From Tabrizicola sp. (GTDB taxonomy: Bacteria; Pseudomonadota; Alphaproteobacteria; Rhodobacterales; Rhodobacteraceae), in the NCBI RefSeq assembly GCF_016793705.1, contig NZ_JAEULO010000066.1:1-64000 (forward strand): a stretch of DNA of 64,000 nucleotides, read 5' to 3'. Made by a program: the position numbers and the translations under genes. Every line of letters starts with the position of its first letter. The first letter of the stretch is position 1. Under the pieces are notes generated by a model. It searched no databases. It worked only from the letters and a program-made list of their open reading frames with translations, and was not told the DNA's origin. Positions 1-64,000 of the stretch are shown piece after piece.

Positions 1-205
1 GGGCCGAAATAGGATCGACGAACGACCAAAGAGGCCAGCTTTCGCTCGGTGAGGTACCACCGTTATCGGTCCATGATCACAGTTGCCAACGACAACCGTG
101 CTCCGGTGGCGCTGGCCGCGTAAGCGGCTCGCAATACCAAACCTAAGCCCTTTCGGGTAGCACCGTAAGGCGGGGCCCGCCGGAGCCTGGCAACAGAATC
201 CGGCA
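1..205 (+). ncRNA. ssrA: tmRNA (two-piece, permuted): coding piece, partial at window edge
   Basis: This is the coding RNA of a circularly permuted tmRNA, which rescues stalled ribosomes and tags the nascent chain for proteolysis. The first bases (gggccgaaa..ggatcgacg) match the 5' acceptor and D-region of tmRNAs. Codons 85-120 spell the tag ANDNRAPVALAA, and the stop TAA is at 121-123. The stop lies in the loop of a GCCGC-GTAA-GCGGC hairpin (about 115-128), as expected for helix 5. A second hairpin, GCCGGA/TCCGGC, spans 179-204, so I place the 3' end near 205; it could be further on. In permuted genes the CCA-bearing acceptor piece lies 5' of the coding piece, so it should be just outside the window. 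The identification from the tag is secure; the ends are estimates. Confidence 0.9.
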
Positions 206-229
206 CCTTCCCCGCACTGCTCCTCGTTC

Positions 230-277
230 GCCTTCGGCTTCTCGTCGCCCCTGCGCAAGCGAGGAGAACCGAAGGGC
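230..277 (+). terminator. Long imperfect hairpin after ssrA, probable terminator/processing stem
   Basis: GCCTTCGG at about 230-238 pairs with CCGAAGGGC ending at 277, and the inner segments (CTTCTCGTCGC with GCGAGGAGAA) pair with few mismatches. There is no T-run. Its place between ssrA and the next gene suggests an end of transcription or a processing site. Confidence 0.4.
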
Positions 278-323
278 ACGGCGAGCGGCTTGCCAGAGCC
301 TTGGTGACGACCCATCCTGCCCC

Positions 324-974
324 ATGCTCCGCACGGCCCTCCTTCTCTGCCTGGCCGCCCATCCCGCCCTCGCCTGCGAGACGGCGCTGCTCCTGTCCAT
401 CGACGTTTCCGGCTCCATCGACGCGGGTGACTACCGGCTCCAGGCCGAAGGCCTCGCCACCGCCCTTGCCGACCCCGAGGTCGCCGAGGCGCTGGTCGCA
501 GGTCAGGTCGCGCTCGCCGTCATCCAGTGGTCGGGGGTCGAGGAGCAGGCCCTTGTCCTGCCCTGGCGACGGATGCTCACCCACGCCGATGTCGCCCGCT
601 TCGCCGCGCGCGCCGCTGCCATCCCCCGCGCCTTCAACGGTTCGGACACCGCCGTCGGCCAGGCGATCCGCTTCGCGACCGCCCAGTTCGCCGCCGTCCC
701 CGACTGCGCGCGCGGCGTGATCGACATCTCCGGCGACGGGCAGGAGAACGCGGGCTTCACCGACGCCAGGGCCCGCTCGGAAGCCATCGAAGCGGGCCTG
801 ACAATCAACGCCATCGCCATCGAGGAACCGGGCCCCGCCTTCCCGATCACCAACTATTACCGCAACCGGATCATCACCCCCGGCGGCTTCACCGTCACCG
901 CCCGCGGGCTTCAGGACTATGCCGAGACCCTGCGCCTCAAGCTCCTGCGCGAGCTGACCAAACCCGTCGGCTGA
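324..974 (+). CDS. Secreted DUF1194 (von Willebrand A-like) protein
   Basis: This 216-residue protein starts with a short signal peptide (hydrophobic LRTALLLCLAAHPALA, likely cut before Cys18) and so is probably periplasmic. The metal-ion site motif DVSGS (residues 27-31) and the later SGDGQEN stretch are typical of a VWA fold, and the whole protein fits the DUF1194 family, whose role is unknown. The reading frame is solid, although no clear ribosome-binding site precedes the ATG. A vWA fold suggests metal-dependent protein binding. It follows ssrA on the same strand and precedes the chromate genes by 110 bp without obvious functional linkage. Confidence 0.85.
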   Translation: MLRTALLLCLAAHPALACETALLLSIDVSGSIDAGDYRLQAEGLATALADPEVAEALVAGQVALAVIQWSGVEEQALVLPWRRMLTHADVARFAARAAAIPRAFNGSDTAVGQAIRFATAQFAAVPDCARGVIDISGDGQENAGFTDARARSEAIEAGLTINAIAIEEPGPAFPITNYYRNRIITPGGFTVTARGLQDYAETLRLKLLRELTKPVG

Positions 975-1084
975 CCCTTGACCGGCCCGCGCCCAGGCCC
1001 TACCCCTTGGCGCATGGGGTCCGCGCCCGCCCCGTGAGGCTTCGGCCCAAGTGTCGCATCCCTGACCCATGCCAAGGATGCCCC

Positions 1085-1882
1085 ATGCCCCAGTTCGGCC
1101 AGATCACCCCCGCACAAGCCTTCCGCCTGATCGGCACCCCCGACGCGCCCGCGATCTTCGATGTCCGCGCCGAGGAGGACGTCGTCGCCCTGCCCCGCAC
1201 CCTGCCCACCGCCCGCCTGATCCCGCACGACCGGGTCGCCACCCTGACCGACCCGCCGGGCCGCGCCATCCTGGTCTGCGCCGGGGGCCGCAAGCTGTCC
1301 GAAGGCGCCGCCGCCTGGCTGCGCACCCTTGGCTGGCAGGCCGAGGTGCTGGAAGGCGGCGCCCTGGCCTGGCAGGCCGCCGGTCTGCCGATGACTCCGC
1401 TCTCCCTCCTGCCGCCGCCCGGAGCCCCCTGGGTCACGCGCCACCGGCCGAAGATCGACCGCATCGCCTGCCCCTGGCTCATCCGCCGGTTCATCGATCC
1501 GACGGCGCGCTTCCTGTTCGTCGCCCCCGCCGAAGTCCGGGCCGTCGCCGACCGCTTCGCTGCCATTCCCTTCGACATCGAGGGCGTGACCTTCAGCCAT
1601 CGCAAGGACCGCTGCACCTTCGATGCCCTGCTGGACGATTTCCAGCTTCACACTCAGGCACTGGACCGCATGGCCACCGTGGTCCGGGGGGCAGACACCG
1701 ACCGGCACGACCTCGTCCCCCAGGCGGCGGGCCTTCTGGCCCTGTCCGTCGGCCTGTCCCGCATGTGTCGCGACGATCTGCAACAGCTCGAGGCCGGGAT
1801 CGCGCTGTACGATGCGCTCTACCGCTGGGCCCGCGACGGGCATGAAGAAGGCCACGACTGGCCCGCAGGACGCCGCGAATGA
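1085..1882 (+). CDS. chrB: Rhodanese-ChrB fusion, chromate resistance protein
   Basis: This 265-residue protein has an N-terminal rhodanese-like domain (about 1-115, with candidate active-site Cys65 in LVCAGGRK) joined to a ChrB C-terminal domain (about 120-260, with DRIACPWLIRRFIDP). ChrB proteins accompany the chromate exporter and are linked to chromate sensing or resistance. The canonical ChrB N-terminal region is replaced here by the rhodanese. The start is set by AAGGA at 1074-1078, seven bases upstream. The stop overlaps the chrA start (ATGA, 1879-1882), so the two are translationally coupled. The gene symbol rests on the C-terminal domain; the rhodanese fusion may have its own role in thiol chemistry. 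Confidence 0.82.
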   Translation: MPQFGQITPAQAFRLIGTPDAPAIFDVRAEEDVVALPRTLPTARLIPHDRVATLTDPPGRAILVCAGGRKLSEGAAAWLRTLGWQAEVLEGGALAWQAAGLPMTPLSLLPPPGAPWVTRHRPKIDRIACPWLIRRFIDPTARFLFVAPAEVRAVADRFAAIPFDIEGVTFSHRKDRCTFDALLDDFQLHTQALDRMATVVRGADTDRHDLVPQAAGLLALSVGLSRMCRDDLQQLEAGIALYDALYRWARDGHEEGHDWPAGRRE

Positions 1883-3129
1883 GCACGCCCCTTTCCGACC
1901 TGACCCGCACCTTCGCCCGCATCGGCTGCCTGTCCTTCGGCGGCCCGGCGGCGCAGATCGCGCTGATGCACAGGATCATCCTGGACGAGAAACGCTGGGT
2001 CCCGGAACCCGACTACCTCCGCGCCCTCTCGTTCTGCATGCTCCTGCCGGGACCCGAGGCGATGCAGCTGGCCACCTGGATCGGCTGGCGGCTGCACGGC
2101 GTGACAGGAGGCCTGATCGCCGGAGGCCTTTTCGTCCTGCCCGGCGCGCTGGTCGTCCTGGCCCTGTCCCTCATCTACGCAGCCTTCGGCGAGGTCCCCC
2201 TCGTCGCGGCCCTGTTCACCGGAGTCCAGGCCGCCGTCATTGCCATCGTGGTCGAGGCGCTGATCCGCGTCTCGCGCCGCGCCCTGAAATCGCGCGAGGC
2301 TCATGCCATAGCCACTCTCGCCTTCCTCGGCCTCTTCGCGCTGAAGCTGCCCTTCCCGGTGATCATCCTTGCCGCAGGCCTCTGGGGGTTCTTCCGCGCC
2401 CCCGCCGGTGCGCCGGACGCCCCCGCCCCACCCGCCGCCCTGTCCCGATCCCTGAAGGCCGCCGCCGTCTGGCTGGCAGTCTGGCTGGTGCCGCTGGGCG
2501 TCCTGATCCTTTCCGCCCCCGCCCGCCTGGCCGAGATCGGCCTCTTCTTCTCGAAGCTCGCCGTCCTTACCTTCGGCGGCGCCTATGCCGTCCTTGCCTG
2601 GATGGCACAGGACGTGGTGCAGGCGAAGGGCTGGCTGACCCTGCCGCAGATGATCGACGGACTTGGCCTGGCCGAGACCACCCCCGGCCCGCTGATCCTG
2701 GTCACCGAATTCGTCGGCTTCATGGCCGCGCATCAGACTGGAGGCTGGACCTTCGGCCTTGCCGGAGCCGCCATCGCGCTCTGGATGACCTTCGTCCCCT
2801 CCTTCCTCTTCGTCTTTGTCGGCGCCCCCTTCATCGAACGCCTCACCCACATGCCCCGCCTTTCCGGCGCGCTGGCCGCGATCACCGCCGCCGTGGTGGG
2901 GGTAATCGCCAACCTTTCGCTCTGGTTCGCGCTGCACGTCCTCTTCGCCAGCGTCCCCGAGGTCGCCCTCGGCCCCCTGCACCTGACCTTGCCTGAGCCC
3001 GGCAGCCTGCGCCCCGTGCCCCTGCTGATCGCGGCCTTCGCGGCCTGGGGTCTTCTGGTCCGGCATCTGCCGCTTCCGGTTGTTCTGGCGCTTTCCGCAC
3101 TCGCCTCAGCGGCGGCGGCGGCTCTTTGA
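1879..3129 (+). CDS. chrA: Chromate efflux transporter, CHR family
   Basis: This 416-residue integral membrane protein has the two homologous CHR halves. The first carries RIGCLSFGGPAAQIALM near residue 14, and the second carries LTFGGAYAVLAWM and the ETTPGPL motif around residues 260-280. CHR proteins export chromate, usually in exchange for protons. The start overlaps the end of chrB by four bases, forming a two-gene operon. The C-terminus is Ala-rich and hydrophobic. The length is normal for a long-chain CHR protein. Confidence 0.92.
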   Translation: MSTPLSDLTRTFARIGCLSFGGPAAQIALMHRIILDEKRWVPEPDYLRALSFCMLLPGPEAMQLATWIGWRLHGVTGGLIAGGLFVLPGALVVLALSLIYAAFGEVPLVAALFTGVQAAVIAIVVEALIRVSRRALKSREAHAIATLAFLGLFALKLPFPVIILAAGLWGFFRAPAGAPDAPAPPAALSRSLKAAAVWLAVWLVPLGVLILSAPARLAEIGLFFSKLAVLTFGGAYAVLAWMAQDVVQAKGWLTLPQMIDGLGLAETTPGPLILVTEFVGFMAAHQTGGWTFGLAGAAIALWMTFVPSFLFVFVGAPFIERLTHMPRLSGALAAITAAVVGVIANLSLWFALHVLFASVPEVALGPLHLTLPEPGSLRPVPLLIAAFAAWGLLVRHLPLPVVLALSALASAAAAAL

Positions 3130-3213
3130 TCAGGCCGCGACGGCCGGACGCATCCACCCCTTCCCTTGGCCCCCGAATCCCCTATGCTGCACCCCAACCG
3201 GAAAGGACGGCTC

Positions 3214-3672
3214 ATGGCGCGCAGCATCGACTATGGCAATCTCATGCACCGCGCGATGCGGGGGTTGATCCAGTCGGTCCTGACCGAAGTTGCCGAACAC
3301 GGCCTGCCAGGCGCGCATCATTTCTTCATCACCTTCGACACCACCCATCCCGACGTGCAGATCGCCGACTGGCTGAAGGAACGCTATCCGACCGAGATGA
3401 CCGTCGTCATCCAGCACTGGTTCGAGAACCTGTCGGTCGATGACGAAGGCTTCTCCGTCACCCTGAATTTCGGCAACAACCCCGAGCCGATGGTGATCCC
3501 CTTCGACGCGCTGCGCACCTTCGTCGACCCCTCCGTCGAATTCGGCCTGCGCTTCGAGACGCAGGAGCAAGGGGAAGACGAGGACGACGAGGATATCGAG
3601 GTCGAGGTCGAAGACGAACCCGCGCGTCAGGACGCCGAGATCGTCTCGCTGGACCAGTTCCGCAAACACTGA
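3214..3672 (+). CDS. sspB: ClpXP adaptor SspB, alpha-proteobacterial type
   Basis: This 152-residue protein begins MARSIDYGNLMHRAMR and contains the SspB core (HHFFITFDTTHP, ENLSVDDEGFSVTLNF). A strongly acidic linker (about residues 112-135) follows, ending in a short VSLDQFRKH tail expected to contact ClpX. SspB binds ssrA-tagged proteins and hands them to ClpXP. I chose the ATG at 3214 rather than the in-frame ATG 48 bases upstream because GAAAGGA lies at 3201-3207 and homologues begin there. It sits about 3 kb from ssrA, which encodes the tag it recognises. The stop overlaps the next start by one base. Confidence 0.92.
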   Translation: MARSIDYGNLMHRAMRGLIQSVLTEVAEHGLPGAHHFFITFDTTHPDVQIADWLKERYPTEMTVVIQHWFENLSVDDEGFSVTLNFGNNPEPMVIPFDALRTFVDPSVEFGLRFETQEQGEDEDDEDIEVEVEDEPARQDAEIVSLDQFRKH

Positions 3673-4223
3673 TGAGCGATCTCGCGCTTTTCCGACGCCG
3701 GCTGCTGAAGAACCCGCGGCAGGTTTCGGCGATTGCCCCCTCCTCCCGCACTTTGGCCCGCGCCATGACCCTGGGTCTCGGCCCGAAAAGCGGGCGGGTG
3801 GTGGAATTCGGCCCCGGCACCGGGCGCTTCACCGAGGCGATCCTGGCCCGCGGCGTCCCGCCCGAGAACCTGACGCTCTTCGAACTGGACGAGGAATTCG
3901 TCGCCTGGCTGCGGCAGAAATTCCCCGGCGTGACGGTCCACCAGCTCCCCGCGCAAGAGGCCGCACGGCTGGTCCCGCCCGATGTCGGCACGGTGATCTC
4001 CGGCCTGCCGCTGCTGTCCATGCCGCCCGAGGTCCGTGAGGGCATCGTCGGCGCCGCTTTCGCGATCCTCGCCCCCCGCGGGCGCTATGTGCAGTTCACC
4101 TACGGTCCCCGCGCGCCGCTGCCGCCGGAAACCATCGCCGCGCTTGGCCTTTCGGTGAACAAGGGGCACAAGGTCTGGGCCAACCTGCCCCCCGCCACCG
4201 TCTATCGCTTCCGCCGGGCCTGA
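3672..4223 (+). CDS. SAM-dependent methyltransferase, PmtA-like
   Basis: This 183-residue class I methyltransferase has the SAM-binding motif [14 protein letters not shown] at about residues 43-56 and an acidic ribose-binding strand ([10 protein letters not shown]) after it. The short N-terminal segment with [20 protein letters not shown] resembles the phosphatidylethanolamine N-methyltransferase (PmtA) and rRNA-dimethylase-like group of alphaproteobacteria. Phospholipid methylation is plausible, but the substrate cannot be set from sequence. It overlaps sspB by one base, so the two are probably cotranscribed. Confidence 0.75.
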
Positions 4224-4251
4224 AGCCTGCGACATTTGCGGCCCCTCCACG

Positions 4252-4271
4252 GTATACCAATGTATGCCAAT
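4252..4271 (+). promoter_or_regulatory. Tandem 10-bp repeat upstream of fumC
   Basis: GTATACCAAT (4252-4261) is followed immediately by GTATGCCAAT (4262-4271). The copies are exactly one helical turn apart and lie 55 bp before the fumC start. The first copy contains the palindrome GGTATACC when 4251 is included. It may be a tandem operator; no factor is identified. Confidence 0.35.
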
Positions 4272-4326
4272 TGATTTCACCCGCCCGGGGCGCTATTGGG
4301 GGCGCGACAGCAGGCAGGAGGCCCCG

Positions 4327-5721
4327 ATGACCGCGACCCGTACCGAGACCGACAGCTTCGGCCCGCTGGAGGTTCCCTCCGACAAGTACTGGGGCGCGCA
4401 GACGCAGCGGTCGATCATCAATTTCCCCATCGGCTGGGAACGCCAGCCGGTGCCGATCATTCGCGCGCTCGGCGTGATCAAGAAAGCCTGCGCGCTGGTC
4501 AACATGGCGCAGGGCGACATCTCGGCGGAGCTGGGCAATGCCATCGTGGCCGCGGCGGACGAGGTGATCGCGGGCCGCTTCGACGACAACTTCCCGCTGG
4601 TCGTCTGGCAGACCGGATCGGGCACCCAGTCGAACATGAACGCGAACGAGGTGATCAGCAATCGCGCCATCGAGATGCTGGGCGGCGTGAAGGGCTCGAA
4701 AAAGCCGGTCCATCCGAACGACCATGTGAACATGGGCCAGTCCTCGAACGACACTTTCCCCACGGCGATGCATGTGGCCATCGGCATGCACACCCGCGAC
4801 CTTCTGATCCCGGGGCTGGAGAAGCTGTCGAAGGCGCTGTGGGCAAAGTCGGTCGAGTTCAAGGACATCATCAAGATCGGCCGCACCCATACTCAGGACG
4901 CGACGCCGCTGACCCTGGGTCAGGAATTCTCCGGCTATGCGACCCAGGTCGACAAGGGGATCGCGCGGGTGAAGATGTGCCTGCCCGACATCTATGAACT
5001 CGCGCAGGGCGGCACTGCCGTCGGCACCGGGCTCAACACCAGGGTCGGCTTCGACAAACGTGTGGCGGCAGAGATCGCCAAGATCACCGGCCTGCCCTTC
5101 GTCACCGCCCCGAACAAGTTCGAGGCGCTGGCCGCGCATGACGCGATGGTGATGTTCTCGGGCGCCTTGAAGACGGTCGCCGCCGCGCTCTTCAAGATCG
5201 CCAACGACCTGCGGCTCCTCGGCTCCGGCCCCCGCTCGGGCCTTGGGGAACTGATCCTGCCGGAGAACGAGCCGGGATCCAGTATCATGCCGGGCAAGGT
5301 GAACCCGACCCAGGCCGAGGCGCTGACCATGGTCTGCGCGCAGGTGATGGGCAATGACGCCGCGGTGGGGATCGCGGGCTCGCAGGGGCATTTCGAGCTG
5401 AACGTCTACAACCCGATGATGAGCTACAACGTCTTGCAGTCGATCCAGCTTCTGGGCGATGCGGCGGGTTCTTTCACCGACAACATGGTGGTGGGCACGC
5501 AGGCCAACGTGGCGCGGATCGACAAGCTGATGAAGGAAAGCCTGATGCTGGTGACGGCGCTGGCGCCGACCATCGGCTACGACAACGCGACCAAGGTGGC
5601 CAAGACCGCACACAAGAACGGCACCACGCTGCGGGAAGAAGCGATTGCGCTTGGCTTCGTCGATGGCGAGACCTTCGACCGCATCGTGCGGCCCGAGGAC
5701 ATGGTCGGCCCGAAAGGCTGA
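4327..5721 (+). CDS. fumC: Class II fumarate hydratase
   Basis: This 464-residue cytosolic, iron-independent TCA-cycle enzyme interconverts fumarate and malate. It shows the superfamily signature [11 protein letters not shown], the substrate-binding stretches GSGTQSNMN and NDTFPTAMH, and [17 protein letters not shown]. The length is normal. The ATG at 4327 is preferred over an in-frame ATG at 4264 because CAGGAGG precedes it and homologues begin with a short polar segment before DSFGPLEVP. The stop overlaps the next small gene by one base. A tandem repeat about 60 bp upstream may be a control site. Confidence 0.97.
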
Positions 5722-5900
5722 TGGGCGGGGTCGTCAACCTGGCGCGCGCGAAGAAGCAGGCGGCCCGCAAGGCCGCCCGCTCGACTTCCGATGCCAATGC
5801 CGCGAAGCATGGGCGGACCAAGGCGGAGCGGGATCTGGAGAAGGCGCGGGCCAAGAAAGCGGCGCGGGAGCTGGACGGGCACCGGCGCGAAACGGAGTAA
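5721..5900 (+). CDS. Small basic DUF4169 protein
   Basis: This 59-residue, Lys/Arg/Ala-rich, probably helical protein begins [18 protein letters not shown] and ends with the family-typical AARELDGHRRETE. DUF4169 proteins are small and of unknown function, seen mainly in Rhodobacterales. The start codon overlaps the fumC stop by one base (TGATG), so expression is probably coupled to fumarase. Its charge suggests nucleic-acid or ribosome contact, but nothing in the sequence proves that. Confidence 0.8.
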   Translation: MGGVVNLARAKKQAARKAARSTSDANAAKHGRTKAERDLEKARAKKAARELDGHRRETE

Positions 5901-5947
5901 CGCGCCGTTAACCTCGCTGCTGCAGGGTTGCGGCAGGAGGCGCGCCG

Positions 5948-6178
5948 ATGTCAGCCATGCCGGAATTCCTGTCGTCCGATCAGTGGATCTCCCACCTGTT
6001 CTCGTCACAGGCGGCGCGGGAAGGCGGTGTCATCCGCCGAAAAGTACGCGACGTGGAACGCTATGTCGGTCGGGAGACTTTTCTTCAAGAGATGAAAAGA
6101 CGCGGTTTTCCAGTCGTGGAGAACGCCGGTCAATTCGTCATTTTCGGCAATCAGGAATCGATCCGTCAAGTCGCGTGA
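5948..6178 (+). CDS. Conserved Rhodobacterales small protein, unknown function
   Basis: This 76-residue protein contains GGVIRRKVRDVERYVGRETFLQEMKRRGFPVVENAGQFVIF. Relatives in Rhodobacteraceae are often labelled 'phosphoribosylanthranilate isomerase', but at this size it cannot be a TrpF barrel, so I do not accept that name. A strong AGGAGG at 5935-5940 sets the start. The stop is followed at once by a block of three palindromes (6180-6248). The function is unknown. Confidence 0.75.
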   Translation: MSAMPEFLSSDQWISHLFSSQAAREGGVIRRKVRDVERYVGRETFLQEMKRRGFPVVENAGQFVIFGNQESIRQVA

Positions 6179-6179
6179 A

Positions 6180-6248
6180 ACGATTTCTTCAAAGAAATCG
6201 TGACGGACCCTTTGAAGGGTCCGGACCGGAGTTTTCGAAAACTCCGGT
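6180..6248. repeat. Triple palindrome block (intergenic multi-hairpin element)
   Basis: Three palindromes lie almost back to back. The first has arms ACGATTTCTT (6180-6189) and AAGAAATCGT (6192-6201). The second has arms CGGACCCTT (6204-6212) and AAGGGTCCG (6215-6223). The third is a perfect 24-bp palindrome at 6225-6248 with arms ACCGGAGTTTT, fully symmetric around CG. In all three the arms meet at TT-NN-AA. A similar double block lies at 38568-38611. It is probably an extragenic repeat that acts as a terminator or mRNA-stabilising structure. Confidence 0.7.
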
Positions 6249-6280
6249 GACAACGCCAACCGTTGCGCTACGCTCCCGCC

Positions 6281-6511
6281 ATGACCACCCGCCCCGCCAA
6301 GCATTCCCTCACCCTGCACGGCCACCGCACCAGCGTCTCGCTGGAACCCGAGTTCTGGGACGCCTTCCGCGCCATCGCCGCCGAGCAGGGCATCGCCCTC
6401 AACCAACTCGCCGCCGACATCGACGATGCGCGGACCGGGGACGAGGGCCTGGCCTCGGCGATACGGGTTTTCGTGCTGCGGCATCTGACGGCTCAGCGGC
6501 GGCAAGCGTGA
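6281..6511 (+). CDS. Ribbon-helix-helix domain protein
   Basis: This 76-residue protein matches the RHH_4 type. It has a short N-terminal beta strand region (HSLTLHGHRTSVSLEPEFWDAF), then AIAAEQGIALNQLAADID, then a C-terminal helix GLASAIRVFVLRHL. Such proteins bind DNA as dimers or act as small regulators; the target is unknown. I place the start at the ATG at 6281 (MTTRPAKHS), not 18 bases upstream, because family members begin a few residues before the strand. A decayed copy of the same family lies about 1 kb downstream (7242-7403). Confidence 0.8.
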   Translation: MTTRPAKHSLTLHGHRTSVSLEPEFWDAFRAIAAEQGIALNQLAADIDDARTGDEGLASAIRVFVLRHLTAQRRQA

Positions 6512-6584
6512 CAAAAGCGGCACATCCCGCATTGAAGCGGCCCGCCGGCCCCTGAGAGGACTTTGCCAAAACCGCCTCGGAGCG

Positions 6585-6605
6585 CACGGTGCAATTGCAA
6601 CCGTG
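6585..6605 (+). promoter_or_regulatory. Inverted repeat abutting the Shine-Dalgarno of the porin-like gene
   Basis: CACGGT (6585-6590) and ACCGTG (6600-6605) flank GCAATTGCA, and TGCAATTGCA (6590-6599) is itself a palindrome. The right arm runs into GGAG (6605-6608), 12 bases before the start at 6617. It could be an operator or a hairpin that masks the ribosome-binding site. Confidence 0.4.
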
Positions 6606-6616
6606 GAGCTTCTGCC

Positions 6617-7177
6617 ATGAAAACCATGCGCGCCTCCTTCACTTTCCTGCTCTTGGCCGGACATCCCGTCCTCGCGCAGGACGCCTCGGCCTGGGACGGG
6701 ACATATGTCGGCTTGCTCGGTTCGGACAATTCGGGCGACATGCTGTACAACGACGGCGGCGCCTTCGATCTGGACGGGACCACGGTCGGCCTCATCGCGG
6801 GTTACAATACCAGCAACGGACCCTGGGTCTTCGGCGGCGAGTTGAGTTATTCGAAGGGGGATGTCGAAGAGGTTGGCAACCCGAACTTCCTCTTCACCTC
6901 GTTTTTCGATCTCAAGGGACGCGCGGGCTATGCGTTCGGCAGTGCGCTGGTCTACGGCACCCTGGGTGTGACGGCTTCGCGATGGACCGAGTTCGACGAA
7001 TCCTTCAGCGGCAACGGCATTCTCTACGGTATCGGCGTCGACTATCTGGTCTCGCCCCGGGTCTTTCTCGGCGGGGAATACATCCTGCGCGACATCGAAA
7101 GCGACTGGAACGTGGATGGCGACACGCTGGATGCCGATCTTGGCAGCCTGTCCCTGCGCGTCGGCCTGAAGTTCTGA
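6617..7177 (+). CDS. Outer-membrane beta-barrel protein
   Basis: This 186-residue protein has a signal peptide (MKTMRASFTFLLLAGHPVLA, cut before QDASAW). It then has alternating amphipathic strands rich in Gly and aromatics (TYVGLLGS, VGLIAGYN, WVFGGELSYSKG, LKGRAGYAFG, VFLGGEYILRD) and a C-terminal phenylalanine (LRVGLKF), the usual sorting signal for barrel assembly. It resembles the Omp25/Omp31-like small barrels. The start at 6617 is chosen because it heads the signal peptide and has GGAG nine bases upstream. A specific cargo or surface role cannot be told. Confidence 0.82.
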   Translation: MKTMRASFTFLLLAGHPVLAQDASAWDGTYVGLLGSDNSGDMLYNDGGAFDLDGTTVGLIAGYNTSNGPWVFGGELSYSKGDVEEVGNPNFLFTSFFDLKGRAGYAFGSALVYGTLGVTASRWTEFDESFSGNGILYGIGVDYLVSPRVFLGGEYILRDIESDWNVDGDTLDADLGSLSLRVGLKF

Positions 7178-7241
7178 TCACGCCCTCTCGGTCGCCCTGC
7201 CCAGCGCCACGGCCGATCGCGATAGCCTGTGAGCCACCGTT

Positions 7242-7403
7242 CATGGCCAGCCCCAGGCCTGGTGACGCAGTTCCGTTCCTTTTCGTCTCGCGCAGACCCG
7301 CATCAACGACCTTGCCGCTGAAATCGACGCCACGCGTCGCGGACAGGAAGGCCTCGCCTCGGCGATCCGGGCCTTCTGCCTGAACCACTACCGGAGAGCC
7401 TGA
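7242..7403 (+). pseudogene. Remnant of a second ribbon-helix-helix gene
   Basis: The 3' part, about 7291-7400, reads RINDLAAEIDATRRGQEGLA then SAIRAFCLNHYRRA before TGA at 7401-7403. It is closely parallel to the C-terminal half of the intact gene at 6281-6511 (NQLAADIDDARTGDEGLASAIR). Upstream in that frame there is a TGA, and the N-terminal strand and first helix are missing. An ATG at 7242 followed by MASPRP in another frame may be the old start, implying an internal deletion with a frameshift. The dead stop overlaps the alcohol dehydrogenase start (TGATG). Confidence 0.6.
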
Positions 7404-8440
7404 TGCGCGCCGCCGTCCTTCGTGCCTACCGCCAGCCCCTGTCGCTGGAATCCGTCGCCGACCCGCTCTGCGAAGCGGACGGCGTCATCCTGAAGACCCT
7501 CGCCTGCGGCATCTGCCGCAGCGACTGGCACGGCTGGGTCGGCGAGCACCCGAAAGTGAAGCCCGGCGACATTCCCGGCCACGAATACTGCGGCGAGGTG
7601 GTCGAGGCCGGGCCGCTCGCAAAATGGAAACCCGGCGACCGGGTCATTGCTCCCTTCATCCTGGCCTGCGGCGACTGCCCGGAGTGCCGGTCGGGCCAGA
7701 CCACCACCTGCCGCGCCCAGCGCGTGCCAGGCTTCGGCGACCGTGGCGCCTATGCCGAATATGTCTCGGTCCCGCACGCCCACAACCTGACCCGCCTGCC
7801 CGAAAGCCTGTCGCCTGCCCTCGCCGCAGGCCTCGGCTGCCGCGTCACCACCGCCTATCACGCGCTGACCGGCCGGGCGGCGCTGCAAGCGGGGGAATGG
7901 CTGGCCGTCCACGGCACCGGCGGGATCGGCCTCTCCTGCCTCCTCATCGGCAAGGCCCTCGGCGCCCGGGTCATCGTGATCGACCTGGTGCCCGAGAAAC
8001 TCTCCCACGCCCTGACCCTCGGCGCCGAAGCCGCCCTTGATGCCCGCGAGGGCGACGTGGCCGCCAGGATCGTCGACCTCACCCAGGGCGGCGCCCATGT
8101 CAGCGTCGAGGCGCTGGGGATTGAAGCCACGGCGAATGCTTCGCTGCGCTGCCTGCGCCCGCTCGGCCGCCATGTCCAGGTCGGCCTCCCCACCGGCCAT
8201 ACCGCGCAGATGCAGATCGACATGAACACGCTCTACATGCGGCAGCTCTCGGTCTTCGGCACAAGGGGAATGCCCGCCTGGCGCTACCCGACGCTCCTGT
8301 CGCTGATCGAGACCGGCCGGATCAACGTCAGCCCGATCGTCGCCCGCACCGTCCCGCTCAGCCGGGCGACGGAAGAGCTGAGAGCCTTCGACGGCCCCAC
8401 GGCCCCCGGCGTCGCGGTGATCACCGATTTCGCCGCCTAA
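7403..8440 (+). CDS. Zinc-dependent alcohol dehydrogenase (MDR superfamily)
   Basis: This 345-residue enzyme has the medium-chain zinc dehydrogenase layout. The catalytic zinc region is CGICRSD (Cys38) and GHE (His60-Glu61), the structural zinc cysteines are 89, 92, 95 and 103 (CGDCPECRSGQTTTC), and the NAD(P)-binding turn is GTGGIGLSCLLIGKALG. It should oxidise an alcohol or reduce an aldehyde with a nicotinamide cofactor; the substrate is not predictable. The start overlaps the stop of a pseudogene fragment. Its 3' end overlaps the convergent DUF1638 gene by four bases. Confidence 0.9.
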   Translation: MRAAVLRAYRQPLSLESVADPLCEADGVILKTLACGICRSDWHGWVGEHPKVKPGDIPGHEYCGEVVEAGPLAKWKPGDRVIAPFILACGDCPECRSGQTTTCRAQRVPGFGDRGAYAEYVSVPHAHNLTRLPESLSPALAAGLGCRVTTAYHALTGRAALQAGEWLAVHGTGGIGLSCLLIGKALGARVIVIDLVPEKLSHALTLGAEAALDAREGDVAARIVDLTQGGAHVSVEALGIEATANASLRCLRPLGRHVQVGLPTGHTAQMQIDMNTLYMRQLSVFGTRGMPAWRYPTLLSLIETGRINVSPIVARTVPLSRATEELRAFDGPTAPGVAVITDFAA

Positions 8441-9063
8441 CCCGCGACCCGCCCCAGCGTCACCGCCAGATCGCCATAGCCGGTCAGCCGCCGCTCGTAG
8501 GCCAGCCCCAAGCGCCGCGCGCAGTCCTGCGCCTTCAAGTCCAGCGCGGGATCGTCCAGCTGCGCCTGGTAGACGAGCTTGGTGTAATTGCCGAAATACA
8601 AGTCGCGCAGGTCCGGGTGGCGCTCAAGACCCAGGGGCCGCCAGATGAAGGCATCGAACTGGCGGACCGAGAAGTCGGTCAGATAGAAGGCCGTCATCTC
8701 GTCCAGCGCCGCAAAGGCATCGTTGCCCTCGAAGAAGCTGTAGCAATGCGGCCCGGCGATCATCTCGACGCCCAGCCGGTCACAGGCCGCCTGCAACTGC
8801 CCGCCGGTGCCGCAATCGGCATAGACCACGAAGATGCCGTCATAGGCACCGCGCCGTTCCGCCACCAGCTTCTCTACCGCAGGGACGATCCGGTCGGGAT
8901 AGTGGTGCCAGTTGGCAGGCAGGCATTGCAGATCGAGATGCTCCCAGCCATTCGTCTGCTTCAACGCCAGCACCTCACGCGCCAGCGCGCCGCAGGCGAT
9001 CAGCAGAATCCGGCCCGCACGGGCAGGCGGAAGCCCGGTTTCGGAAAGGGTGACGTCATCCAT
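8437..9063 (-). CDS. DUF1638 protein, linked to corrinoid methyl transfer
   Basis: This 208-residue DUF1638 protein has conserved cysteine stretches: LLIACGALAREV near the N-terminus, YADCGTGGQL, and AGPHCYSFFEG. It lies in the same orientation as the cobalamin-binding protein upstream (9307-10005), with only a small membrane-protein gene between them. DUF1638 genes are typically found beside corrinoid methyltransferase genes, so a role in handling or reactivating the corrinoid cofactor is an inference from context. The biochemical function is not established. Confidence 0.82.
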   Translation of the reverse strand: MDDVTLSETGLPPARAGRILLIACGALAREVLALKQTNGWEHLDLQCLPANWHHYPDRIVPAVEKLVAERRGAYDGIFVVYADCGTGGQLQAACDRLGVEMIAGPHCYSFFEGNDAFAALDEMTAFYLTDFSVRQFDAFIWRPLGLERHPDLRDLYFGNYTKLVYQAQLDDPALDLKAQDCARRLGLAYERRLTGYGDLAVTLGRVAG

Positions 9064-9072
9064 GGCCAGGCC

Positions 9073-9231
9073 TTACCGGCTGACACGGGTCCAGGTCAGG
9101 ATCACGCTCGCCGAAAGCGCCGCGAAGGCCAGGGCCGCGAAGGGAACCCCGGTCCAGATCGCCAGCCAGATCGTCAGTCCGGCCGCCACGATCACCAGGG
9201 CGATCAATCCAAGGAAATGAGTCAAGGGCAT
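9073..9231 (-). CDS. Small single-pass membrane protein
   Basis: This 52-residue protein, MPLTHFLGLIALVIVAAGLT... , has two hydrophobic stretches (about residues 5-25 and 29-45) and ends in TWTRVSR. GGGAG lies about six bases before the ATG at 9231, and only nine bases separate its stop from the DUF1638 start. It sits between the corrinoid protein and DUF1638 genes on the same strand, so it is probably in their operon. No family is recognised; it may anchor a partner at the membrane or be a conserved spacer gene. Confidence 0.6.
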   Translation of the reverse strand: MPLTHFLGLIALVIVAAGLTIWLAIWTGVPFAALAFAALSASVILTWTRVSR

Positions 9232-9260
9232 GTCGCGTCTCCCTGACCCTCAATCTGCGC

Positions 9261-9291
9261 TTCGGGGGCGGCTCATGCAAGCCCCCCCGAA
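9261..9291 (-). terminator. Strong hairpin after the corrinoid protein gene
   Basis: TTCGGGGG (9261-9268) pairs with CCCCCGAA (9284-9291), and inner GGCT/AGCC pairs extend the stem. There is no T-run. It lies 15 bp past the stop of the corrinoid protein gene and before the small membrane-protein gene, so it may attenuate the downstream genes or stabilise the upstream mRNA. Confidence 0.45.
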
Positions 9292-9306
9292 TCACTTGGG
9301 CGTGCG

Positions 9307-10005
<699 letters not shown>

Positions 10006-10133
10006 GGCTGCGCTCCACGCGTTTGGTTTGACATGGTGATGATCCGAAACCGACGCGGTCACTATGCGACAAGCGACATACACCGGATGAAAGCCGACAG
10101 GAAGCCGTCGCCGGATGGAAAGTGGTGGCAAAT

Positions 10134-10148
10134 GTTCCTAGTTTGTTC
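10134..10148 (+). promoter_or_regulatory. LexA (SOS) box before the PA0069-type radical SAM gene
   Basis: GTTC (10134-10137), seven bases, then GTTC (10145-10148) is an exact match to the alphaproteobacterial LexA operator GTTC-N7-GTTC. It ends 12 bp before the start codon at 10161, where bound LexA would block transcription. Confidence 0.7.
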
Positions 10149-10160
10149 TAGTCTTTCGCG

Positions 10161-11246
10161 ATGACCAGAAAAACAGGCATCCTGCCCGGCCAGCGCATCC
10201 GTGCGCGGGGGGCCGAGAGCAATCCCGCGGGCCGGTTCGAGGCGACGGGCCGCGAGGCTTTCGACGACGGCTGGAACATGGCCGAAGACGACCACCTGGT
10301 CGCGACCGACGTCCGACTGGAGCGTCCCCGCTCCGCCCTGACCTACAACCGTTCGCCCGACCTGCCCTTCGACCGCTCGATCAACCCCTATCGCGGCTGC
10401 GAGCATGGCTGCATCTACTGTTATGCCCGCCCGACCCATGCCTGGCTGAACCTCTCCCCCGGGCTCGATTTCGAAACCCGGCTCATCGCCCGCCCCGGGA
10501 TCGCCGCCGTGCTCGACGCAGAACTGCGCCGCCCCGCCTACAAGGTTGCACCGGTCGCCATTGGCACCAACACCGACCCCTACCAGCCCATCGAGCGCGA
10601 TCACGGAATCATGCGGCAGATCCTTGAGGTGCTGCGGGCCTTCCGCCACCCGGTCTGGATCACCACCCGCGGCACCACGATCGAACGCGACATCGACCTG
10701 ATCGCCGCCATGGCCGCGGAAGGTCTGGCCTCGGCGTCGATCTCGGTCACGACACTGGACGAGACCCTCGCCCGCAAGATGGAACCCCGCGCGCCAGCCC
10801 CGAAGCGGCGGTTGCAGATGATCCGGCGGCTGGCCGAAGCGGGCGTGCCGGTGCGCATCCAGGTCTCGCCGCTGATCCCGGCGCTGACCGACCACGAGCT
10901 TGAGGCGGTTATGGAAGCGGGCCGCGACGCCGGGGCGCGGGCCGCGAACACCATACCGCTGCGCCTGCCGCTGGAGGTCGCGCCGCTGTTCCGCGACTGG
11001 CTCCAGGGCACCTTCCCCGACCGCGCCGCCCGCGTCATGGGCCGCGTGCGCGAGCTGCATGGCGGTCGCGACTATGACCCGGACTGGGGCAAGCGGATGC
11101 GCGGCCAGGGTCTCTGGGCCGAGCTGATCCACCGCCGCGCCACCCTCGCCCGCAAGCGGCTGGGGTTGGGGGAAGGGTTGCCCGCTCTGCGGACAGACCT
11201 TTTCCAGCCTCCGCCGCAAGCCGGGGACCAGTTATCGCTGTTCTGA
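10161..11246 (+). CDS. PA0069-family radical SAM protein
   Basis: This 361-residue protein has the radical SAM cluster motif CEHGCIYC (Cys80, Cys84, Cys87) in the family context INPYRGCEHGCIYCYARPTH, and a C-terminal QLSLF tail. The family is distantly related to spore photoproduct lyase; its reaction is unknown. A perfect LexA box just before the start suggests SOS induction and so a role in DNA damage. It splits the methyl-transfer genes on the minus strand but is transcribed the opposite way. Confidence 0.88.
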   Translation: MTRKTGILPGQRIRARGAESNPAGRFEATGREAFDDGWNMAEDDHLVATDVRLERPRSALTYNRSPDLPFDRSINPYRGCEHGCIYCYARPTHAWLNLSPGLDFETRLIARPGIAAVLDAELRRPAYKVAPVAIGTNTDPYQPIERDHGIMRQILEVLRAFRHPVWITTRGTTIERDIDLIAAMAAEGLASASISVTTLDETLARKMEPRAPAPKRRLQMIRRLAEAGVPVRIQVSPLIPALTDHELEAVMEAGRDAGARAANTIPLRLPLEVAPLFRDWLQGTFPDRAARVMGRVRELHGGRDYDPDWGKRMRGQGLWAELIHRRATLARKRLGLGEGLPALRTDLFQPPPQAGDQLSLF

Positions 11247-11270
11247 CCGGCGCAGGCCTGCTGGCGGCGC

Positions 11271-11639
11271 TCAGCCGCGACCGATGCGGCCCAGATGGGT
11301 GTCCCGGAACCCCGAGTCCAGCTTCAGCCCATAGCCCAGCATCCGGTCGAATCCGGCATGGGCAAGCCAGAGAAAGCCAAGGTCCTGAACATAGAACAGA
11401 TTGGTGAGCACACCGATCGCAAGAACCATGACGCCGAAGCCGTAGACATGGACCGCATTATATGCCAGCGCCCCGGCCCGCGGACCCGCGAGGTAGGCAA
11501 GGATAGAAAGATCGGGGGCGAAAAAGGCCGGAACCAGCAGCCAGCCCAGAAAAGGGTCCCAGGACCTCGCCAAAAGAACCAGTACCCCCGCAAAGACCAG
11601 TGCCCCCTCGATACGCTGCCAGCCCCGGGCCAACGCCAT
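11271..11639 (-). CDS. DUF4260 membrane protein
   Basis: This 122-residue integral membrane protein has about four hydrophobic segments (GALVFAGVLVLLA, GWLLVPAFFAPDLSILAY, NAVHVYGFGVMVLAIGVL, LGFLWLAHAGFDRMLGYGLK). It fits DUF4260, of unknown function. The start overlaps the stop of the BHMT-type gene by one base, so it is cotranscribed with and downstream of it. Nothing links it to methyl transfer except position. Confidence 0.82.
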   Translation of the reverse strand: MALARGWQRIEGALVFAGVLVLLARSWDPFLGWLLVPAFFAPDLSILAYLAGPRAGALAYNAVHVYGFGVMVLAIGVLTNLFYVQDLGFLWLAHAGFDRMLGYGLKLDSGFRDTHLGRIGRG

Positions 11640-12652
11640 CAGCCCCTTCGCCCGCGCCGTTCCCGCCGACCCGCGCCCGCGTCGTCCCCCGTCCCGTCCG
11701 AGGCCGAGGAGAACCCGCCAAGCTTGGCCTGGATCGTCTCCAGCGAGGGCCGGTTGCCCTTAGGCCGGCTTTCCAGCGCCACCCGCATCGCCCGCAGGTG
11801 TTCCGGCATCGTGCCGCAGCAGCCGCCGATGATCCTGACGCCCGCATCCCGCGCCATCACCGCATATTCCGCCATCAGTTCCGGCGTGCCGTCGTAGTGG
11901 ATATGCCCGTCGTGATATTTCGGGATGCCCGCATTGCCCTTGGCGATGATCGGGCGTTCCGTCCCCGTCGCCGCAAAGCCCAGCACCGTGCGCATCAGGT
12001 CCGACGCCCCCACCCCGCAATTCGCGCCAAAGGCGATGGGCGGGTTGACCAGCCGCTCCACCATCTCCGCCATCGACGAGGAGGTCATCCCCATCATCGT
12101 CCGCCCCGCCGTGTCGAAACTCATCGTGCCGCACCAGGGCATGTCGGCCCGCAGCGCGGCATCCGCCGCCGCGCGGTATTCCTCGGGGGCCGAGATCGTC
12201 TCGACCCAAAGGACATCCGCGCCGCCCTCTTTCAAAGCCTCGGCCTGCTCATGGAACATCTCCACCGCCAGCGCATGCGTCAGCGTGCCCATCGGCTCGA
12301 AGATCTCGCCCGTCGGCCCCATCGAACCCGCGACGATCACCGGACGCCCCGCCTTGTCGGCGATCTCGCGCCCCAGCGCCGCGCCGACCCGGTTCAGCTC
12401 GGCCACCCGGCCTTGCGCATTGTGCAGCTTCAGCCGCGCCGCATTGCCGCCGAAGGTATTGGTCAGGAACAGGTCCGACCCCGCCGCCACCGCATCGCCA
12501 TAGAGCTTGCGGATATTTGCGGGCTTCTCGATGTTCCAGAATTCCGGCGGTTCCCCCGACGAGAGCCCCATGTTGAAAAGATTGGTCCCCGTCGCCCCAT
12601 CGGCCATCAGCCAATCGCGCGCGTCAAGCATACGGGTCAGTGCATCGGTCAT
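11639..12652 (-). CDS. bmt: Betaine-homocysteine methyltransferase-type homocysteine S-methyltransferase
   Basis: This 337-residue barrel enzyme of the homocysteine S-methyltransferase family starts with LMADGATGTNLF and has zinc ligands Cys212 (ANCGVG) and Cys278-Cys279 (GGCCGT). It transfers a methyl group to homocysteine to form methionine. The donor could be betaine or, given the corrinoid protein 1.6 kb away, a methyl-corrinoid carrier. The start MTDALTRML at 12652 is preceded by AGGAACC; 14 more codons upstream are open but unlike the family. The Gly/Arg-rich tail (RRERRGRRG) is unusual. Confidence 0.88.
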   Translation of the reverse strand: MTDALTRMLDARDWLMADGATGTNLFNMGLSSGEPPEFWNIEKPANIRKLYGDAVAAGSDLFLTNTFGGNAARLKLHNAQGRVAELNRVGAALGREIADKAGRPVIVAGSMGPTGEIFEPMGTLTHALAVEMFHEQAEALKEGGADVLWVETISAPEEYRAAADAALRADMPWCGTMSFDTAGRTMMGMTSSSMAEMVERLVNPPIAFGANCGVGASDLMRTVLGFAATGTERPIIAKGNAGIPKYHDGHIHYDGTPELMAEYAVMARDAGVRIIGGCCGTMPEHLRAMRVALESRPKGNRPSLETIQAKLGGFSSASDGTGDDAGAGRRERRGRRG

Positions 12653-12784
12653 CGTAGGGTTCCTTCGGGCGGCCTCACCCCATTCCTCTGCCATGGGTTG
12701 CGGTCATAGGCAATTTCATATTCCTCATGCTGTCCCGGCATCCGGCTCATGTTCGCCGACACCAAGCCGCGACCCTTCAGCGCA

Positions 12785-12815
12785 AAGAAAAAGGCGCGGC
12801 CCCGCGGGACGCGCC
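12785..12815 (-). terminator. Rho-independent terminator of the DUF1476 gene
   Basis: On the minus strand GGCGCG and CGCGCC (12815-12810 and 12798-12793) form a stem followed by TTTTTCTTT. It starts 20 bp after the stop of the DUF1476 gene. Confidence 0.8.
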
Positions 12816-12835
12816 TCGCAAGACCCTGCGGTCCG

Positions 12836-13150
12836 TCAGAGTTCCGAAAGAAGCTGCGCCTTGGCGACCGGCAGCAGTTCCGCCATCTTCGCCCGGACCT
12901 CCTCGGCGCTCGCCTTGCCCGCCAGATCGGCCACCACCTTGCGCACCACGTCCTCGTCGCCCGCTTCCTCGAAATCGGCGCTCACGACCTCCAGCGCATA
13001 GGCGGCCGCTGCATCGTCTGCCTTGCCCATCAAGCCGGCAGCCCAGAGCCCCAGCAGCTTGTTGCGCCGCGCCTCGGCCCGGAACTGCATCTCGCTGTCA
13101 TGCGCGAACTTGGCCTCGAAGGCATTCTCGCGGTCGTCGAACGTGGTCAT
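12836..13150 (-). CDS. DUF1476 protein, F1-ATPase zeta inhibitor family
   Basis: This 104-residue helical protein begins MTTFDDRENAFEAKFAHDSEMQFRA in the style of DUF1476. The Paracoccus member is the zeta subunit, which binds the F1 sector through its N-terminal segment and inhibits ATP hydrolysis. The family-typical RRNKLLGLWAAGLMG stretch follows at about residues 28-42. It is a single gene with its own terminator, divergent from purC. Some family members are instead described as regulators linked to purine genes; the purC neighbour is notable. Confidence 0.88.
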   Translation of the reverse strand: MTTFDDRENAFEAKFAHDSEMQFRAEARRNKLLGLWAAGLMGKADDAAAAYALEVVSADFEEAGDEDVVRKVVADLAGKASAEEVRAKMAELLPVAKAQLLSEL

Positions 13151-13257
13151 GGGCTCCCCCGGACATGCTGGCGTTTCATTCCATATGCCCCGCGCGCCCC
13201 ATCACCGCAAGCCCCCTTGGCCGCGCGCGGGCCGCTCGCGCCTTGCGGGTATGGCCC

Positions 13258-13277
13258 CCTTGGACTATAGGCCAAGG
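13258..13277. promoter_or_regulatory. Inverted repeat in the DUF1476/purC divergent region
   Basis: CCTTGG (13258-13263) and CCAAGG (13272-13277) flank ACTATAGG, which includes a TATAGG that could be a -10 element for purC (start at 13330). It is a possible operator; the factor is unknown. Confidence 0.35.
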
Positions 13278-13329
13278 AAAGCGGTTTGAAGGCACAAGCC
13301 CTGTCGCCGCCCCCCTGATCGAGTGAACC

Positions 13330-14082
13330 ATGGCACGGCGCAAGAAGGTCTACGAAGGCAAGGCCAAGATCCTGTACGAAGGACCCGAGCCCGGCACGCT
13401 GATCCAGTATTTCAAGGACGACAACGCCCCCACCGTCGCCGCCCCCGCGATGCGCGAAGGCAAGGGCGTGCTGAACAACCGTCTGTCGGAATTCTTCATG
13501 GCAGGCCTCAACCAGATCGGCGTGCCCACCCATTTCATCCGCCGCATCAACATGCGCGAGCAGCTGGTCCGGATGGCCGAGATCATTCCGCTGGAAGTCG
13601 TCGTGCGCAACTTCGCCGCAGGTCCCCTGTCGCAGCGCCTCGGCATCCCCGAAGGCACGCAGCTCCCACGCCCGATCGTCGAATACTACTTCAAGGACGA
13701 CAAGCTCCAGTCCCCGCTGGTGGCCGAGGAGCATATCGTCGCCTTCAACTGGGCCAGCCAGCAGGACCTCGACGACATCGTGGCCCTGTCTTTGCGGGTC
13801 AACGACTTCCTCTCCGGCGTGATGATGGGCGTGGGCATCCGCCTGGCCGACTTCCGCATCGAGGTCGGCCGGATCTGGGAGGGCGACTTCATGCGCCTGA
13901 TCGTCGCGGACGAGATCAGCGCCGACAGCTGCCGCCTCTGGGACATGCGCCAGCCGGAACGGCCCGACGGCACCGTCCCTGACCCGCAGCCGTTGGCCGA
14001 CGTCTACACCGAACTCGCCCGCCGCCTTGGCGTGCTGCCGTCGAACGTCACCCACACGACGAAGCCCACGCTGATCAACTAG
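13330..14082 (+). CDS. purC: SAICAR synthetase
   Basis: This 250-residue enzyme (phosphoribosylaminoimidazole-succinocarboxamide synthase) condenses CAIR with aspartate using ATP in purine synthesis. It shows KVYEGKAKILYEGPEPG near the N-terminus (nucleotide loop), VVVRNFAAGPLSQRLG, and the family signature around LADFRIEVGRIW and ADEISADSCRLWD. The length is typical. purS follows 64 bp downstream on the same strand, while purQ is 11 kb away on the other strand. Confidence 0.97.
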   Translation: MARRKKVYEGKAKILYEGPEPGTLIQYFKDDNAPTVAAPAMREGKGVLNNRLSEFFMAGLNQIGVPTHFIRRINMREQLVRMAEIIPLEVVVRNFAAGPLSQRLGIPEGTQLPRPIVEYYFKDDKLQSPLVAEEHIVAFNWASQQDLDDIVALSLRVNDFLSGVMMGVGIRLADFRIEVGRIWEGDFMRLIVADEISADSCRLWDMRQPERPDGTVPDPQPLADVYTELARRLGVLPSNVTHTTKPTLIN

Positions 14083-14146
14083 GGCCCCTTGCCCCCCGTC
14101 CGGCCCTTCGCTAAGGACCGGGCAACCCGCGAACCCGGAGGCCCCG

Positions 14147-14386
14147 ATGAAAGCTCGCGTCACCGTCATGCTGAAGACCGGCGTCCTCGATCCCCAGGGC
14201 GAGGCGGTGCGCCACGCGCTCGGCTCGCTCGGGTTCCAGGGCGTCAGCGGCGTGCGGCAAGGCAAGGTGATCGAGCTGGACCTGGCCGAGACCGACCGCA
14301 CGAAGGCCGAGGCCGACGTCAAGGCGATGTGCGAGAAGCTTCTCGCGAACACCGTCATCGAAAGCTACCGGGTCGAACTGGCCTGA
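14147..14386 (+). CDS. purS: FGAM synthase subunit PurS
   Basis: This 79-residue protein, MKARVTVMLKTGVLDPQG... , with GEAVRHALGSLGFQGVSGVRQGKVIEL, matches PurS, the small subunit that links PurQ and PurL in the three-part formylglycinamidine ribonucleotide synthetase. Strong CCGGAGG lies before the ATG. It follows purC; purQ is at 25571-26239 and purL is not in the window. Confidence 0.95.
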   Translation: MKARVTVMLKTGVLDPQGEAVRHALGSLGFQGVSGVRQGKVIELDLAETDRTKAEADVKAMCEKLLANTVIESYRVELA

Positions 14387-14411
14387 CGTCAAAGGCGCGC
14401 AAAGTCACGCA

Positions 14412-14441
14412 CCATCCTACGCCAGACGCTCCGTAGGATGG
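14412..14441. terminator. Hairpin between purS and the P450 gene
   Basis: CCATCCTACG (14412-14421) and CGTAGGATGG (14432-14441) form a perfect 10-bp stem with a 10-base loop, placed between the convergent purS and P450 genes. It could end transcription from both sides. The arm sequence recurs in a hairpin at 29667-29696. Confidence 0.6.
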
Positions 14442-14454
14442 GCAATCTGCCGAT

Positions 14455-15798
14455 CTACCGTCGCACTGCCCGCAACCAGATCCCGTCCTTCGCCCGCACC
14501 GTCAGCTGCGCCACCGGCACCGGGACGCGCCCCTCCACCGCCTGAAACCGGAACGCCCGCACCAGATGCGCCAGCATCAGCGTGCCCTCCAGCATGGCGA
14601 ACCCTGCCCCCGGACAGACCCTTGGCCCCCGCGAGAACGGCAGATAGCCCTCCCGCGCAGTCTCCCTCCCCTCACCCACCCAGCGGTCGGGATCGAACGC
14701 ATCGGGCCGATCCCACAGCCTTTCATGCCGGTGAAGGTGCCACGGGCTGATCACCACCTGCGCCCCCCGCTTTACCTTCCGCCCCCGAAACTCCTCCGCC
14801 CGCACAGTCTCACGCACCAGCATCGGCACCGGCGGATAAAGCCGCAGCGCCTCGCGGAACACGTCGCGGGTAAAGCGCAGCGCCCCCACCACCCCGAACT
14901 CCGGTCGAAGCGCCCCGGCCTCCGCCGCCACCCGCTCCTGAACCTCCGGATGCGTCGCCAGCAGATACAAAGCCCAGCCCAAGGCAGAGGCGCTGGTCTC
15001 GTGCCCGGCAAGGAAGAAGATCGCCACCTGGTCGACCATCTCCGCCGTGCCGAAAGCCTCCCCCGTCACCGGGTCCGGCGTGGTCATGATCTTCGTCGCA
15101 AGATCCATGGGCGCCCGCCCTTCGGCAATCGCCTCCGCCCGCTCTGCCGTCAGCCCCTCGATCAGCCCCCGGATCGCCTTTGCCGAGCGCAAGGTCGTCC
15201 GCCGATGCAGCCGCGGCACCCAGCGTGGCAGCGGCAGGAAGGCGCCCAGGTTCAGGATCGGCGCCGAGCGCTGATAGGCCCGGAACTCATGGAACACCGC
15301 CTGCGCCACCTGGTCCTCGATCGGGATGGAAAACAGCGTCCGGAAGATCACATCCGCCGCCGCATGGCTGGCCGCAAGCTCCGCCTCCACCTCGCCCGGC
15401 TCCATCCGCGCCACCGCCGCCTCAGAGGCCGCCCAGATCGCCGGAAACGCCTCCTTCACACGCCCGCCCTCGAAGGCCGGGTCGATGATCCGCCGCTGGT
15501 GCAGCCAGTCCTCGCCGTTCGTCACGAAGACCGACCGACCGAGCAGGGGCCGCAGCCCCTCCGTCACCCGGTCCGACTTCGGGAAATCGGCGGACCGCTC
15601 ATCCAGCACCCGCCGCACCAGGGCCGGGTCATTGCAGAGGTAGCTCTCGAAGAAGGGCGTGCGGAACTCCGCCATCCAGGCCCGATACAGCCGCGCCGGT
15701 TGCGCCGACAATATATCGCGCCGGAAGGCCCGCAGATGGCCCCAGAGCGAGACCTTGTCCGCCCGCGGTTCCGGCTTCGGGGGCAGCACCGGGCTCAT
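14455..15798 (-). CDS. Cytochrome P450
   Basis: This 447-residue P450 has the oxygen-binding I-helix motif AGHETS (264-269), the ExxR pair (Glu316, Arg319 in EALR) and the heme loop FSRGPRVCPG with Cys395 as the thiolate ligand. There is no membrane anchor, so it is soluble and needs a separate electron donor not seen here. The start overlaps the end of the upstream hydrolase-like gene (ATGA, 15795-15798), so the two are translationally coupled. The substrate is unknown; lipid-like molecules are possible given the membrane-bound partner. Confidence 0.93.
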   Translation of the reverse strand: MSPVLPPKPEPRADKVSLWGHLRAFRRDILSAQPARLYRAWMAEFRTPFFESYLCNDPALVRRVLDERSADFPKSDRVTEGLRPLLGRSVFVTNGEDWLHQRRIIDPAFEGGRVKEAFPAIWAASEAAVARMEPGEVEAELAASHAAADVIFRTLFSIPIEDQVAQAVFHEFRAYQRSAPILNLGAFLPLPRWVPRLHRRTTLRSAKAIRGLIEGLTAERAEAIAEGRAPMDLATKIMTTPDPVTGEAFGTAEMVDQVAIFFLAGHETSASALGWALYLLATHPEVQERVAAEAGALRPEFGVVGALRFTRDVFREALRLYPPVPMLVRETVRAEEFRGRKVKRGAQVVISPWHLHRHERLWDRPDAFDPDRWVGEGRETAREGYLPFSRGPRVCPGAGFAMLEGTLMLAHLVRAFRFQAVEGRVPVPVAQLTVRAKDGIWLRAVRR

Positions 15799-17012
15799 GC
15801 CACATCCTGGAACGGCGAGAGCGGGGTGGTGATCCGGCTGGCCGAAGGCTTCCGCCCCCGGAACCGCTCCGCCAGCGTCAGCGGCCCGGCGGTGATACGG
15901 AAGTAATCATAGTCGCCGGGACGGTCGAAGGCGCAGAGATACTGGAAATGCAGCCGAAAATAGCGCCGCTTCAGCGTCTGCCATTTCTCCGGGCTCAAGG
16001 TCTGGGTGAAGGCCGCAGAAAGGATCAGCGGCCAGCGCTGCCCCTCCGGCGCGACCCCGCTGACCGCCACCGGATCGCAGAGCGCGAAGCTGCACCCATC
16101 CCCCGGAGCCGTCACATCGACCCAGGTCAACTCCTCCCGTGTCGACAGATAGGCCAGATCCCCCCGCAACCGCGCCGCTCCCGGCAGGTAGGACACCATC
16201 GGCACGGCCTGCCCCAGGCTCAGGAACCCCAGCGCCGGGCAGCCCGGCACCCCCTCGCGGATCAGGTCGGCCAGCAGCGAGACCCCCAGATGCACGCCCG
16301 AGGAATGGCCGACGACCAGCACCTCGTCGACGCCCGACCCCAGCGCCGCCCGCACCCGCCCCCGGAACACTGCAAGCCGGTCCTCCAGCACCGCGGGATA
16401 GGCCCCCCCTTCGACCGTGGTAAAGGCGTAGTCGTGCATCAGGTAGTAGACGAACAGCCGGTGGTCGAGGCGCCGGAACCCCTCCAGCACCGCCCATCCG
16501 GCAAGAAGCGTCATCAGCCAGCCCAGTCCCCAGGGCAAGGCCCGCGCCAACCAGAGGACCAGCCCCCCCGCCGCCAGCGCAACAATCGCCTGAACGACCA
16601 GCAGCACCGCCGGATACAGTGCCGCGATCATCGGCCCCTTGCGCAGCCGGATCAGCCGAAACAGCGCGCCGGAGGACAGATAAAGCCAGGCCGTCCGCGC
16701 CAGTTGGCCATAGGTTCCAAGGATGCCGCGATCCATCGACCCTTTCACCAGGTCCGACCAGACCAGCACCTCGACCTCTGTCTCCACCGCCCGCCCGTCC
16801 ATCCCGGCAACGACGGTCCAGCCATAGGTTTCCCCTGTGCGGGGCCGGATCGCCAACTGATAGCCCGAGATCGCCGCCTGTGCCGCACCTTCCGTGCGGT
16901 ACAATTCGCGGTAGCGGCGCGGCGGGAACGGGTCATAGCCCGGAATGTACAGCACATGACGCCGAAAGGCGCCCGCCACACTATCCGTCTCGCTGTCTGA
17001 AACCACGCTCAT
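15795..17012 (-). CDS. Membrane-anchored alpha/beta-hydrolase-like protein, partner of the P450
   Basis: This 405-residue protein has an N-terminal oxyanion-type strand RRHVLYIPGYDPFPPRRY, two adjacent transmembrane segments (about 128-157 and 159-178) and a nucleophile elbow GHSSG with Ser237, typical of serine lipases and esterases. Later Asp and His residues could complete the triad. The fold call rests on the elbow and the HVLYIPGYD strand. No named family is recognised. It is the first gene of a two-gene operon with the P450, so a hydrolysis-plus-oxidation pair acting on a membrane-associated substrate is plausible. Confidence 0.7.
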   Translation of the reverse strand: MSVVSDSETDSVAGAFRRHVLYIPGYDPFPPRRYRELYRTEGAAQAAISGYQLAIRPRTGETYGWTVVAGMDGRAVETEVEVLVWSDLVKGSMDRGILGTYGQLARTAWLYLSSGALFRLIRLRKGPMIAALYPAVLLVVQAIVALAAGGLVLWLARALPWGLGWLMTLLAGWAVLEGFRRLDHRLFVYYLMHDYAFTTVEGGAYPAVLEDRLAVFRGRVRAALGSGVDEVLVVGHSSGVHLGVSLLADLIREGVPGCPALGFLSLGQAVPMVSYLPGAARLRGDLAYLSTREELTWVDVTAPGDGCSFALCDPVAVSGVAPEGQRWPLILSAAFTQTLSPEKWQTLKRRYFRLHFQYLCAFDRPGDYDYFRITAGPLTLAERFRGRKPSASRITTPLSPFQDVA

Positions 17013-17076
17013 CCCGCCAGTCTGACCGGCTTAGCTTAACCGCTGGTTGGCAGGAGGGAAGCCTTCGTCCACCCGA

Positions 17077-17832
17077 TCAGCCCGGCAAGGGCACGCCGAG
17101 GAACTCGTAGGTCTCCAGCATCCAGTAGCTGAAATCGGTGAAGGCGCCAGTGACCAGCGCCAGACCGACAAGGATCAGCAGGCTGCCCATCAACCGCTCG
17201 ATCAGCTTCATGTAGCGCTTGAGCTTTGCCATCAAGTGCATTGCATTATCGATGAAAATTGCCGCCAGAAGGAACGGCAGGCCCAGCCCCAGCGCATAGA
17301 CCCCCAAGAGCAGCGTTCCCCGCTCCATGCTGCCTTCCTGCGCGGCCAGCGACAGGATCGCGCCCAGTTGCGGACCAATGCACGGGGTCCAGCCGAAGGC
17401 GAAGGCGAGGCCCAGCAGATAGGCCCCGAAGGCCGACCCGCCCCGGTCGCCCGCATCGACCCGCATCTCGCGGTGCAGGATCGGGATCGTGAAGATGCCC
17501 AGGAAATGCAGGCCGAAGATGATGATGACGACGCCCGAGATGCGCGCCAGCAGGACCTGGTTCTCCAGCACGAAGCTCCCGAAGGCCGATGCGGTGAAGC
17601 CGAGCAGCAGGAAGATCGTCGACAGGCCCAGGACGAAGAACAACGCGGGCAGGATCACCCGGTGCTTCTGCGAGCCGTCCTTCATCTCGCCCACCGAAAT
17701 CCCCCCCATATAGGCGAGGTAGGGCGGCACGATGGGCAGGACGCAGGGGCTGAGGAAAGACAGAACCCCCGCCACCAGCGCGACCAGCATCGCGGGCATC
17801 AGGGCGGCGTCTATGATCTCGATTCCGAACAT
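17077..17832 (-). CDS. ccdA: Thiol-disulfide membrane transporter CcdA, cytochrome c biogenesis
   Basis: This 251-residue, six-helix membrane protein of the DsbD/CcdA family has the paired redox cysteines in SFLSPCVLPIVPP (Cys30) and GWTPCIGPQ (Cys151). It carries electrons from cytoplasmic thioredoxin to periplasmic thiols, supporting heme attachment to c-type cytochromes. It is divergent from tusA with 111 bp between them. The short intergenic distance after the hydrolase gene suggests it may be transcribed separately. Confidence 0.93.
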   Translation of the reverse strand: MFGIEIIDAALMPAMLVALVAGVLSFLSPCVLPIVPPYLAYMGGISVGEMKDGSQKHRVILPALFFVLGLSTIFLLLGFTASAFGSFVLENQVLLARISGVVIIIFGLHFLGIFTIPILHREMRVDAGDRGGSAFGAYLLGLAFAFGWTPCIGPQLGAILSLAAQEGSMERGTLLLGVYALGLGLPFLLAAIFIDNAMHLMAKLKRYMKLIERLMGSLLILVGLALVTGAFTDFSYWMLETYEFLGVPLPG

Positions 17833-17943
17833 GCTCGCCCCCCTTAGCCGCTTTCTTCCGCCCCGTCACGGGGACAGCACGTCACATGCGCGTGGCCGCG
17901 CCGCAACCTTGCCGGGCTGCGCTCGCCCCGCTACACCCCGCGC

Positions 17944-18174
17944 ATGGCCGACTGGGATGACATGGTGGATTGCGAGGGGCTTCTGTGCCCCCTGCCCGTG
18001 CTGCGCGCGCGCAAGCGGCTTTTGTCCCTTGCGCCCGGCACCGTGCTTTGCGTCCGCGCGACCGATGCGATGGCCGAAATCGACCTGCCGCATTTCTGCG
18101 CCGAGGCGGGGCACGCCTATCTCGGCACGCAGGCCGAGGGCAACGTGACCCTTCACCTCATCCGCCGCGGCTGA
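17944..18174 (+). CDS. tusA: TusA-family sulfur carrier
   Basis: This 76-residue protein has the family motif CEGLLCPLPVLRARK; Cys15 before PLP is the sulfur-binding residue. TusA proteins pass persulfide sulfur for tRNA thiolation, molybdenum cofactor synthesis or sulfur metabolism. It stands alone, divergent from ccdA and convergent with rne, so the pathway is not fixed by context. Confidence 0.9.
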   Translation: MADWDDMVDCEGLLCPLPVLRARKRLLSLAPGTVLCVRATDAMAEIDLPHFCAEAGHAYLGTQAEGNVTLHLIRRG

Positions 18175-18181
18175 ATGAAAT

Positions 18182-18206
18182 CGGGCGGCCGTTCCCCGAC
18201 CGCCCG
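18182..18206. terminator. Bidirectional terminator between tusA and rne
   Basis: CGGGCGG (18182-18188) and CCGCCCG (18200-18206) form a 7-bp GC stem with an 11-base loop between the convergent genes. Confidence 0.55.
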
Positions 18207-18228
18207 TCCCCAATCCTGTCTTTCCGCC

Positions 18229-20907
18229 TCAGCGGCCCAGCGACCACCAGCCCTTGCGCTTGGGCTTGGCCGGTTCGTCCGCCACCGGCTCGGGCGCCAC
18301 CGCCTCGGCAGGGTCAGCGATCAGCGTCTCCGCCGTCGGGATCATCCCTGGATCGGGCGCCAGCGCCGGGGCCTCGGGCACGGCTTCCACCACAGGCTCC
18401 GCCGCCTTGGACCGCGGCGCGCGCGTGCGGGCAGGCTTCGCCGCCGGTTCCGCAACCGCCTCGACGGGCGCGACCGGAGCCTCGGCCACCGGCGCTGCCG
18501 CCTTGGCCCGGCTCGCCCGCTTCTTCGGCGCGGGTTTCTGCTCGACCGGCGCCTCGGCCACCGGCTCGGGCGCAGCCTCTGCCACCACAGCGACCTCTGC
18601 CACCGCGACCTCCGCCGCCTCGGCCTTGGCGCCGCGCGGCTTGCGCACCCGCTTCGGCTTCGCAGGAGGCGCATCCTCGACCACCGCCACCACTTCCGCT
18701 ACCTCGACAGCCACGCCCTCGGCGGTCTCGCCCGCATCGTCGTCGCCATCGTCCTCTCCGTCTTCCTCGGCCCCGGCCTCGCCGCCCGCAGCCGCCACGC
18801 CATCGCGCTGGCCACCCCGCCGACGCCGACGGCGCCGACGCTTCTTGCGTCCCGGCTGCCCGTCACCCTCGCCCGACGCCGGAGCCGCCGCAGCGGCCTC
18901 CGTTTCCTCGGCTTCCTCCTCGACCAGGTCGAGGGCGTAATCCTCGTCCTCCTCTTCCTCGACCGGCGCCCCCATCAGACCCGCATGGCCCGAGACCACC
19001 GGCGTCTCCGGCACCGCGCGCAACGCGGTCTTGAACTTCTCGATGGAGTAATCCGGCGAGACCATCATCGGGTCCGCCTCGATCCGCACGCTCATCCCAT
19101 AGCGCGCCTCGATCAGCGCCACATGCTCGCGCTTCGCATTGAAAAGGTAGTTCACGATCCCGACCGGCGCCTTCAGCAGCACCTCGCGCGACCGTTTCCG
19201 CGTGCCCTCTTCCTCCAGCGCCCGCAGCACCGTCAGCGCCATCGAATCGTCCGACCGGATCAGCCCGGTGCCATGGCAATGCGGGCAGGCCTGCGTGGTC
19301 GATTCCAGCATCCCCGGCCGCAGCCGCTGCCGGCTCATCTCCAGAAGGCCGAAGCCCGAAATCCGCCCCACTTGAATCCGCGCGCGGTCGGTCTTCAGCT
19401 TGTCCTTCAGCCGCTTCTCGACGGTGGCGTTGTTGCGCCGCTCTTCCATGTCGATGAAGTCGATCACGATCAGCCCGGCAAGGTCGCGCAGCCGCAGCTG
19501 GCGGGCGATCTCTTCCGCCGCCTCGACGTTGGTCTTCAGCGCGGTTTCCTCGATCGAGCCTTCCTTGGTGGCCCGGCCCGAGTTCACGTCGATGGCCACC
19601 AGCGCCTCGGTCACGCCGATCACGATGTAGCCGCCGGATTTCAGCTGCACCACCGGGTTGAACATGCCCGAAAGGTAGCCTTCCACCTGATGCTTCGCGA
19701 ACAAGGGCGTCTGGTCCTGATAGCGCACCACCTGCTTGGCGTGGCTCGGCATGATCATCCGCATGAAGTCCTTGGCGGTGCGATAGCCGCCTTCACCCTC
19801 GACCAGCACCTCGTCGATCTCGCGGGAATACAGATCACGGATCGAGCGCTTGATCAGGTCGCCCTCCTCGTAGATCTTCGCTGGCGCAATCGACTTCAGC
19901 GTCAGTTCCCTGATCTGCTCCCAAAGCCGCATCAGGTATTCGTAATCGCGCTTGATTTCCGGTTTGGTCCGCTTGGCCCCCGCCGTCCGCACAATCAGGC
20001 CCGCGCCTTCCGGCACCTCCAGATCGCCCGCGATCTCCTTCAGCTTCTTGCGGTCCACCGCATTGGTGATCTTGCGGGAAATCCCGCCGCCCCGGGCCGT
20101 GTTCGGCATCAGCACGCAATAGCGACCTGCCAGCGACAGGTAGGTCGTCAGCGCCGCGCCCTTGTTGCCGCGCTCTTCCTTGACCACCTGGACCAGCATG
20201 ATCTGCCGGACCTTGACCACTTCCTGGATCTTGTAGCGCCGGGCGCGCGGGCGACGCGGCTGGGCGATTTCCTCGGCCACGTCCTCTTCGGCGATGGATT
20301 CGATTTCCTCGTCGGTGTCGCTGGCGTGATCCACCGCGCGGTAGCGCCCGTCATTGCCGCTCTCGACCGACTCGTTGTGGTGGTCGTGATCGTGGCCCTC
20401 GTGATCATGGCCATGGTCCTGCTCCGGCTCGGTCGCCTCGACCGCCGCCGCCTCGACCAGCGGGCCGTCGTGGGTCTCGTCCTCGCCAAGGTCCACGACA
20501 TCCATGCCGGACGGACCCTCAACCACGGCGTCGTCGGACTTCACCTGCTCGGCCTTCGCCGCGGGGCGCGGCGGGCGGCGGCGCGAGCGGCGGTTCTCTT
20601 CCTCTTCCTCGGCGCGGGCCATCGCCCGCTCTTCCTCGATCAGCGCCTTACGGTCGGCGACCGGGATCTGGTAGTAATCCGGGTGGATTTCGGCAAAGGC
20701 CAGGAAGCCGTGGCGGTTGCCGCCATATTCAACGAAGGCCGCCTGAAGCGAGGGTTCGACCCGCGTCACCTTGGCCAGATAGATATTCCCGGCCAGCTGG
20801 CGCTTGTTTACGGTCTCGAAATCGAATTCTTCGACCTTGTTTCCGTCGACCACGACCACCCGGGTTTCCTCGGTGTGGGTGGCGTCGATAAGCATTTTCT
20901 TTGACAT
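18229..20907 (-). CDS. rne: Ribonuclease E
   Basis: This 892-residue endoribonuclease is the core of the RNA degradosome. The N-terminal S1 domain is split by an insert of about 130 residues (95-225) that is acidic and includes a His/Asp-rich run (165-177). The catalytic DNase I-like part has AIDVNSGRATKEG, and the zinc-link motif is CPHCHGTG. From about residue 560 the protein is disordered, with acidic, Arg-rich (KKRRRRRRRRGG) and Ala/Pro/Glu stretches that would bind RNA and partners, ending in GWWSLGR. The ATG at 20907 (MSKKMLID) is the family start; the frame is open 92 codons further but non-homologous. Confidence 0.95.
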   Translation of the reverse strand: MSKKMLIDATHTEETRVVVVDGNKVEEFDFETVNKRQLAGNIYLAKVTRVEPSLQAAFVEYGGNRHGFLAFAEIHPDYYQIPVADRKALIEEERAMARAEEEEENRRSRRRPPRPAAKAEQVKSDDAVVEGPSGMDVVDLGEDETHDGPLVEAAAVEATEPEQDHGHDHEGHDHDHHNESVESGNDGRYRAVDHASDTDEEIESIAEEDVAEEIAQPRRPRARRYKIQEVVKVRQIMLVQVVKEERGNKGAALTTYLSLAGRYCVLMPNTARGGGISRKITNAVDRKKLKEIAGDLEVPEGAGLIVRTAGAKRTKPEIKRDYEYLMRLWEQIRELTLKSIAPAKIYEEGDLIKRSIRDLYSREIDEVLVEGEGGYRTAKDFMRMIMPSHAKQVVRYQDQTPLFAKHQVEGYLSGMFNPVVQLKSGGYIVIGVTEALVAIDVNSGRATKEGSIEETALKTNVEAAEEIARQLRLRDLAGLIVIDFIDMEERRNNATVEKRLKDKLKTDRARIQVGRISGFGLLEMSRQRLRPGMLESTTQACPHCHGTGLIRSDDSMALTVLRALEEEGTRKRSREVLLKAPVGIVNYLFNAKREHVALIEARYGMSVRIEADPMMVSPDYSIEKFKTALRAVPETPVVSGHAGLMGAPVEEEEDEDYALDLVEEEAEETEAAAAAPASGEGDGQPGRKKRRRRRRRRGGQRDGVAAAGGEAGAEEDGEDDGDDDAGETAEGVAVEVAEVVAVVEDAPPAKPKRVRKPRGAKAEAAEVAVAEVAVVAEAAPEPVAEAPVEQKPAPKKRASRAKAAAPVAEAPVAPVEAVAEPAAKPARTRAPRSKAAEPVVEAVPEAPALAPDPGMIPTAETLIADPAEAVAPEPVADEPAKPKRKGWWSLGR

Positions 20908-21334
20908 TTTGGTCCACTGCGCCCCGGGCGCAACGGGCCGCCTGGCGGACCAGACGGGGAAACGAAACGAACGGGGCGGCTTGTCTGGGCGCGGGCGTGA
21001 AGCAGATGCATCGGCCTCCGACCCGGTGGGTCGACTGGTCCAATGCTCAAGGTGCTCCCAAGCCTCATCGCGGTTACAAATTGAAGGGCCAGGCGGCCCT
21101 TCACCTCTGAAAGCCAACAAATCCAGGGACTTGCAGGCAATGTGCACGGTCTTGCGACCGATCCGGCTCCCAAGAAGGGACACGTTTCCACGCGCCCGGC
21201 AGCAAGGGAGAGAATTTCCAGGGCGGACAGACCGCCTCGGCCCGACCCTATCGGCAAAGCGCGACCAAGGGCAATGGCGAATTTCACCCAGCCGTCACCC
21301 GGCTGTCATGCAAGATCGGGCGCCGAGGCAAGGC
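20908..21334 (-). promoter_or_regulatory. rne leader region with stem-loop
   Basis: This 427-bp stretch without a gene precedes rne. It holds a perfect stem-loop GAAGGGCC-AGGC-GGCCCTTC at 21083-21102 and several weaker stems (for example around 20921-20942). A long structured leader is expected, since RNase E controls its own mRNA through its 5' UTR in enterobacteria. I could not set a promoter by eye, and the part nearest 21334 may belong to the upstream gene's 3' end. Confidence 0.5.
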
Positions 21335-22228
21335 TTATTGTTCCAGCATCTCGCGGCACGACGAGGCCCCTTCCCCGGCCGGGCAGATCGCTGCGACCGC
21401 CTGCTCGATCCCGGTCGGCCTGTTGTCCGCCCTTTGCGTGTTGCGTGGCGCCAGAGGCAAGGCCATCGCGCGACTGGTCAGCGTCAGGTCCAGAAGATCG
21501 AAGCCCATGGTGGCGAAGGACAATCCGTCCGCGACCGAGGGCAGCCGCGCCATCAGCAATCGCACCGCCGCGTCGGGCGACAGGCCCTCCAGCACCGGGT
21601 TCGGCCGCAAGGCCGCTTCGATGGCTCCGGGTTCACCTTGCGTGTAGGGCCAGGATGTAACGATCAGATAGTCGATCCGCCCTGCCGCCTCGCGCCGTTC
21701 GTCTTCGGTCAGGACCCGGCGTTCGCCCACGCCTGTCGTGGACCATGACCAATGTTGCAGCGGCAGGTCGGCCAGCGGGATCGGCCGGGTCAGATCGAAG
21801 CCGCTCAACCCCTCCACCGGCAGCACATACAGGCCGGTCGACCCGCGCCCCTCCAGCACGGCCCCGCAAGGACTGTCTTCGCAATAGCTGTCCGGCGCGA
21901 TCATCAACGGGGTCACATCCGCCAGGGGCGGCGGTGTTCCCACGATTTCATGAGCCTCCATCGACCGAAGCCGCCAGGAGAGCCACCCCTGGCTGATCAA
22001 CGGCAGCCCGATCGCCAGCACAAGGCCGACAGCCAGCGCCCAAAGACCCGCCCGTCGCCATTTCGCCCGGATCAGCATCACCAGAAGGACGATCCCGATC
22101 ACGCCATAGACCACCAGAGAGATCAGCGCCGCCAGCAAGTCGTCCGCACAGGACCCCAGGCATTCCGCCTGCGCCGGGCCAGCCGCCAGAATTGCGATGA
22201 CCAACCCGCTCCGCCTTGTCCCTGCCAC
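21335..22228 (-). CDS. Predicted membrane protein, unknown function
   Basis: I take the start as the GTG at 22228, because GGGAGG lies seven bases upstream and it begins directly at a signal-like segment (AGTRRSGLVIAILAAGPAQA, cut before ECLGS). An ATG 48 codons upstream is open but gives a charged, unlikely N-terminus. The resulting 297-residue protein has two more hydrophobic helices (about 35-55 and 62-82) and a soluble C-terminal domain with a CEDSPCG pair. No family is recognised. It is upstream of rne on the same strand, 427 bp away. Confidence 0.65.
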   Translation of the reverse strand: MAGTRRSGLVIAILAAGPAQAECLGSCADDLLAALISLVVYGVIGIVLLVMLIRAKWRRAGLWALAVGLVLAIGLPLISQGWLSWRLRSMEAHEIVGTPPPLADVTPLMIAPDSYCEDSPCGAVLEGRGSTGLYVLPVEGLSGFDLTRPIPLADLPLQHWSWSTTGVGERRVLTEDERREAAGRIDYLIVTSWPYTQGEPGAIEAALRPNPVLEGLSPDAAVRLLMARLPSVADGLSFATMGFDLLDLTLTSRAMALPLAPRNTQRADNRPTGIEQAVAAICPAGEGASSCREMLEQ

Positions 22229-22401
22229 CTGTCGCCCTCCCGCCCGGTCGGGCCAGAAAGCCACGGTTGCGAGGTTCCGGCAAGTCCGGCCCGCCACACC
22301 CTCCTCCTTCGACTTGGTCTCCTCGTCGCAGGCGCGCCAAACTCCTAACGATTCCTGAACGCCTACAGCCAAGCCACTGATTTACTTGCCTACCAATTTC
22401 A

Positions 22402-22415
22402 GTCCACCGTGGACA
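22402..22415. repeat. Palindromic element 9 nt after the dctD stop
   Basis: GTCCACCGTGGACA lies exactly nine bases beyond the dctD stop codon. The same 14 bases lie exactly nine bases beyond the uvrD stop (43223-43236). The core GTCCAC-N-GTGGAC is a perfect inverted repeat. Confidence 0.6.
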
Positions 22416-22424
22416 ACCCGAGGG

Positions 22425-23753
22425 TCACACATAGTCCCCGCGGGTCAGCCCGTACTTGGCCATCTTCTCGTTCAGCGTCCGCCGCGGCAGGCACAGCTCC
22501 TCCATCACCGCCACGATCGACCCCTTGTGCCGCCGCATCGTGTTGTCGATCAGCATCCGCTCGAAGGCCTCGACATAGTCCTTCAAAGGCTTGCCCTCGG
22601 TGGTCAGCGCCGGCCCCGAAGCCTCGTTCTCGGCCATCAGAAGGCTCGCAATCGACCCCGACCCCCGCCGGTTCTGCAACACCGCCCGCTCGGCGATGTT
22701 CACCAGCTGCCGCACATTCCCCGGCCAGGGCGCCTGCAACAGCTGCGCCGCCTCCTGCGCCGTCACCTGCGGGGCGTCGCAGCCGTATTCCTCGGCAAAC
22801 TGTTCCGACAGCCGCGTGAAGAGTTGCAGGATATCCTCGCCCCGGGTCCGCAAGGGGGGCAGCACGATCGTCATCGCCCCCAGCCGGTAGAAAAGGTCCG
22901 GCCGCAGCACCTGCTCCAGCGTCGTGTCCGGGGCGTGGCTGTTGCAGATCGCGATGATCCGCGTCTCGGGCGGCACCCCCTGATCGTTGATGAAGGTCAG
23001 CAGCCGCGCCTGCAAGGCGTTCGGCAGCGCCTCGATGTCCTCCAGGCACAGCGTCCCACCCCGCGCCTCCTCGACCAGCGGCAAGGCCCCGTCCTCGCCC
23101 GGCCCGAACAGCCGCGCCGCCAGCTTGTCCTCCGACCAGGCCGCGCAGGAGATCGCCACGAACTTCTTCGACGCCCGCGGCCCCACGGCGTGCAGGGCAT
23201 GGGCGACCAGCGTCTTGCCCGTCCCCGTCTCGCCGTCGATCAGCACGTGGCTGTCCGCCTGCCCCAGGTCGAGGATGTCCTCGCGCAGCCGCTCCATCGC
23301 CGGGCTGGTGCCGATCAGCTTCTTGATGATCGTCGACCCGTCCGCGAGTTCCTTCCGCAGCGCCCGGTTGTCCAGTGTCATCCGCCGCGCCTGGGTCGCG
23401 CGCTTGGCAAGCTCGGTCATTCGGTCGGGATTGAAGGGCTTCTCCAGGAAGTCGAAGGCCCCCACCCGCATCGCCTCGACCGCCATCGGCACGTCGCCGT
23501 GGCCGGTGATCATGATGACCGGAAGGCCCGAATCCTGCCCCATCAGCCGCTTGAGGAAGGCCATCCCGTCCATCCCCGGCATCTTGATGTCGCTGACCAC
23601 GACGCCCTGGAAATCCGGCCCGATCACCTTCAGCGCATCTTCCGCGCTGGCATAGGTTTCCGTATCGAACCCCGACAGCGCAAGCCACTGGCTGATCGAC
23701 TGCCGCATGTCGGCCTCGTCATCGACGATCGCGACTTTCATTGCGCGGGCCAT
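22425..23753 (-). CDS. dctD: DctD-type response regulator lacking the sigma-54 loop
   Basis: This 442-residue NtrC-family regulator has a receiver domain (phospho-acceptor Asp55), an AAA+ domain with Walker A GETGTGKT (174-181) and Walker B GGTLCLEDIE (232-241), and a C-terminal Fis-type helix-turn-helix (LPRRTLNEKMAKYGL). The GAFTGA loop that contacts sigma-54 is absent: residues 215-225 read LFGPGEDGALP, with about 15 residues fewer than usual. It pairs with DctB and should control C4-dicarboxylate uptake, but probably not by sigma-54 activation. The start at 23753 (MARAMKVAIVDD) heads the receiver. Confidence 0.9.
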   Translation of the reverse strand: MARAMKVAIVDDEADMRQSISQWLALSGFDTETYASAEDALKVIGPDFQGVVVSDIKMPGMDGMAFLKRLMGQDSGLPVIMITGHGDVPMAVEAMRVGAFDFLEKPFNPDRMTELAKRATQARRMTLDNRALRKELADGSTIIKKLIGTSPAMERLREDILDLGQADSHVLIDGETGTGKTLVAHALHAVGPRASKKFVAISCAAWSEDKLAARLFGPGEDGALPLVEEARGGTLCLEDIEALPNALQARLLTFINDQGVPPETRIIAICNSHAPDTTLEQVLRPDLFYRLGAMTIVLPPLRTRGEDILQLFTRLSEQFAEEYGCDAPQVTAQEAAQLLQAPWPGNVRQLVNIAERAVLQNRRGSGSIASLLMAENEASGPALTTEGKPLKDYVEAFERMLIDNTMRRHKGSIVAVMEELCLPRRTLNEKMAKYGLTRGDYV

Positions 23754-23763
23754 TGGGACCTCT

Positions 23764-25524
23764 TCATTCTGCTGCTTCCTGTTTGTTGCCAAGGATCGGC
23801 AACTGCATCTCGAAAACCGCCCCTTCGCCATCGCCGTTCCGTGCGGTCAGACGGCCGCCCAGATCGGTGACGATCCCGGACGAGATCGCAAGGCCCAGCC
23901 CCACCCCCTCTCCCGGCTTCTTCGTCGTGTAGAAGGGTTCGAACAGGTTCTCGAGATCGGTGATCCCGTGGCCATTGTCGCGCACCGTCAGGGTCGCGGT
24001 TTCCCCCGCCGACAGAAGGATGTCGATCTGCGGGTCCTTGGTGTCTTTCGTCGCATCCAGCGCGTTGCGCAGCAGGTTGATGATGACCTGCTCCAGCCGC
24101 AGACGGTCGGCCATGACCATCACCGCCTGCCGAGGCATCCCCCGGCTGATCTTCACCACCCGGGCCTTCAACTGCGGCTCCATCATCGCCAGCGCCGAGG
24201 AAACGCAGGCGCGAAGATCAACCTCTTCAAAGGCTTCTCCGCCCTTTCTCGCGTAGGACTTCAACTGCCGCGTGATCGCGCCCATCCGTTCGATCAGATC
24301 GTCGACCCGCTGGAAGCTGGACAGCGCCTCATCCGGGCGCTTCCTCTGCAACAGAAGCCGCGCGCCTGCCAGATAGGTCTTCATCGCCGCAAGCGGCTGG
24401 TTCAGCTCATGGCTCACAGCCGCCGACATCTCGCCCAGGGCCGCCAGCTTCGAGGACTGCGCCAGCGTCAGCTCGGCCACCTCCAGGTCCTTCTTCACCT
24501 TCTCGCGCTCGGCAATCGCCCGTTGCAGCCGGGCGTTCAGAAGTCGCAGTTCCGCCGATTCCCGCTGGAACGACAGGGACCGCGACCAGGCCCGGCGCGA
24601 CAGCAGGTAGAAGGTGAAGGCCATCAGGATCGCGAAGCCCATGATCTCCAGCGCCAGGATGCCGTTCACCTGCTCGCGGACCGAGCCATAGGCGGTGAAG
24701 GTGGCGATCCGCCAGCCCCGGAAGGGCACCCGCGATTCGGTCTTCATCACCGCCTCGCCCCGGACATAGGCGTCGGGCGGGTCCTGCGTCCATTCCGCCG
24801 TCGCCCGCAGGGCCCGCGCCAGGGCCGAGGGCGGGTCGCGCAACGCCAGCGCCTCGGCCATCGGCAGGCCCCGCCAGCGCGGTTCGGTCGAGAGCACGAC
24901 GGTGCCCTCGCTGTCCGTCACCATGATCGCGTCCAGCAACCCGGTCCAGGCGCGTTCGTATTTCATCAGGTCGACCGAGACGATGATCACGCCCAGCGGT
25001 TTGGCATCCACCATCACCACACGCGAATACAGGAAATCGAACCCGCCCGCCTCGCGCTTGACGGGAGAGAAGACAGTGTCCTTTGCCCGCTGCGCCGCCA
25101 CGAAAGAGATCTCGTTGCGAAGGTTCGTCCCCAGCACGTTGCGGTTGGTCGCGCCCACCACCCGCCCGTCGGCATCGACCAGGCGGATGGAGGCTACCCC
25201 AAGCTCGCCCTGCAACGCGATCAGCTTGGCCGAGGTGGCCGAGAAATTGCCGTCCTTGAGCGCCTTGCGCAGATCGGGGTCCGAGGCCAGCAAGAGCGGC
25301 ACGACCGAGGTCCGCTGCAATTCGGCCATCAGGTTCCCGGTATAAAGCGCCAGCCGAACCTCGGCCCGGCTGCGGGTGTCGGCGGTGTAGCGGTCGGTCA
25401 AGAGCCGGTTCGACACCAGCACCACGACAATCGCCAGAATCACCAGCAACACCACGGCCAGCTTGGCACGCCAGGGCAGGCCCGGTGTCGAGGGGGACGC
25501 AATGTTGGGATCGCTGGCGGTCAT
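23764..25524 (-). CDS. dctB: DctB-type sensor histidine kinase
   Basis: This 586-residue inner-membrane sensor has a first transmembrane helix at about residues 20-39, a periplasmic double-PAS/Cache-like domain (about 40-285), a second helix at about 285-305, and a coiled-coil linker. It then has the phospho-acceptor box SHELNQPLAAMKTYL, and the ATP-binding domain with N box LLRNALDAT and G boxes DNGHGI and GVGLGLAIS. DctB senses C4-dicarboxylates such as succinate and phosphorylates DctD. It is upstream of dctD with a 10-bp gap. The dct transporter genes are not in the window. Confidence 0.93.
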   Translation of the reverse strand: MTASDPNIASPSTPGLPWRAKLAVVLLVILAIVVVLVSNRLLTDRYTADTRSRAEVRLALYTGNLMAELQRTSVVPLLLASDPDLRKALKDGNFSATSAKLIALQGELGVASIRLVDADGRVVGATNRNVLGTNLRNEISFVAAQRAKDTVFSPVKREAGGFDFLYSRVVMVDAKPLGVIIVSVDLMKYERAWTGLLDAIMVTDSEGTVVLSTEPRWRGLPMAEALALRDPPSALARALRATAEWTQDPPDAYVRGEAVMKTESRVPFRGWRIATFTAYGSVREQVNGILALEIMGFAILMAFTFYLLSRRAWSRSLSFQRESAELRLLNARLQRAIAEREKVKKDLEVAELTLAQSSKLAALGEMSAAVSHELNQPLAAMKTYLAGARLLLQRKRPDEALSSFQRVDDLIERMGAITRQLKSYARKGGEAFEEVDLRACVSSALAMMEPQLKARVVKISRGMPRQAVMVMADRLRLEQVIINLLRNALDATKDTKDPQIDILLSAGETATLTVRDNGHGITDLENLFEPFYTTKKPGEGVGLGLAISSGIVTDLGGRLTARNGDGEGAVFEMQLPILGNKQEAAE

Positions 25525-25570
25525 GGCCCAAGACTAGGGCCGGGTCCGGGCCGCCTCAAGCCGATGGGGG

Positions 25571-26239
25571 TCAGGCCAGCGCCATCCCGCGCATGAGTGA
25601 AGCGAACAGGCCCTGGCCGTCGGTGCCGCCCAGCGCCACCTCGGTCGCGCGTTCGGGATGCGGCATCATCCCCAGCACGCGACGGTTCTCCGACAGCACG
25701 CCCGCGATGTCGGCCATGCTGCCGTTGGGGTTCTGCGCATAGGTGAAGGCGATGCGGTCCTCGCCCTTCAGCCGCGCCAGACCCTCGGCGTCGATGGTGT
25801 AGTTGCCGTCGTGGTGGGCGATGGGGATGCGGATCTCCTGCCCCGGCCGATAGGCGCTGGTGAAGTCGGATCGGGTGGTCGCCACCTTCAGCGAGATTGT
25901 GCGGCAGACGAATTTCAGCGTGGCATTGCGCATCAGCACGCCGGGCAGGAGGCCCATCTCGGTGACGACCTGGAACCCGTTGCAGATCCCCAGCACATAG
26001 CCGCCCCTCTCTGCATGGGCGCGGATCGCCGCGCTGACCGGCGATTGCGCGGCGATGGCCCCGCAGCGCAGGTAGTCGCCGAAGCTGAAGCCGCCGGGAA
26101 TGCCCACGACATCCACGCCGTCGGGTAGCGCACTCTCCTTGTGCCAGACCCGCACCACCTGGAACCCCGCGCCCTCGAACGCGACGGCAAGGTCGCGGTC
26201 GCAGTTCGATCCCGGAAAGGTGATCACGGCGGCTTTCAT
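25571..26239 (-). CDS. purQ: FGAM synthase glutaminase subunit PurQ
   Basis: This 222-residue class I glutamine amidotransferase has the nucleophile elbow GICNGFQ with Cys86, and the His of GMMPHPE, for the glutaminase triad. It feeds ammonia to PurL in purine synthesis. The N-terminus [15 protein letters not shown] is family-typical. It lies 46 bp upstream of nothing purine-related: its neighbour is dctB downstream on the same strand, and purC-purS are 11 kb away. Confidence 0.97.
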
Positions 26240-26336
26240 CGGGGCGACTCCCTGTGGCTGGATGGCGGCCTGATAGCCGAAAGCGTCGTGAAGGACCAGA
26301 GCTTGTGCCGTTCGGGAAAGCCGCTAGGCTGGAGAA

Positions 26337-27713
26337 ATGCTGCCCGATCCCGCCCTTTCGTCGCTGCGCGCGCTCCTCGGCGACCGCGTCTCGGTCGCCG
26401 GGGCCGTCCTTGCCGAACACGCGCAAAGCGAAAGCCTGGTCACGGGCGGCCCGCCCGATGCCGTGGCCTTCCCCCGCTCGACCGCCGAGGTGGCGGCACT
26501 GGCCGAATGGTCCACCACCCACCGCGTTCCCCTGATCGGCTGGGGCGCGGGGACCTCGCTGGAAGGGCACGCACTGGCGCTTGCCGGGGGCGTGGTCGTC
26601 GACTTCCGCGACATGGCCGCCATGCTGGAGATCCGCCCCGAGGATCGCCTCGTCCGCGTCCAGCCCGGCATCACCCGCGAGGCGCTGAATCAGGAACTTC
26701 GAACGACAGGACTGATGTTCCCGGTCGATCCCGGCGCGAACGCCTCGCTCGGCGGGATGGCCGCGACCCGCGCCTCCGGCACTACCGCGGTGCGCTACGG
26801 CACCATGCGGGACAACGTGCAGGGGCTCACGGTCGTGCTGGCGGGTGGCCGGGTGATCCGCACCGGGACGGCCGCGCCGAAATCCTCGGCGGGCTACGAT
26901 CTGACCGCGCTTTTCGTCGGGTCCGAGGGAACGCTGGGGCTGATCACCGAACTGACGCTGACGCTTCACGGCCAGCCCGAGGCGGTGATGACCGCCGTCG
27001 CCGCCTTCCCGTCAGTTGCGGCAGCGGTCGATTGCGTGATCGCGACGATGCAGATGGGCCCGACCCCGGCGCGGATCGAATTCCTGGACGAAGCCACGGT
27101 CGCCGCCTGCAACGCCTTTTCCCACCTCACCCTGCCCCTTGCCCCGCAGCTTCTGGTGGAGTTCCACGGGCATCCGGCGGGCCTGGCCGAGGATGTCAGC
27201 CGTTTCCGCGCCTTGGCGGCGGAGTTCGGCGCATCGGGTCTGGACTGGGCGGAAAAACAGGAAGACCGCACCCGGCTCTGGGCCGCGCGCCATTCGGCCT
27301 ACCGGGCGATCCTCGCCTCGCAACCGGGCGCGAAGGCAGTGGTCACGGATACCTGCGTGCCGATCTCGGCCCTGGCGGAAGCGGTTGAGGAGACTCGGAC
27401 CGACATCGCGGGATCGGGGATTCCGGGGCCGATCCTGGGCCATGTCGGCGATGGCAATTTCCACGCGATCCTGCTGGTCGATCCGTCGAAGCCAGAGGAA
27501 GCCGCCATCGCGAAGTCACTGGCGCACAGGATGGCCGAACGCTCCCTCCGCCTGGGCGGCACGATCACCGGCGAACATGGCGTGGGCTTCGGCAAGCTGC
27601 CCCTGATGGCGGCGGAACATGGCGAGGGCTGGCAGGTCATGGGTGCGGTCAAGGCCGCGCTCGACCCGTTGAACCTCATGAATCCCGGCAAACTGGTGCC
27701 GGGTCAGCCATGA
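26337..27713 (+). CDS. FAD-binding 2-hydroxyacid dehydrogenase (D-lactate dehydrogenase/GlcD type)
   Basis: This 458-residue flavoprotein has a PCMH FAD-binding domain, with PLIGWGAGTSLEGHAL near residues 62-77 and the NASLGGMAATRASGTTAVRYG loop. Its C-terminal cap has the GHVGDGNFH and GEHGVGFGK motifs that hold metal and substrate. It oxidises a D-2-hydroxy acid, probably D-lactate or glycolate, passing electrons to the respiratory chain. It is divergent from purQ. Its stop abuts the stop of the small gene at 27714-27875 with no gap. Confidence 0.9.
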   Translation: MLPDPALSSLRALLGDRVSVAGAVLAEHAQSESLVTGGPPDAVAFPRSTAEVAALAEWSTTHRVPLIGWGAGTSLEGHALALAGGVVVDFRDMAAMLEIRPEDRLVRVQPGITREALNQELRTTGLMFPVDPGANASLGGMAATRASGTTAVRYGTMRDNVQGLTVVLAGGRVIRTGTAAPKSSAGYDLTALFVGSEGTLGLITELTLTLHGQPEAVMTAVAAFPSVAAAVDCVIATMQMGPTPARIEFLDEATVAACNAFSHLTLPLAPQLLVEFHGHPAGLAEDVSRFRALAAEFGASGLDWAEKQEDRTRLWAARHSAYRAILASQPGAKAVVTDTCVPISALAEAVEETRTDIAGSGIPGPILGHVGDGNFHAILLVDPSKPEEAAIAKSLAHRMAERSLRLGGTITGEHGVGFGKLPLMAAEHGEGWQVMGAVKAALDPLNLMNPGKLVPGQP

Positions 27714-27875
27714 TCAGTAGTCAAAGCTCGACCGGCGGAACAGGCCCTGGTCGATCTCGCGCTGACGGCGTTCCAGGTCGACAAGCGACACCGAGCCGTT
27801 CAGATAGGCACGCTCCAGATCGGCGATGCGCGGGAAGGCCTTCCCAGAAACCAGCGATTTTAACAGGTTGAACAT
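27714..27875 (-). CDS. Small DUF3563/DUF1127-like protein
   Basis: This 53-residue protein, MFNLLKSLVSGKAFPRIADL... , continues with AYLNGSVSLVDLERRQREIDQGLFRR. The 'AYL..S.SL.DLERR.REID' pattern resembles the DUF3563 and DUF1127 groups of tiny alphaproteobacterial proteins, some of which act in RNA or phosphate metabolism. AAGGAC before the ATG supports the start. Its promoter region holds CGCTGCAGCGCAGCA (27909-27923), a 15-mer shared with the pyc promoter, suggesting control tied to carbon storage. The role is unknown. Confidence 0.7.
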   Translation of the reverse strand: MFNLLKSLVSGKAFPRIADLERAYLNGSVSLVDLERRQREIDQGLFRRSSFDY

Positions 27876-27908
27876 GATATGTCCTTTCTTCGTGCCCTGA
27901 AGATAGGA

Positions 27909-27923
27909 CGCTGCAGCGCAGCA
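27909..27923. promoter_or_regulatory. PhaR-like site, CTGC-N3-GCAG
   Basis: CTGC-AGC-GCAG lies at 27911-27921, inside the 15-mer that also occurs at 45773-45787. It sits 34-48 bp before the start at 27875 (minus strand), just upstream of a TATCTT that may be the -10. CTGC-N3/4-GCAG is the binding pattern reported for the polyhydroxyalkanoate regulator PhaR in Rhodobacter. Binding here is inferred. Confidence 0.5.
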
Positions 27924-28003
27924 TTAAAGAACCAGCCCGGAAGTCCCGCCATGCGCCGAATGCATGGATCGTCACAAATCCGGCGCGGCTTTGGGCAGGA
28001 CGG

Positions 28004-29659
28004 TCAATCCTGAAGCAAGGCCCGCGCCGCCGCCCGCGCCGCCTCGGTCACGGTGTCGCCCGCCAGCATCCGGGCGATCTCTTCCACCCGCTCCTCGGCC
28101 CCCAGCCCGGTGACGGTAGAGAGCGTCTGCCCCTTGGCCACCCGCTTCTCCACCCGCCAGTGCCGCGCCCCGAAGGCCGCGACCTGCGGCGAATGGGTCA
28201 CGACCAGCACCTGCGCGCCCGTTGCCAGCGCCTTCAGCCGCCGCCCGACCGCATCCGCCGTCGCGCCTCCAACACCCCGGTCGATCTCGTCGAAGATCAG
28301 CGTCAGGCCGGGGCTGTCGCCGGTGAGGCAGACCTTCAGCGCCAGCAGGAACCGCGAAAGCTCCCCCCCCGAGGCGATGCGGTTCAAAGGCCCGGCAGGC
28401 GCACCGGGGTTGGTGGCGACGGTGAAGGTCGCTGCATCCACTCCCTCCGGCCCCGGCTCGCCCGCCGTGACCTCGGTCGCAAAAACCGCGCGCTCCATCT
28501 TCAGGGGCGCAAGCTCCGCCGCCATCGCCGCATCCAGCCGCTTCGCCGCCGCAACCCGCGCCTTCGTCACCCGCGCCGCTTCCGCCGCATAGGCGGCCTC
28601 AGCCTCAGCCACCGCCTTGCCCAGCCTGGCAATCCCCGCCGCTCCGCCGTCGATGGCTGCCAGCCGCGCCCGCAGCCCCTCGGCAAAGCCGCCCAGATCG
28701 TCCGCCAGCACGCCATGCTTCCGCGCCAAAGCCCGGATCGCGAACAACCGCTCTTCGACCCGCTCCAGCTCGCCCGGATCGAAGTCCAGCGCCTCCAGCG
28801 CGCGTTCCACCCCGCCCTGCGCCTCGCCCAGCTCGATCAGAGCCCGGTTCAAGGCCTCCATTGGCGCGTCGAGGCCGCCCTCGGCCTTCTCCGCCGCGCC
28901 GTCCAGCCAGCGCAGGGCATCGCGCATCCGGCCCTCGGCGCCCTCGTCCGACAGCGCCATCAGCGCCTTCGCCACATCTTCCCGAATCCGCCCCGCGCCC
29001 TGCATCAGGCGACGGCGGGCGTCCAAGGCCTCATCCTCACCCGGCAGGGGGTTCAGCTTGTCCAGCTCGGCCACCGCATGCCGCAGGAATTCCTCTTCCG
29101 CCGCGGCCCGCGCCAGGGCTCCCTCCGCCTCGGCCAGTGCGCTACGCGCCTCGCGCTGCGCTGCCCAAGCCCCACGCAAAGGCGCAAGGTCCAGCCCCGC
29201 GAAGCCATCCAGCAGCGCCCGGTGCCCGCGCGGGTTCAGCAGTCCCCGATCGTCATGCTGGCCGTGCAGTTCGACCAGTTGGTCGGAGAGATCGCGCAAC
29301 ACCTCGCCTGAGACGCGACGGTCATTGACGAAGGCCGTCTTGCGCCCGTCAGCGGCATTGACCCTGCGCAGGATCAGCTCGCCGTCGGAAGAGTCGGGCG
29401 CCGCGATCCCTGCTTCTTCCAGCACAGACCGCGCCGCGTGGCCCGGGGGCAGGTCGAAGACCACCGTCACCTCGCCCTGTGCCGCGCCTTGGCGCACCAG
29501 TTCAGCCCGGCCCCGCCAGCCCAGCACGAAGCCCAGGGCATCCAGCAGGATCGACTTCCCCGCCCCCGTCTCGCCGGTCAGGACGTTCAGGCCCGGCCCC
29601 AGGTCAAGGCTCAGCCGGTCGATGATCAGCACATCGCGGATGTCGAGACTACGCAGCAT
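28004..29659 (-). CDS. recN: DNA repair protein RecN
   Basis: This 551-residue SMC-like ATPase has Walker A GETGAGKSILLDAL near residues 30-43, a long coiled-coil middle, the signature motif LASGGELSRFLLALK and Walker B TLIFDEIDRGVGG. It gathers DNA ends at double-strand breaks. It is the last gene of the lpxC-bamD-recN run, 33 bp after bamD. I saw no LexA box in the short gap before it. Confidence 0.95.
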   Translation of the reverse strand: MLRSLDIRDVLIIDRLSLDLGPGLNVLTGETGAGKSILLDALGFVLGWRGRAELVRQGAAQGEVTVVFDLPPGHAARSVLEEAGIAAPDSSDGELILRRVNAADGRKTAFVNDRRVSGEVLRDLSDQLVELHGQHDDRGLLNPRGHRALLDGFAGLDLAPLRGAWAAQREARSALAEAEGALARAAAEEEFLRHAVAELDKLNPLPGEDEALDARRRLMQGAGRIREDVAKALMALSDEGAEGRMRDALRWLDGAAEKAEGGLDAPMEALNRALIELGEAQGGVERALEALDFDPGELERVEERLFAIRALARKHGVLADDLGGFAEGLRARLAAIDGGAAGIARLGKAVAEAEAAYAAEAARVTKARVAAAKRLDAAMAAELAPLKMERAVFATEVTAGEPGPEGVDAATFTVATNPGAPAGPLNRIASGGELSRFLLALKVCLTGDSPGLTLIFDEIDRGVGGATADAVGRRLKALATGAQVLVVTHSPQVAAFGARHWRVEKRVAKGQTLSTVTGLGAEERVEEIARMLAGDTVTEAARAAARALLQD

Positions 29660-29666
29660 CGGCGTT

Positions 29667-29696
29667 CGTAGGGTGGGTGACCCCCACCATCCTTAC
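29667..29696 (-). terminator. Hairpin overlapping the bamD stop
   Basis: GTAGGGTGGG (29668-29677) pairs with CCCACCATCC (29683-29692) and following TTAC. It lies between bamD and recN and includes the bamD stop codon. The left arm CGTAGGGTGGG repeats the arm of the hairpin at 14412-14441 with one change. Confidence 0.45.
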
Positions 29697-30535
29697 AACC
29701 ACTCGCCCTTCACCATCTGGCGATAGATCGTGCGCAGCCAGCCTTCGCCCTTGGCTTCCGGCGACAGACCCTTGCCCTTCAACAGGCGGAACGTGTCGTC
29801 GTAGAACGGCGAGGACTGGTAGTTGTAGCCCAGGATCGCCCCCGCCGTCTGCGCCTCGTCGGTCAGGCCAAGCGCCAGGTAGCATTCCACCAGCCGGTGC
29901 AGCGCCTCGGCGGTGTGGGTCGTGGTCTGGAAATCCTGCACCACGACGCGGAAGCGGTTGATCGCTGCGGTGTAGTGGCGCTGCTTCAGGTAGTAGCGCC
30001 CGACCTCCATCTCCTTCGCCGCCAGCTGGTCGAAGGCCAGGTCGAACTTCAGCATGGCCGAGCGGGCATACTCGCTGTCGGGATAGGTCTCGATCACGTC
30101 GCGCATGCCTTGCAGCGCCTGGAAGGTGATCCCCTGGTCGCGGCCCACGTCGTCGATCTGGTCGTAGTAGGACAAGGCCATCAGGTACAGCGCATAGGGC
30201 GCATCCTCGTCACCGGGGTAGAAGTCCAGGTAGCGCTGCGCGGCATCGCGGGCCTCGGGATATTCCTTGGCCCGGTGATGCGCGTAAGCCTGCATGATCA
30301 GGGCGCGCTTGGCGTATTCGGTGTAGGGATACAGCCGCTCGACTTCCTGGAAGTAGACCAGCGCGTCCTTGGGCTTCTTGCTGGTCTCAAGCTCCAGCTC
30401 GCCCTTCTTGTAGATCTCTTCGGCGGTGTAGCTATCAAGCGCGCGCTCGTTCGAGCGGCCAGCCCCGCAGCCCGCCAGCATCGCAACCAGAAGCGCCGTC
30501 TTGAGGAACCCTGCGCCGGGCCTTCTGCCTGACAT
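29693..30535 (-). CDS. bamD: Outer membrane assembly lipoprotein BamD
   Basis: This 280-residue lipoprotein has a signal with the lipobox LAGC (MSGRRPGAGFLKTALLVAMLAGC), followed by TPR-like repeats (AEEIYKKGELELET, ALVYFQEVERLYPYTEYAKRA, EARDAAQRYLDFYPGDEDAPYALYL). It is the essential lipoprotein partner of BamA in inserting beta-barrel proteins. The ATG at 30535 is used because the 24 extra upstream codons precede the signal peptide. It is downstream of lpxC. Confidence 0.93.
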   Translation of the reverse strand: MSGRRPGAGFLKTALLVAMLAGCGAGRSNERALDSYTAEEIYKKGELELETSKKPKDALVYFQEVERLYPYTEYAKRALIMQAYAHHRAKEYPEARDAAQRYLDFYPGDEDAPYALYLMALSYYDQIDDVGRDQGITFQALQGMRDVIETYPDSEYARSAMLKFDLAFDQLAAKEMEVGRYYLKQRHYTAAINRFRVVVQDFQTTTHTAEALHRLVECYLALGLTDEAQTAGAILGYNYQSSPFYDDTFRLLKGKGLSPEAKGEGWLRTIYRQMVKGEWL

Positions 30536-30661
30536 TCTTCGCCTATCCACCTGTAGCCCGGGCGGTTCGCCCTGTTCTCGGCTCGCACCTTCGGCTCGTC
30601 CTAGCACAGAAAAATCCGGGGCGCAAAACGCCTTTCGTGACTTTTCGACAGTCGGCAGAGG

Positions 30662-31600
30662 TCAGTTGCGCGCCGGCAAATCGCCCGCATGGACGCCCAC
30701 GCCCGGAAGCTTGCCCAAGGTCCGTGGCCCGCAATCGACGATCGCATAGGCCGAGGGGTCGGCAAACAGCGCGCGCAGCAGGCGGTTCGTCAGGGCATGA
30801 CCCGCGCGTTCGCCGGTGTAACGGCCCAGGATCGGCCCGCCCGCCAAGGCAAGGTCGCCCACCGCGTCCAGCATCTTGTGCCGCACCGGCTCGTCGGCAT
30901 GGCGCAGGCCGCCCGGCGACAGCACCTGGTCGCCGTCGAAGACCACCGCGTTCTCCAGCGTGCCGCCAAGCGCAAGCCCGCGGGCGCGCATCGCATCCAC
31001 GTCAGACTGGCGGCAGAAGGTGCGGCTGTCCGACAGCTCGCGCACGAAGGCGCCGTTGGCCATGTTCAGCCGCCGCGCCTGCACCCCGATGGCCTCGTCG
31101 GCAAAGTCGATGCGGAAGTCGATCTCCAGCATGTTGGCCGGTTCCAGCCGGGCCATCGCCTCTCCCTCGCGCACCTCGACCGGCTTCAGCACGCGGACGG
31201 CACGGACCGGCAGGTCCTGTTCCTCGATCCCCGCCGCCAGGAAGCCTTCAATGAACGGCACCGAGGACCCATCAAGGATCGGCACTTCCGGCCCGTCGAT
31301 CTCGACCAGCGCGTTGTGAATCGCAAATCCGGCCAGCGCCGCCATGATATGCTCGATGGTGGAGATCGAGACGCCATCGGCATTCTCGATCACCGTGCAA
31401 AGCTTCGAAGGCGTCACCGCATCCCAGCGCGCCGCGACCATCGGATCGCGGTCGACCACGTCGGTACGGCGGAACCAGACCCCGTGATCCGCTCCGGCCG
31501 GGCGCACGACCATGCGGACGGATTCGCCGCCATGCAGGCCGACACCGGTAAAGACGGCTGGGGATTTCAGGGTGTTCTGCACGTTCTCGCTCAACCTCAT
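30662..31600 (-). CDS. lpxC: UDP-3-O-acyl-N-acetylglucosamine deacetylase
   Basis: This 312-residue zinc amidase carries out the committed step of lipid A synthesis. Zinc ligands are visible as His84 (TIEHIMAAL) and the HKMLD motif (His242, Asp246); FTGVGLHGGESV near the N-terminus is family-typical. It follows ftsZ, the usual alphaproteobacterial and gammaproteobacterial order, and a terminator separates the two. Confidence 0.97.
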   Translation of the reverse strand: MRLSENVQNTLKSPAVFTGVGLHGGESVRMVVRPAGADHGVWFRRTDVVDRDPMVAARWDAVTPSKLCTVIENADGVSISTIEHIMAALAGFAIHNALVEIDGPEVPILDGSSVPFIEGFLAAGIEEQDLPVRAVRVLKPVEVREGEAMARLEPANMLEIDFRIDFADEAIGVQARRLNMANGAFVRELSDSRTFCRQSDVDAMRARGLALGGTLENAVVFDGDQVLSPGGLRHADEPVRHKMLDAVGDLALAGGPILGRYTGERAGHALTNRLLRALFADPSAYAIVDCGPRTLGKLPGVGVHAGDLPARN

Positions 31601-31720
31601 GGGAAGCGGGTTCGACGCCCGTTCCGATTGAAAGGTTAATTATTCCTTGAAGGGCGCAAGCTCAACTCACTCTTTGTGACGGTATGTGACAGGATTGAAA
31701 CAGCCGCAATCCATTGATCC

Positions 31721-31752
31721 AAAAAGAAAAGGCCCGGTCGCCCGAGCCTTTC
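31721..31752 (-). terminator. Terminator after ftsZ
   Basis: On the minus strand AAGGCTCGG..CCGGGCCTT forms an imperfect stem followed by TTTCTTTTT, starting about 25 bp past the ftsZ stop. Confidence 0.7.
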
Positions 31753-31776
31753 CGAAAGGTTGATGCCGCGTTCTTT

Positions 31777-33420
31777 TCAGTTGGCCTGGCGGCGCAGGAA
31801 GGCAGGGATCTCGATCCGGTCCTGATCCGAACCCATGTCGTGATCGTCGTCATAGGCGGTGACCGGCGGCTGGTTGCGCGCAGCGGGCGCGGCTTGCGCG
31901 GCCTCCAGATGACCGGCCATCCGGTTGATCAGCGAGCCGATGCCGAAGCGCGGTTTCGCCGCAGCCGAGGCCGGGGCGGCCGCCGGGACCGGGGCAGCCA
32001 CCGGGGCCGGACGGTTGAACTTCGCCGGCGCATTGCCCGGACGGCTCACCGCGGCCTGCAGCCGGGCCAGCGCCTCGGGCGAGGGTTGGCCTGCCACGCG
32101 CGGCTTCGGCGCAACGAAGACCGAGGCATCGGCCTCGATGGCCGCCGGGGTCGACCGCACCAGCGTCGGCTGGGCCGGGGCCTGCGGACGATAGGCCGGG
32201 GGCGGCAGGTCGTCGGCGATGGAAAGGTCGTCGGCCTCCATGTCGGCGCGCGACGCCGCAGCATCGAACGCCGCATCGGCAACCTCGTCGACCTCTTCCT
32301 CGAAGGCGACGCGGTCTTCCATCACCGGCTCGGGCGCGGGGGCATAGACCGGTGCAGCGGCGCGCGGGGCCTCGTGCTGCGGCGCGGGCGCCAGCGTCAG
32401 CGGCGCGCCCATCGACCGGCGCGCAACCGGCGGCTCCGCCTTGTTCGCGGCGGAGGCGTCGATGCCGGTCGCCACGACCGACACGCGGATGCGGCCTTCC
32501 ATCGCCGTGTCCAGCGTCGAGCCGACGATGATGTTGGCCTCCGGGTCCACCTTCTCGCGGATGATGTTCGCGGCTTCGTCCAGTTCGAACAGCGTCAGGT
32601 CATGGCCGCCGGTGATGTTGATCAAGACGCCCTTGGCGCCGTTCAGGCTGATCTCGTCCAGAAGCGGGTTGGCAATCGCCTTCTCCGCCGCCTGCACCGC
32701 GCGATCCTCGCCGGTGGCCTCGCCCGTGCCCATCATCGCCTTGCCCATCTCGTCCATCACGGCGCGGACGTCGGCGAAGTCGAGGTTGATCAGGCCGGGC
32801 CGCACCATCAGGTCGGTCACGCCCTTTACGCCCTGATACAGCACGTCGTCGGCCATCGCGAAGGCTTCGGTAAATGTCGTGCGCTCGTTCGCCAGCCGGA
32901 ACAGGTTCTGGTTCGGGATGATGATCAGCGTGTCGACAACTTTCTGAAGCGACTCGATTCCCTCTTCCGCCTGACGCATCCGCTTGGCGCCCTCGAACTG
33001 GAAGGGCTTGGTCACGACGCCCACGGTCAGCACGCCCAGCTCGCGCGCGGCCTGCGCGATGATCGGCGCCGCACCCGTGCCGGTGCCGCCGCCCATGCCC
33101 GCGGTGATAAAGCACATATGCGCTCCGGCCAGGTGGTCGACGATTTCTTCGATCGTCTCTTCCGCCGCAGCGGCCCCCACCGTCGGCCTGGCCCCTGCCC
33201 CAAGACCTTCCGTCGCCTTCACACCCATCTGGATGCGCGCGCCTGCCCGGCTTTGCTGCAAGGCCTGCGCATCGGTGTTGGCCACGACGAACTCGACGCC
33301 TTCCAGCATCTTGTCGATCATGTTGTTCACCGCGTTGCCGCCCGCACCGCCCACACCGAACACGGTGATGCGCGGCTTCAGCTCTTCACGCTCCGAAGTC
33401 ATCGTCAGATTGAGTGCCAT
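31777..33420 (-). CDS. ftsZ: Cell division GTPase FtsZ
   Basis: This 547-residue tubulin homologue forms the Z-ring. The GTP-binding motif [10 protein letters not shown] is at 110-119, and [13 protein letters not shown] is near the N-terminus. A long Ala/Pro/Glu-rich linker (about 330-530) leads to the conserved C-terminal peptide [12 protein letters not shown] that binds FtsA. The long linker is usual in alphaproteobacteria. The ATG at 33420 (MALNLTM) is preferred over one 35 codons upstream. A 197-bp gap after ftsA suggests its own promoter. Confidence 0.98.
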
Positions 33421-33561
33421 GGGTTTGCCTGTCCGTTGTCCGCCGCCTGTTTTATCGGGCCTTTCTCGCGTGAATTCCCCTGCGGAAGGCCGACTTATCC
33501 CCGATTCTATCCACATGCATTGCAAAGGTCACGCAAAAACTATTGCGCAGCCACGAAATCT

Positions 33562-33576
33562 GGGGGTCAAACCCCC
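33562..33576 (-). terminator. GGGGG/CCCCC hairpin in the ftsA-ftsZ gap
   Basis: GGGGG (33562-33566) and CCCCC (33572-33576) form a stem around TCAAA, 41 bp past the ftsA stop. There is no T-run; it could attenuate read-through into ftsZ. Confidence 0.35.
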
Positions 33577-33617
33577 GAAATCAGCGGTATTTCGCCCTGC
33601 TCGCGTGGATATAGTGT

Positions 33618-34952
33618 TCACCAGTTATCCTTGAACCATTTGACGGCCCGCCGCAGCGAGCGTGCCGGGTAGCGTTCCGCCGGAATCTCGAAGTCCCACC
33701 ATTCGTCCTGCGGATGCGCGGCGAAGAGGCAAAGGCCCACCGCGCTGGCAAAGGCCGCCCCGGTCGCCGCCTGCGGCAGGCCCTGCACCCGCAGCGGCCG
33801 CCCCAGCCGCACCCGCTGGCCCAGCACCCGCGTCGCGATGCCGTCGAGGCCGGGGATCTGGCTGGCGCCGCCGGTCAGCACGATCTGCTGGCTCGGCAGC
33901 GTGTCGAACCCCGCCGCATCCAGCGTGGCCCGAACCTCCTCCAGAATCTCCTCGACGCGCGGGCGCATGATGCCGATCAGTTCCGTCCGGCTGATCTGGC
34001 GGCGGTCCTTCTCCCAGTCGCCCGAGTCGCCGCCGATGTCGATCATCTCGCGGTCGTCCATGCCGGTGGCGTAAAGCCCGCCGTGCCGCGTCTTGATCCG
34101 CTCGGCCACCGCCAGCGGGATCTGCAGTCCCTTGGAAATGTCAGAGGTCACATGGTCCCCGCCCATCCGCACCGAATCCGAATAGATCATGTGCTTCTTC
34201 ATGAAGATCGAGATACCGGTCGCCCCGCCGCCCATGTCGATGCAGGCCGCGCCCAGTTCCTGCTCGTCCTCGACGAGGCTGGAAATCGCCGAGACATAGG
34301 CCGAGGAGGCAATCCCCGCCAATTCCAGGTCGCAGCGCTTGATGCAGTACAAGAGGTTCTGCACCACGTCGCCCTCGACCGACAGAAGATGCATGTCCAC
34401 CGCCAGCCGGTGCCCGATCTGCCCGCGCGGATCGCCAAGGCCGGAACGGTGATCCAGCGCAAAGTTCACCGGCTGGGCGTGCAGCACCTCGCGGCCATGC
34501 CCGAGGTCGGGCACGTCGCAGGCCGCCAGCACACGGGACACGTCCTGCTCCGTCACCACGCTGTCCTGCAGGTCCAGTTCCCCCGCCAGCCCATAGCTGC
34601 GCGGCTCCGCCCCCGAGAAGCAGGCGATCACATGGTCGACCCGCACATTCGCCATCTTCTGCGCCGCCTGCACCGCCGTGCGGATCGCGCGTTCCGTCTC
34701 GTTCATCACCGCGATCTCGCCGAAACGCACCCCCCGGGACCGCGTCGTCGCCGCCCCGATCACCCGGAACTGGCTTTGCCCGGCCATCGGCCCGACCCCA
34801 TCCTGTTCGCGCAGCCGGTCCGGCCCGTCGAAGCGCAGGATCAGACAGGCGATCTTGCTTGTGCCTACGTCCAGAATGGCGATCACGCCGCGCTGCATGG
34901 CAGCCCGACGCATGTTCCGCATGGCACGCTGGGAAGTATAGAGATCGGTCAC
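33618..34952 (-). CDS. ftsA: Cell division protein FtsA
   Basis: This 444-residue actin-like ATPase tethers FtsZ to the membrane. Phosphate-binding strand AILDVGTSKIACLI is near residue 25, the second phosphate loop CIDMGGGATGIS is mid-protein, and the adenosine motif VLTGGASQIPGL is late. The C-terminus EIPAERYPARSLRRAVKWFKDNW is the amphipathic membrane-targeting helix. The start overlaps the ftsQ stop (ATGA). Confidence 0.97.
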   Translation of the reverse strand: MTDLYTSQRAMRNMRRAAMQRGVIAILDVGTSKIACLILRFDGPDRLREQDGVGPMAGQSQFRVIGAATTRSRGVRFGEIAVMNETERAIRTAVQAAQKMANVRVDHVIACFSGAEPRSYGLAGELDLQDSVVTEQDVSRVLAACDVPDLGHGREVLHAQPVNFALDHRSGLGDPRGQIGHRLAVDMHLLSVEGDVVQNLLYCIKRCDLELAGIASSAYVSAISSLVEDEQELGAACIDMGGGATGISIFMKKHMIYSDSVRMGGDHVTSDISKGLQIPLAVAERIKTRHGGLYATGMDDREMIDIGGDSGDWEKDRRQISRTELIGIMRPRVEEILEEVRATLDAAGFDTLPSQQIVLTGGASQIPGLDGIATRVLGQRVRLGRPLRVQGLPQAATGAAFASAVGLCLFAAHPQDEWWDFEIPAERYPARSLRRAVKWFKDNW

Positions 34953-35845
34953 AGTTCGTTCTCCACGGTGTCTAGGCCTTGCGCGCGACGGATATCGGCA
35001 AGGGCATGGGGGGTCAGGCGAAGGGTGGGGCGGTGGTCCGACCGCAGGTCGACGGTCAGGATGTCGCGGTTCATCAGGTCCTGGGCATGGTCCAGCGCCA
35101 AGAGGCGCTCCAGCGCCTGCACCGGGTTGGTCGCGGGCAAGAGCACGCGCTGGTCGCGGTCGAGCACCAGGTCCCAGCGCCGGTCGCCGACGCGCACCAG
35201 CCCCCGGATGCGCGGGGTCAGTGGCCCGGCGGCGGCGATCAGGTCCAGCGCTTCCGGCGTGGCGGCATCCGCCCCCTCGCCCGCGATCAGCGGCAGGTCG
35301 GCCCGGTCGGCCCGTGACAAAAGCCCCGCGACGCGGTGGCCGGTCTCGTCGACCAGCGTCAGCCCGTCCTCGGTGCGCCAGACCGCGACCGGCACCCGCT
35401 CGGTGATCACCACCTGCAGGATGCCGCCCGACCGCACCCGGAGGTCGGCCTTCTTCACCGCATCCAGCGCCTCGATCCGTGCCCGCGCAGCATCCAGGTC
35501 GATATCGAAGGACGACATCGGCAAGGGCAGCGCCAGTTTCGCCCTGACCGCCGCGGCCAGATCATCCGACGCGCCCTCGACCCGCGCCAGCGACACCCGG
35601 AATTCGGGTCGCGCCTCGAACTCCTCGCGCAGATGCGTCAGCTGCCCGATCACCGCCTGCCGGTTCGGCTCGTGGCTGAACCACAGCGCGGCGGCCCCCA
35701 GGATCACCAGCGTCGGGATGCCCTTCACCACGAAGCCGCGCACGTAGGGCGTCAGCATCCAGCGTTGCAGCCGGTAGTCCCATTTCGACGGTGCCGGGTC
35801 GCGGCGCATACGCGCAGCAGGACGGCGGGCGCTCAGCGATTGCAT
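34949..35845 (-). CDS. ftsQ: Cell division protein FtsQ
   Basis: This 298-residue bitopic divisome protein has an N-terminal cytoplasmic basic tail, one transmembrane helix (about 43-62, [19 protein letters not shown]), a POTRA domain and a beta domain. It links early and late division proteins. I choose the ATG at 35845 ([13 protein letters not shown]), which overlaps the end of ddl by 13 bases, with GAGGGA upstream. Confidence 0.93.
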
Positions 35846-36753
35846 GACGCATCCCTCACCAGCCAGTCGCACAACGCCGGGAAGGAATGGCCGCGAAGCG
35901 CAGCCTGTTCGGGCGCCAGAGACGTGGGCGTCATCCCGGGCTGGGTGTTGGTCTCCAGCAGGATGATCCCGTCCACGCCCCGGCTGTCGTCCCAGCGCAT
36001 GTCGGTGCGCGAAAGCCCCCGGCAGCCCAGCGCCAGATGGGCACGCGACGCATAGTCCAGACAGGCCGCCGTCACCTCTGCGGGCATGTTCGCGGGCAGT
36101 TCATGCCGGCTGCCCCCCGGCTTGTATTTCGCGTCATAGTCATACCAGCCGTCGGTGATGATATCCGTCACCGCCAGCGCGCGGTCGCCCATCACCGATA
36201 CCGAAAGCTCGCGCCCCGGAGCATAGGTCTCGACCATCACCACCGCAGGCATCGACGCCGCCAGCCGTGGCGCATTCGCCCCCTCGCGCACGATATAGAC
36301 CCCGACCGAGGACCCCTCGTTGTAAGGCTTCACCACGTAAGGAGCCGGCAGCACATGCCCCGCCTCTACCTCTTCCCGCGTCGCCAGCACGCTTTCCACC
36401 ACCGGCAGCCCGGCCGCGCGGTAGACCTCCTTGGTCTTCACCTTGTCCATCGCCAGGGCCGAGGCCAGCACGCCGGAATGCGTATAGGGGATGCCAAGCC
36501 ATTCCAGCAGGCCCTGGACGCAGCCATCCTCGCCCCAGCGGCCATGCAAGGCGTTGAAACAGACGTCGGGGCGCAATTCGGCCAGCCGCGCAGGCAGATC
36601 GGGGCCGCAATCGACCTCGATCACCCCATACCCGGCCTCCCCAAGGGCTTTGGCGCATGCGCGCCCGGAGACGAGGGAAACCTCCCGCTCAGCGGAAAGC
36701 CCACCCATCAGAACCGCCACTTTGGGGGCCATCCTGCTCGATGCGCCCGCCAT
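35833..36753 (-). CDS. ddl: D-alanine-D-alanine ligase
   Basis: This 306-residue ATP-grasp enzyme joins two D-alanines for the peptidoglycan stem. It shows [20 protein letters not shown] at the N-terminus, the central loop [15 protein letters not shown], and the metal-binding [21 protein letters not shown] near the C-terminus. The ATG at 36753 is chosen because GAGG lies upstream at fair spacing, while the next in-frame ATG at 36732 has none. It overlaps ftsQ. Confidence 0.96.
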
Positions 36754-36792
36754 ACACTGCCTCATCCGGGTCTGTTGCCGACCCGTGACTTG

Positions 36793-37719
36793 TTATTCGC
36801 GCGGATATTCTCCGACCCGCATGATTTCCCACTCTAGCGTGATACCGCTTGATTGGTAAACCTTTTTCCTGACCTCCTCGCCCAGATTTTCCAGATCGGC
36901 GGCTGTCGCTCCTCCGGCATTGATCAGGAAGTTGGAATGCATGGTGGACATCTGCGCCCCGCCGACCCGCGCCCCGCGCATTCCGGCGTCGTCGATCACC
37001 TTCCAGGCTTTCAATTCATGGCTGTCATCCGCCTTCCCGGTAGACGAAAACCCCGCCGGATTGCGGAAGGTCGACCCCGCGCTGCGCTCCTTCGTCGGCT
37101 GGCTGGCATCGCGCTTGGCGATCTGCTCCGCCATCCGCGCCTCCAAAGCCGCCGGGTCGCCCGTTCCCGCCCGGAACACAGCCTGCACGATCACCGCCCC
37201 CGCAGGCAATTCGCTCTGCCGGTAGCGCAGGTGCAGCGCGCTGGCAGGCAGCGTCTCGATCCTCCCGTCACGGGTGACGATCCGAACCTCCTCCAGCACA
37301 TCGGCCACATAGGACCCGTAGCACCCGGCATTCATCCGCACGGCCCCGCCGATGCTGCCGGGAATGGTGCGCAGGAAGGTCAGGTCCAGCCCCGCCTCCG
37401 CCGCCCGTTTCGCCACATGCGCATCCAGCGCCGCCGCCCCCGCGATAATCCGGTCGCCCTGAACCTCAATCCGATTGAACCCTCGCCCCAACCGGATCAC
37501 CACCGCCCGCAACCCGCCATCCCGCACGATCAGGTTCGACCCCACGCCCATCGGGAACACCGCGACCGCAGGGTCCAGTGCCGCCAGGAAATCCGCCAGA
37601 TCGGCCTCGTCCGCCGGCTGGTAAAGCCAGTCCGCCGGGCCACCCACCCGCAGCCAGGTCAGGTCGGCCAGCGGGCGATCCGGCGTCAGCACACCGCGCG
37701 TCTCGGGAAGTTTGGTCAT
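36793..37719 (-). CDS. murB: UDP-N-acetylenolpyruvoylglucosamine reductase
   Basis: This 308-residue flavoenzyme reduces enolpyruvyl-UDP-GlcNAc to UDP-MurNAc. FAD-binding segments are [29 protein letters not shown] and [15 protein letters not shown]; the catalytic serine lies in [14 protein letters not shown]. It belongs to the type I group. The start MTKLPETRG at 37719 is used, since 35 upstream codons lack similarity. Confidence 0.96.
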
Positions 37720-37759
37720 GGCCAGGTTTCTGCGGCGGTTTCGCGCCCCACGCAAGCCC

Positions 37760-38026
37760 TCAGCGGCGCCGCAGCCGTGCGGTCGTGATCCCGATCGCCA
37801 CACCCAGCAGGATCGGGGCCGCAAAGACCAGGGTCGCCTTGGCCATCTGCACCCCTTCGGCGACAGACAGCCCTCGTCGTTGCCACTGCATCGCGATCAT
37901 CAGGACCAGCGCAAGCACCGGGAGCGCGAGCGCCGCGCCCCAGCCGTAGCGCCGCGTCATGGCATGGGCGATAACCCCGGCGAAGACGATGGTCCCCCCT
38001 CCGATCACCCAGACCAGACCCGGCAT
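37760..38026 (-). CDS. Small membrane protein in the dcw cluster
   Basis: This 88-residue protein starting [17 protein letters not shown] has three hydrophobic helices (about 4-22, 30-45, 58-80) and a basic C-terminus TARLRRR. It lies between murB and the DUF2484 pair on the same strand, four bases after one of them. No family is recognised. Its position suggests coregulation with cell-wall genes. Confidence 0.7.
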
Positions 38027-38030
38027 CGCC

Positions 38031-38273
38031 CTAGCCCACCTGACGGCGCAGCCAGCGCCAGAAGAAGACCACCGGCCAGCGCAGGATCGACGCCCCCGCC
38101 GCCAGCAGCACAAGGCCAACCACCGGACCGCTCTCCCACGTCGCCCAGCCCAGGAGCGGCACGCCGATGGCGATCATCACATAGGCCGCCCGCCAATGCA
38201 GGTCGCGTGAAGGGAACATCCCGATCACATTCGCCGCGATCAGCCAGACCAGACACAGGGCCAGGGGCAGCAT
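38031..38273 (-). CDS. DUF2484 family membrane protein (second copy)
   Basis: This 80-residue protein, MLPLALCLVWLIAANVIGMFPSR then DLHWRAAYVMIAIGVPLLG, has three predicted helices. It resembles its neighbour (38273-38539) in opening motif and size, so the two may be diverged duplicates of the DUF2484 family, which is found in Rhodobacterales dcw clusters. It overlaps the upstream copy by one base. The function is unknown. Confidence 0.78.
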   Translation of the reverse strand: MLPLALCLVWLIAANVIGMFPSRDLHWRAAYVMIAIGVPLLGWATWESGPVVGLVLLAAGASILRWPVVFFWRWLRRQVG

Positions 38274-38539
38274 CACTTCTCCAGCTCCTTCGGCGACCGG
38301 GCCGGACGGCCCGTTGCCCGGCGCAGGAAGTAAAGCAGCGGATTGCGGAACATTGACAGGAAGGCGAACAGCCCGATGGCCAGCCAGAGCCAGCCATGGG
38401 CCGTGCCGATCCAGGCCAACAGCACCGGGGCCGCGACCAGAAGCATCAGTCCCGGCACCATCTGCCACCGCATCGGCAGCATCGCGGTGGCGGCGGCCGC
38501 CAGCACCCAAAGGCAGCCGAGGATCAGCGGTGTGCTCAT
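38273..38539 (-). CDS. DUF2484 family membrane protein (first copy)
   Basis: This 88-residue protein, MSTPLILGCLWVLAAAATAML then PMRWQMVPGLMLLVAAP, has three helices and the FLSMFRNPLLYFLRR segment typical of DUF2484. It is the first of three small membrane genes between murC and murB. A double palindrome (38561-38619) separates it from murC. The role is unknown; position suggests cell-envelope work. Confidence 0.82.
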   Translation of the reverse strand: MSTPLILGCLWVLAAAATAMLPMRWQMVPGLMLLVAAPVLLAWIGTAHGWLWLAIGLFAFLSMFRNPLLYFLRRATGRPARSPKELEK

Positions 38540-38560
38540 ACGGCGCGAACCGTTCGGTTC

Positions 38561-38619
38561 AGGGGACCAAATTCCTTCGAAGGAATTTGCAAGACTTTTC
38601 GAAAAGTCTTGTCTCCCCT
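38561..38619. repeat. Double palindrome with outer stem, between murC and DUF2484
   Basis: Two adjoining perfect 22-bp palindromes, both centred on CG, lie at 38568-38589 (arm CAAATTCCTT) and 38590-38611 (arm CAAGACTTTT). AGGGGA (38561-38566) and TCCCCT (38614-38619) form an outer stem, giving a three-way junction shape. The last base overlaps the murC stop. It is the same class as the block at 6180-6248 and probably modulates termination or mRNA stability inside the operon. Confidence 0.75.
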
Positions 38620-40028
38620 CATACCGCCTGCCCCACCAGCTTCGCAGGCAGCGCATTGGCCCAGGCAGAAATCGTCCCCGCGCCCAGGCAGACCACCATG
38701 TCCCCCGACCGCGCCTGTTCCTTCACCAGCCGCACCAGCTCGGATTCGTCCTGCAAGGCCCGCGCATGGCGGTGCCCATGGGCGATCAGCCCAGCCACCA
38801 GATCATCGCGGCTCGCACCCGGGATCGGGTCCTCGCCCGCCGCGTAGACCTCGGCGATCGCCACCACATCCGCCTCGTTGAAGCAGGTGCAGAATTCCTC
38901 GAACAGATGGCTGAGACGAGTATACCGATGCGGCTGATGCACCGCGATGATCCGCCCCTTGGTCGCCTGCCGCGCCGCCTTCAGCACGGCGGCGATCTCC
39001 ACCGGGTGATGGCCGTAGTCGTCGATGATCGTGACGCCCCCCACCTCGCCCACCCGGGTGAACCGCCGGTTGACGCCGGCGAATCCGGCCAGCGCCTCGC
39101 GGATCTCGTCCTTCTTCATCCCCAGATGCCGCGCGACCGCAACCGCCGACAGCGCGTTGCTGACGTTGTGATCCCCCGGCATCGGCAGGGTGCAGCCTTC
39201 GATCACTCCACCCTCGCCCTGCAGCGCCACGTCGAAATGCGCCACCCCGTTCTCGTAACTCAGGTTCACCGCCCGCACATCCGCCTGCGCGTTGAAGCCG
39301 AAAGTGACAACCCGCCGGTCCGTCACCCGCCCGACCAAGGCCTGCACCTCGGGATGATCCGTGCAGCACACCGCCAGCCCGTAGAACGGCACGTTCGACA
39401 CGAAATCCAGGAACCCCTTCCGCAGCGCGTCGAAGGTCCCCCAATGCTCCATATGCTCGGGGTCGATGTTGGTCACGATGGCGATGGTCGCGGGCAGCCG
39501 GTTGAACGACCCGTCCGACTCATCCGCCTCCACCACCATCCACTCCCCCGCCCCCGCGCGAGCGTTGGACCCATAGGCGTGGATCACCCCGCCGTTGATC
39601 ACCGTCGGATCGAACCCGCCCTTGTCCAGAAGCGTCGCCACCATCGTCGTCGTCGTCGTCTTGCCATGCGTCCCGGCAATCGCGATGTTCGACCGCAGTC
39701 GCATGAGTTCCGCCAGCATCTCGGCCCGGCGCACCACCGGCAGTTTCCGGCGCCGCGCCTCTTCCAGTTCCGGGTTGCCCTTCTTGATCGCGCTGGAGAT
39801 CACCACCACCGACACGCCGTCGCCGATGTTCTCGGCCCGCTGCCCCTCGAAGAAGGTGGCGCCCAGCTTCACCAGCCGGTCGGTGATCTTCGACGCCTTC
39901 GCGTCCGAGCCCTGCACCGGATAGCCCAGCGTCATCAGCACCTCGGCGATGCCCGACATCCCGATGCCCCCGATGCCGACGAAATGGATCGGCCCCAGCT
40001 CCAGCGGAAGCTTCGTCGCTGCGTTCAT
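38619..40028 (-). CDS. murC: UDP-N-acetylmuramate-L-alanine ligase
   Basis: This 469-residue Mur ligase adds L-Ala to UDP-MurNAc. It has the N-terminal [18 protein letters not shown] loop, the ATP loop [16 protein letters not shown], the EADESDGSF motif and C-terminal [10 protein letters not shown]. The start overlaps the murG stop by four bases. Confidence 0.97.
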
Positions 40029-41116
40029 TTTGCGTCTCCGGCCAACTCTTCAACCAATGCCACCAGCCGCGCCGTCGCGTCCGGCTTGCCCTCGCCCAAC
40101 GCCGCCCTCGCCATCGTCTCGGCCCGGTGCGGATCGCTCAGGATCGCGGCGATGTGGCCCGCAAGCGAGCCCGCGTCAAGCGCGCTCTCCGGCACAATCA
40201 CCGCCGCCGCTGCGTCAGAAAGCCCCTTCGCATTCGCCGTCTGGTGATCCCCGGTCGCTGCCGCATAGGGGATCAGCACCGCCGGGCGCCCGATCACGCT
40301 GATGTCCGCCACCGAGGACGCGCCCGACCGGCTGATCACCAGCTGCGCCTCCGACAACCGCCGGGGAATGTCGGTGAAGAACGGCGCGATCTCGGCCCTG
40401 ACCCCCGCCGCCTCGTAGGCAGCCGCCGCCCGCGCCCCGTCCTCGTCCCGCGCCTGATGCGCGACGCGCAGGTTCGCCCGCAAGGCTTCCGGCAACAGCG
40501 CCACCGCCGCGGGCACCACATCGGACAGGATGCGCGCACCCTGCGATCCCCCGATCACCACAAGCGCCATCGGATAGTCCCCCGGCGGGATATAAGGCGC
40601 CGCGGCCCGGTCCAGCACCGCCTGCCGCACCGGATTGCCCACCGGCTCCCCGGTCACGCCCACGGGCAGCGCCGTCGGCCATGTCCCGCAGGCCACCTTG
40701 TCGACCCGCCGGGAAAAGACCTGATTCACCCGGCCCAGCACCCCGTTCTGCTCATGGATCATCCGCGGCCGCCGCAAGACCCAGGCCGCCGACAGCGCCG
40801 GGATCGAGGGATAGCCGCCAAACCCCACCACCACCGCCGGCTTGTCGCGCAGCTGCGACCAGATCGCGCCAAAGACCCCGCCGATGATCCGGAACGGCAC
40901 CAGAAGCTTTGCCGCTGCCCCGCCCCGCGCAAACGTGGCGCTCGCCACCTTCTCCACCGTCACTTCGGCCGGGAACCCGCCGGCATAGCGCGCGCCACGA
41001 TCATCGGTGGACAGCTTCACCCGCCAGCCACGCGCCAGCATCGCCTCGGCCAGGGCCTGCGCCGGGAACATATGCCCGCCCGTGCCCCCCGCCGCGATCA
41101 GGAGAAGCTTCGCCAT
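40025..41116 (-). CDS. murG: Lipid II-forming GlcNAc transferase
   Basis: This 363-residue GT-B glycosyltransferase adds GlcNAc to lipid I at the inner membrane. The lipid-binding glycine loop [17 protein letters not shown], second loop [14 protein letters not shown] and third loop GGSQGARIL are all present, as is the sugar-nucleotide site with DHQTANAKG. The ATG at 41116 overlaps the ftsW stop by one base. Confidence 0.97.
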
Positions 41117-42279
41117 CAGCGACCCCGCCGGAAGACGTCGCTCATCTGCCCGCGCGGCCGTTCCCGCGTCAGCGCCAAGAGCATCCCCAGCGTGATCCCC
41201 GCGGCAATGACCGACGACCCGCCGTAGGACACGAAGGGCAGCGTCATCCCCTTGGCAGGCAGCAGCCGCACCGCCACGCCCATGTTGATCATCGCCTGCA
41301 CCCCGAAGATACAGGCCATACCCGCCCCCGCCAGCCGCGCGAACGGGTCGCGCTCGGGCAGCAGCCGCCACAGCGACCGCACCACGATCACGCAGTAAAG
41401 CGCGAGGATGCCCAGCACCAGCAGCAGGCCATATTCTTCAGCCGCCACCGCGATGATGAAGTCGGTATGCGCATCCGGCAGCGACCATTTCACCTGCCCC
41501 TCGCCCACGCCCACGCCGAAGAACCCGCCCTCCTGGATCGCGTTCGCGGCATAGCCAAGCTGCGTCCGCGGGTCGACATCCGGCGACAGGAACCCGTCGA
41601 TCCGCCGCGCGAAATGCTCCGAGCTTTCATAGAACAACAGCCCGCCGCCCGCGACCAGACCACCCACCACCGCAATCAGCAGCATCGGCGCCCCGCCGAC
41701 GAAATAGACCACCCCCCAGGCGAACAGCACCAGCGCCGACTGGCCGAAGTCCGGCTGCATCGCCAGGAAACCGACCACGACCAGCGTCAGCGCGAAGGAC
41801 AGAAGCTTGCCCGGCGGGCCGTTCAGGTCCTGGCTCGCCGCGATCAGCCAGGCCACCACGATCACGAAGCCCGGCTTCAGGAACTCGGACGGCTGGACCG
41901 AGGCGAACCCGAAGGAAAACCAGCGCACCGCGCCCTTGCCGAAATCCGTCCCGAACAAAGGCAGCAGCATCAGTGCCAGCATCGACACCGCGAAGCCCAT
42001 CACCCCCAACCGCCGCACCATGTCGGGCGGCATCATCGAGATGCCCAGCATCACCACCAGCGCCACCCCACCGAAGAAGGCCTGGCGCTGCACATAGTAG
42101 AACGGCTCCAGCCCGTTTCGCGTCGCGAGCGGCACCGAGGCCGCCAGACCCAGCAACAGCCCGACCCCGAACAGGATGAAGACGCTGGTCAGCGTCCACT
42201 TGTCGATCGTGCGCCACCAGCGTGGGATGACCGGCTCGGACACCCGAACGGGATTGGAGCCATAGACCATTTCAGTCAT
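41116..42279 (-). CDS. ftsW: Septal peptidoglycan polymerase FtsW
   Basis: This 387-residue SEDS-family membrane protein has about ten helices. Family motifs include [21 protein letters not shown], the [15 protein letters not shown] loop, and [15 protein letters not shown] near the C-terminus. With FtsI it polymerises septal peptidoglycan. It is the most upstream dcw gene here: murD, mraY, murE, murF and ftsI do not precede it in the window. Confidence 0.96.
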
Positions 42280-42423
42280 GGAAAACCGCCTGTTACGCCT
42301 GCTCTGCCTTTGGAAGCCCGAGTGTATTCCCCGGGTCTTCGCTGGTCAGACTAGCGCCAAACCCTTTGCAAGGCCAGCGCGAATGCAAGTCTTCTCAGCG
42401 GGGAATTTGTCGCGCCGTAACGC

Positions 42424-43065
42424 CTATCCGTTGCGGATCACATGGTCCGCCGCGATCGACCCGTCGCGCACCCAGCGCCCGTTCGGCAGGTCGTTTTCCT
42501 CGAGCTTCTCGATGATTTCGGCTTCCGTCAGCCCCAGCCTTTCCCACCGCCCCCGCAACCGGGCGCGCAGGGCGTGTTCGGGGACCTCGACCATCACCGT
42601 CAGGTCGAACATCGGGCGCAGCCTGTCCCAGGGCGACTGGTTGAGCAAGAGCCAGTTCCCCTCGACCAGGATCACCGGCACCTCTTTCGGGATCAGCCGC
42701 GCTCCCGCCCGGGCGATCTCGATCTTGCGGTCGAAGACCGGAACGGCGACCTCCGCCTCCTCCCGCGCCCGCAGGCGGAGGAGCGTGTGGTAAAGCCCGC
42801 CCACGTCGAAGGTCATCGGCGCGCCCTTCCGGGGCCGCAGCCCGGCAGGCACCAGATGCAGGTCATCATAATGATACCCGTCCATCGGCAACACCGCCGC
42901 CAACCCCACCTGCCGACCGTTCAGCTTGCCCGCCAGCTTGTCGGCAAGGGTGGATTTCCCCGATCCGGGAGCGCCCGCCAACGCCGCGATGACCCGTCCT
43001 CCGGTGGCGGCGCGCGCTTCCAGCAGATCGGCCAGTGCCGCGATCTCGGTGGTTTCCGCCGTCAT
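42424..43065 (-). CDS. P-loop kinase, uridine kinase/phosphoribulokinase-like
   Basis: This 213-residue protein has Walker A GAPGSGKST (31-39), the PMDGYHYDD loop and FDRKIEIARAG typical of uridine kinase/PanK-related sugar or nucleoside kinases. [21 protein letters not shown] resembles the lid region. It probably phosphorylates a small sugar or nucleoside; fructose kinase-like roles have been suggested for relatives. GGGAGGGG precedes the ATG at 43065. It is alone, between uvrD and ftsW. Confidence 0.82.
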   Translation of the reverse strand: MTAETTEIAALADLLEARAATGGRVIAALAGAPGSGKSTLADKLAGKLNGRQVGLAAVLPMDGYHYDDLHLVPAGLRPRKGAPMTFDVGGLYHTLLRLRAREEAEVAVPVFDRKIEIARAGARLIPKEVPVILVEGNWLLLNQSPWDRLRPMFDLTVMVEVPEHALRARLRGRWERLGLTEAEIIEKLEENDLPNGRWVRDGSIAADHVIRNG

Positions 43066-43200
43066 TCCGCCCCTCCCCCGGATTTGCGCGACCTTGCACG
43101 AAGTCGCAGAGTGCACGCAAGACAGGCCCGTTCCCCTGCCGCCTCGCGGCCCTGCGGACAGAAGTTAAGAAACCGTAAGCACTCACGACCAAGCTACTGT

Positions 43201-43213
43201 TTATACGGTATAA
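43201..43213. promoter_or_regulatory. Inverted repeat TTATAC-N-GTATAA upstream of the kinase gene
   Basis: A perfect 13-bp inverted repeat lies 136 bp before the kinase start, in an AT-rich spot of an otherwise GC-rich gap. Such a symmetric TAC-N-GTA core is seen in GntR-type operators; the factor is unknown. Confidence 0.35.
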
Positions 43214-43222
43214 TCCGAAAAT

Positions 43223-43236
43223 GTCCACCGTGGACA
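43223..43236. repeat. Palindromic element 9 nt after the uvrD stop
   Basis: GTCCACCGTGGACA, identical to the element nine bases after the dctD stop at 22402-22415 and at the same distance from a stop codon. On the minus strand it is followed by TTTTC. Confidence 0.6.
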
Positions 43237-43245
43237 CGTCGCGCC

Positions 43246-45627
43246 TCAGAACGGCACGTCATCCACCTGATCCGCCGGGATCACCCAGCGGGCCACCACC
43301 TTCTTCGACCCGGCATGGTCGAACTCCACGTCCAGCTTGTCGCCCTCGATCCCCATGATCTCGCCATAGCCGAACTTCTGGTGGAACACCCGGTCCCCGA
43401 TCACATAGGGCGAGGCCGCGTCCATATCGATCACCACATGCCGCGCCTCCTGCGGCTGCCGGATGGGCAGGTGCGACTGGTTCTCCTGCAACCGCCGCCA
43501 GCCGGGGGAATTGTAGACGTCGGCCTTCGAGACCCGGTCCTCCAGGCTCGACCCGAACCCCACCGGAGCCGCCGCCCCGTAGCCGCCGCCGTAGAGGCCG
43601 GGGGCGGTGAGGACCTCGACATGATCCTGCGGGAGTTCGTCGATGAAGCGGGAGGGAAGCTGGCTCTGCCATTGGCCATAGACCCGCCGGTTCGAGGCGA
43701 AGCTGATCGTGCATAGCTCCTCGGACCGGGTGATCCCGACATAGGCCAGCCGCCGCTCCTCCTCCAGTCCCTTCAGCCCGCTCTCATCCATGCTGCGCTG
43801 GCTGGGGAACAGCCCGTCCTCCCAGCCCGGCAGGAAGACCACCGGAAACTCCAGCCCCTTGGCGGCGTGAAGGGTCATGATCGTGACCTTCTCCTCCGCC
43901 CCCTCGGTCTCGTTGTCCATGATGAGCGAGACGTGTTCCAGGAAGCCTTGCAGGTTGTCGAACTGCTCCAGCGCCTTGATCAGTTCCTTGAGGTTGTCGA
44001 GCCGCCCCGGAGCCTCCGGCGTCTTGTCGGTCTGCCACATTTCCGTGTAGCCGGACTCATCGAGGATCGTTTCGGCCAGGCGGATGTGGTCGTACTCCGG
44101 GTGCAGCGTCGCCACATGCCAGCGGTCCATCCCATCGACAAAGGCCCGCAGCTGCGAGGCCCCCTTGCCGGGGATCACCCCCTTCGCCAGCGCCTCGCGC
44201 GCGCCGTCCAGCAAGGACACCCCTGCCCCGCGCGCCAGCACGTTGATCTTCGACTGCGCGGTGTCGCCGAGGCCGCGTTTCGGGAGGTTCACCACACGCT
44301 CGAAGGCGAGGTCGTCGTCGGGGCTGACCGCCAGCCGGAAATAGGCCATCGCATCGCGGATTTCCTGGCGTTCGTAGAAGCGCGGGCCGCCGATCACACG
44401 GTAAGGCAGGCCGATGGTGAGGAAACGGTCCTCGAAGGCCCGCATCTGGTGGGAGGCACGGACGAGGATCGCCTGGTGGTTCAGGTCCACTGGCTCCATG
44501 CCGCGGGTGCCGCGCTGGATCGCCTCGATCTCCTCGCCGATCCAGCGGGCCTCTTCCTCGCCGTCCCAGTGGCCGATCAGGCGGACCTTCTCGCCAAGCT
44601 CTCCGGCGGTCCACAGCGTCTTGCCGAGGCGGCCAGCGTTCTTGGCGATGATGCCGCTTGCCGCCGCAAGGATATGGCCGGTGGAGCGGTAGTTCTGTTC
44701 CAGCCGGATGACCTGCGCGCCGGGGAAGTCCTTCTCGAAGCGCAGGATGTTGCCGACCTCGGCCCCGCGCCAGCCGTAGATCGACTGGTCATCATCGCCG
44801 ACACAGCAGATGTTCCGGTGCGCCTGCGCCAGCAGCCGCAGCCAGAGGTATTGGGCGACGTTGGTGTCCTGATATTCGTCGACGAGGATGTAGCGGAACC
44901 AGCGCTGGTATTGTTGAAGCACGTCGGGGCGGGTCTGGAAGATGGTGACGCAATGCAGCAGCAGGTCGCCGAAATCCACCGCGTTCAGGGTCTTCAACCG
45001 GTCCTGATAGGCCGCATAAAGCTCGGTTCCCCGGTTGTTGTAGGCTGACGCCTCGGAGGACGGCACCTTCTCCGGCGTCCAGGCGCGGTTCTTCCAGCCA
45101 TCGATCAGGCTGGCGAGCAGGCGAGCGGGCCAGCGCTTTTCGTCGATGTTCGCCGCCAGCACCAGTTGCTTGAGAAGCCTGATCTGATCATCGGTGTCGA
45201 GGATGGTGAAGTTCGGCTTCAGCCCCACCAGTTCGGCATGCCGCCGCAGGATCTTCACCGAGAGCGAGTGGAAGGTGCCCATCCAGGGCATCCCCTCGGC
45301 CACTTCGCCCAGCATCCGGTAGACCCGCTCCTTCATCTCGCGCGCGGCCTTGTTGGTGAAGGTTACGGCCAGGATTTCGTTCGGGCGGGCGCGGCGCTGG
45401 TGCAGGAGATGGACGATCCGGGCGGTCAGGGCCTTGGTCTTGCCCGTCCCCGCCCCAGCGAGCATCAGGACCGGACCATCCAGCGCACGGACGGCGTCCA
45501 GCTGCGCGGGGTTCAGGCCGTCGAGATAATCCTCGCGTCCCGATGGCTGCGCCCGCGCCGCCATCGCGCGCTGCGACAGCGGAACGACGGCGGCCTCAAA
45601 AGCCTGGTCTTCGTCCCATCCGGTCAT
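43246..45627 (-). CDS. uvrD: ATP-dependent DNA helicase UvrD/PcrA
   Basis: This 793-residue superfamily 1 helicase has LNPAQLDAVRALDGPVLMLAG (Q motif region), Walker A AGAGTGKTKAL, DEYQDTN (motif II), QSIYGWRGAE (motif III) and VTIMTLHAAKGLEFPVVF (motif V). It acts in nucleotide-excision and mismatch repair. The start MTGWDEDQAF at 45627 is used; the upstream in-frame codons would overlap the LexA box. A GTTC-N7-GTTC box lies 44 bp before the start, so SOS control is likely. Confidence 0.95.
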   Translation of the reverse strand: MTGWDEDQAFEAAVVPLSQRAMAARAQPSGREDYLDGLNPAQLDAVRALDGPVLMLAGAGTGKTKALTARIVHLLHQRRARPNEILAVTFTNKAAREMKERVYRMLGEVAEGMPWMGTFHSLSVKILRRHAELVGLKPNFTILDTDDQIRLLKQLVLAANIDEKRWPARLLASLIDGWKNRAWTPEKVPSSEASAYNNRGTELYAAYQDRLKTLNAVDFGDLLLHCVTIFQTRPDVLQQYQRWFRYILVDEYQDTNVAQYLWLRLLAQAHRNICCVGDDDQSIYGWRGAEVGNILRFEKDFPGAQVIRLEQNYRSTGHILAAASGIIAKNAGRLGKTLWTAGELGEKVRLIGHWDGEEEARWIGEEIEAIQRGTRGMEPVDLNHQAILVRASHQMRAFEDRFLTIGLPYRVIGGPRFYERQEIRDAMAYFRLAVSPDDDLAFERVVNLPKRGLGDTAQSKINVLARGAGVSLLDGAREALAKGVIPGKGASQLRAFVDGMDRWHVATLHPEYDHIRLAETILDESGYTEMWQTDKTPEAPGRLDNLKELIKALEQFDNLQGFLEHVSLIMDNETEGAEEKVTIMTLHAAKGLEFPVVFLPGWEDGLFPSQRSMDESGLKGLEEERRLAYVGITRSEELCTISFASNRRVYGQWQSQLPSRFIDELPQDHVEVLTAPGLYGGGYGAAAPVGFGSSLEDRVSKADVYNSPGWRRLQENQSHLPIRQPQEARHVVIDMDAASPYVIGDRVFHQKFGYGEIMGIEGDKLDVEFDHAGSKKVVARWVIPADQVDDVPF

Positions 45628-45670
45628 GCCCGGCAGTATAGCGGGATCGGCGCGGGGGGAAAGGGCCAGC

Positions 45671-45685
45671 GTTCCTTCATTGTTC
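45671..45685. promoter_or_regulatory. LexA (SOS) box before uvrD
   Basis: GTTC (45671-45674), seven bases, GTTC (45682-45685), an exact GTTC-N7-GTTC match, 44-58 bp upstream of uvrD (minus strand) and 145 bp upstream of pyc. Confidence 0.75.
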
Positions 45686-45717
45686 TTGCAGGCCGTTGCT
45701 TCCCTGTGCAGCATCGG

Positions 45718-45741
45718 TTGCGACATCCGTCCATGTCGCAA
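45718..45741. promoter_or_regulatory. Long inverted repeat TTGCGACAT-N6-ATGTCGCAA
   Basis: Perfect 9-bp arms at 45718-45726 and 45733-45741 in the uvrD/pyc divergent region. The arms contain GCGAC..GTCGC half-sites of the kind bound by the redox regulator PrrA/RegA, whose half-sites may be spaced up to 10 bp. PrrA binding is inferred; another dimeric regulator is possible. Confidence 0.5.
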
Positions 45742-45769
45742 TTCAGTTGGAAATCGCCGTCAAAGTCTC

Positions 45770-45797
45770 TTGCGCTGCAGCGCAGCACCCCTAATGT
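45770..45797 (+). promoter_or_regulatory. pyc promoter with overlapping PhaR-like site
   Basis: A sigma-70 type promoter is visible: TTGCGC (45770-45775), 16 bp, TAATGT (45792-45797). CTGC-AGC-GCAG lies inside the spacer, within the 15-mer CGCTGCAGCGCAGCA (45773-45787) also found before the small gene at 27714-27875. A repressor bound there would block RNA polymerase. Confidence 0.5.
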
Positions 45798-45829
45798 GCA
45801 CCCGTCCTGCTGCCTGGGGAGAGCCGCCG

Positions 45830-48800
45830 ATGCCCGAGTTCAAGAAGATTCTGGTCGCCAACCGCGGCGAGATCGCGATCCGCGTCATGCGGGCGGCGAA
45901 CGAGATGGGCAAGAAGACCGTCGCGGTCTATGCCGAGGAGGACAAGCTGAGCCTGCACCGCTTCAAGGCGGACGAGGCCTACCGGATCGGCGAGGGGCTG
46001 TCCCCCGTGGGCGCTTACCTGAGCATCCCCGAGATCATCCGGGTCGCACGGATGGCGGGGGCGGATGCGATCCATCCGGGCTATGGCCTGTTGTCCGAGA
46101 ACCCGGATTTCGTCGATGCCTGCGATCAGGCCGGGATCACCTTCATCGGCCCGCAGGCCGACACAATGCGCGCGCTTGGCGACAAGGCCAGCGCCCGGCG
46201 GGTGGCGATGGAGGCAGGCGTCCCGGTCATCCCGGCAACGGAAGTGCTGGGCGATGACATGGCGCTGATCAAGAAGCAGGCCAAGGAGGTCGGCTATCCC
46301 CTGATGCTCAAGGCCAGCTGGGGCGGCGGCGGGCGGGGGATGCGGCCGATCCTGTCGGAGGAGGAGCTGGAAGCCAAGGTTCGCGAAGGCCGGCGCGAGG
46401 CGGAGGCGGCCTTCGGCAATGGCGAAGGCTATCTCGAAAAGATGATCACCCGCGCCCGCCACGTCGAGGTTCAGATCCTCGGCGACAAGCAGGGCGATGT
46501 CTGGCACCTGTGGGAACGCGACTGCACCGTCCAGCGGCGGAACCAGAAGGTCGTCGAACGCGCCCCAGCGCCCTACCTCACGCAGGAACAGCGCGAGGAG
46601 GTCTGCGAGATGGCCAAGCGCATCTGCGGCCATGTGGCCTATGAATGCGCGGGAACGGTCGAGTTCCTGATGGATATGGACTCGGGGCATTTCTACTTCA
46701 TCGAAGTGAACCCCCGGGTGCAGGTCGAGCATACCGTCACCGAGGAAGTGACCGGCATCGACATCGTCCAGGCGCAGATCCTGATCGAGGAGGGCAAATC
46801 GCTGCCCGAGGCGACCGGAGTGGCATCGCAGGCAGACGTGAAGCTGAACGGCCATGCGCTGCAATGCCGGGTGACGACGGAAGACCCGCTGAACAACTTC
46901 ATCCCCGACTACGGGCGTCTGACGGCCTATCGTTCGGCCACCGGCAACGGCATCCGGCTCGACGGCGGCACGGCCTATGCGGGCTCGGTCATCACGCGGT
47001 ACTACGACTCGCTGCTGGTGAAGGTGACGGCCCATGCCCAGACGCCGGAGAAGGCGATCGCCCGGATGGACCGGGCGCTGCGCGAATTCCGCATCCGGGG
47101 GGTGGCGACGAACATAGAGTTCGTGATCAACCTCTTGAAGCACAAGACCTTCCTGGACGACACCTACACCACCAAGTTCATCGACACGACGCCCGAGCTG
47201 TTCGCCTTCAAGAAGCGGCGTGACCGGGCGACGAAGATCCTGCTTTACATCGCCGACATCACCGTGAACGGCCACCCCGAGACGGCGGGGCGCGCCAAGC
47301 CTCCGGCGGAAGCAAAGCCGCCGAAAGCGCCGCTGCCCAAGGCGGACCCTGCGATGGGCACGCGCAACCTGCTGGAACAGAAGGGTCCGCAGGCGGTGGC
47401 CGACTGGATGAAGGCACAGACCAAGGTTCTTCTGACCGACACCACCATGCGCGACGGCCACCAGTCGCTGCTCGCGACCCGGATGCGGTCGATCGACATG
47501 ATCAAGGTCGCGCCCGCCTATGCGGCGAACCTGCCGCAGCTGTTCAGCGTGGAGTGCTGGGGCGGCGCCACCTTCGACGTGGCCTACCGCTTCCTGCAGG
47601 AATGCCCCTGGCAGCGGTTGCGCGACCTGCGGGCGGCGATGCCGAACCTGATGACGCAGATGCTGCTGCGCGCCTCGAACGGCGTCGGCTACACCAACTA
47701 CCCCGACAACGTTGTGCGGTCCTTCGTGTTGCAGGCCGCCAAGACCGGGGTCGATGTGTTCCGCGTCTTCGACAGCCTCAACTGGGTCGAAAACATGCGC
47801 GTCGCGATGGATGCCGTGCTGGAGGCGAACAAGCTCTGCGAGGGGACGATCTGCTATACCGGCGACCTCCTGGACCCCGCCCGGTCGAAGTATGACCTGA
47901 AATACTACCTCGACCGCGCGAAAGAGCTGAAATCGGCGGGCGCGCATGTGCTGGGCTTGAAGGACATGGCGGGGCTGTTGAAGCCTGCCGCTGCCCGCGT
48001 CCTGGTCAAGGCGCTGAAGCAGGAGATCGGCCTGCCGGTCCACTTCCACACCCATGACACCAGCGGGGCTGCGGCGGCGACGGTGCTGGCAGCCTGCGAT
48101 GCGGGGGTGGACGCGGTGGACGCGGCGATGGATGCCTTCTCGGGCGGGACCTCGCAGCCCTGTCTGGGGTCCATCGTCGAGGCGCTGCGGAACACCGACC
48201 GGGACACCGGGCTGGACATCGCGGCGATCCGGCAGATTTCGGACTACTGGGAAGCGGTGCGCAAGCAGTACGCGGCCTTCGAAAGCGGCCTCCAGGCCCC
48301 GGCCTCGGAAGTCTACCTGCACGAGATGCCAGGCGGGCAGTTCACCAACCTCAAGGCGCAGGCGCGGTCGCTGGGGTTGGAAGAGCGCTGGCACGAGGTG
48401 GCACAGGCCTATGCCGATGCGAACCGGATGTTCGGCGACATCGTGAAGGTCACGCCGTCCTCAAAGGTCGTGGGCGACATGGCGCTGATGATGGTGGCGC
48501 AGGGGCTGACCCGCGCGCAGGTCGAGGACCCCAAGGTCGACGTCGCCTTCCCCGAAAGCGTGGCAGACATGCTGAAAGGCAACCTGGGGCAACCACATGG
48601 CGGCTGGCCCGAAGGCATCCTGAAGAAGGTGCTGAAGGGCGAGAAGCCGCTGACCGAACGGCCGGGCAAGTCGATGCCTGCGGTGGACCTGGAGGCCACG
48701 CGCAAGAAGGTCTCGGCCGAGATGAACGGGATCACCGTCGATGACGAGGACCTGAACGGTTATCTCATGTATCCCAAGGTCTTCCTCGACTACATGGGCC

Positions 48801-49270
48801 GCCACCGTCAATACGGCCCGGTCCGCACCCTGCCGACGCCGACCTTCTTCTACGGCATGCAGCCCGGCGACGAGATCGCGGTCGAGATCGACCCCGGCAA
48901 GACGCTTGAAATCCGGCTGCAGGCGGTGGGCGAAACGACCGAGGAAGGCGACGCAAGGGTCTTCTTCGAACTGAACGGCCAGCCCCGGGTGATCCGGGTG
49001 CCGAACCGGGCGATCAAGGCGAAGACGGCAGCGAAGCCGAAAGCGCAAGAAGGCAACCCCGCCCATATCGGCGCGCCGATGCCGGGGGCGGTGGCGTCCA
49101 TTGCGGTTACGGTGGGTCAGAAGGTGCGGGCCGGCGATCTGCTCTTGAACATCGAGGCGATGAAGATGGAGACGGGCCTGCACTGCGACCGTGAGGCCAC
49201 GGTCAAGGCGATTCATGTCCATCCGGGCAGCCAGATCGAGGCCAAGGACCTGCTGATCGAGCTGGAATAA
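45830..49270 (+). CDS. pyc: Pyruvate carboxylase
   Basis: This 1146-residue biotin enzyme converts pyruvate and bicarbonate to oxaloacetate with ATP. Order: biotin carboxylase (about 1-460, with KASWGGGGRGM and FIEVNPRVQVEH), carboxyltransferase (about 530-800, with TDTTMRDGHQSLLATRMR and HTHDTSGAAAAT), a central domain, and biotin carboxyl carrier at the C-terminus (EAMKMETG with Lys1112 as the biotin site). The length is typical. The start MPEFKKILVANRGEIA at 45830 has GGGGAGAG upstream. The promoter carries a PhaR-like site and a PrrA-like repeat, pointing to carbon and redox control. Confidence 0.98.
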   Translation: MPEFKKILVANRGEIAIRVMRAANEMGKKTVAVYAEEDKLSLHRFKADEAYRIGEGLSPVGAYLSIPEIIRVARMAGADAIHPGYGLLSENPDFVDACDQAGITFIGPQADTMRALGDKASARRVAMEAGVPVIPATEVLGDDMALIKKQAKEVGYPLMLKASWGGGGRGMRPILSEEELEAKVREGRREAEAAFGNGEGYLEKMITRARHVEVQILGDKQGDVWHLWERDCTVQRRNQKVVERAPAPYLTQEQREEVCEMAKRICGHVAYECAGTVEFLMDMDSGHFYFIEVNPRVQVEHTVTEEVTGIDIVQAQILIEEGKSLPEATGVASQADVKLNGHALQCRVTTEDPLNNFIPDYGRLTAYRSATGNGIRLDGGTAYAGSVITRYYDSLLVKVTAHAQTPEKAIARMDRALREFRIRGVATNIEFVINLLKHKTFLDDTYTTKFIDTTPELFAFKKRRDRATKILLYIADITVNGHPETAGRAKPPAEAKPPKAPLPKADPAMGTRNLLEQKGPQAVADWMKAQTKVLLTDTTMRDGHQSLLATRMRSIDMIKVAPAYAANLPQLFSVECWGGATFDVAYRFLQECPWQRLRDLRAAMPNLMTQMLLRASNGVGYTNYPDNVVRSFVLQAAKTGVDVFRVFDSLNWVENMRVAMDAVLEANKLCEGTICYTGDLLDPARSKYDLKYYLDRAKELKSAGAHVLGLKDMAGLLKPAAARVLVKALKQEIGLPVHFHTHDTSGAAAATVLAACDAGVDAVDAAMDAFSGGTSQPCLGSIVEALRNTDRDTGLDIAAIRQISDYWEAVRKQYAAFESGLQAPASEVYLHEMPGGQFTNLKAQARSLGLEERWHEVAQAYADANRMFGDIVKVTPSSKVVGDMALMMVAQGLTRAQVEDPKVDVAFPESVADMLKGNLGQPHGGWPEGILKKVLKGEKPLTERPGKSMPAVDLEATRKKVSAEMNGITVDDEDLNGYLMYPKVFLDYMGRHRQYGPVRTLPTPTFFYGMQPGDEIAVEIDPGKTLEIRLQAVGETTEEGDARVFFELNGQPRVIRVPNRAIKAKTAAKPKAQEGNPAHIGAPMPGAVASIAVTVGQKVRAGDLLLNIEAMKMETGLHCDREATVKAIHVHPGSQIEAKDLLIELE

Positions 49271-49276
49271 GGCATC

Positions 49277-49298
49277 GGGCGGGGATCAGTCCCCGCCC
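49277..49298. terminator. Bidirectional terminator between pyc and csbD-like gene
   Basis: GGGCGGGGA (49277-49285), loop TCAG, TCCCCGCCC (49290-49298): a perfect 9-bp stem between two convergent genes. Confidence 0.7.
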
Positions 49299-49307
49299 TG
49301 CCTGTCG

Positions 49308-49505
49308 TCAGACCCGGTCGAAGAACTTGCGGACTTCGGTCTGCGCCTCTTCCTTGGTCTTGCCGTAGCGTTCCTGGATCAGCCCGGCCAGCTTATCGGC
49401 CTGACCCTCGGCCTGGTCAAGCTCATCATCGGTCAGCTTGCCCCACATGACTTTCGCCTCGCCCTTGAGCTGCTTCCATTTGCCCGCGATCTGGTCCTGG
49501 TTCAT
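49308..49505 (-). CDS. CsbD-family stress protein
   Basis: This 65-residue, charged, helical protein, MNQDQIAGKWKQLKGEAKVM then WGKLTDDELDQAEGQADKL, is typical of the CsbD family of small general-stress proteins of unknown action. AGGAGA lies before the ATG at 49505, which I prefer over an ATG 15 codons upstream. It is convergent with pyc. Confidence 0.93.
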   Translation of the reverse strand: MNQDQIAGKWKQLKGEAKVMWGKLTDDELDQAEGQADKLAGLIQERYGKTKEEAQTEVRKFFDRV

Positions 49506-49617
49506 CGTCTTTCTCCTGTCCGATGGCGGCGCGTCGGGCGCGGCCTTCATGCCGGGACAACGATCCGCACCGGGCGCGGTTCCCGACGCATGTACCGATC
49601 GGCGGCGCCATGCGATA

Positions 49618-49645
49618 TGAAAAGGGCCGCCCCGAAGGACGGCCC
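49618..49645 (-). terminator. Terminator of the EF-hand gene
   Basis: On the minus strand GGGCCGTCC-TTCG-GGGCGGCCC (49645-49624) with one mismatch and a stable tetraloop, followed by TTTTC. Confidence 0.8.
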
Positions 49646-49664
49646 GGTCCGGCAGCGCTGCCGA

Positions 49665-49913
49665 TCAGGCGGCGGTGAAGGCGCCCGCGTCGACGGCGGC
49701 CTGGAGTTCTTCAGCCGACAGTTCGCCCGAAGCGTCGGTGTCGGCGGCCTTGAAGGCCTCTTCGGTGACGGCGGTGTAGACGGCCTGCACTTCGGCCAGC
49801 GAGAAGCTGCCGTTCGCATCGGCGTCGGCAACGACCGGGGCGGCAGCCTCCTGAGCGAAGACGGCCGTGGCGGTCAGGGCCGAAGCGGCCAGAACGAGGG
49901 CGAATTTGGTCAT
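49665..49913 (-). CDS. Secreted EF-hand protein
   Basis: This 82-residue protein has a signal peptide (MTKFALVLAASALTATAVFA, cut before QEAAAP) and two EF-hand calcium loops: DADANGSFSLAE (about residues 29-40) and DTDASGELSAEE (about 58-69). It is probably a periplasmic calcium-binding protein. GGAGAAAG precedes the ATG at 49913. It is a single gene with its own terminator; its 5' region holds repeated GCGCAAAC motifs. Confidence 0.88.
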   Translation of the reverse strand: MTKFALVLAASALTATAVFAQEAAAPVVADADANGSFSLAEVQAVYTAVTEEAFKAADTDASGELSAEELQAAVDAGAFTAA

Positions 49914-50219
49914 GGTCTTTCTCCAGTTTGCGGCAACGCAGCATGCGCAGCCGCGCGAGAAGGCGTCACTGCCTTCGTCGCGCAAACTATTAATAACGTT
50001 TTAGAATCCAAGATGATTCCGCCGCTGTTTGCGCAAACCTCACAGCGATTTTACACTGCCTAAACAAGGCTTGACGCCGCGATTGCATCATCTGCGCAAA
50101 CCGACCCGCAGGAGCAGCAGACCCGGCCCGGGCCTTGGTGCGAGAAATTTTCATCGTACTGCACTTTCCCTCTTGCGGCCCCCCGCTGGTCTTTATAAAT
50201 CCCCTCTCGTCCAGACGGT
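49914..50219. promoter_or_regulatory. Divergent region between the EF-hand gene and tRNA-Gly
   Basis: This 306-bp AT-richer gap holds three copies of GCGCAAAC (49980-49987, 50031-50038, 50094-50101). The middle one is part of the 12-bp palindrome GTTTGCGCAAAC (50027-50038). A likely tRNA promoter is TTGCGG (50173-50178), 15 bp, TATAAA (50194-50199). No coding sequence was seen. Confidence 0.5.
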
Positions 50220-50294
50220 GCGGGCGTAGCTCAGGGGTAGAGCATAACCTTGCCAAGGTTAGGGTCGTGAGTTCGAATCTCATCGCCCGCTCCA
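50220..50294 (+). tRNA. tRNA-Gly (anticodon GCC)
   Basis: The acceptor stem GCGGGCG (50220-50226) pairs with CGCCCGC (50284-50290), then T and an encoded CCA (50292-50294). The anticodon stem TAACC/GGTTA encloses loop TTGCCAA with anticodon GCC at 50252-50254. The T-arm reads GTGAG-TTCGAAT-CTCAT. It is followed by a strong terminator. Confidence 0.97.
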
Positions 50295-50309
50295 GTTTGG
50301 TCAGCAGGA

Positions 50310-50340
50310 ATGGCGCCCTCCGGGGCGCCATTTGCTTTTT
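50310..50340 (+). terminator. Rho-independent terminator after tRNA-Gly
   Basis: ATGGCGCCC (50310-50318), loop TCCG, GGGCGCCAT (50323-50331), then TTGCTTTTT. Confidence 0.9.
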
Positions 50341-50435
50341 CATGCCTGCCGGACAGTCGAAGTCCTGCGATGCTCGTCCCGGTGGTGGCCAGGCCTTCGC
50401 GGCGGCGCGTGATGCGGAAGCACCGAAAGCGCGGC

Positions 50436-51227
50436 TCAGTCAGAATAGGCGCGCGATTCCTCGTCTTCCATGTAACGGCACTTGTTCAGCACCACGCCCA
50501 GCACCTGGGTCCGCATGGCGAGATCCTTGCCGCATTTCTCGATCTCGGCAACGGTCGTTTCCTCGGCCGCAGCAACCATCAGCGCGCAGTCGACCTGGTC
50601 GAGGAAGGCAAGCGCGTCGTCGCTGACCAGCATCGGCGACATGTCGAACAGGATGACATCCGGGCGCAGCCGCGCCTCGAGCGCATCAATCAGGTCCGCG
50701 GTGCGCGGGGCCGACAAAAGCTCGGCCGGGCTTGTCACGCCAGTCCCGCTGAGCGCGAGCGCCAGATTGGACCCGACGCGCCTGACCTGGGTCATGTCGA
50801 GTTGCCCCTCCCGCAGCCGCGTGGCGAACTGCGGCACGTCGGACAGGCCCAGAATGCCCGACAGCGACGGTCGCCGCAGGTCAAGTTCGACCAGAAGCAC
50901 CCTCTTGTCGGTCAGTCGAGCCAGGCTGAAGGCCAGATTCAGCGCGACCGTCGACTTGCCGCTTCCCGGGGTCGGCGAGGTCACGGCGACCCGGGTCCAG
51001 GAATTTGCGCGCAGGGCCCGCAGCAGATTGGTGCGCATCACGTCAAAACTGGCGGCGTTCTTCCCCGGGTTCCGCGTCACGATTCGGTTGCGTGCCAGCA
51101 GCATCTGGTCCGGGCGAATCTCGGCAAGCTCCTGCCAGGGGCCGCTGTCGGCGGCGGGGGTCCCGGTCTGAAGTTTGCGGTCGCGGGCCGAACGTGCCTT
51201 GGCGAGGGCTGACTGGATCCGTTCCAT
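50436..51227 (-). CDS. BY-kinase-type tyrosine autokinase (CpsD/CapB-like)
   Basis: This 263-residue cytoplasmic ATPase has Walker A SPTPGSGKST (84-93), Walker A' LLVELDLRRP and Walker B VILFDMSPML, the bacterial tyrosine kinase set. The C-terminus has only two tyrosines (YMEDEESRAYSD), fewer than classical tyrosine clusters. It works with a Wzz-type partner to control exopolysaccharide chain length and export. It is the third gene of the operon, six bases after the GumC/Wzz gene. The N-terminal MERIQSALAKARSARD segment resembles XrtA-associated kinases. Confidence 0.88.
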   Translation of the reverse strand: MERIQSALAKARSARDRKLQTGTPAADSGPWQELAEIRPDQMLLARNRIVTRNPGKNAASFDVMRTNLLRALRANSWTRVAVTSPTPGSGKSTVALNLAFSLARLTDKRVLLVELDLRRPSLSGILGLSDVPQFATRLREGQLDMTQVRRVGSNLALALSGTGVTSPAELLSAPRTADLIDALEARLRPDVILFDMSPMLVSDDALAFLDQVDCALMVAAAEETTVAEIEKCGKDLAMRTQVLGVVLNKCRYMEDEESRAYSD

Positions 51228-51233
51228 CTGGGT

Positions 51234-52784
51234 CTACTCGGTCTTCACAGGGGCGGGGGCGTCACCCGCCGCGGGCGGGTTCGGCGCAAGGCCGATCAGC
51301 GTGCCGATCGGGGCGATGTACATATGGACAACCAGAAGGATGATCGGGATGTTGATCAGGAAGACAGCCAGCGTCGCCAGCCGGTTGGCCGACCAGCGGT
51401 GCCGGGGAGGCGCGCCGTCCAGATAGCCGATGGTGCCGAAGGGCGGCGCCCCCAGCGCCTTGACCAGTTCCGACGGGCGCCGGACCGTCTGGTTCAGGAC
51501 TTCCAGCAACAGCAGAAGCGCGCCCGACAGGATCACTCCGGCCCCGAAGGAGGCGATGGCGATGCGCTTGCGGTTCGGCTCGGAGCGGTAGGCAGGAGGC
51601 ACTGCCGCCTCGATCACGGTGATGCGTTGGCCGCGGTCGGTGACCTCGATCCGGTCGCCCATCCGCGCCTCGGACAGGCTGGCCACCGCCTGCTCGTACT
51701 GCACGCGCAACGTTTCGTAGTTGCTTTGCAGCTCCGCCAGCCGGATCGAGTTCGCCGGCGTTGCGTCGATCGAGGTTTCAAGCGCCTCGAGGTCCTTCTC
51801 CAGCCCGGCCTTCTGCTCGGCGAGGTAGGTGATCTGCCCGTCGATATCCAGCATCTGAACCTCGAAGGCCGACAGCTTTCCGCCGGTGCTGGCGCCCAGC
51901 TGCGACTTCACCGCCTCTTCCAGCGCGGCGACTTCCTGTTGCAGCGCCTTCACCCGCGGGTTGGTGGACGACATCACCACCAGGGCCGAGGCAAGCTCCT
52001 GCCGGGCGGTTTCCAGGCGGATTTCCTCGGGTGTGCGGTCCACGCCCGACGAGACAAGCCGGCCGGTCTGGTCGTAAAGCTCGGTCAGGCGGTCGCGCCG
52101 GTCGCGCAATGCGGCCAGTTCGCGGTTGACCTGCAAGAGCCGCTCCTGCTGCGAGGCCTGCCGCGTGCGGCGGTATTCCAGGCTTTCCGGCAGCGCATCG
52201 CGGTTCTTCTGCTCGAACTCCAGGATTTCTGCGTTCTGTTGCGCCAGCTCGGCGGTCAGACGACGGACCTCCTGCTCGAAGAAGTCCAGGGTATTGCCCG
52301 AAGCCTGGGTGCGCAGTTCCGTGCTCCAGGCCAGGACCTGCTGGGCGATCTCGTTGGTCACGCTGGCCGACAGCTCGGGCTCGGGCGCGGCGAAGGACAC
52401 GATGACCACTCCGGTGTTGCCCTGGTTGGTCGGCATGTAGATCGCCACCCGGTTGCCGATCTGGGCCAGCTTCTGTTCCTCGGTTTCCTGGGTCATGCCC
52501 TCGAACAGATTGTGCGCAGTGGCGATGCTCAGCAGGTTCTCGCGCGTCATGATCCGTTGCTGGATCGCCAGCAGGATCTCGTCGGCGGTGGACACCACGG
52601 TCGAGGCGGCCAGGTTGTCGGGAATCTGCGGGCTTTCGATCAGCAGGCGTGCCTCGGCCCGGTAGACCGGAGACATGGACAGCGCATAGAGGATGCCGGC
52701 CATGGTCGCCGTGAAGACGATGGCGATGATGATCGGCAGCCGCCGCAGGATCAGGGAGAGATAGAATCGCGGATCAAAAGTCAT
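51234..52784 (-). CDS. Wzz/GumC-type polysaccharide chain-length protein
   Basis: This 516-residue inner-membrane protein has a first helix at about 14-34, a long periplasmic coiled-coil region (about 170-390), a second helix at about 415-435 and a third near 480-500. It belongs to the polysaccharide copolymerase group that sets chain length and activates the tyrosine kinase. Its stop is six bases before the kinase start, and its start overlaps the ATPase stop (ATGA). The C-terminal extra helix is unlike classical Wzz and nearer to exosortase-linked versions. Confidence 0.88.
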   Translation of the reverse strand: MTFDPRFYLSLILRRLPIIIAIVFTATMAGILYALSMSPVYRAEARLLIESPQIPDNLAASTVVSTADEILLAIQQRIMTRENLLSIATAHNLFEGMTQETEEQKLAQIGNRVAIYMPTNQGNTGVVIVSFAAPEPELSASVTNEIAQQVLAWSTELRTQASGNTLDFFEQEVRRLTAELAQQNAEILEFEQKNRDALPESLEYRRTRQASQQERLLQVNRELAALRDRRDRLTELYDQTGRLVSSGVDRTPEEIRLETARQELASALVVMSSTNPRVKALQQEVAALEEAVKSQLGASTGGKLSAFEVQMLDIDGQITYLAEQKAGLEKDLEALETSIDATPANSIRLAELQSNYETLRVQYEQAVASLSEARMGDRIEVTDRGQRITVIEAAVPPAYRSEPNRKRIAIASFGAGVILSGALLLLLEVLNQTVRRPSELVKALGAPPFGTIGYLDGAPPRHRWSANRLATLAVFLINIPIILLVVHMYIAPIGTLIGLAPNPPAAGDAPAPVKTE

Positions 52785-53851
52785 TCGACAGTCTCATTCG
52801 CCGGGCTTGTGGCATTCGCGGAAAAGAATACACCGTCATCAAGGACTTGCTGGACAGTCGCCTGGGTGACGACCTGCTTTCCCCTGGTGAAGGCGTAGAC
52901 CAGCGAAAGGTCGCATAGCTGATTGACCAGGCGGGGAACACCCCCGCTCACCTCATGTATCAGGTTCACCGCCGTCGCGCTGAAGATTCGCCGGTCGCAG
53001 CCGGCCACCTTCAGCCGATGTGGAATGTAGCCGCGCACCGTCTTCAGGTCCATCGCCGCAAGATGATAGCTGGCCGCCACGCGCTGCGCGAATTGCCGCA
53101 TCCCCGGCCGGGACACCAGATCGCGCAGTTCAGGCTGGCCGATCAGCACGAGTTGCAGCACCTCGTCCTTGCCGGAGTTGATGTTGATGAACATCCGCAG
53201 CTCCTCAAGAGCCTCGGCACTGAGGTTCTGCGCCTCGTCGAAGATGAGCACGACATTCCGGCCCGCCGCGTATTCCGACAGCAGGAAGCTCTGGAAGCGC
53301 GAGAAGAGATCAACATAGCTTTCGTCGATCTCGGCGGGCTGCTCCAGTGCGTGCAGGACCCAACGCAACAGCTCGGCACGCGAGCCGTGGGGGTTCGAGA
53401 TCAGGCCGACACGGACCTCCGGGCCAAGCGAGCGGACGAGGTGCAGAAGCAGCGTCGTCTTGCCCGCGCCGACTTCGCCGGTGATCAGCGTGATCGGGGC
53501 ATGGGCGTGCACGCCGTATTCCAGCATCGTGTAGGCGCGCTGGTGCGACTGCGGCCAGAACAGGAAATCGGGGTCGGGCGTCAGCGCGAAAGGCCGCGCG
53601 GTCAGACCGAAATGCTCGGTGTAGATGTCGGCGGTCCGGGCCGAGGCGGGCGCATCGAACATATAGCGCGACCGGCTGCGGGTGCTGACGGCGGGCTTGG
53701 GCGGGGCTGGCTGGGGGAACGGTTCGGCTGCAGGAAGGGCGACAGGTGGCGGCGCGGGGGTCAGCTCGGCCCCGGGCGGGTCGTCGTCTGCGGCACCCGG
53801 GTCCAGCCACAGGATGCGGGACAACAACTTGCGGGACCTGCTGCGCGTCAT
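52781..53851 (-). CDS. ExeA/XrtA-associated-type AAA ATPase
   Basis: This 356-residue protein has a proline-rich N-terminal extension (about 1-75) and then YTEHFGLTARPFALTPDPDFLF, the ExeA-type start. Walker A is TGEVGAGKT (124-132), Walker B LIFDEAQNL (about 199-207), with sensor VLIGQPELRDL. Such ATPases accompany exopolysaccharide systems linked to exosortase XrtA/PEP-CTERM. No exosortase is in the window, so I keep the name general. It is the first gene of the minus-strand operon, with AAAGGTGAG before the ATG. Confidence 0.85.
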   Translation of the reverse strand: MTRSRSRKLLSRILWLDPGAADDDPPGAELTPAPPPVALPAAEPFPQPAPPKPAVSTRSRSRYMFDAPASARTADIYTEHFGLTARPFALTPDPDFLFWPQSHQRAYTMLEYGVHAHAPITLITGEVGAGKTTLLLHLVRSLGPEVRVGLISNPHGSRAELLRWVLHALEQPAEIDESYVDLFSRFQSFLLSEYAAGRNVVLIFDEAQNLSAEALEELRMFININSGKDEVLQLVLIGQPELRDLVSRPGMRQFAQRVAASYHLAAMDLKTVRGYIPHRLKVAGCDRRIFSATAVNLIHEVSGGVPRLVNQLCDLSLVYAFTRGKQVVTQATVQQVLDDGVFFSANATSPANETVE

Positions 53852-54264
53852 CTACTCACCTTTAAGCAATTCCCCGGACTCAGGGGGACTTGTCCCCCCT
53901 CTAATAAGCAAACTTCCCCGGCATGGCGACGGCTTCCAGAGTACTGGTGCCGGGCTGGAAACAAAGTATGGAAATCAGCAGGCTAGGGCCGGTTTTGCCC
54001 CAGGAATGGCCATTTTCTTACCCAATATCCGTGCGTATCCAAGCAGAGTCATGTAGGAAAGCTCAAGGAAATTTTGTCGGCTCGCGAATCGTTGATGGTC
54101 CTGGTCTCCGCCCGGTTTTCGGGATGTTGCAAAGTAGGTGGGTTTGTGCCGACACATAGTGTCACCTTGGCACCGACCGGGCCGGGGAATGAATTCGAGC
54201 CGCCGCGAATAGCGACTGGCGGCCTTGGCGCAGGCCGCCGCAGCCATGTCGAGAGGGCAGGTGC
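53852..54264. promoter_or_regulatory. 413-bp divergent control region between EPS operon and PKS gene
   Basis: This gap is AT-richer than its surroundings. It holds GGGGGAC-TT-GTCCCCC (53883-53898), 32 bp upstream of the ATPase start, and a nested repeat with outer arms GTGCC/GGCAC (54146-54150, 54169-54173) and inner GACAC-ATA-GTGTC (54151-54163), about 92 bp before the PKS start. No coding sequence was convincing. Both transcripts should start here. Confidence 0.55.
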
Positions 54265-57200
54265 ATGAAGGACGTGATGCAGGACACCCCCGCAGACACC
54301 GACATTGCGATCGTGGGGATGGCCGCGCACCTGCCTGGTGCGGCCGACATCCAGGCGTATTGGGAAAACCTGCGTGACGGGCGCAGCGCTGTCCGGCAGC
54401 TGAGCGAGGAGGAAATCCTTGCCTCGGGCGAAAGCCCCGCCCTGCTGCGCAATCCGAACTATGTCCCGGCGGCCGCGCTGCTGGAAGGCTTCGACCGCTT
54501 CGATGCGGAATTCTTCGGCTTCTCGCCGAAAGAGGCCGCGATCCTGGACCCGCAGCACCGGCAGTTCCTGGAAGTTGCCTGGGAGGCGCTGGAGAATGCC
54601 GGCCACACGCCCGAAGGCTTCAAGGGCCGCATCGGCGTCTTCGCCGGTTGCGGCATGGGCAGCTATTTCTACTTCAACCTCTGCTCGAACCCCGCGCTGG
54701 TCGAAAGCACCGGCATGTTCCTCCTCCGCCATACCGGCAACGACAAGGACTTCCTGTCGACCCGCGTCAGCCATGTCTTCGACCTCAAGGGGCCAAGCCT
54801 CGGGCTCCAGACGGCCTGCTCGACCTCGCTGGTCGCCACGCACTACGCGATCCAGGCGCTGTTGAACGGCGAATGCGACATGGCGCTGGCGGGGGGCGTG
54901 ACCATCGACCTGCCCCAGGGCCGGGGCTACATCTACAAGGAGGGTGAGGTCCTGTCGCCCGACGGGGTCTGCCACGCCTTTGACCACCGGGCGCAGGGCA
55001 CGGTCTTCGGCTCGGGCGCGGGGACCGTGCTGCTGCGGCGGCTGGACGATGCGCTGGCGGATGGCGACCATGTCTGGGGCATCATCAAGGGGTCCGCGGT
55101 CAACAACGATGGGGCTGCGAAGGCAGGCTATCTGGCCCCTTCGGTGGAGGGGCAGTCGGCCTGCATCGCGACGGCGCTTGCCGTCGCGGGGACCCCGGCC
55201 GAGACGCTGGACTATGTCGAATGCCATGGCACCGGCACCTATCTCGGCGACCCGATCGAGGTGGCCGCGCTGACCGAAGCCTTCCGGCGCACCACCGACG
55301 CCAAGGGCTTTGCCCGCATCGGCAGCGTCAAGACCAACATCGGCCACCTGGATACGGCAGCGGGCGTCGCCAGCCTGATCAAGACCACGCTCGCCTTGCA
55401 CAACGCGCAGATGCCGCCGTCCCTGAACTTCGAGGCGGCGAACCCGGCAATCGACTTCGACAACAGCCCCTTCCGCGTGAACGACCGCCTGACCGACTGG
55501 CCCCGCCGCATGGGCCCGCGCCGGGCCGGGGTGAACAGCCTTGGCGTCGGCGGGACCAATGCGTTCGTCGTCGTGCAGGAGCCTCCCGCCGTGGCGGCCC
55601 CTGAGGCCTCGGACTGGCCGTTCCAGTTGATCACGCTTTCCGCCCGCAGCCAGTCGGCCTTGGGCGAGGCGTCCTCTCGCCTGGCCGCGCATCTCAAGGC
55701 GCATCCGGAGCAGGACCTCGCCGACGTGGCCTGGACGCTGAAGCATGGTCGCCGCGCCTTCGAGCACCGCCGCGTGCTGGTGGCCGCCAGCCATGAGGAG
55801 GCCGCGAAGCTGTTGGAGGCGGGCGATCCCCGCCGCGTCTTCACCCAGCGCCGCCTTGGCGATGCCCCCGACGTCGTCTTCATGTTCCCCGGCGGTGGCG
55901 CGCAATACCCGAACATGGCGCGCGACCTGTACGAGACGGAACCCGTCTTCGCCGAATGGATGGACCGGGGCCTTGCCGCCCTTGGGCCGGCCGAGGCCGA
56001 GACTCGCGCCCTCTGGCTCCCGGCGGAGGGGCAGGAAGCCGCCGCCGCCGAGGCACTCCGCCAGCCGTCCAAGCAGTTGCCGCTGATCCTGATCGTCGAG
56101 GTGGCGCTGGCCAGGCTCTGGGAAAGCTGGGGCATCAGGCCCGCCATGCTGATCGGGCACTCGATGGGCGAGAACGCCGCCGCCTGCGTGGCGGGCGTCA
56201 TGACGCTGGAAGCCGCTGTGGGCCTCGTCCGCCTGCGCGGGCAGCTTTTCGACACGGTGCCCGCCGGGGGCATGCTGTCGGTCCCGCTGTCAGAGGCGGC
56301 GCTGAAACCCTACCTTGGCGATCTCGACATCGCCTCGATCAACGCGCCGGAACTGACTGTGGTCTCCGGCTCCGACGCCGGTCTCAAGGACCTTGCCGAA
56401 CGCCTCAAGGCCGACGACATCGACACCACCCGCATCGCCATCGACATCGCGGCACATTCGAAGATGCTGGAAGGCATCCTCGCTGCCTTCCGCGCCCATC
56501 TGGCCGGGATGCAGATGTCGCCGCCGCAAATCCCGATCATCTCCAACCGCTCCGGCCAGGTGCTGACGGATGCCGAGGCCACCAGCCCCGACTACTGGGT
56601 CGCCCATCTGCGCAACACCGTGCGTTTCGCCGATGGCATGGCGACCCTTCGCCAGAAGGCCGACCGGGTCTATCTGGAGGTTGGACCCGGCCGCGCGATG
56701 GCCTCCCTTGCGCAGGCGAACGGCGCGATGGGCGGCCAGCCGGTGCCCGCCAGCCTCCGCCACCCCGACGACACCGTCTCCGACGACCGCCATTTCATCG
56801 CCACCCTCGGCCGCCTCTGGGCCTGCGGGGCAGAGCCCGACCTGACCCAGCTCTGGGGCGAGGCCAAACGCCGCCGCGTCCCCCTGCCGACCTACCCCTT
56901 CCAGCGCAGCCGCTACTTCGTCGAACGCGGCCAGCCCGCCGTGGTGACCGAGGCCGACCTGACCCCCACCCGCCACGACAGCGTGACCGACTTCGGCTAC
57001 AAGATCGGCTGGCGCGTGATGCCCGCCGACTGCCCGGTCGACGTTGAAACCGAACTGGGCGCACCCCTCACCTGGCTTGTCTTCGCTGACGAGGCGGGTC
57101 TCGCCCGCGCCGCCGTCCAGCGCCTGCGCGCGGCCAGCCACCGCGTCATCACCGTGCACGCAGGCGATGCCTTCGCCCGCACCTCGGACGACACCTACAC

Positions 57201-60200
57201 CCTCGCCCCCGAACACGGGCGCGAGGGGTATGACGCCCTCCTCGCCGACCTCGCCCAGCGCAACCTGTCGCCCGCGCGCATCGCCCACTTCTGGCTGGTT
57301 ACGGAAGGCGAGACCTTCCGCCCCGGTTCCAGCTTCTTCCAGCGCAACCTGGAGCAAGGCTTCTGGAGCCTCTTCTTCCTCGGCCAGGCGATGGGTGAAA
57401 TCGGGCTGAAGCCCCTGCCCCATCTCACCGTCGTCACCTCTGGCGCCGCCCAGGTCCGCACCGAAGCCCTGCCCTACCCGGAGAAGGCCACGGTCGCAGG
57501 CCCCGTCCGCGTGATGCCGCGCGAACTGCCGGGGCTGACGGCAAGCCTTCTGGACCTGACTCTCGACCGCAAGACGATCCCGGCGGAAGCCGTCTCCGCC
57601 GTCCTCGAAGAAATGCTCGCAACACCGGCGAACACCGTCGCCGCCATCCGGGGCAGCCGGAGACTGGAAACCCGCCTCGTCCCGGCCAGGCTGCCCGAAC
57701 CGGCCGAGGTCCCCGAAGGCTCGGTCTGGGTCATCACCGGCGGCTTCGGCGGGATCGGCGTGACCGTCGCCGAACGCCTGATGCGCGACCGCCATGCGAA
57801 GATCGCCCTGCTCGGACGGCGTGTGCCGGAACCGGGCAGCGTCCGCGCCGGGGTGCTCTCGCGGCTGGAACGGCTGGGCCGGGTCATGGCCGTCGCCGCC
57901 GATGTCTGCAACCCCGAGGACATGCGCGCCGCCTTCGACCGGGTGAAGGCCGAGTTCGGCCCGATCTACGGCGTCGTCCATGCCGCCGGGACGGTCGATG
58001 ACGCCCCCCTCCTCGGCAAGGACCCCGGCAGCGCCGATGCGGTCCTGTCACCCAAGGTGCATGGCACCAAGCTTCTCGACAGCCTTCTTCCCGACGGCAG
58101 CGTCGACCGGATCGTGCTGTTCAGCTCGACCTCCACGGTGATCACCCCGGCAGGTCAGGCGGACTACGTTGCCGCGAACGAATACCTCAACGCCTTCGCC
58201 CGGTCGCGCTCGGGCGGGATGACCAGGGTGACGGCGGTCAACTGGGGCATCTGGTCGGGGATCGGCATGGCCGCAGATGCCGACGCCCGCCGTCAGGGCA
58301 AGGACGCGGGCGCCCCGCTGCCCGGCCAACTGGTGCTGGAGCGGATGCAGAAGGGCGAGGATGAAACCCGTTTTCACGCGACCCTGACCAAGGAGCACTG
58401 GGTGATGGACGACCATCGCCTGCTCGACGGCACCGCCGTCCTGCCCGGTGCCGCCTGGCCCGAAATCGCGCATGAGGCGCTGATGGCGGCGGGCGGCAAG
58501 CCGGGCCTCCAGCTTACCGACCTGACGGTGTTCCGCCCCCTGCGGCTGGAGGCCGACCTCCCCCGCGACCTGCGCGTCACCCTGACCCGCACCCGCGACG
58601 GCAACCAGCGCCTGCAAGCCCGCGCGCTGGAGCCGCAAGGTTGGGCCATGACCGCCGAGATGGGCGTGACGCCGCTGACCGCCCCGGCAGGCACGATCGA
58701 CCTGGCTGCAATCGCCGCCCGCTGCCCGGAGAAAGCCACGGCAGCAGGGGGCGAGAACCTGCCTTCCGCGCAAGAGGACCGCATCGCCTTCGGTCCCCGC
58801 TGGCAGGTAATCCGGGCGACCGCCCTGGGCCACCGCGAGGGGCTGGCAACCCTTGCCCTGCCGACGCAGGCCGTCCAGGACACCGCGACCTGCACCATCC
58901 ACCCCGCGCTCTACGACATCGGCACCGGCTGGGGCATCGCGCTTCTGCCGAAGGTGGAGGAAGGCTTCGTCTGGGCCCCGGTGATGACCACCGCGATCCG
59001 CGTCCACGGCGCGCTCCCGGCCGAAATCCGCAGCTGGGTGCGGCTGGCGGGCGATCCCGCCGAGGACGTGGCCAGCTTCGACGTGACCCTGACCGACCCG
59101 TCCGGGAAAGTGCTGGTCGAGGTCGAAGGCATCACCTTCCGCAAGGTCGCCTTCGAGGAAGCCCTCGCCCGCCCCGCGCCGCCGAACCCGCGCGAAGTGA
59201 TCCGCGACGACGAGAGCCGAGGCAACTCCCCCGCCGAACAGCGCCTTGCCCAGGCCCTCGCGGGCGGCATCCGCCCCGCCGAGGGTGCCGAGGCCTTCCT
59301 CCGAGCCATCGCGGCGGACGGGGCGCAGGTGCTGGTCTCCTCCCTCGACCTCGACGCTTTGGTCAAACAGGCCAACGCCCCGGTGGCGGCGGAAACCGAA
59401 GGCCCCGGCTTTGCCCGGCCCGAGCTGGAAACCGCCTATGTCGCGCCCCGGAACAGCGTCGAGCGCATCCTCGCGGGCTTCTGGTCCGACCTCCTCGGCG
59501 TCGCCGAAGTGGGGGTGGAGGACGACTTCTTCACCCTCGGCGGCCACTCCCTGATCGCTGTCCGCCTGTTCGCGATGATCCGGCGGCAGTGGAAGGTCGA
59601 TTTCCCGATCTCGGTCCTGTTCGAGGCCCCGACCATCGCCCGCTGCGCCGCCCTGATCATCGACCGCATCGGCCCGCAGGATGACAGCGCCCCTGCCGCC
59701 ACCGAACTCGCCGACCCCGCGGGGCCGAAGTTCACCCATCTTGTTGCCATGCACAGGGGCGAGGGCGGGCCGAAGACCCCCTTCTTCCTCGTTGCCGGCA
59801 TGTTTGGCAACGTCCTCAACCTGCGGCACCTTTCAAGCCTCCTCGGCACCGACCGGCCGTTCTACGGTCTTCAGGCAAAGGGGCTTTTCGGCGAAGATGC
59901 CCCGCACATGACCATCGAGGAGGCGGCAACCTCCTGCCTCGCCGAGATCCGGCAAGTACAGCCGAAGGGGCCCTATCTCCTCGGCGGCTTTTCCGGTGGC
60001 GGCCTCACGGCCTGGGACATCGGGAGGCAGCTGCGCGCCGAGGGAGAGGAAGTGGCGCTGATGGTGCTCCTCGACACTCCGCTGCCCGTCCGGCCGCATC
60101 TCACCAAGCCGGACAAGGCGATGATCAAGCTGGCCGAAATCCGCGCCGGGGGGCCGCAGTTCCTAGCCGAATGGGCCAAACGCCGCTGGGAGTGGGAACG

Positions 60201-60591
60201 TTCGCGCCGCGCCAAGGCCGCGAACGAACCCGATCCGACGGTTCCCTCCTACAACAACGCCGCCATCGAAACGGCCTTCCGCCATGCCATCGGCATCTAC
60301 GACCTGAAGGGCTGGGAGGAAGGCAAGGTCGTGCTCTACCGCCCGCCGCTCGATCGCCGCTTCAAGGTGACCGGCGGCAACTGGGTCTCTTCCGCTCGGG
60401 AATATGTCTACCCCGACAACCTCTGGACGCCCTTCGCGTCCCGGCTGGAGGTGGTGGAAGTCCCCGGCGACCACGACTCGATGGTGCTGGAACCGAACGT
60501 GCGCGTATTGGCCGCACGGATGAAGGCCGCGATTCAGGCGGCCGAGGCTGGCGATCTTCGCCTGTCCGATCATAGACTTGCTGCCGAGTGA
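54265..60591 (+). CDS. Type I polyketide synthase, KS-AT-KR-DH-carrier protein-TE
   Basis: This 2108-residue one-module synthase has the ketosynthase with Cys185 (QTACSTS), His321 and His361. The acyltransferase has GHSMGE with Ser633; its substrate-linked motif reads AAHS (729-732), neither the malonyl HAFH nor the methylmalonyl YASH pattern. The ketoreductase has TGGFGGIG near 1158 and Tyr1301; the dehydratase-like domain has His1384 and Asp1551 (HPALYD). The carrier protein has GGHSL with Ser1762, and the thioesterase has GFSGG with Ser1910 and His2070. KR precedes DH, the reverse of the usual order. The carrier motif is peptidyl-carrier-like. It is in an operon with the NRPS 13 bp downstream. 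Confidence 0.93.
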   Translation: MKDVMQDTPADTDIAIVGMAAHLPGAADIQAYWENLRDGRSAVRQLSEEEILASGESPALLRNPNYVPAAALLEGFDRFDAEFFGFSPKEAAILDPQHRQFLEVAWEALENAGHTPEGFKGRIGVFAGCGMGSYFYFNLCSNPALVESTGMFLLRHTGNDKDFLSTRVSHVFDLKGPSLGLQTACSTSLVATHYAIQALLNGECDMALAGGVTIDLPQGRGYIYKEGEVLSPDGVCHAFDHRAQGTVFGSGAGTVLLRRLDDALADGDHVWGIIKGSAVNNDGAAKAGYLAPSVEGQSACIATALAVAGTPAETLDYVECHGTGTYLGDPIEVAALTEAFRRTTDAKGFARIGSVKTNIGHLDTAAGVASLIKTTLALHNAQMPPSLNFEAANPAIDFDNSPFRVNDRLTDWPRRMGPRRAGVNSLGVGGTNAFVVVQEPPAVAAPEASDWPFQLITLSARSQSALGEASSRLAAHLKAHPEQDLADVAWTLKHGRRAFEHRRVLVAASHEEAAKLLEAGDPRRVFTQRRLGDAPDVVFMFPGGGAQYPNMARDLYETEPVFAEWMDRGLAALGPAEAETRALWLPAEGQEAAAAEALRQPSKQLPLILIVEVALARLWESWGIRPAMLIGHSMGENAAACVAGVMTLEAAVGLVRLRGQLFDTVPAGGMLSVPLSEAALKPYLGDLDIASINAPELTVVSGSDAGLKDLAERLKADDIDTTRIAIDIAAHSKMLEGILAAFRAHLAGMQMSPPQIPIISNRSGQVLTDAEATSPDYWVAHLRNTVRFADGMATLRQKADRVYLEVGPGRAMASLAQANGAMGGQPVPASLRHPDDTVSDDRHFIATLGRLWACGAEPDLTQLWGEAKRRRVPLPTYPFQRSRYFVERGQPAVVTEADLTPTRHDSVTDFGYKIGWRVMPADCPVDVETELGAPLTWLVFADEAGLARAAVQRLRAASHRVITVHAGDAFARTSDDTYTLAPEHGREGYDALLADLAQRNLSPARIAHFWLVTEGETFRPGSSFFQRNLEQGFWSLFFLGQAMGEIGLKPLPHLTVVTSGAAQVRTEALPYPEKATVAGPVRVMPRELPGLTASLLDLTLDRKTIPAEAVSAVLEEMLATPANTVAAIRGSRRLETRLVPARLPEPAEVPEGSVWVITGGFGGIGVTVAERLMRDRHAKIALLGRRVPEPGSVRAGVLSRLERLGRVMAVAADVCNPEDMRAAFDRVKAEFGPIYGVVHAAGTVDDAPLLGKDPGSADAVLSPKVHGTKLLDSLLPDGSVDRIVLFSSTSTVITPAGQADYVAANEYLNAFARSRSGGMTRVTAVNWGIWSGIGMAADADARRQGKDAGAPLPGQLVLERMQKGEDETRFHATLTKEHWVMDDHRLLDGTAVLPGAAWPEIAHEALMAAGGKPGLQLTDLTVFRPLRLEADLPRDLRVTLTRTRDGNQRLQARALEPQGWAMTAEMGVTPLTAPAGTIDLAAIAARCPEKATAAGGENLPSAQEDRIAFGPRWQVIRATALGHREGLATLALPTQAVQDTATCTIHPALYDIGTGWGIALLPKVEEGFVWAPVMTTAIRVHGALPAEIRSWVRLAGDPAEDVASFDVTLTDPSGKVLVEVEGITFRKVAFEEALARPAPPNPREVIRDDESRGNSPAEQRLAQALAGGIRPAEGAEAFLRAIAADGAQVLVSSLDLDALVKQANAPVAAETEGPGFARPELETAYVAPRNSVERILAGFWSDLLGVAEVGVEDDFFTLGGHSLIAVRLFAMIRRQWKVDFPISVLFEAPTIARCAALIIDRIGPQDDSAPAATELADPAGPKFTHLVAMHRGEGGPKTPFFLVAGMFGNVLNLRHLSSLLGTDRPFYGLQAKGLFGEDAPHMTIEEAATSCLAEIRQVQPKGPYLLGGFSGGGLTAWDIGRQLRAEGEEVALMVLLDTPLPVRPHLTKPDKAMIKLAEIRAGGPQFLAEWAKRRWEWERSRRAKAANEPDPTVPSYNNAAIETAFRHAIGIYDLKGWEEGKVVLYRPPLDRRFKVTGGNWVSSAREYVYPDNLWTPFASRLEVVEVPGDHDSMVLEPNVRVLAARMKAAIQAAEAGDLRLSDHRLAAE

Positions 60592-60604
60592 CCGGAGATT
60601 CCCC

Positions 60605-63600
60605 ATGACCCTGACCGCCCTTCTGATCGGCAACGAAAGCCTGACGGTGGACTGCGGCAAGCGCTGGCTGGAACGGGGCCACGCCCTCGCCGCCGTGGTG
60701 ACGCGCGAGCCGAAGGTGGCGGGCTGGGCAAGCGCAGCTGGCCTCCGGGTCATCGCTCCCGGCGCGGGGCTTGAGGCGAGGACGGCGGGACTGGCGGTCG
60801 ACTGGGTGCTTTCGGTCGCCAACCTGTCGCTGGTGCCGGACGCGGTCATGGCGCTGGCGCGGCAAGGCGGGGTGAACTTCCACGACGGTCCCCTTCCCGG
60901 CTATGCAGGCCTGAACGCCCCGGTCTGGGCGTTGCTTAATGGCGAGGCGACCCATGCGATCACCTGGCACCTGATGACCCAGGGCATCGACGAGGGCGAG
61001 GTGCTGGCCACCCGCAGCTTCCCCATCGAGGCCGACGACACCGCCTTCACCCTGAACGCCCGCTGCTTCGCCGCCGCCGTGGACAGCTTCCCCGAGGTGA
61101 TCACCACGATGGAGGCCGGGGGCCACCCGCGCCAGCCGCAGGTTTCCGGCACGCGGCATGTCTGGCGCCGGGCCGACCGTCCCCGCGCGGGCGGTCTGCT
61201 CGATTTCACCCAACCCGCCGAGACCGTCGCCCGGACCGTCCGGGCGCTGGACCACGGCGGCTATCGCAACCCCCTTGCCGCCGCCAAGGTCGACGCTGCG
61301 GGCCAGATCTGGGCCGTGGGCGCCGCCGAAATCATCCTCGGTGACGGCGCTCCCGGCACGGTTCTGGGCCGCAGTGCCGATCACCTCGACATCGCCTGCG
61401 CCACTGGCGCGGTGCGGCTTTCCGGGCTGACCTGCCTCAAGGGGCTGCCCATCGACACCGCCCGTGCCGGGGCCGCGCTCGCCTCGCCGACCGAGGCCGA
61501 AGCCGCGGCGCTGGACGCAGCCCTCGCCCCGGTCGCGGAAGCCGAGCCCCGCCTGCGCGGCCTCCTCCTGAAACCCGATCCGGCGGTCACTGCCGCAGCC
61601 GGCACCGCCCCGGACTGGCGGCAAATCCCCCTCCCCGCCGCCGGAGCCAGCTGGCTGGCCCTCGCCGCGCTCCGTGCCCTCGGCCGCAGCGGCGGCGACA
61701 TCGCCTTCGCCTCGGGACAAGACCCCGCACCGGGCCATGTGCTCCCCTGGGCTCCCGTGCGGCTCGACACCACCGGACCCGTCCTCGCCGCCGAGGCGCG
61801 GGTAGCCAAGGTCTTCGACGCTGCGAAAACCGCGACCGGCCTCGCTGCCGATCTCGCGCTCCGCGAGCCCGCACTCACCGCACTCACCCCCTCGGGCCTT
61901 GCCGTCAGCGAGGGGTCCGGGCCGCTCGCCGGGACCGCTGTGACGCTGGCAGGCAACGCGCTCTGGCACGACGCGACCACGATTTCCACCAGCGAAGCCG
62001 CCACCCTCGCTGCCCGGATCACCCGCCTCCTCTCCGAGATGGCCGCGCATCCCGAGGCCGACCTCGCGGACCTCAGCCCGCTGTCCCAGGCCGAAACACA
62101 GGTCTACGCGGGCGCCTTGCATGCCACCGCACGGGACTACGACCGCAGCCTGACCATCCCCGCGGCAATCCTTGCGCAGGCCCGGCGGACCCCCGATGCC
62201 GTGGCGGTGATCGCGGGCGAGACGAAGCTCACCTACGCCGACCTCGCCACCCGCGCCGCCCGGATCGCGAACACGCTTCGCAGCATGAACGTCGGCAAGG
62301 GAACTCTCGTCGGCCTCGCCTGCCGCCGCTCGACCGACATGGTCGCGGGCGCGCTTGGCATCCAGCTGGCGGGCGCGGCCTATGTCCCGATGGACCCGGC
62401 CTACCCCGCCGACCGGCTCGCGCTTTATGCCGAAGATTCCGGCTGCCCCGTCATTCTCACCGAAAGCGCGGTGGCCGAGGCCCTGCCGCAAGGCCCCGCG
62501 CACCTCATCCTCGACACCGACCCGCGCCTTGCCGAAGCCGCCACAACCCCGCCGACCGGCCCGACCGCCGAAGACCCGGCCTATGTGATCTACACCTCCG
62601 GCTCCACCGGCAGGCCGAAGGGTGTCGTCGTCACCCACCGCAACGCACTGAATTTCTTCGCGGGCATGGACGACGTGCTCGGCACCGACGCGGGCACCTG
62701 GCTTGCCGTCACCTCGCTTTCCTTCGACATCTCGGTGCTGGAGCTGTTCTGGACCCTCACCAACGGCTTCACCGTTGTCCTCGCCGACGATGCCGCGCGG
62801 GTGCGTCCCTCGGGCGGCGGCAATCCCGGCGTCTCCACGCGGGGGATGGAGTTCTCGGTCTACTACTGGGGCAACGACGACCTGCCCGGCCCCGCGAAAT
62901 ACGAGCTTCTCCTCGAAGGCGCGAAATTCGCCGACCAGAACGGCTTCTGCGCCGTCTGGACGCCCGAGCGTCACTTCCACGCCTTCGGCGGCCCCTACCC
63001 CAACCCCTCCGTCACCGGCGCAGCGGCGGCGGCGATCACGAAGAATATCGGTGTGCGCGCGGGCAGCATCGTGGCGCCGCTGCACCATCCCGCCCGCATC
63101 GCCGAGGAATGGGCGATCATCGACAACCTGACCAACGGGCGCGCCGGGATGGCCTTCGCCTCCGGCTGGCAGCCGGACGATTTCGTCCTCCGCCCCGAGA
63201 ACACGCCCCCCGCCAACCGGCAGGCGCTGTTCGATGCGCTCGACCAAGTCCGCCGCCTCTGGCGCGGCGAGGCGGTGGAGTTCCCGAGGAAGGACGGGAC
63301 TCCCTTTGCCGTGAAGACCCAGCCCCGCCCGGTCTCGAAGGAAGTCCAGGCCTGGGTGACGACCGCCGGAAACCCGGAAACCTGGCGCGATGCGGGGAAG
63401 GCGGGGGCCAATGTGCTGACCCACCTCCTCGGCCAGTCCATCGCGGAAGTGGCCGACAAGGTGAAGCTCTACCGCGCGGCATTGGCCGAGGCCGGGCATG
63501 ACCCCAAGCGCCACAAGGTCACGCTGATGCTGCACACCTATCTGGCGGCGGAGCGTGAGACCGCGCGGGAAGTGGCGCGCGAGCCGATGAAGAACTACCT

Positions 63601-64000
63601 CCGCTCGGCGGCGGCCCTGATCAAGCAATACGCCTGGGCCTTCCCCGCCTTCAAGAAGCCGCAGGGCGTGGCGAACCCGATGGACATCGACCTCGGCTCG
63701 CTGGCCCCGGATGAGCTGGAGGCGATCCTCGACTTCGCCTTCCTGCGCTACTTCGACGATTCGGGCCTGTTCGGCACCGTGGAAGACGCCGTGAAACGGG
63801 TCGAGGAGTTGAAGGCCATCGACATCGACGAGGTCGCCTGCCTGATCGACTACGGCATCCCGACCGCCGTGGTGCTGGACGGCCTGAAGCCGGTGGCCGA
63901 GGTCCTGCGGCTGACCAATGCCGGGGCTGGCGCGGACGAGACGATGGCAGGCCTGATCCAGCGCCACGGCGTCACGCATCTGCAATGCACCCCCTCGATG
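60605..64000 (+). CDS. NRPS: formyltransferase, truncated condensation, adenylation with inserted luciferase-like monooxygenase (partial)
   Basis: Open to the window end, 1132 residues so far. The N-terminal formyltransferase domain (about 1-290) has NFHDGPLPGYAGLN with Asn91 and His93, and Asp129 (GIDEGE). Residues 300-510 keep only the end of a condensation-like fold (LSPLSQAE). The adenylation domain starts near 520 (TYADL), with A3 YTSGSTGRPKG near 663 and A4 SFDISVLELF near 707. A luciferase-like FMN monooxygenase is inserted from about 748 (MEFSVYYWGNDD) to 1100, and A5 resumes as HGVTHLQCTPSM at the edge. GGAG at 60594-60597 precedes the ATG. It is an initiating module: formylation of an aminoacyl starter plus oxidation. 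Confidence 0.92.
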   Translation, partial: MTLTALLIGNESLTVDCGKRWLERGHALAAVVTREPKVAGWASAAGLRVIAPGAGLEARTAGLAVDWVLSVANLSLVPDAVMALARQGGVNFHDGPLPGYAGLNAPVWALLNGEATHAITWHLMTQGIDEGEVLATRSFPIEADDTAFTLNARCFAAAVDSFPEVITTMEAGGHPRQPQVSGTRHVWRRADRPRAGGLLDFTQPAETVARTVRALDHGGYRNPLAAAKVDAAGQIWAVGAAEIILGDGAPGTVLGRSADHLDIACATGAVRLSGLTCLKGLPIDTARAGAALASPTEAEAAALDAALAPVAEAEPRLRGLLLKPDPAVTAAAGTAPDWRQIPLPAAGASWLALAALRALGRSGGDIAFASGQDPAPGHVLPWAPVRLDTTGPVLAAEARVAKVFDAAKTATGLAADLALREPALTALTPSGLAVSEGSGPLAGTAVTLAGNALWHDATTISTSEAATLAARITRLLSEMAAHPEADLADLSPLSQAETQVYAGALHATARDYDRSLTIPAAILAQARRTPDAVAVIAGETKLTYADLATRAARIANTLRSMNVGKGTLVGLACRRSTDMVAGALGIQLAGAAYVPMDPAYPADRLALYAEDSGCPVILTESAVAEALPQGPAHLILDTDPRLAEAATTPPTGPTAEDPAYVIYTSGSTGRPKGVVVTHRNALNFFAGMDDVLGTDAGTWLAVTSLSFDISVLELFWTLTNGFTVVLADDAARVRPSGGGNPGVSTRGMEFSVYYWGNDDLPGPAKYELLLEGAKFADQNGFCAVWTPERHFHAFGGPYPNPSVTGAAAAAITKNIGVRAGSIVAPLHHPARIAEEWAIIDNLTNGRAGMAFASGWQPDDFVLRPENTPPANRQALFDALDQVRRLWRGEAVEFPRKDGTPFAVKTQPRPVSKEVQAWVTTAGNPETWRDAGKAGANVLTHLLGQSIAEVADKVKLYRAALAEAGHDPKRHKVTLMLHTYLAAERETAREVAREPMKNYLRSAAALIKQYAWAFPAFKKPQGVANPMDIDLGSLAPDELEAILDFAFLRYFDDSGLFGTVEDAVKRVEELKAIDIDEVACLIDYGIPTAVVLDGLKPVAEVLRLTNAGAGADETMAGLIQRHGVTHLQCTPSM

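Follow-up and report, generated by a model that had tools for sequence, protein, structure and literature searches.

What would a formylating NRPS start module, with a luciferase-like monooxygenase (MOx) built into its adenylation (A) domain, make in a Rhodobacterales genome, and for what? We approached this question from the window (the whole 64,000-nucleotide stretch of DNA that was analysed), from the contig beyond it and from related genomes.

An intact initiation module

A single frame runs from an ATG at 60605 to the end of the window and on to contig position 65134, encoding 1,508 residues without a stop or frameshift. The contig sequence used for this extension is identical over its first 4,000 bases to the window's last 4,000. 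Since the frame continues, we reject the idea that a frameshift, a stop or a faulty assembly affects the sequence where the window ends. The NRPS gene is therefore intact. Its domain order and conserved residues are established as follows:

60605..64000, continuing to contig 65134, plus strand: NRPS start module, FT-(C remnant)-A[MOx]-T, 1,508 aa, from the open frame and domain searches
60605..61429, plus strand: formyltransferase (FT) domain, residues 1-275, with Asn91, His93 and Asp129
61946..62164, plus strand: C-terminal remnant of a condensation domain, about residues 448-520
62174..62830, plus strand: A domain part 1, residues 524-742, with A3 YTSGSTG and A4 FDISVLELFW
62852..63904, plus strand: inserted TIGR04020 luciferase-like FMN monooxygenase, residues 750-1100
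63932..64000, plus strand: start of A domain part 2, residue 1110 onward

Motifs A5-A10, AMP-binding_C and the carrier domain lie beyond the window end. Pfam matches Formyl_trans_N at residues 61-166, Formyl_trans_C at 197-275, AMP-binding in two stretches (best 524-732), Bac_luciferase at 764-1070, AMP-binding_C at 1298-1371 and PP-binding at 1400-1464.

The original prediction placed a formyltransferase with Asn91, His93 and Asp129 at the N terminus, and named these residues correctly. They correspond to the catalytic residues of LgrA-type formyltransferases. Of 110 aligned rows, 109 retain all three, and the one exception is a gap in a partial sequence. Among solved structures, LgrA chains match the domain with E values of 1e-4 to 8e-4, while higher scores go to ArnA, sugar formyltransferases and Fmt. 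The protein has the build of a formylating start module: an N-terminal FT with Asn/His/Asp, then A-T, and no complete condensation domain. It resembles the linear gramicidin synthetase LgrA (FT-A-T) in this fusion and in its N/H/D residues, but differs in its glycine code, its MOx insert and the condensation remnant between FT and A.

That remnant had been described as a condensation stub, which is correct in kind but now narrowed in extent. When a 35-sequence profile of residues 300-520 was compared with solved condensation domains, only profile positions 149-229 matched well (best structure microcystin synthetase B, E 1.4e-11), so that about the last 80 positions are recognisable. Residues 300-447 are conserved in the family and match no recognised domain. 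Pfam Condensation has no match in the window protein and matches weakly in only 2 of the 35 members (best E 0.031). The HHxxxD motif is absent from the window protein, and HHxxxDG from the first 560 residues of all 109 relatives. A working condensation domain is thus ruled out.

A glycine adenylation domain split by a monooxygenase

The A domain is interrupted between A4 (FDISVLELFW, from residue 707) and A5 (NMYGPTET, from 1177), as foreseen. The insert matches TIGR04020 (seco_metab_LLM) over profile positions 1-340 of 341 at 468.7 bits, well over the curated cut-off of 244.45, and its closest solved protein is PuwE (6ket, E 2.2e-100). The A domain has the code DILQLGMIWK, by which the residue activated is probably glycine; this code is one step away from DILQLGLIWK, which we take to be a glycine code. 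Of 110 aligned rows, 107 show the pattern DILQ[M/L/F/Y]GMIWK; the three exceptions contain a gap, an X and a V replacing I, one each. A further 7 members agree with the pattern, one having A at the variable place.

A luciferase-like MOx within an A domain of glycine code is also the arrangement of myxothiazol, melithiazol and solanimycin SolF, and the protein resembles the corallorazine-like A domains too. In myxothiazol and melithiazol, however, the MOx works on a chain previously acylated by a condensation domain, whereas here it sits in a start module, where the N-acyl group would be formyl. According to the available portions of two papers, MOx-bearing glycine A domains occur in myxothiazol, melithiazol, solanimycin and corallorazine-type pathways (PMC10204066, PMC11342130), and these accounts of solanimycin and corallorazine suggest that the insert would hydroxylate the alpha-carbon of glycyl-S-T.

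An initiation module with an FT and an integral monooxygenase makes an N-formyl, oxidised starter the natural prediction, as had been proposed, and the A code adds that this starter is probably glycine. A literature search for an FT together with a MOx in A domains found no paper combining all terms.

The PKS partner and a natural variant

The neighbouring genes, in the window and on the contig beyond it, are:

54265..60591, plus strand: type I PKS, KS-AT-KR-DH-ACP-TE, 2,108 aa, ending 13 bases before the NRPS start
52781..53851, minus strand: ATPase like the XrtA/PEP-CTERM-associated TIGR03015, under the TIGR03015 cut-off
51234..52784, minus strand: polysaccharide chain-length determinant (Wzz; TIGR03007-like), under the TIGR03007 cut-off
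50436..51227, minus strand: CpsD-type tyrosine autokinase of polysaccharide export (TIGR03018-like), under the TIGR03018 cut-off
contig 65131-65778: PPTase, the next gene after the NRPS
contig 68885-70534, minus strand: glycosyltransferase, about 4 kb downstream, a relative of the glycosyltransferase of the conserved cluster described below

We aligned the window PKS with 73 of 78 PKS sequences, dropping five of 1,900 residues or fewer. All 74 sequences keep the KS Cys/His/His, the AT Ser, the KR Tyr and Asn, and the Ser of both ACP and TE; the TE His is present in 73, with one gap. The second DH motif reads DxxTG, without the usual Q/H, which makes dehydration doubtful.

A natural variant (G085) has lost both the MOx insert and the PKS DH, and its KR Tyr motif was not found; it retains the FT, A (code DILQLGLIWK), T, KS, AT, ACP and TE motifs. 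Its congener G677 has both insert and DH. From this co-loss, MOx oxidation and beta-processing by the PKS seem to act on one product, although the co-loss is a single event. The NRPS itself probably loads, formylates and oxidises glycine, a substrate and chemistry that we infer.

After the PPTase comes a 315-aa protein with a match in 34 of 80 loci. It is SGNH-like by motif only; Pfam and NCBIfam gave no match, and its PDB match was at chance level.

A widespread orphan cluster

The combination of FT and luciferase insert had been taken as unusual for Rhodobacterales, which is not supported. When 295 genomes from the family were sampled, 109 matched the NRPS, its own genome counted; matches occur also in other alphaproteobacterial families and in Hydrogenophaga, and a rare oddity is thereby ruled out. 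A 398-genome sample of the phylum gave 6 matches outside the family, 4 full length and 2 without the FT part. In a tree of 41 chosen rows the Hydrogenophaga copies are nested inside Rhodobacterales, hence the cassette has moved. By tblastn over 80 loci, the PKS is found in 79 (the miss is a contig starting inside the NRPS) and the PPTase in 73. The pairing of PKS and NRPS is regular, and in 63 of the 80 a glycosyltransferase gene lies between them.

The gene set is also in print. A conserved Roseobacter PKS/NRPS/glycosyltransferase/PPTase cluster, present in 28 of 57 genomes with product unknown, has been listed as orphan since at least 2015, according to the available text of PMC4337385. Our locus shares its four gene kinds and bacterial group: PKS, NRPS and PPTase are adjacent, and a relative of the cluster glycosyltransferase follows, although its place is about 4 kb downstream and not between the other two synthase genes. 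From the parts available, two further reports probably concern the same cluster, matched by size or gene numbers and not by alignment: a Roseibaca NRPS-like/T1PKS hybrid without known product in 18 of 37 species (NRPS 4,527 nt, PKS 6,333 nt; PMC10584327), and Phaeobacter inhibens Inhi_1972/Inhi_1974 (PMC4062626). The accessible portions of these three papers give neither the FT/MOx domain order nor an exopolysaccharide setting, and neither 'exopolysaccharide' nor 'polysaccharide' occurs in the main text of PMC4337385.

The cassette lies in exopolysaccharide loci

Comparison of loci, which the original prediction had proposed, revealed a recurrent exopolysaccharide (EPS) setting in family genomes that its reading of an initiation module with FT and monooxygenase had missed. 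The NRPS and PKS lie inside an EPS gene cluster in many related bacteria. In 20 cassette genomes, hand-picked from the 109 mostly for few contigs, a WecG-type glycosyltransferase (PF03808) lies within 15 kb of the cassette in all 20, Wzz (PF02706) within 15 kb in 17 (two of them under the Pfam cut-off), and Bac_transf (PF02397) within 15 kb in 11 and within 30 kb in 15. The cassette genomes are related, so these counts are not independent. Any WecG was found in only 4 of 20 genomes without the cassette. These were drawn from the listed no-match genomes of the family and phylum samples ('without' meaning no match at E 1e-100), after setting aside G008, G019, G021, G030 and G033, which are fragmented or less complete, and further genomes at our discretion. 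EPS gene families, defined from the loci themselves, occur in 78 of 80 loci (the two misses are 10-11 kb contigs) versus 0 of 19 arbitrary stretches. Of 28 plasmid records with a match, six annotated ones were opened, and in all six the cassette lies in a polysaccharide locus.

Two of the four WecG loci without the cassette were inspected. G249 carries an EPS locus of similar make-up, with Wzx, WecG, Wzy and glycosyltransferases, and no PKS, NRPS or PPTase match in 40 kb, which makes the cassette look like an addition to a backbone system; G012 has WecG and weak glycosyltransferase matches only. For the six matches outside the family, the same test found EPS genes in L158 only and none in L159 and L160; L157 shows, by eye, a WecG-like fragment at its edge.

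The window locus itself resembles XrtA/PEP-CTERM-type EPS loci in its TIGR03015-, TIGR03007-, TIGR03018- and TIGR03027-like neighbours. It differs in carrying the NRPS-PKS line and in profile scores that are all under the curated cut-offs (249.6 versus 324.5 bits for TIGR03015, 159.4 versus 278.85 for TIGR03007 and 107.8 versus 230.65 for TIGR03018). Membership of that system was accordingly rejected.

The placement of NRPS and PKS inside the EPS cluster of many relatives suggests that their product belongs to the sugar coat. What the co-location shows is that the genes share a pathway; it does not show that the product is covalently attached. An ordinary secondary-metabolite cluster is an unlikely alternative. 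Its product would be a free, diffusible N-formyl-glycyl-derived signal, metallophore or antibiotic, and the EPS loci would be no more than the genomic island that carries the cluster along. The terminal thioesterase of the PKS, the EPS-free PKS and NRPS of L159 and L160, the plasmid-borne copies and the movement seen in Hydrogenophaga all fit such a molecule. Against it stand the constancy of WecG near the cassette, the absence of WecG in 16 of 20 genomes without it and the glycosyltransferase gene between PKS and NRPS in most loci. Moreover, among families labelled in the 80 neighbourhoods, a labelling not aimed at exporter or immunity genes, polysaccharide flippases and export proteins are the only exporters that stood out as recurrent.

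A proposed pathway

We therefore favour, at a probability of roughly 0.55, the reading that the NRPS provides the opening module of an NRPS-PKS line of two proteins, which serves an EPS pathway and whose small acyl product decorates or builds the polysaccharide; here we infer the substrate, the order of formylation and oxidation, the product and its attachment. The PPTase would arm the carrier domains, the A domain would load glycine and the FT domain would N-formylate glycyl-S-T. This formylation would make a working condensation domain unnecessary, the nitrogen being acylated as in known MOx modules. The built-in monooxygenase would then hydroxylate the alpha-carbon. The PKS would accept the N-formyl (alpha-hydroxy)glycyl group and add one malonyl-type unit, which the KR would reduce and the DH perhaps dehydrate, and the TE would release or transfer a small C4 formamido-acyl. 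This acyl would most likely end as a decoration or building block of the polysaccharide that the Wzx/Wzy/Wzz-type genes around the cassette polymerise and export; more broadly, the small acid may decorate the polysaccharide or be otherwise needed for it.

The formyl group could instead be sacrificial: an alpha-hydroxylated N-formyl hemiaminal would collapse, formamide would leave and the PKS would extend a glyoxylyl starter, as in the C-N cleavage after MOx in myxothiazol and melithiazol. The available text of PMC11342130 describes glycine hydroxylated by MOx losing its amine part spontaneously to leave T-bound glyoxylate, and the Gly-A/MOx arrangement is the same here. This route is nevertheless improbable: solanimycin B keeps its alpha-hydroxyglycine (PMC10204066, from the part available), a formyltransferase would be a costly route to a glyoxylyl starter, and the FT residues are intact in G085, which lacks the insert. 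A longer, polyene-like acyl chain with an N-formyl-glycyl head, made by a PKS that acts iteratively and serving as lipid part or anchor of the polysaccharide, is very improbable given the non-canonical second DH motif, even though an iterative polyene synthase could have the order KS-AT-KR-DH-ACP, in which no ER is recognised, and glycosyltransferases adjoin.

Within the preferred reading of an EPS-serving NRPS-PKS line, we tentatively suggest, at somewhat less than even odds, a more specific role as a built-in part of the pathway. An N-formylated, alpha-oxidised, glycine-derived C4 acyl would be joined to the repeat unit, which would only afterwards be flipped and polymerised, and the orphan Roseobacter cluster would make a surface-sugar decoration, not a free natural product.

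What appears to be new here is the EPS setting, since the gene set itself was already published (PMC4337385, as far as its available text goes) and our literature search, covering papers in part, found no such placement. A long-listed orphan, in 28/57 Roseobacter genomes there and 109/295 family genomes here, thereby gains a setting. With this placement, its product should be sought in the surface polymer rather than in culture extracts, and a direct test becomes possible. If the proposal is true, polysaccharides would draw decorations from modular NRPS-PKS chemistry, and a start module that unites FT with MOx would provide a compact route to oxidised formamido acids.

Architecture of the NRPS and PKS

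The NRPS gene opens at ATG 60605 and its frame is unbroken up to base 64000 in the window translation. Extending the contig showed the gene to be intact beyond the window edge: on contig 33 (131,821 bases) of the source genome the frame ends at 65134, giving a product of 1,508 residues. The PKS stop lies 13 bases before the NRPS start and the NRPS stop overlaps the PPTase start (ATGA), so that the three genes look like one operon.

60605-65134, + strand: NRPS start module
Contig 33, 65775-66722 (L013:5775-6722): 315-residue protein adjoining the PPTase
Contig 28, 53088-54131 (L014:7951-9168): stand-alone TIGR04020 monooxygenase, 451.2 bits

The 315-residue protein has no family match; its motifs resemble SGNH hydrolases. 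It has relatives at 34 of 80 loci, those ranked best among the 511 places confirmed in the named scan.

Pfam and NCBIfam matches in the NRPS comprise the N and C parts of a formyltransferase (FT), a split AMP-binding domain with TIGR04020 inside the split, the AMP-binding C part and a carrier domain. The luciferase-like monooxygenase (MOx) thus lies within the adenylation (A) domain, as originally predicted. Of 110 aligned rows, 109 conserve the predicted FT residues Asn91, His93 and Asp129, and one has a gap there. Among proteins of solved structure, the FT domain is closest in sequence to ArnA, sugar N-formyltransferases and methionyl-tRNA formyltransferase, with LgrA ranking below these. 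The MOx insert is the best-conserved long stretch of the protein and matches PuwE (6ket) over its full length (E 2.2e-100). Residues 300–520, between FT and A, are family-specific; the proposed condensation stub is borne out in roughly the final 80 profile positions, which match a condensation-domain end, but not in the remainder. The source genome also encodes a second TIGR04020 monooxygenase, above the cut-off and without NRPS fusion.

The PKS has the order KS-AT-KR-DH-ACP-TE. Across 74 aligned sequences (73 plus that of the window), none departs from the Cys and two His of KS, the Ser and Arg658 of AT, the Tyr and Asn of KR, or the Ser of ACP and of TE; the TE His is present in 73, the other having a gap. 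The DH in this alignment retains the His and Asp but shows TG in place of the usual Q/H. The extender unit is probably malonyl, an assignment left tentative because the AT motif, AAHS, is neither of the two textbook motifs.

Predicted substrate and chemistry

The ten specificity positions, taken by motif from the alignment, give the A-domain code DILQLGMIWK. The pattern DILQ[M/L/F/Y]GMIWK fits 107 of 110 rows (the others have one gap, one X and one V), and a further seven members, drawn from other sources, carry a matching code, in one case with A as the variable residue. The reference code for glycine is DILQLGLIWK, exactly that of G085, a family member lacking the MOx insert. Published MOx-bearing A domains also use glycine (PMC10204066, PMC11342130).

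Whereas known MOx modules receive their acyl group from a condensation domain, formylation by FT would stand in for that step here. The oxidized formyl-glycyl group would then undergo one extension by the PKS. The hemiaminal might survive or collapse to a glyoxylyl starter, the sequence being compatible with both.

G085 has an FT-A-T protein, and its PKS lacks the DH-bearing stretch and the usual KR Tyr motif; its congener G677, the other sampled member of the genus, has both insert and DH. This single case, G085, suggests that MOx, DH and KR act on one product. A decayed cassette lies in an exopolysaccharide (EPS) locus of G097 (contig 17), its PKS split over two frames. This copy lacks the FT residues as well as the motifs holding the KS Cys, AT Ser and T Ser, and keeps the A-domain motif.

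Distribution

NRPS matches at E 1e-100 or better, some partial, occur in 109 of 295 Rhodobacteraceae genomes, source included; three (G245:C129, G144:C1, G022:C309) each contain one in-frame TGA. In a phylum sample 16 of 398 genomes match, 10 within the family and 6 outside, of which 4 are full length and 2 lack the FT part. By title, the best 80 of 511 places are Rhodobacterales, seven Hydrogenophaga records and one labelled Exiguobacterium. The last (CP059262.1, Exiguobacterium profundum) holds a Rhodobacterales-like cassette and is probably mislabelled. Six Hydrogenophaga rows form a single group within Rhodobacterales in a quick 41-row tree, suggesting that the cassette passed from alpha- to betaproteobacteria.

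Association with EPS loci

The cluster has been published as an orphan (PMC4337385), and probably recurs in PMC10584327 and PMC4062626; novelty is therefore limited to architecture, predicted substrate and genomic setting. Its EPS setting is not stated in the accessible parts of the literature searched, mostly outside subscription journals.

Around the NRPS, tblastn with genes taken from the window detects the PKS in 79 and the PPTase in 73 of the best 80 of 511 loci. A glycosyltransferase gene separates PKS from NRPS in 63 of these 80, and 20 show the order Wzx, PKS, glycosyltransferase, NRPS, PPTase, Wzz. Elsewhere the set is flanked by WecG, Wzy, tyrosine kinase and further glycosyltransferases. 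EPS families, defined from the loci themselves, occur in 78 of these 80 against 0 of 19 arbitrary 20-kb stretches. Because of that derivation, a second test applied Pfam families to whole genomes. WecG (PF03808) lies within 15 kb of the cassette in 20/20 cassette genomes, Wzz (PF02706) in 17/20 (two under the Pfam cut-off) and the sugar transferase (PF02397) in 11/20, or 15/20 within 30 kb. Chance WecG proximity is about 0.9% per genome (one WecG, 4-Mb genome), a value whose product over 20 related genomes is not a true probability. WecG occurs in 4 of 20 genomes without the cassette. One, G249, has a similar EPS locus with no PKS, NRPS or PPTase match in the 40 kb examined; another, G012, has little of the locus.

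Evidence against this association comes from outside the family, where the test used on the 80 loci gives EPS matches in only one of six loci (L158); L157 has a WecG-like fragment by eye, and nothing EPS-like was found by that test in L159 and L160. Polysaccharide genes surround the cassette in all six plasmid records opened (third-party annotation). Upstream of the cassette on a Ruegeria conchae plasmid are the VPLPA-CTERM exosortase XrtD and rhamnose genes.

The most secure new result is that, within the family, the cassette is linked to EPS loci. It may mean that the NRPS-PKS product is attached to the polymer.
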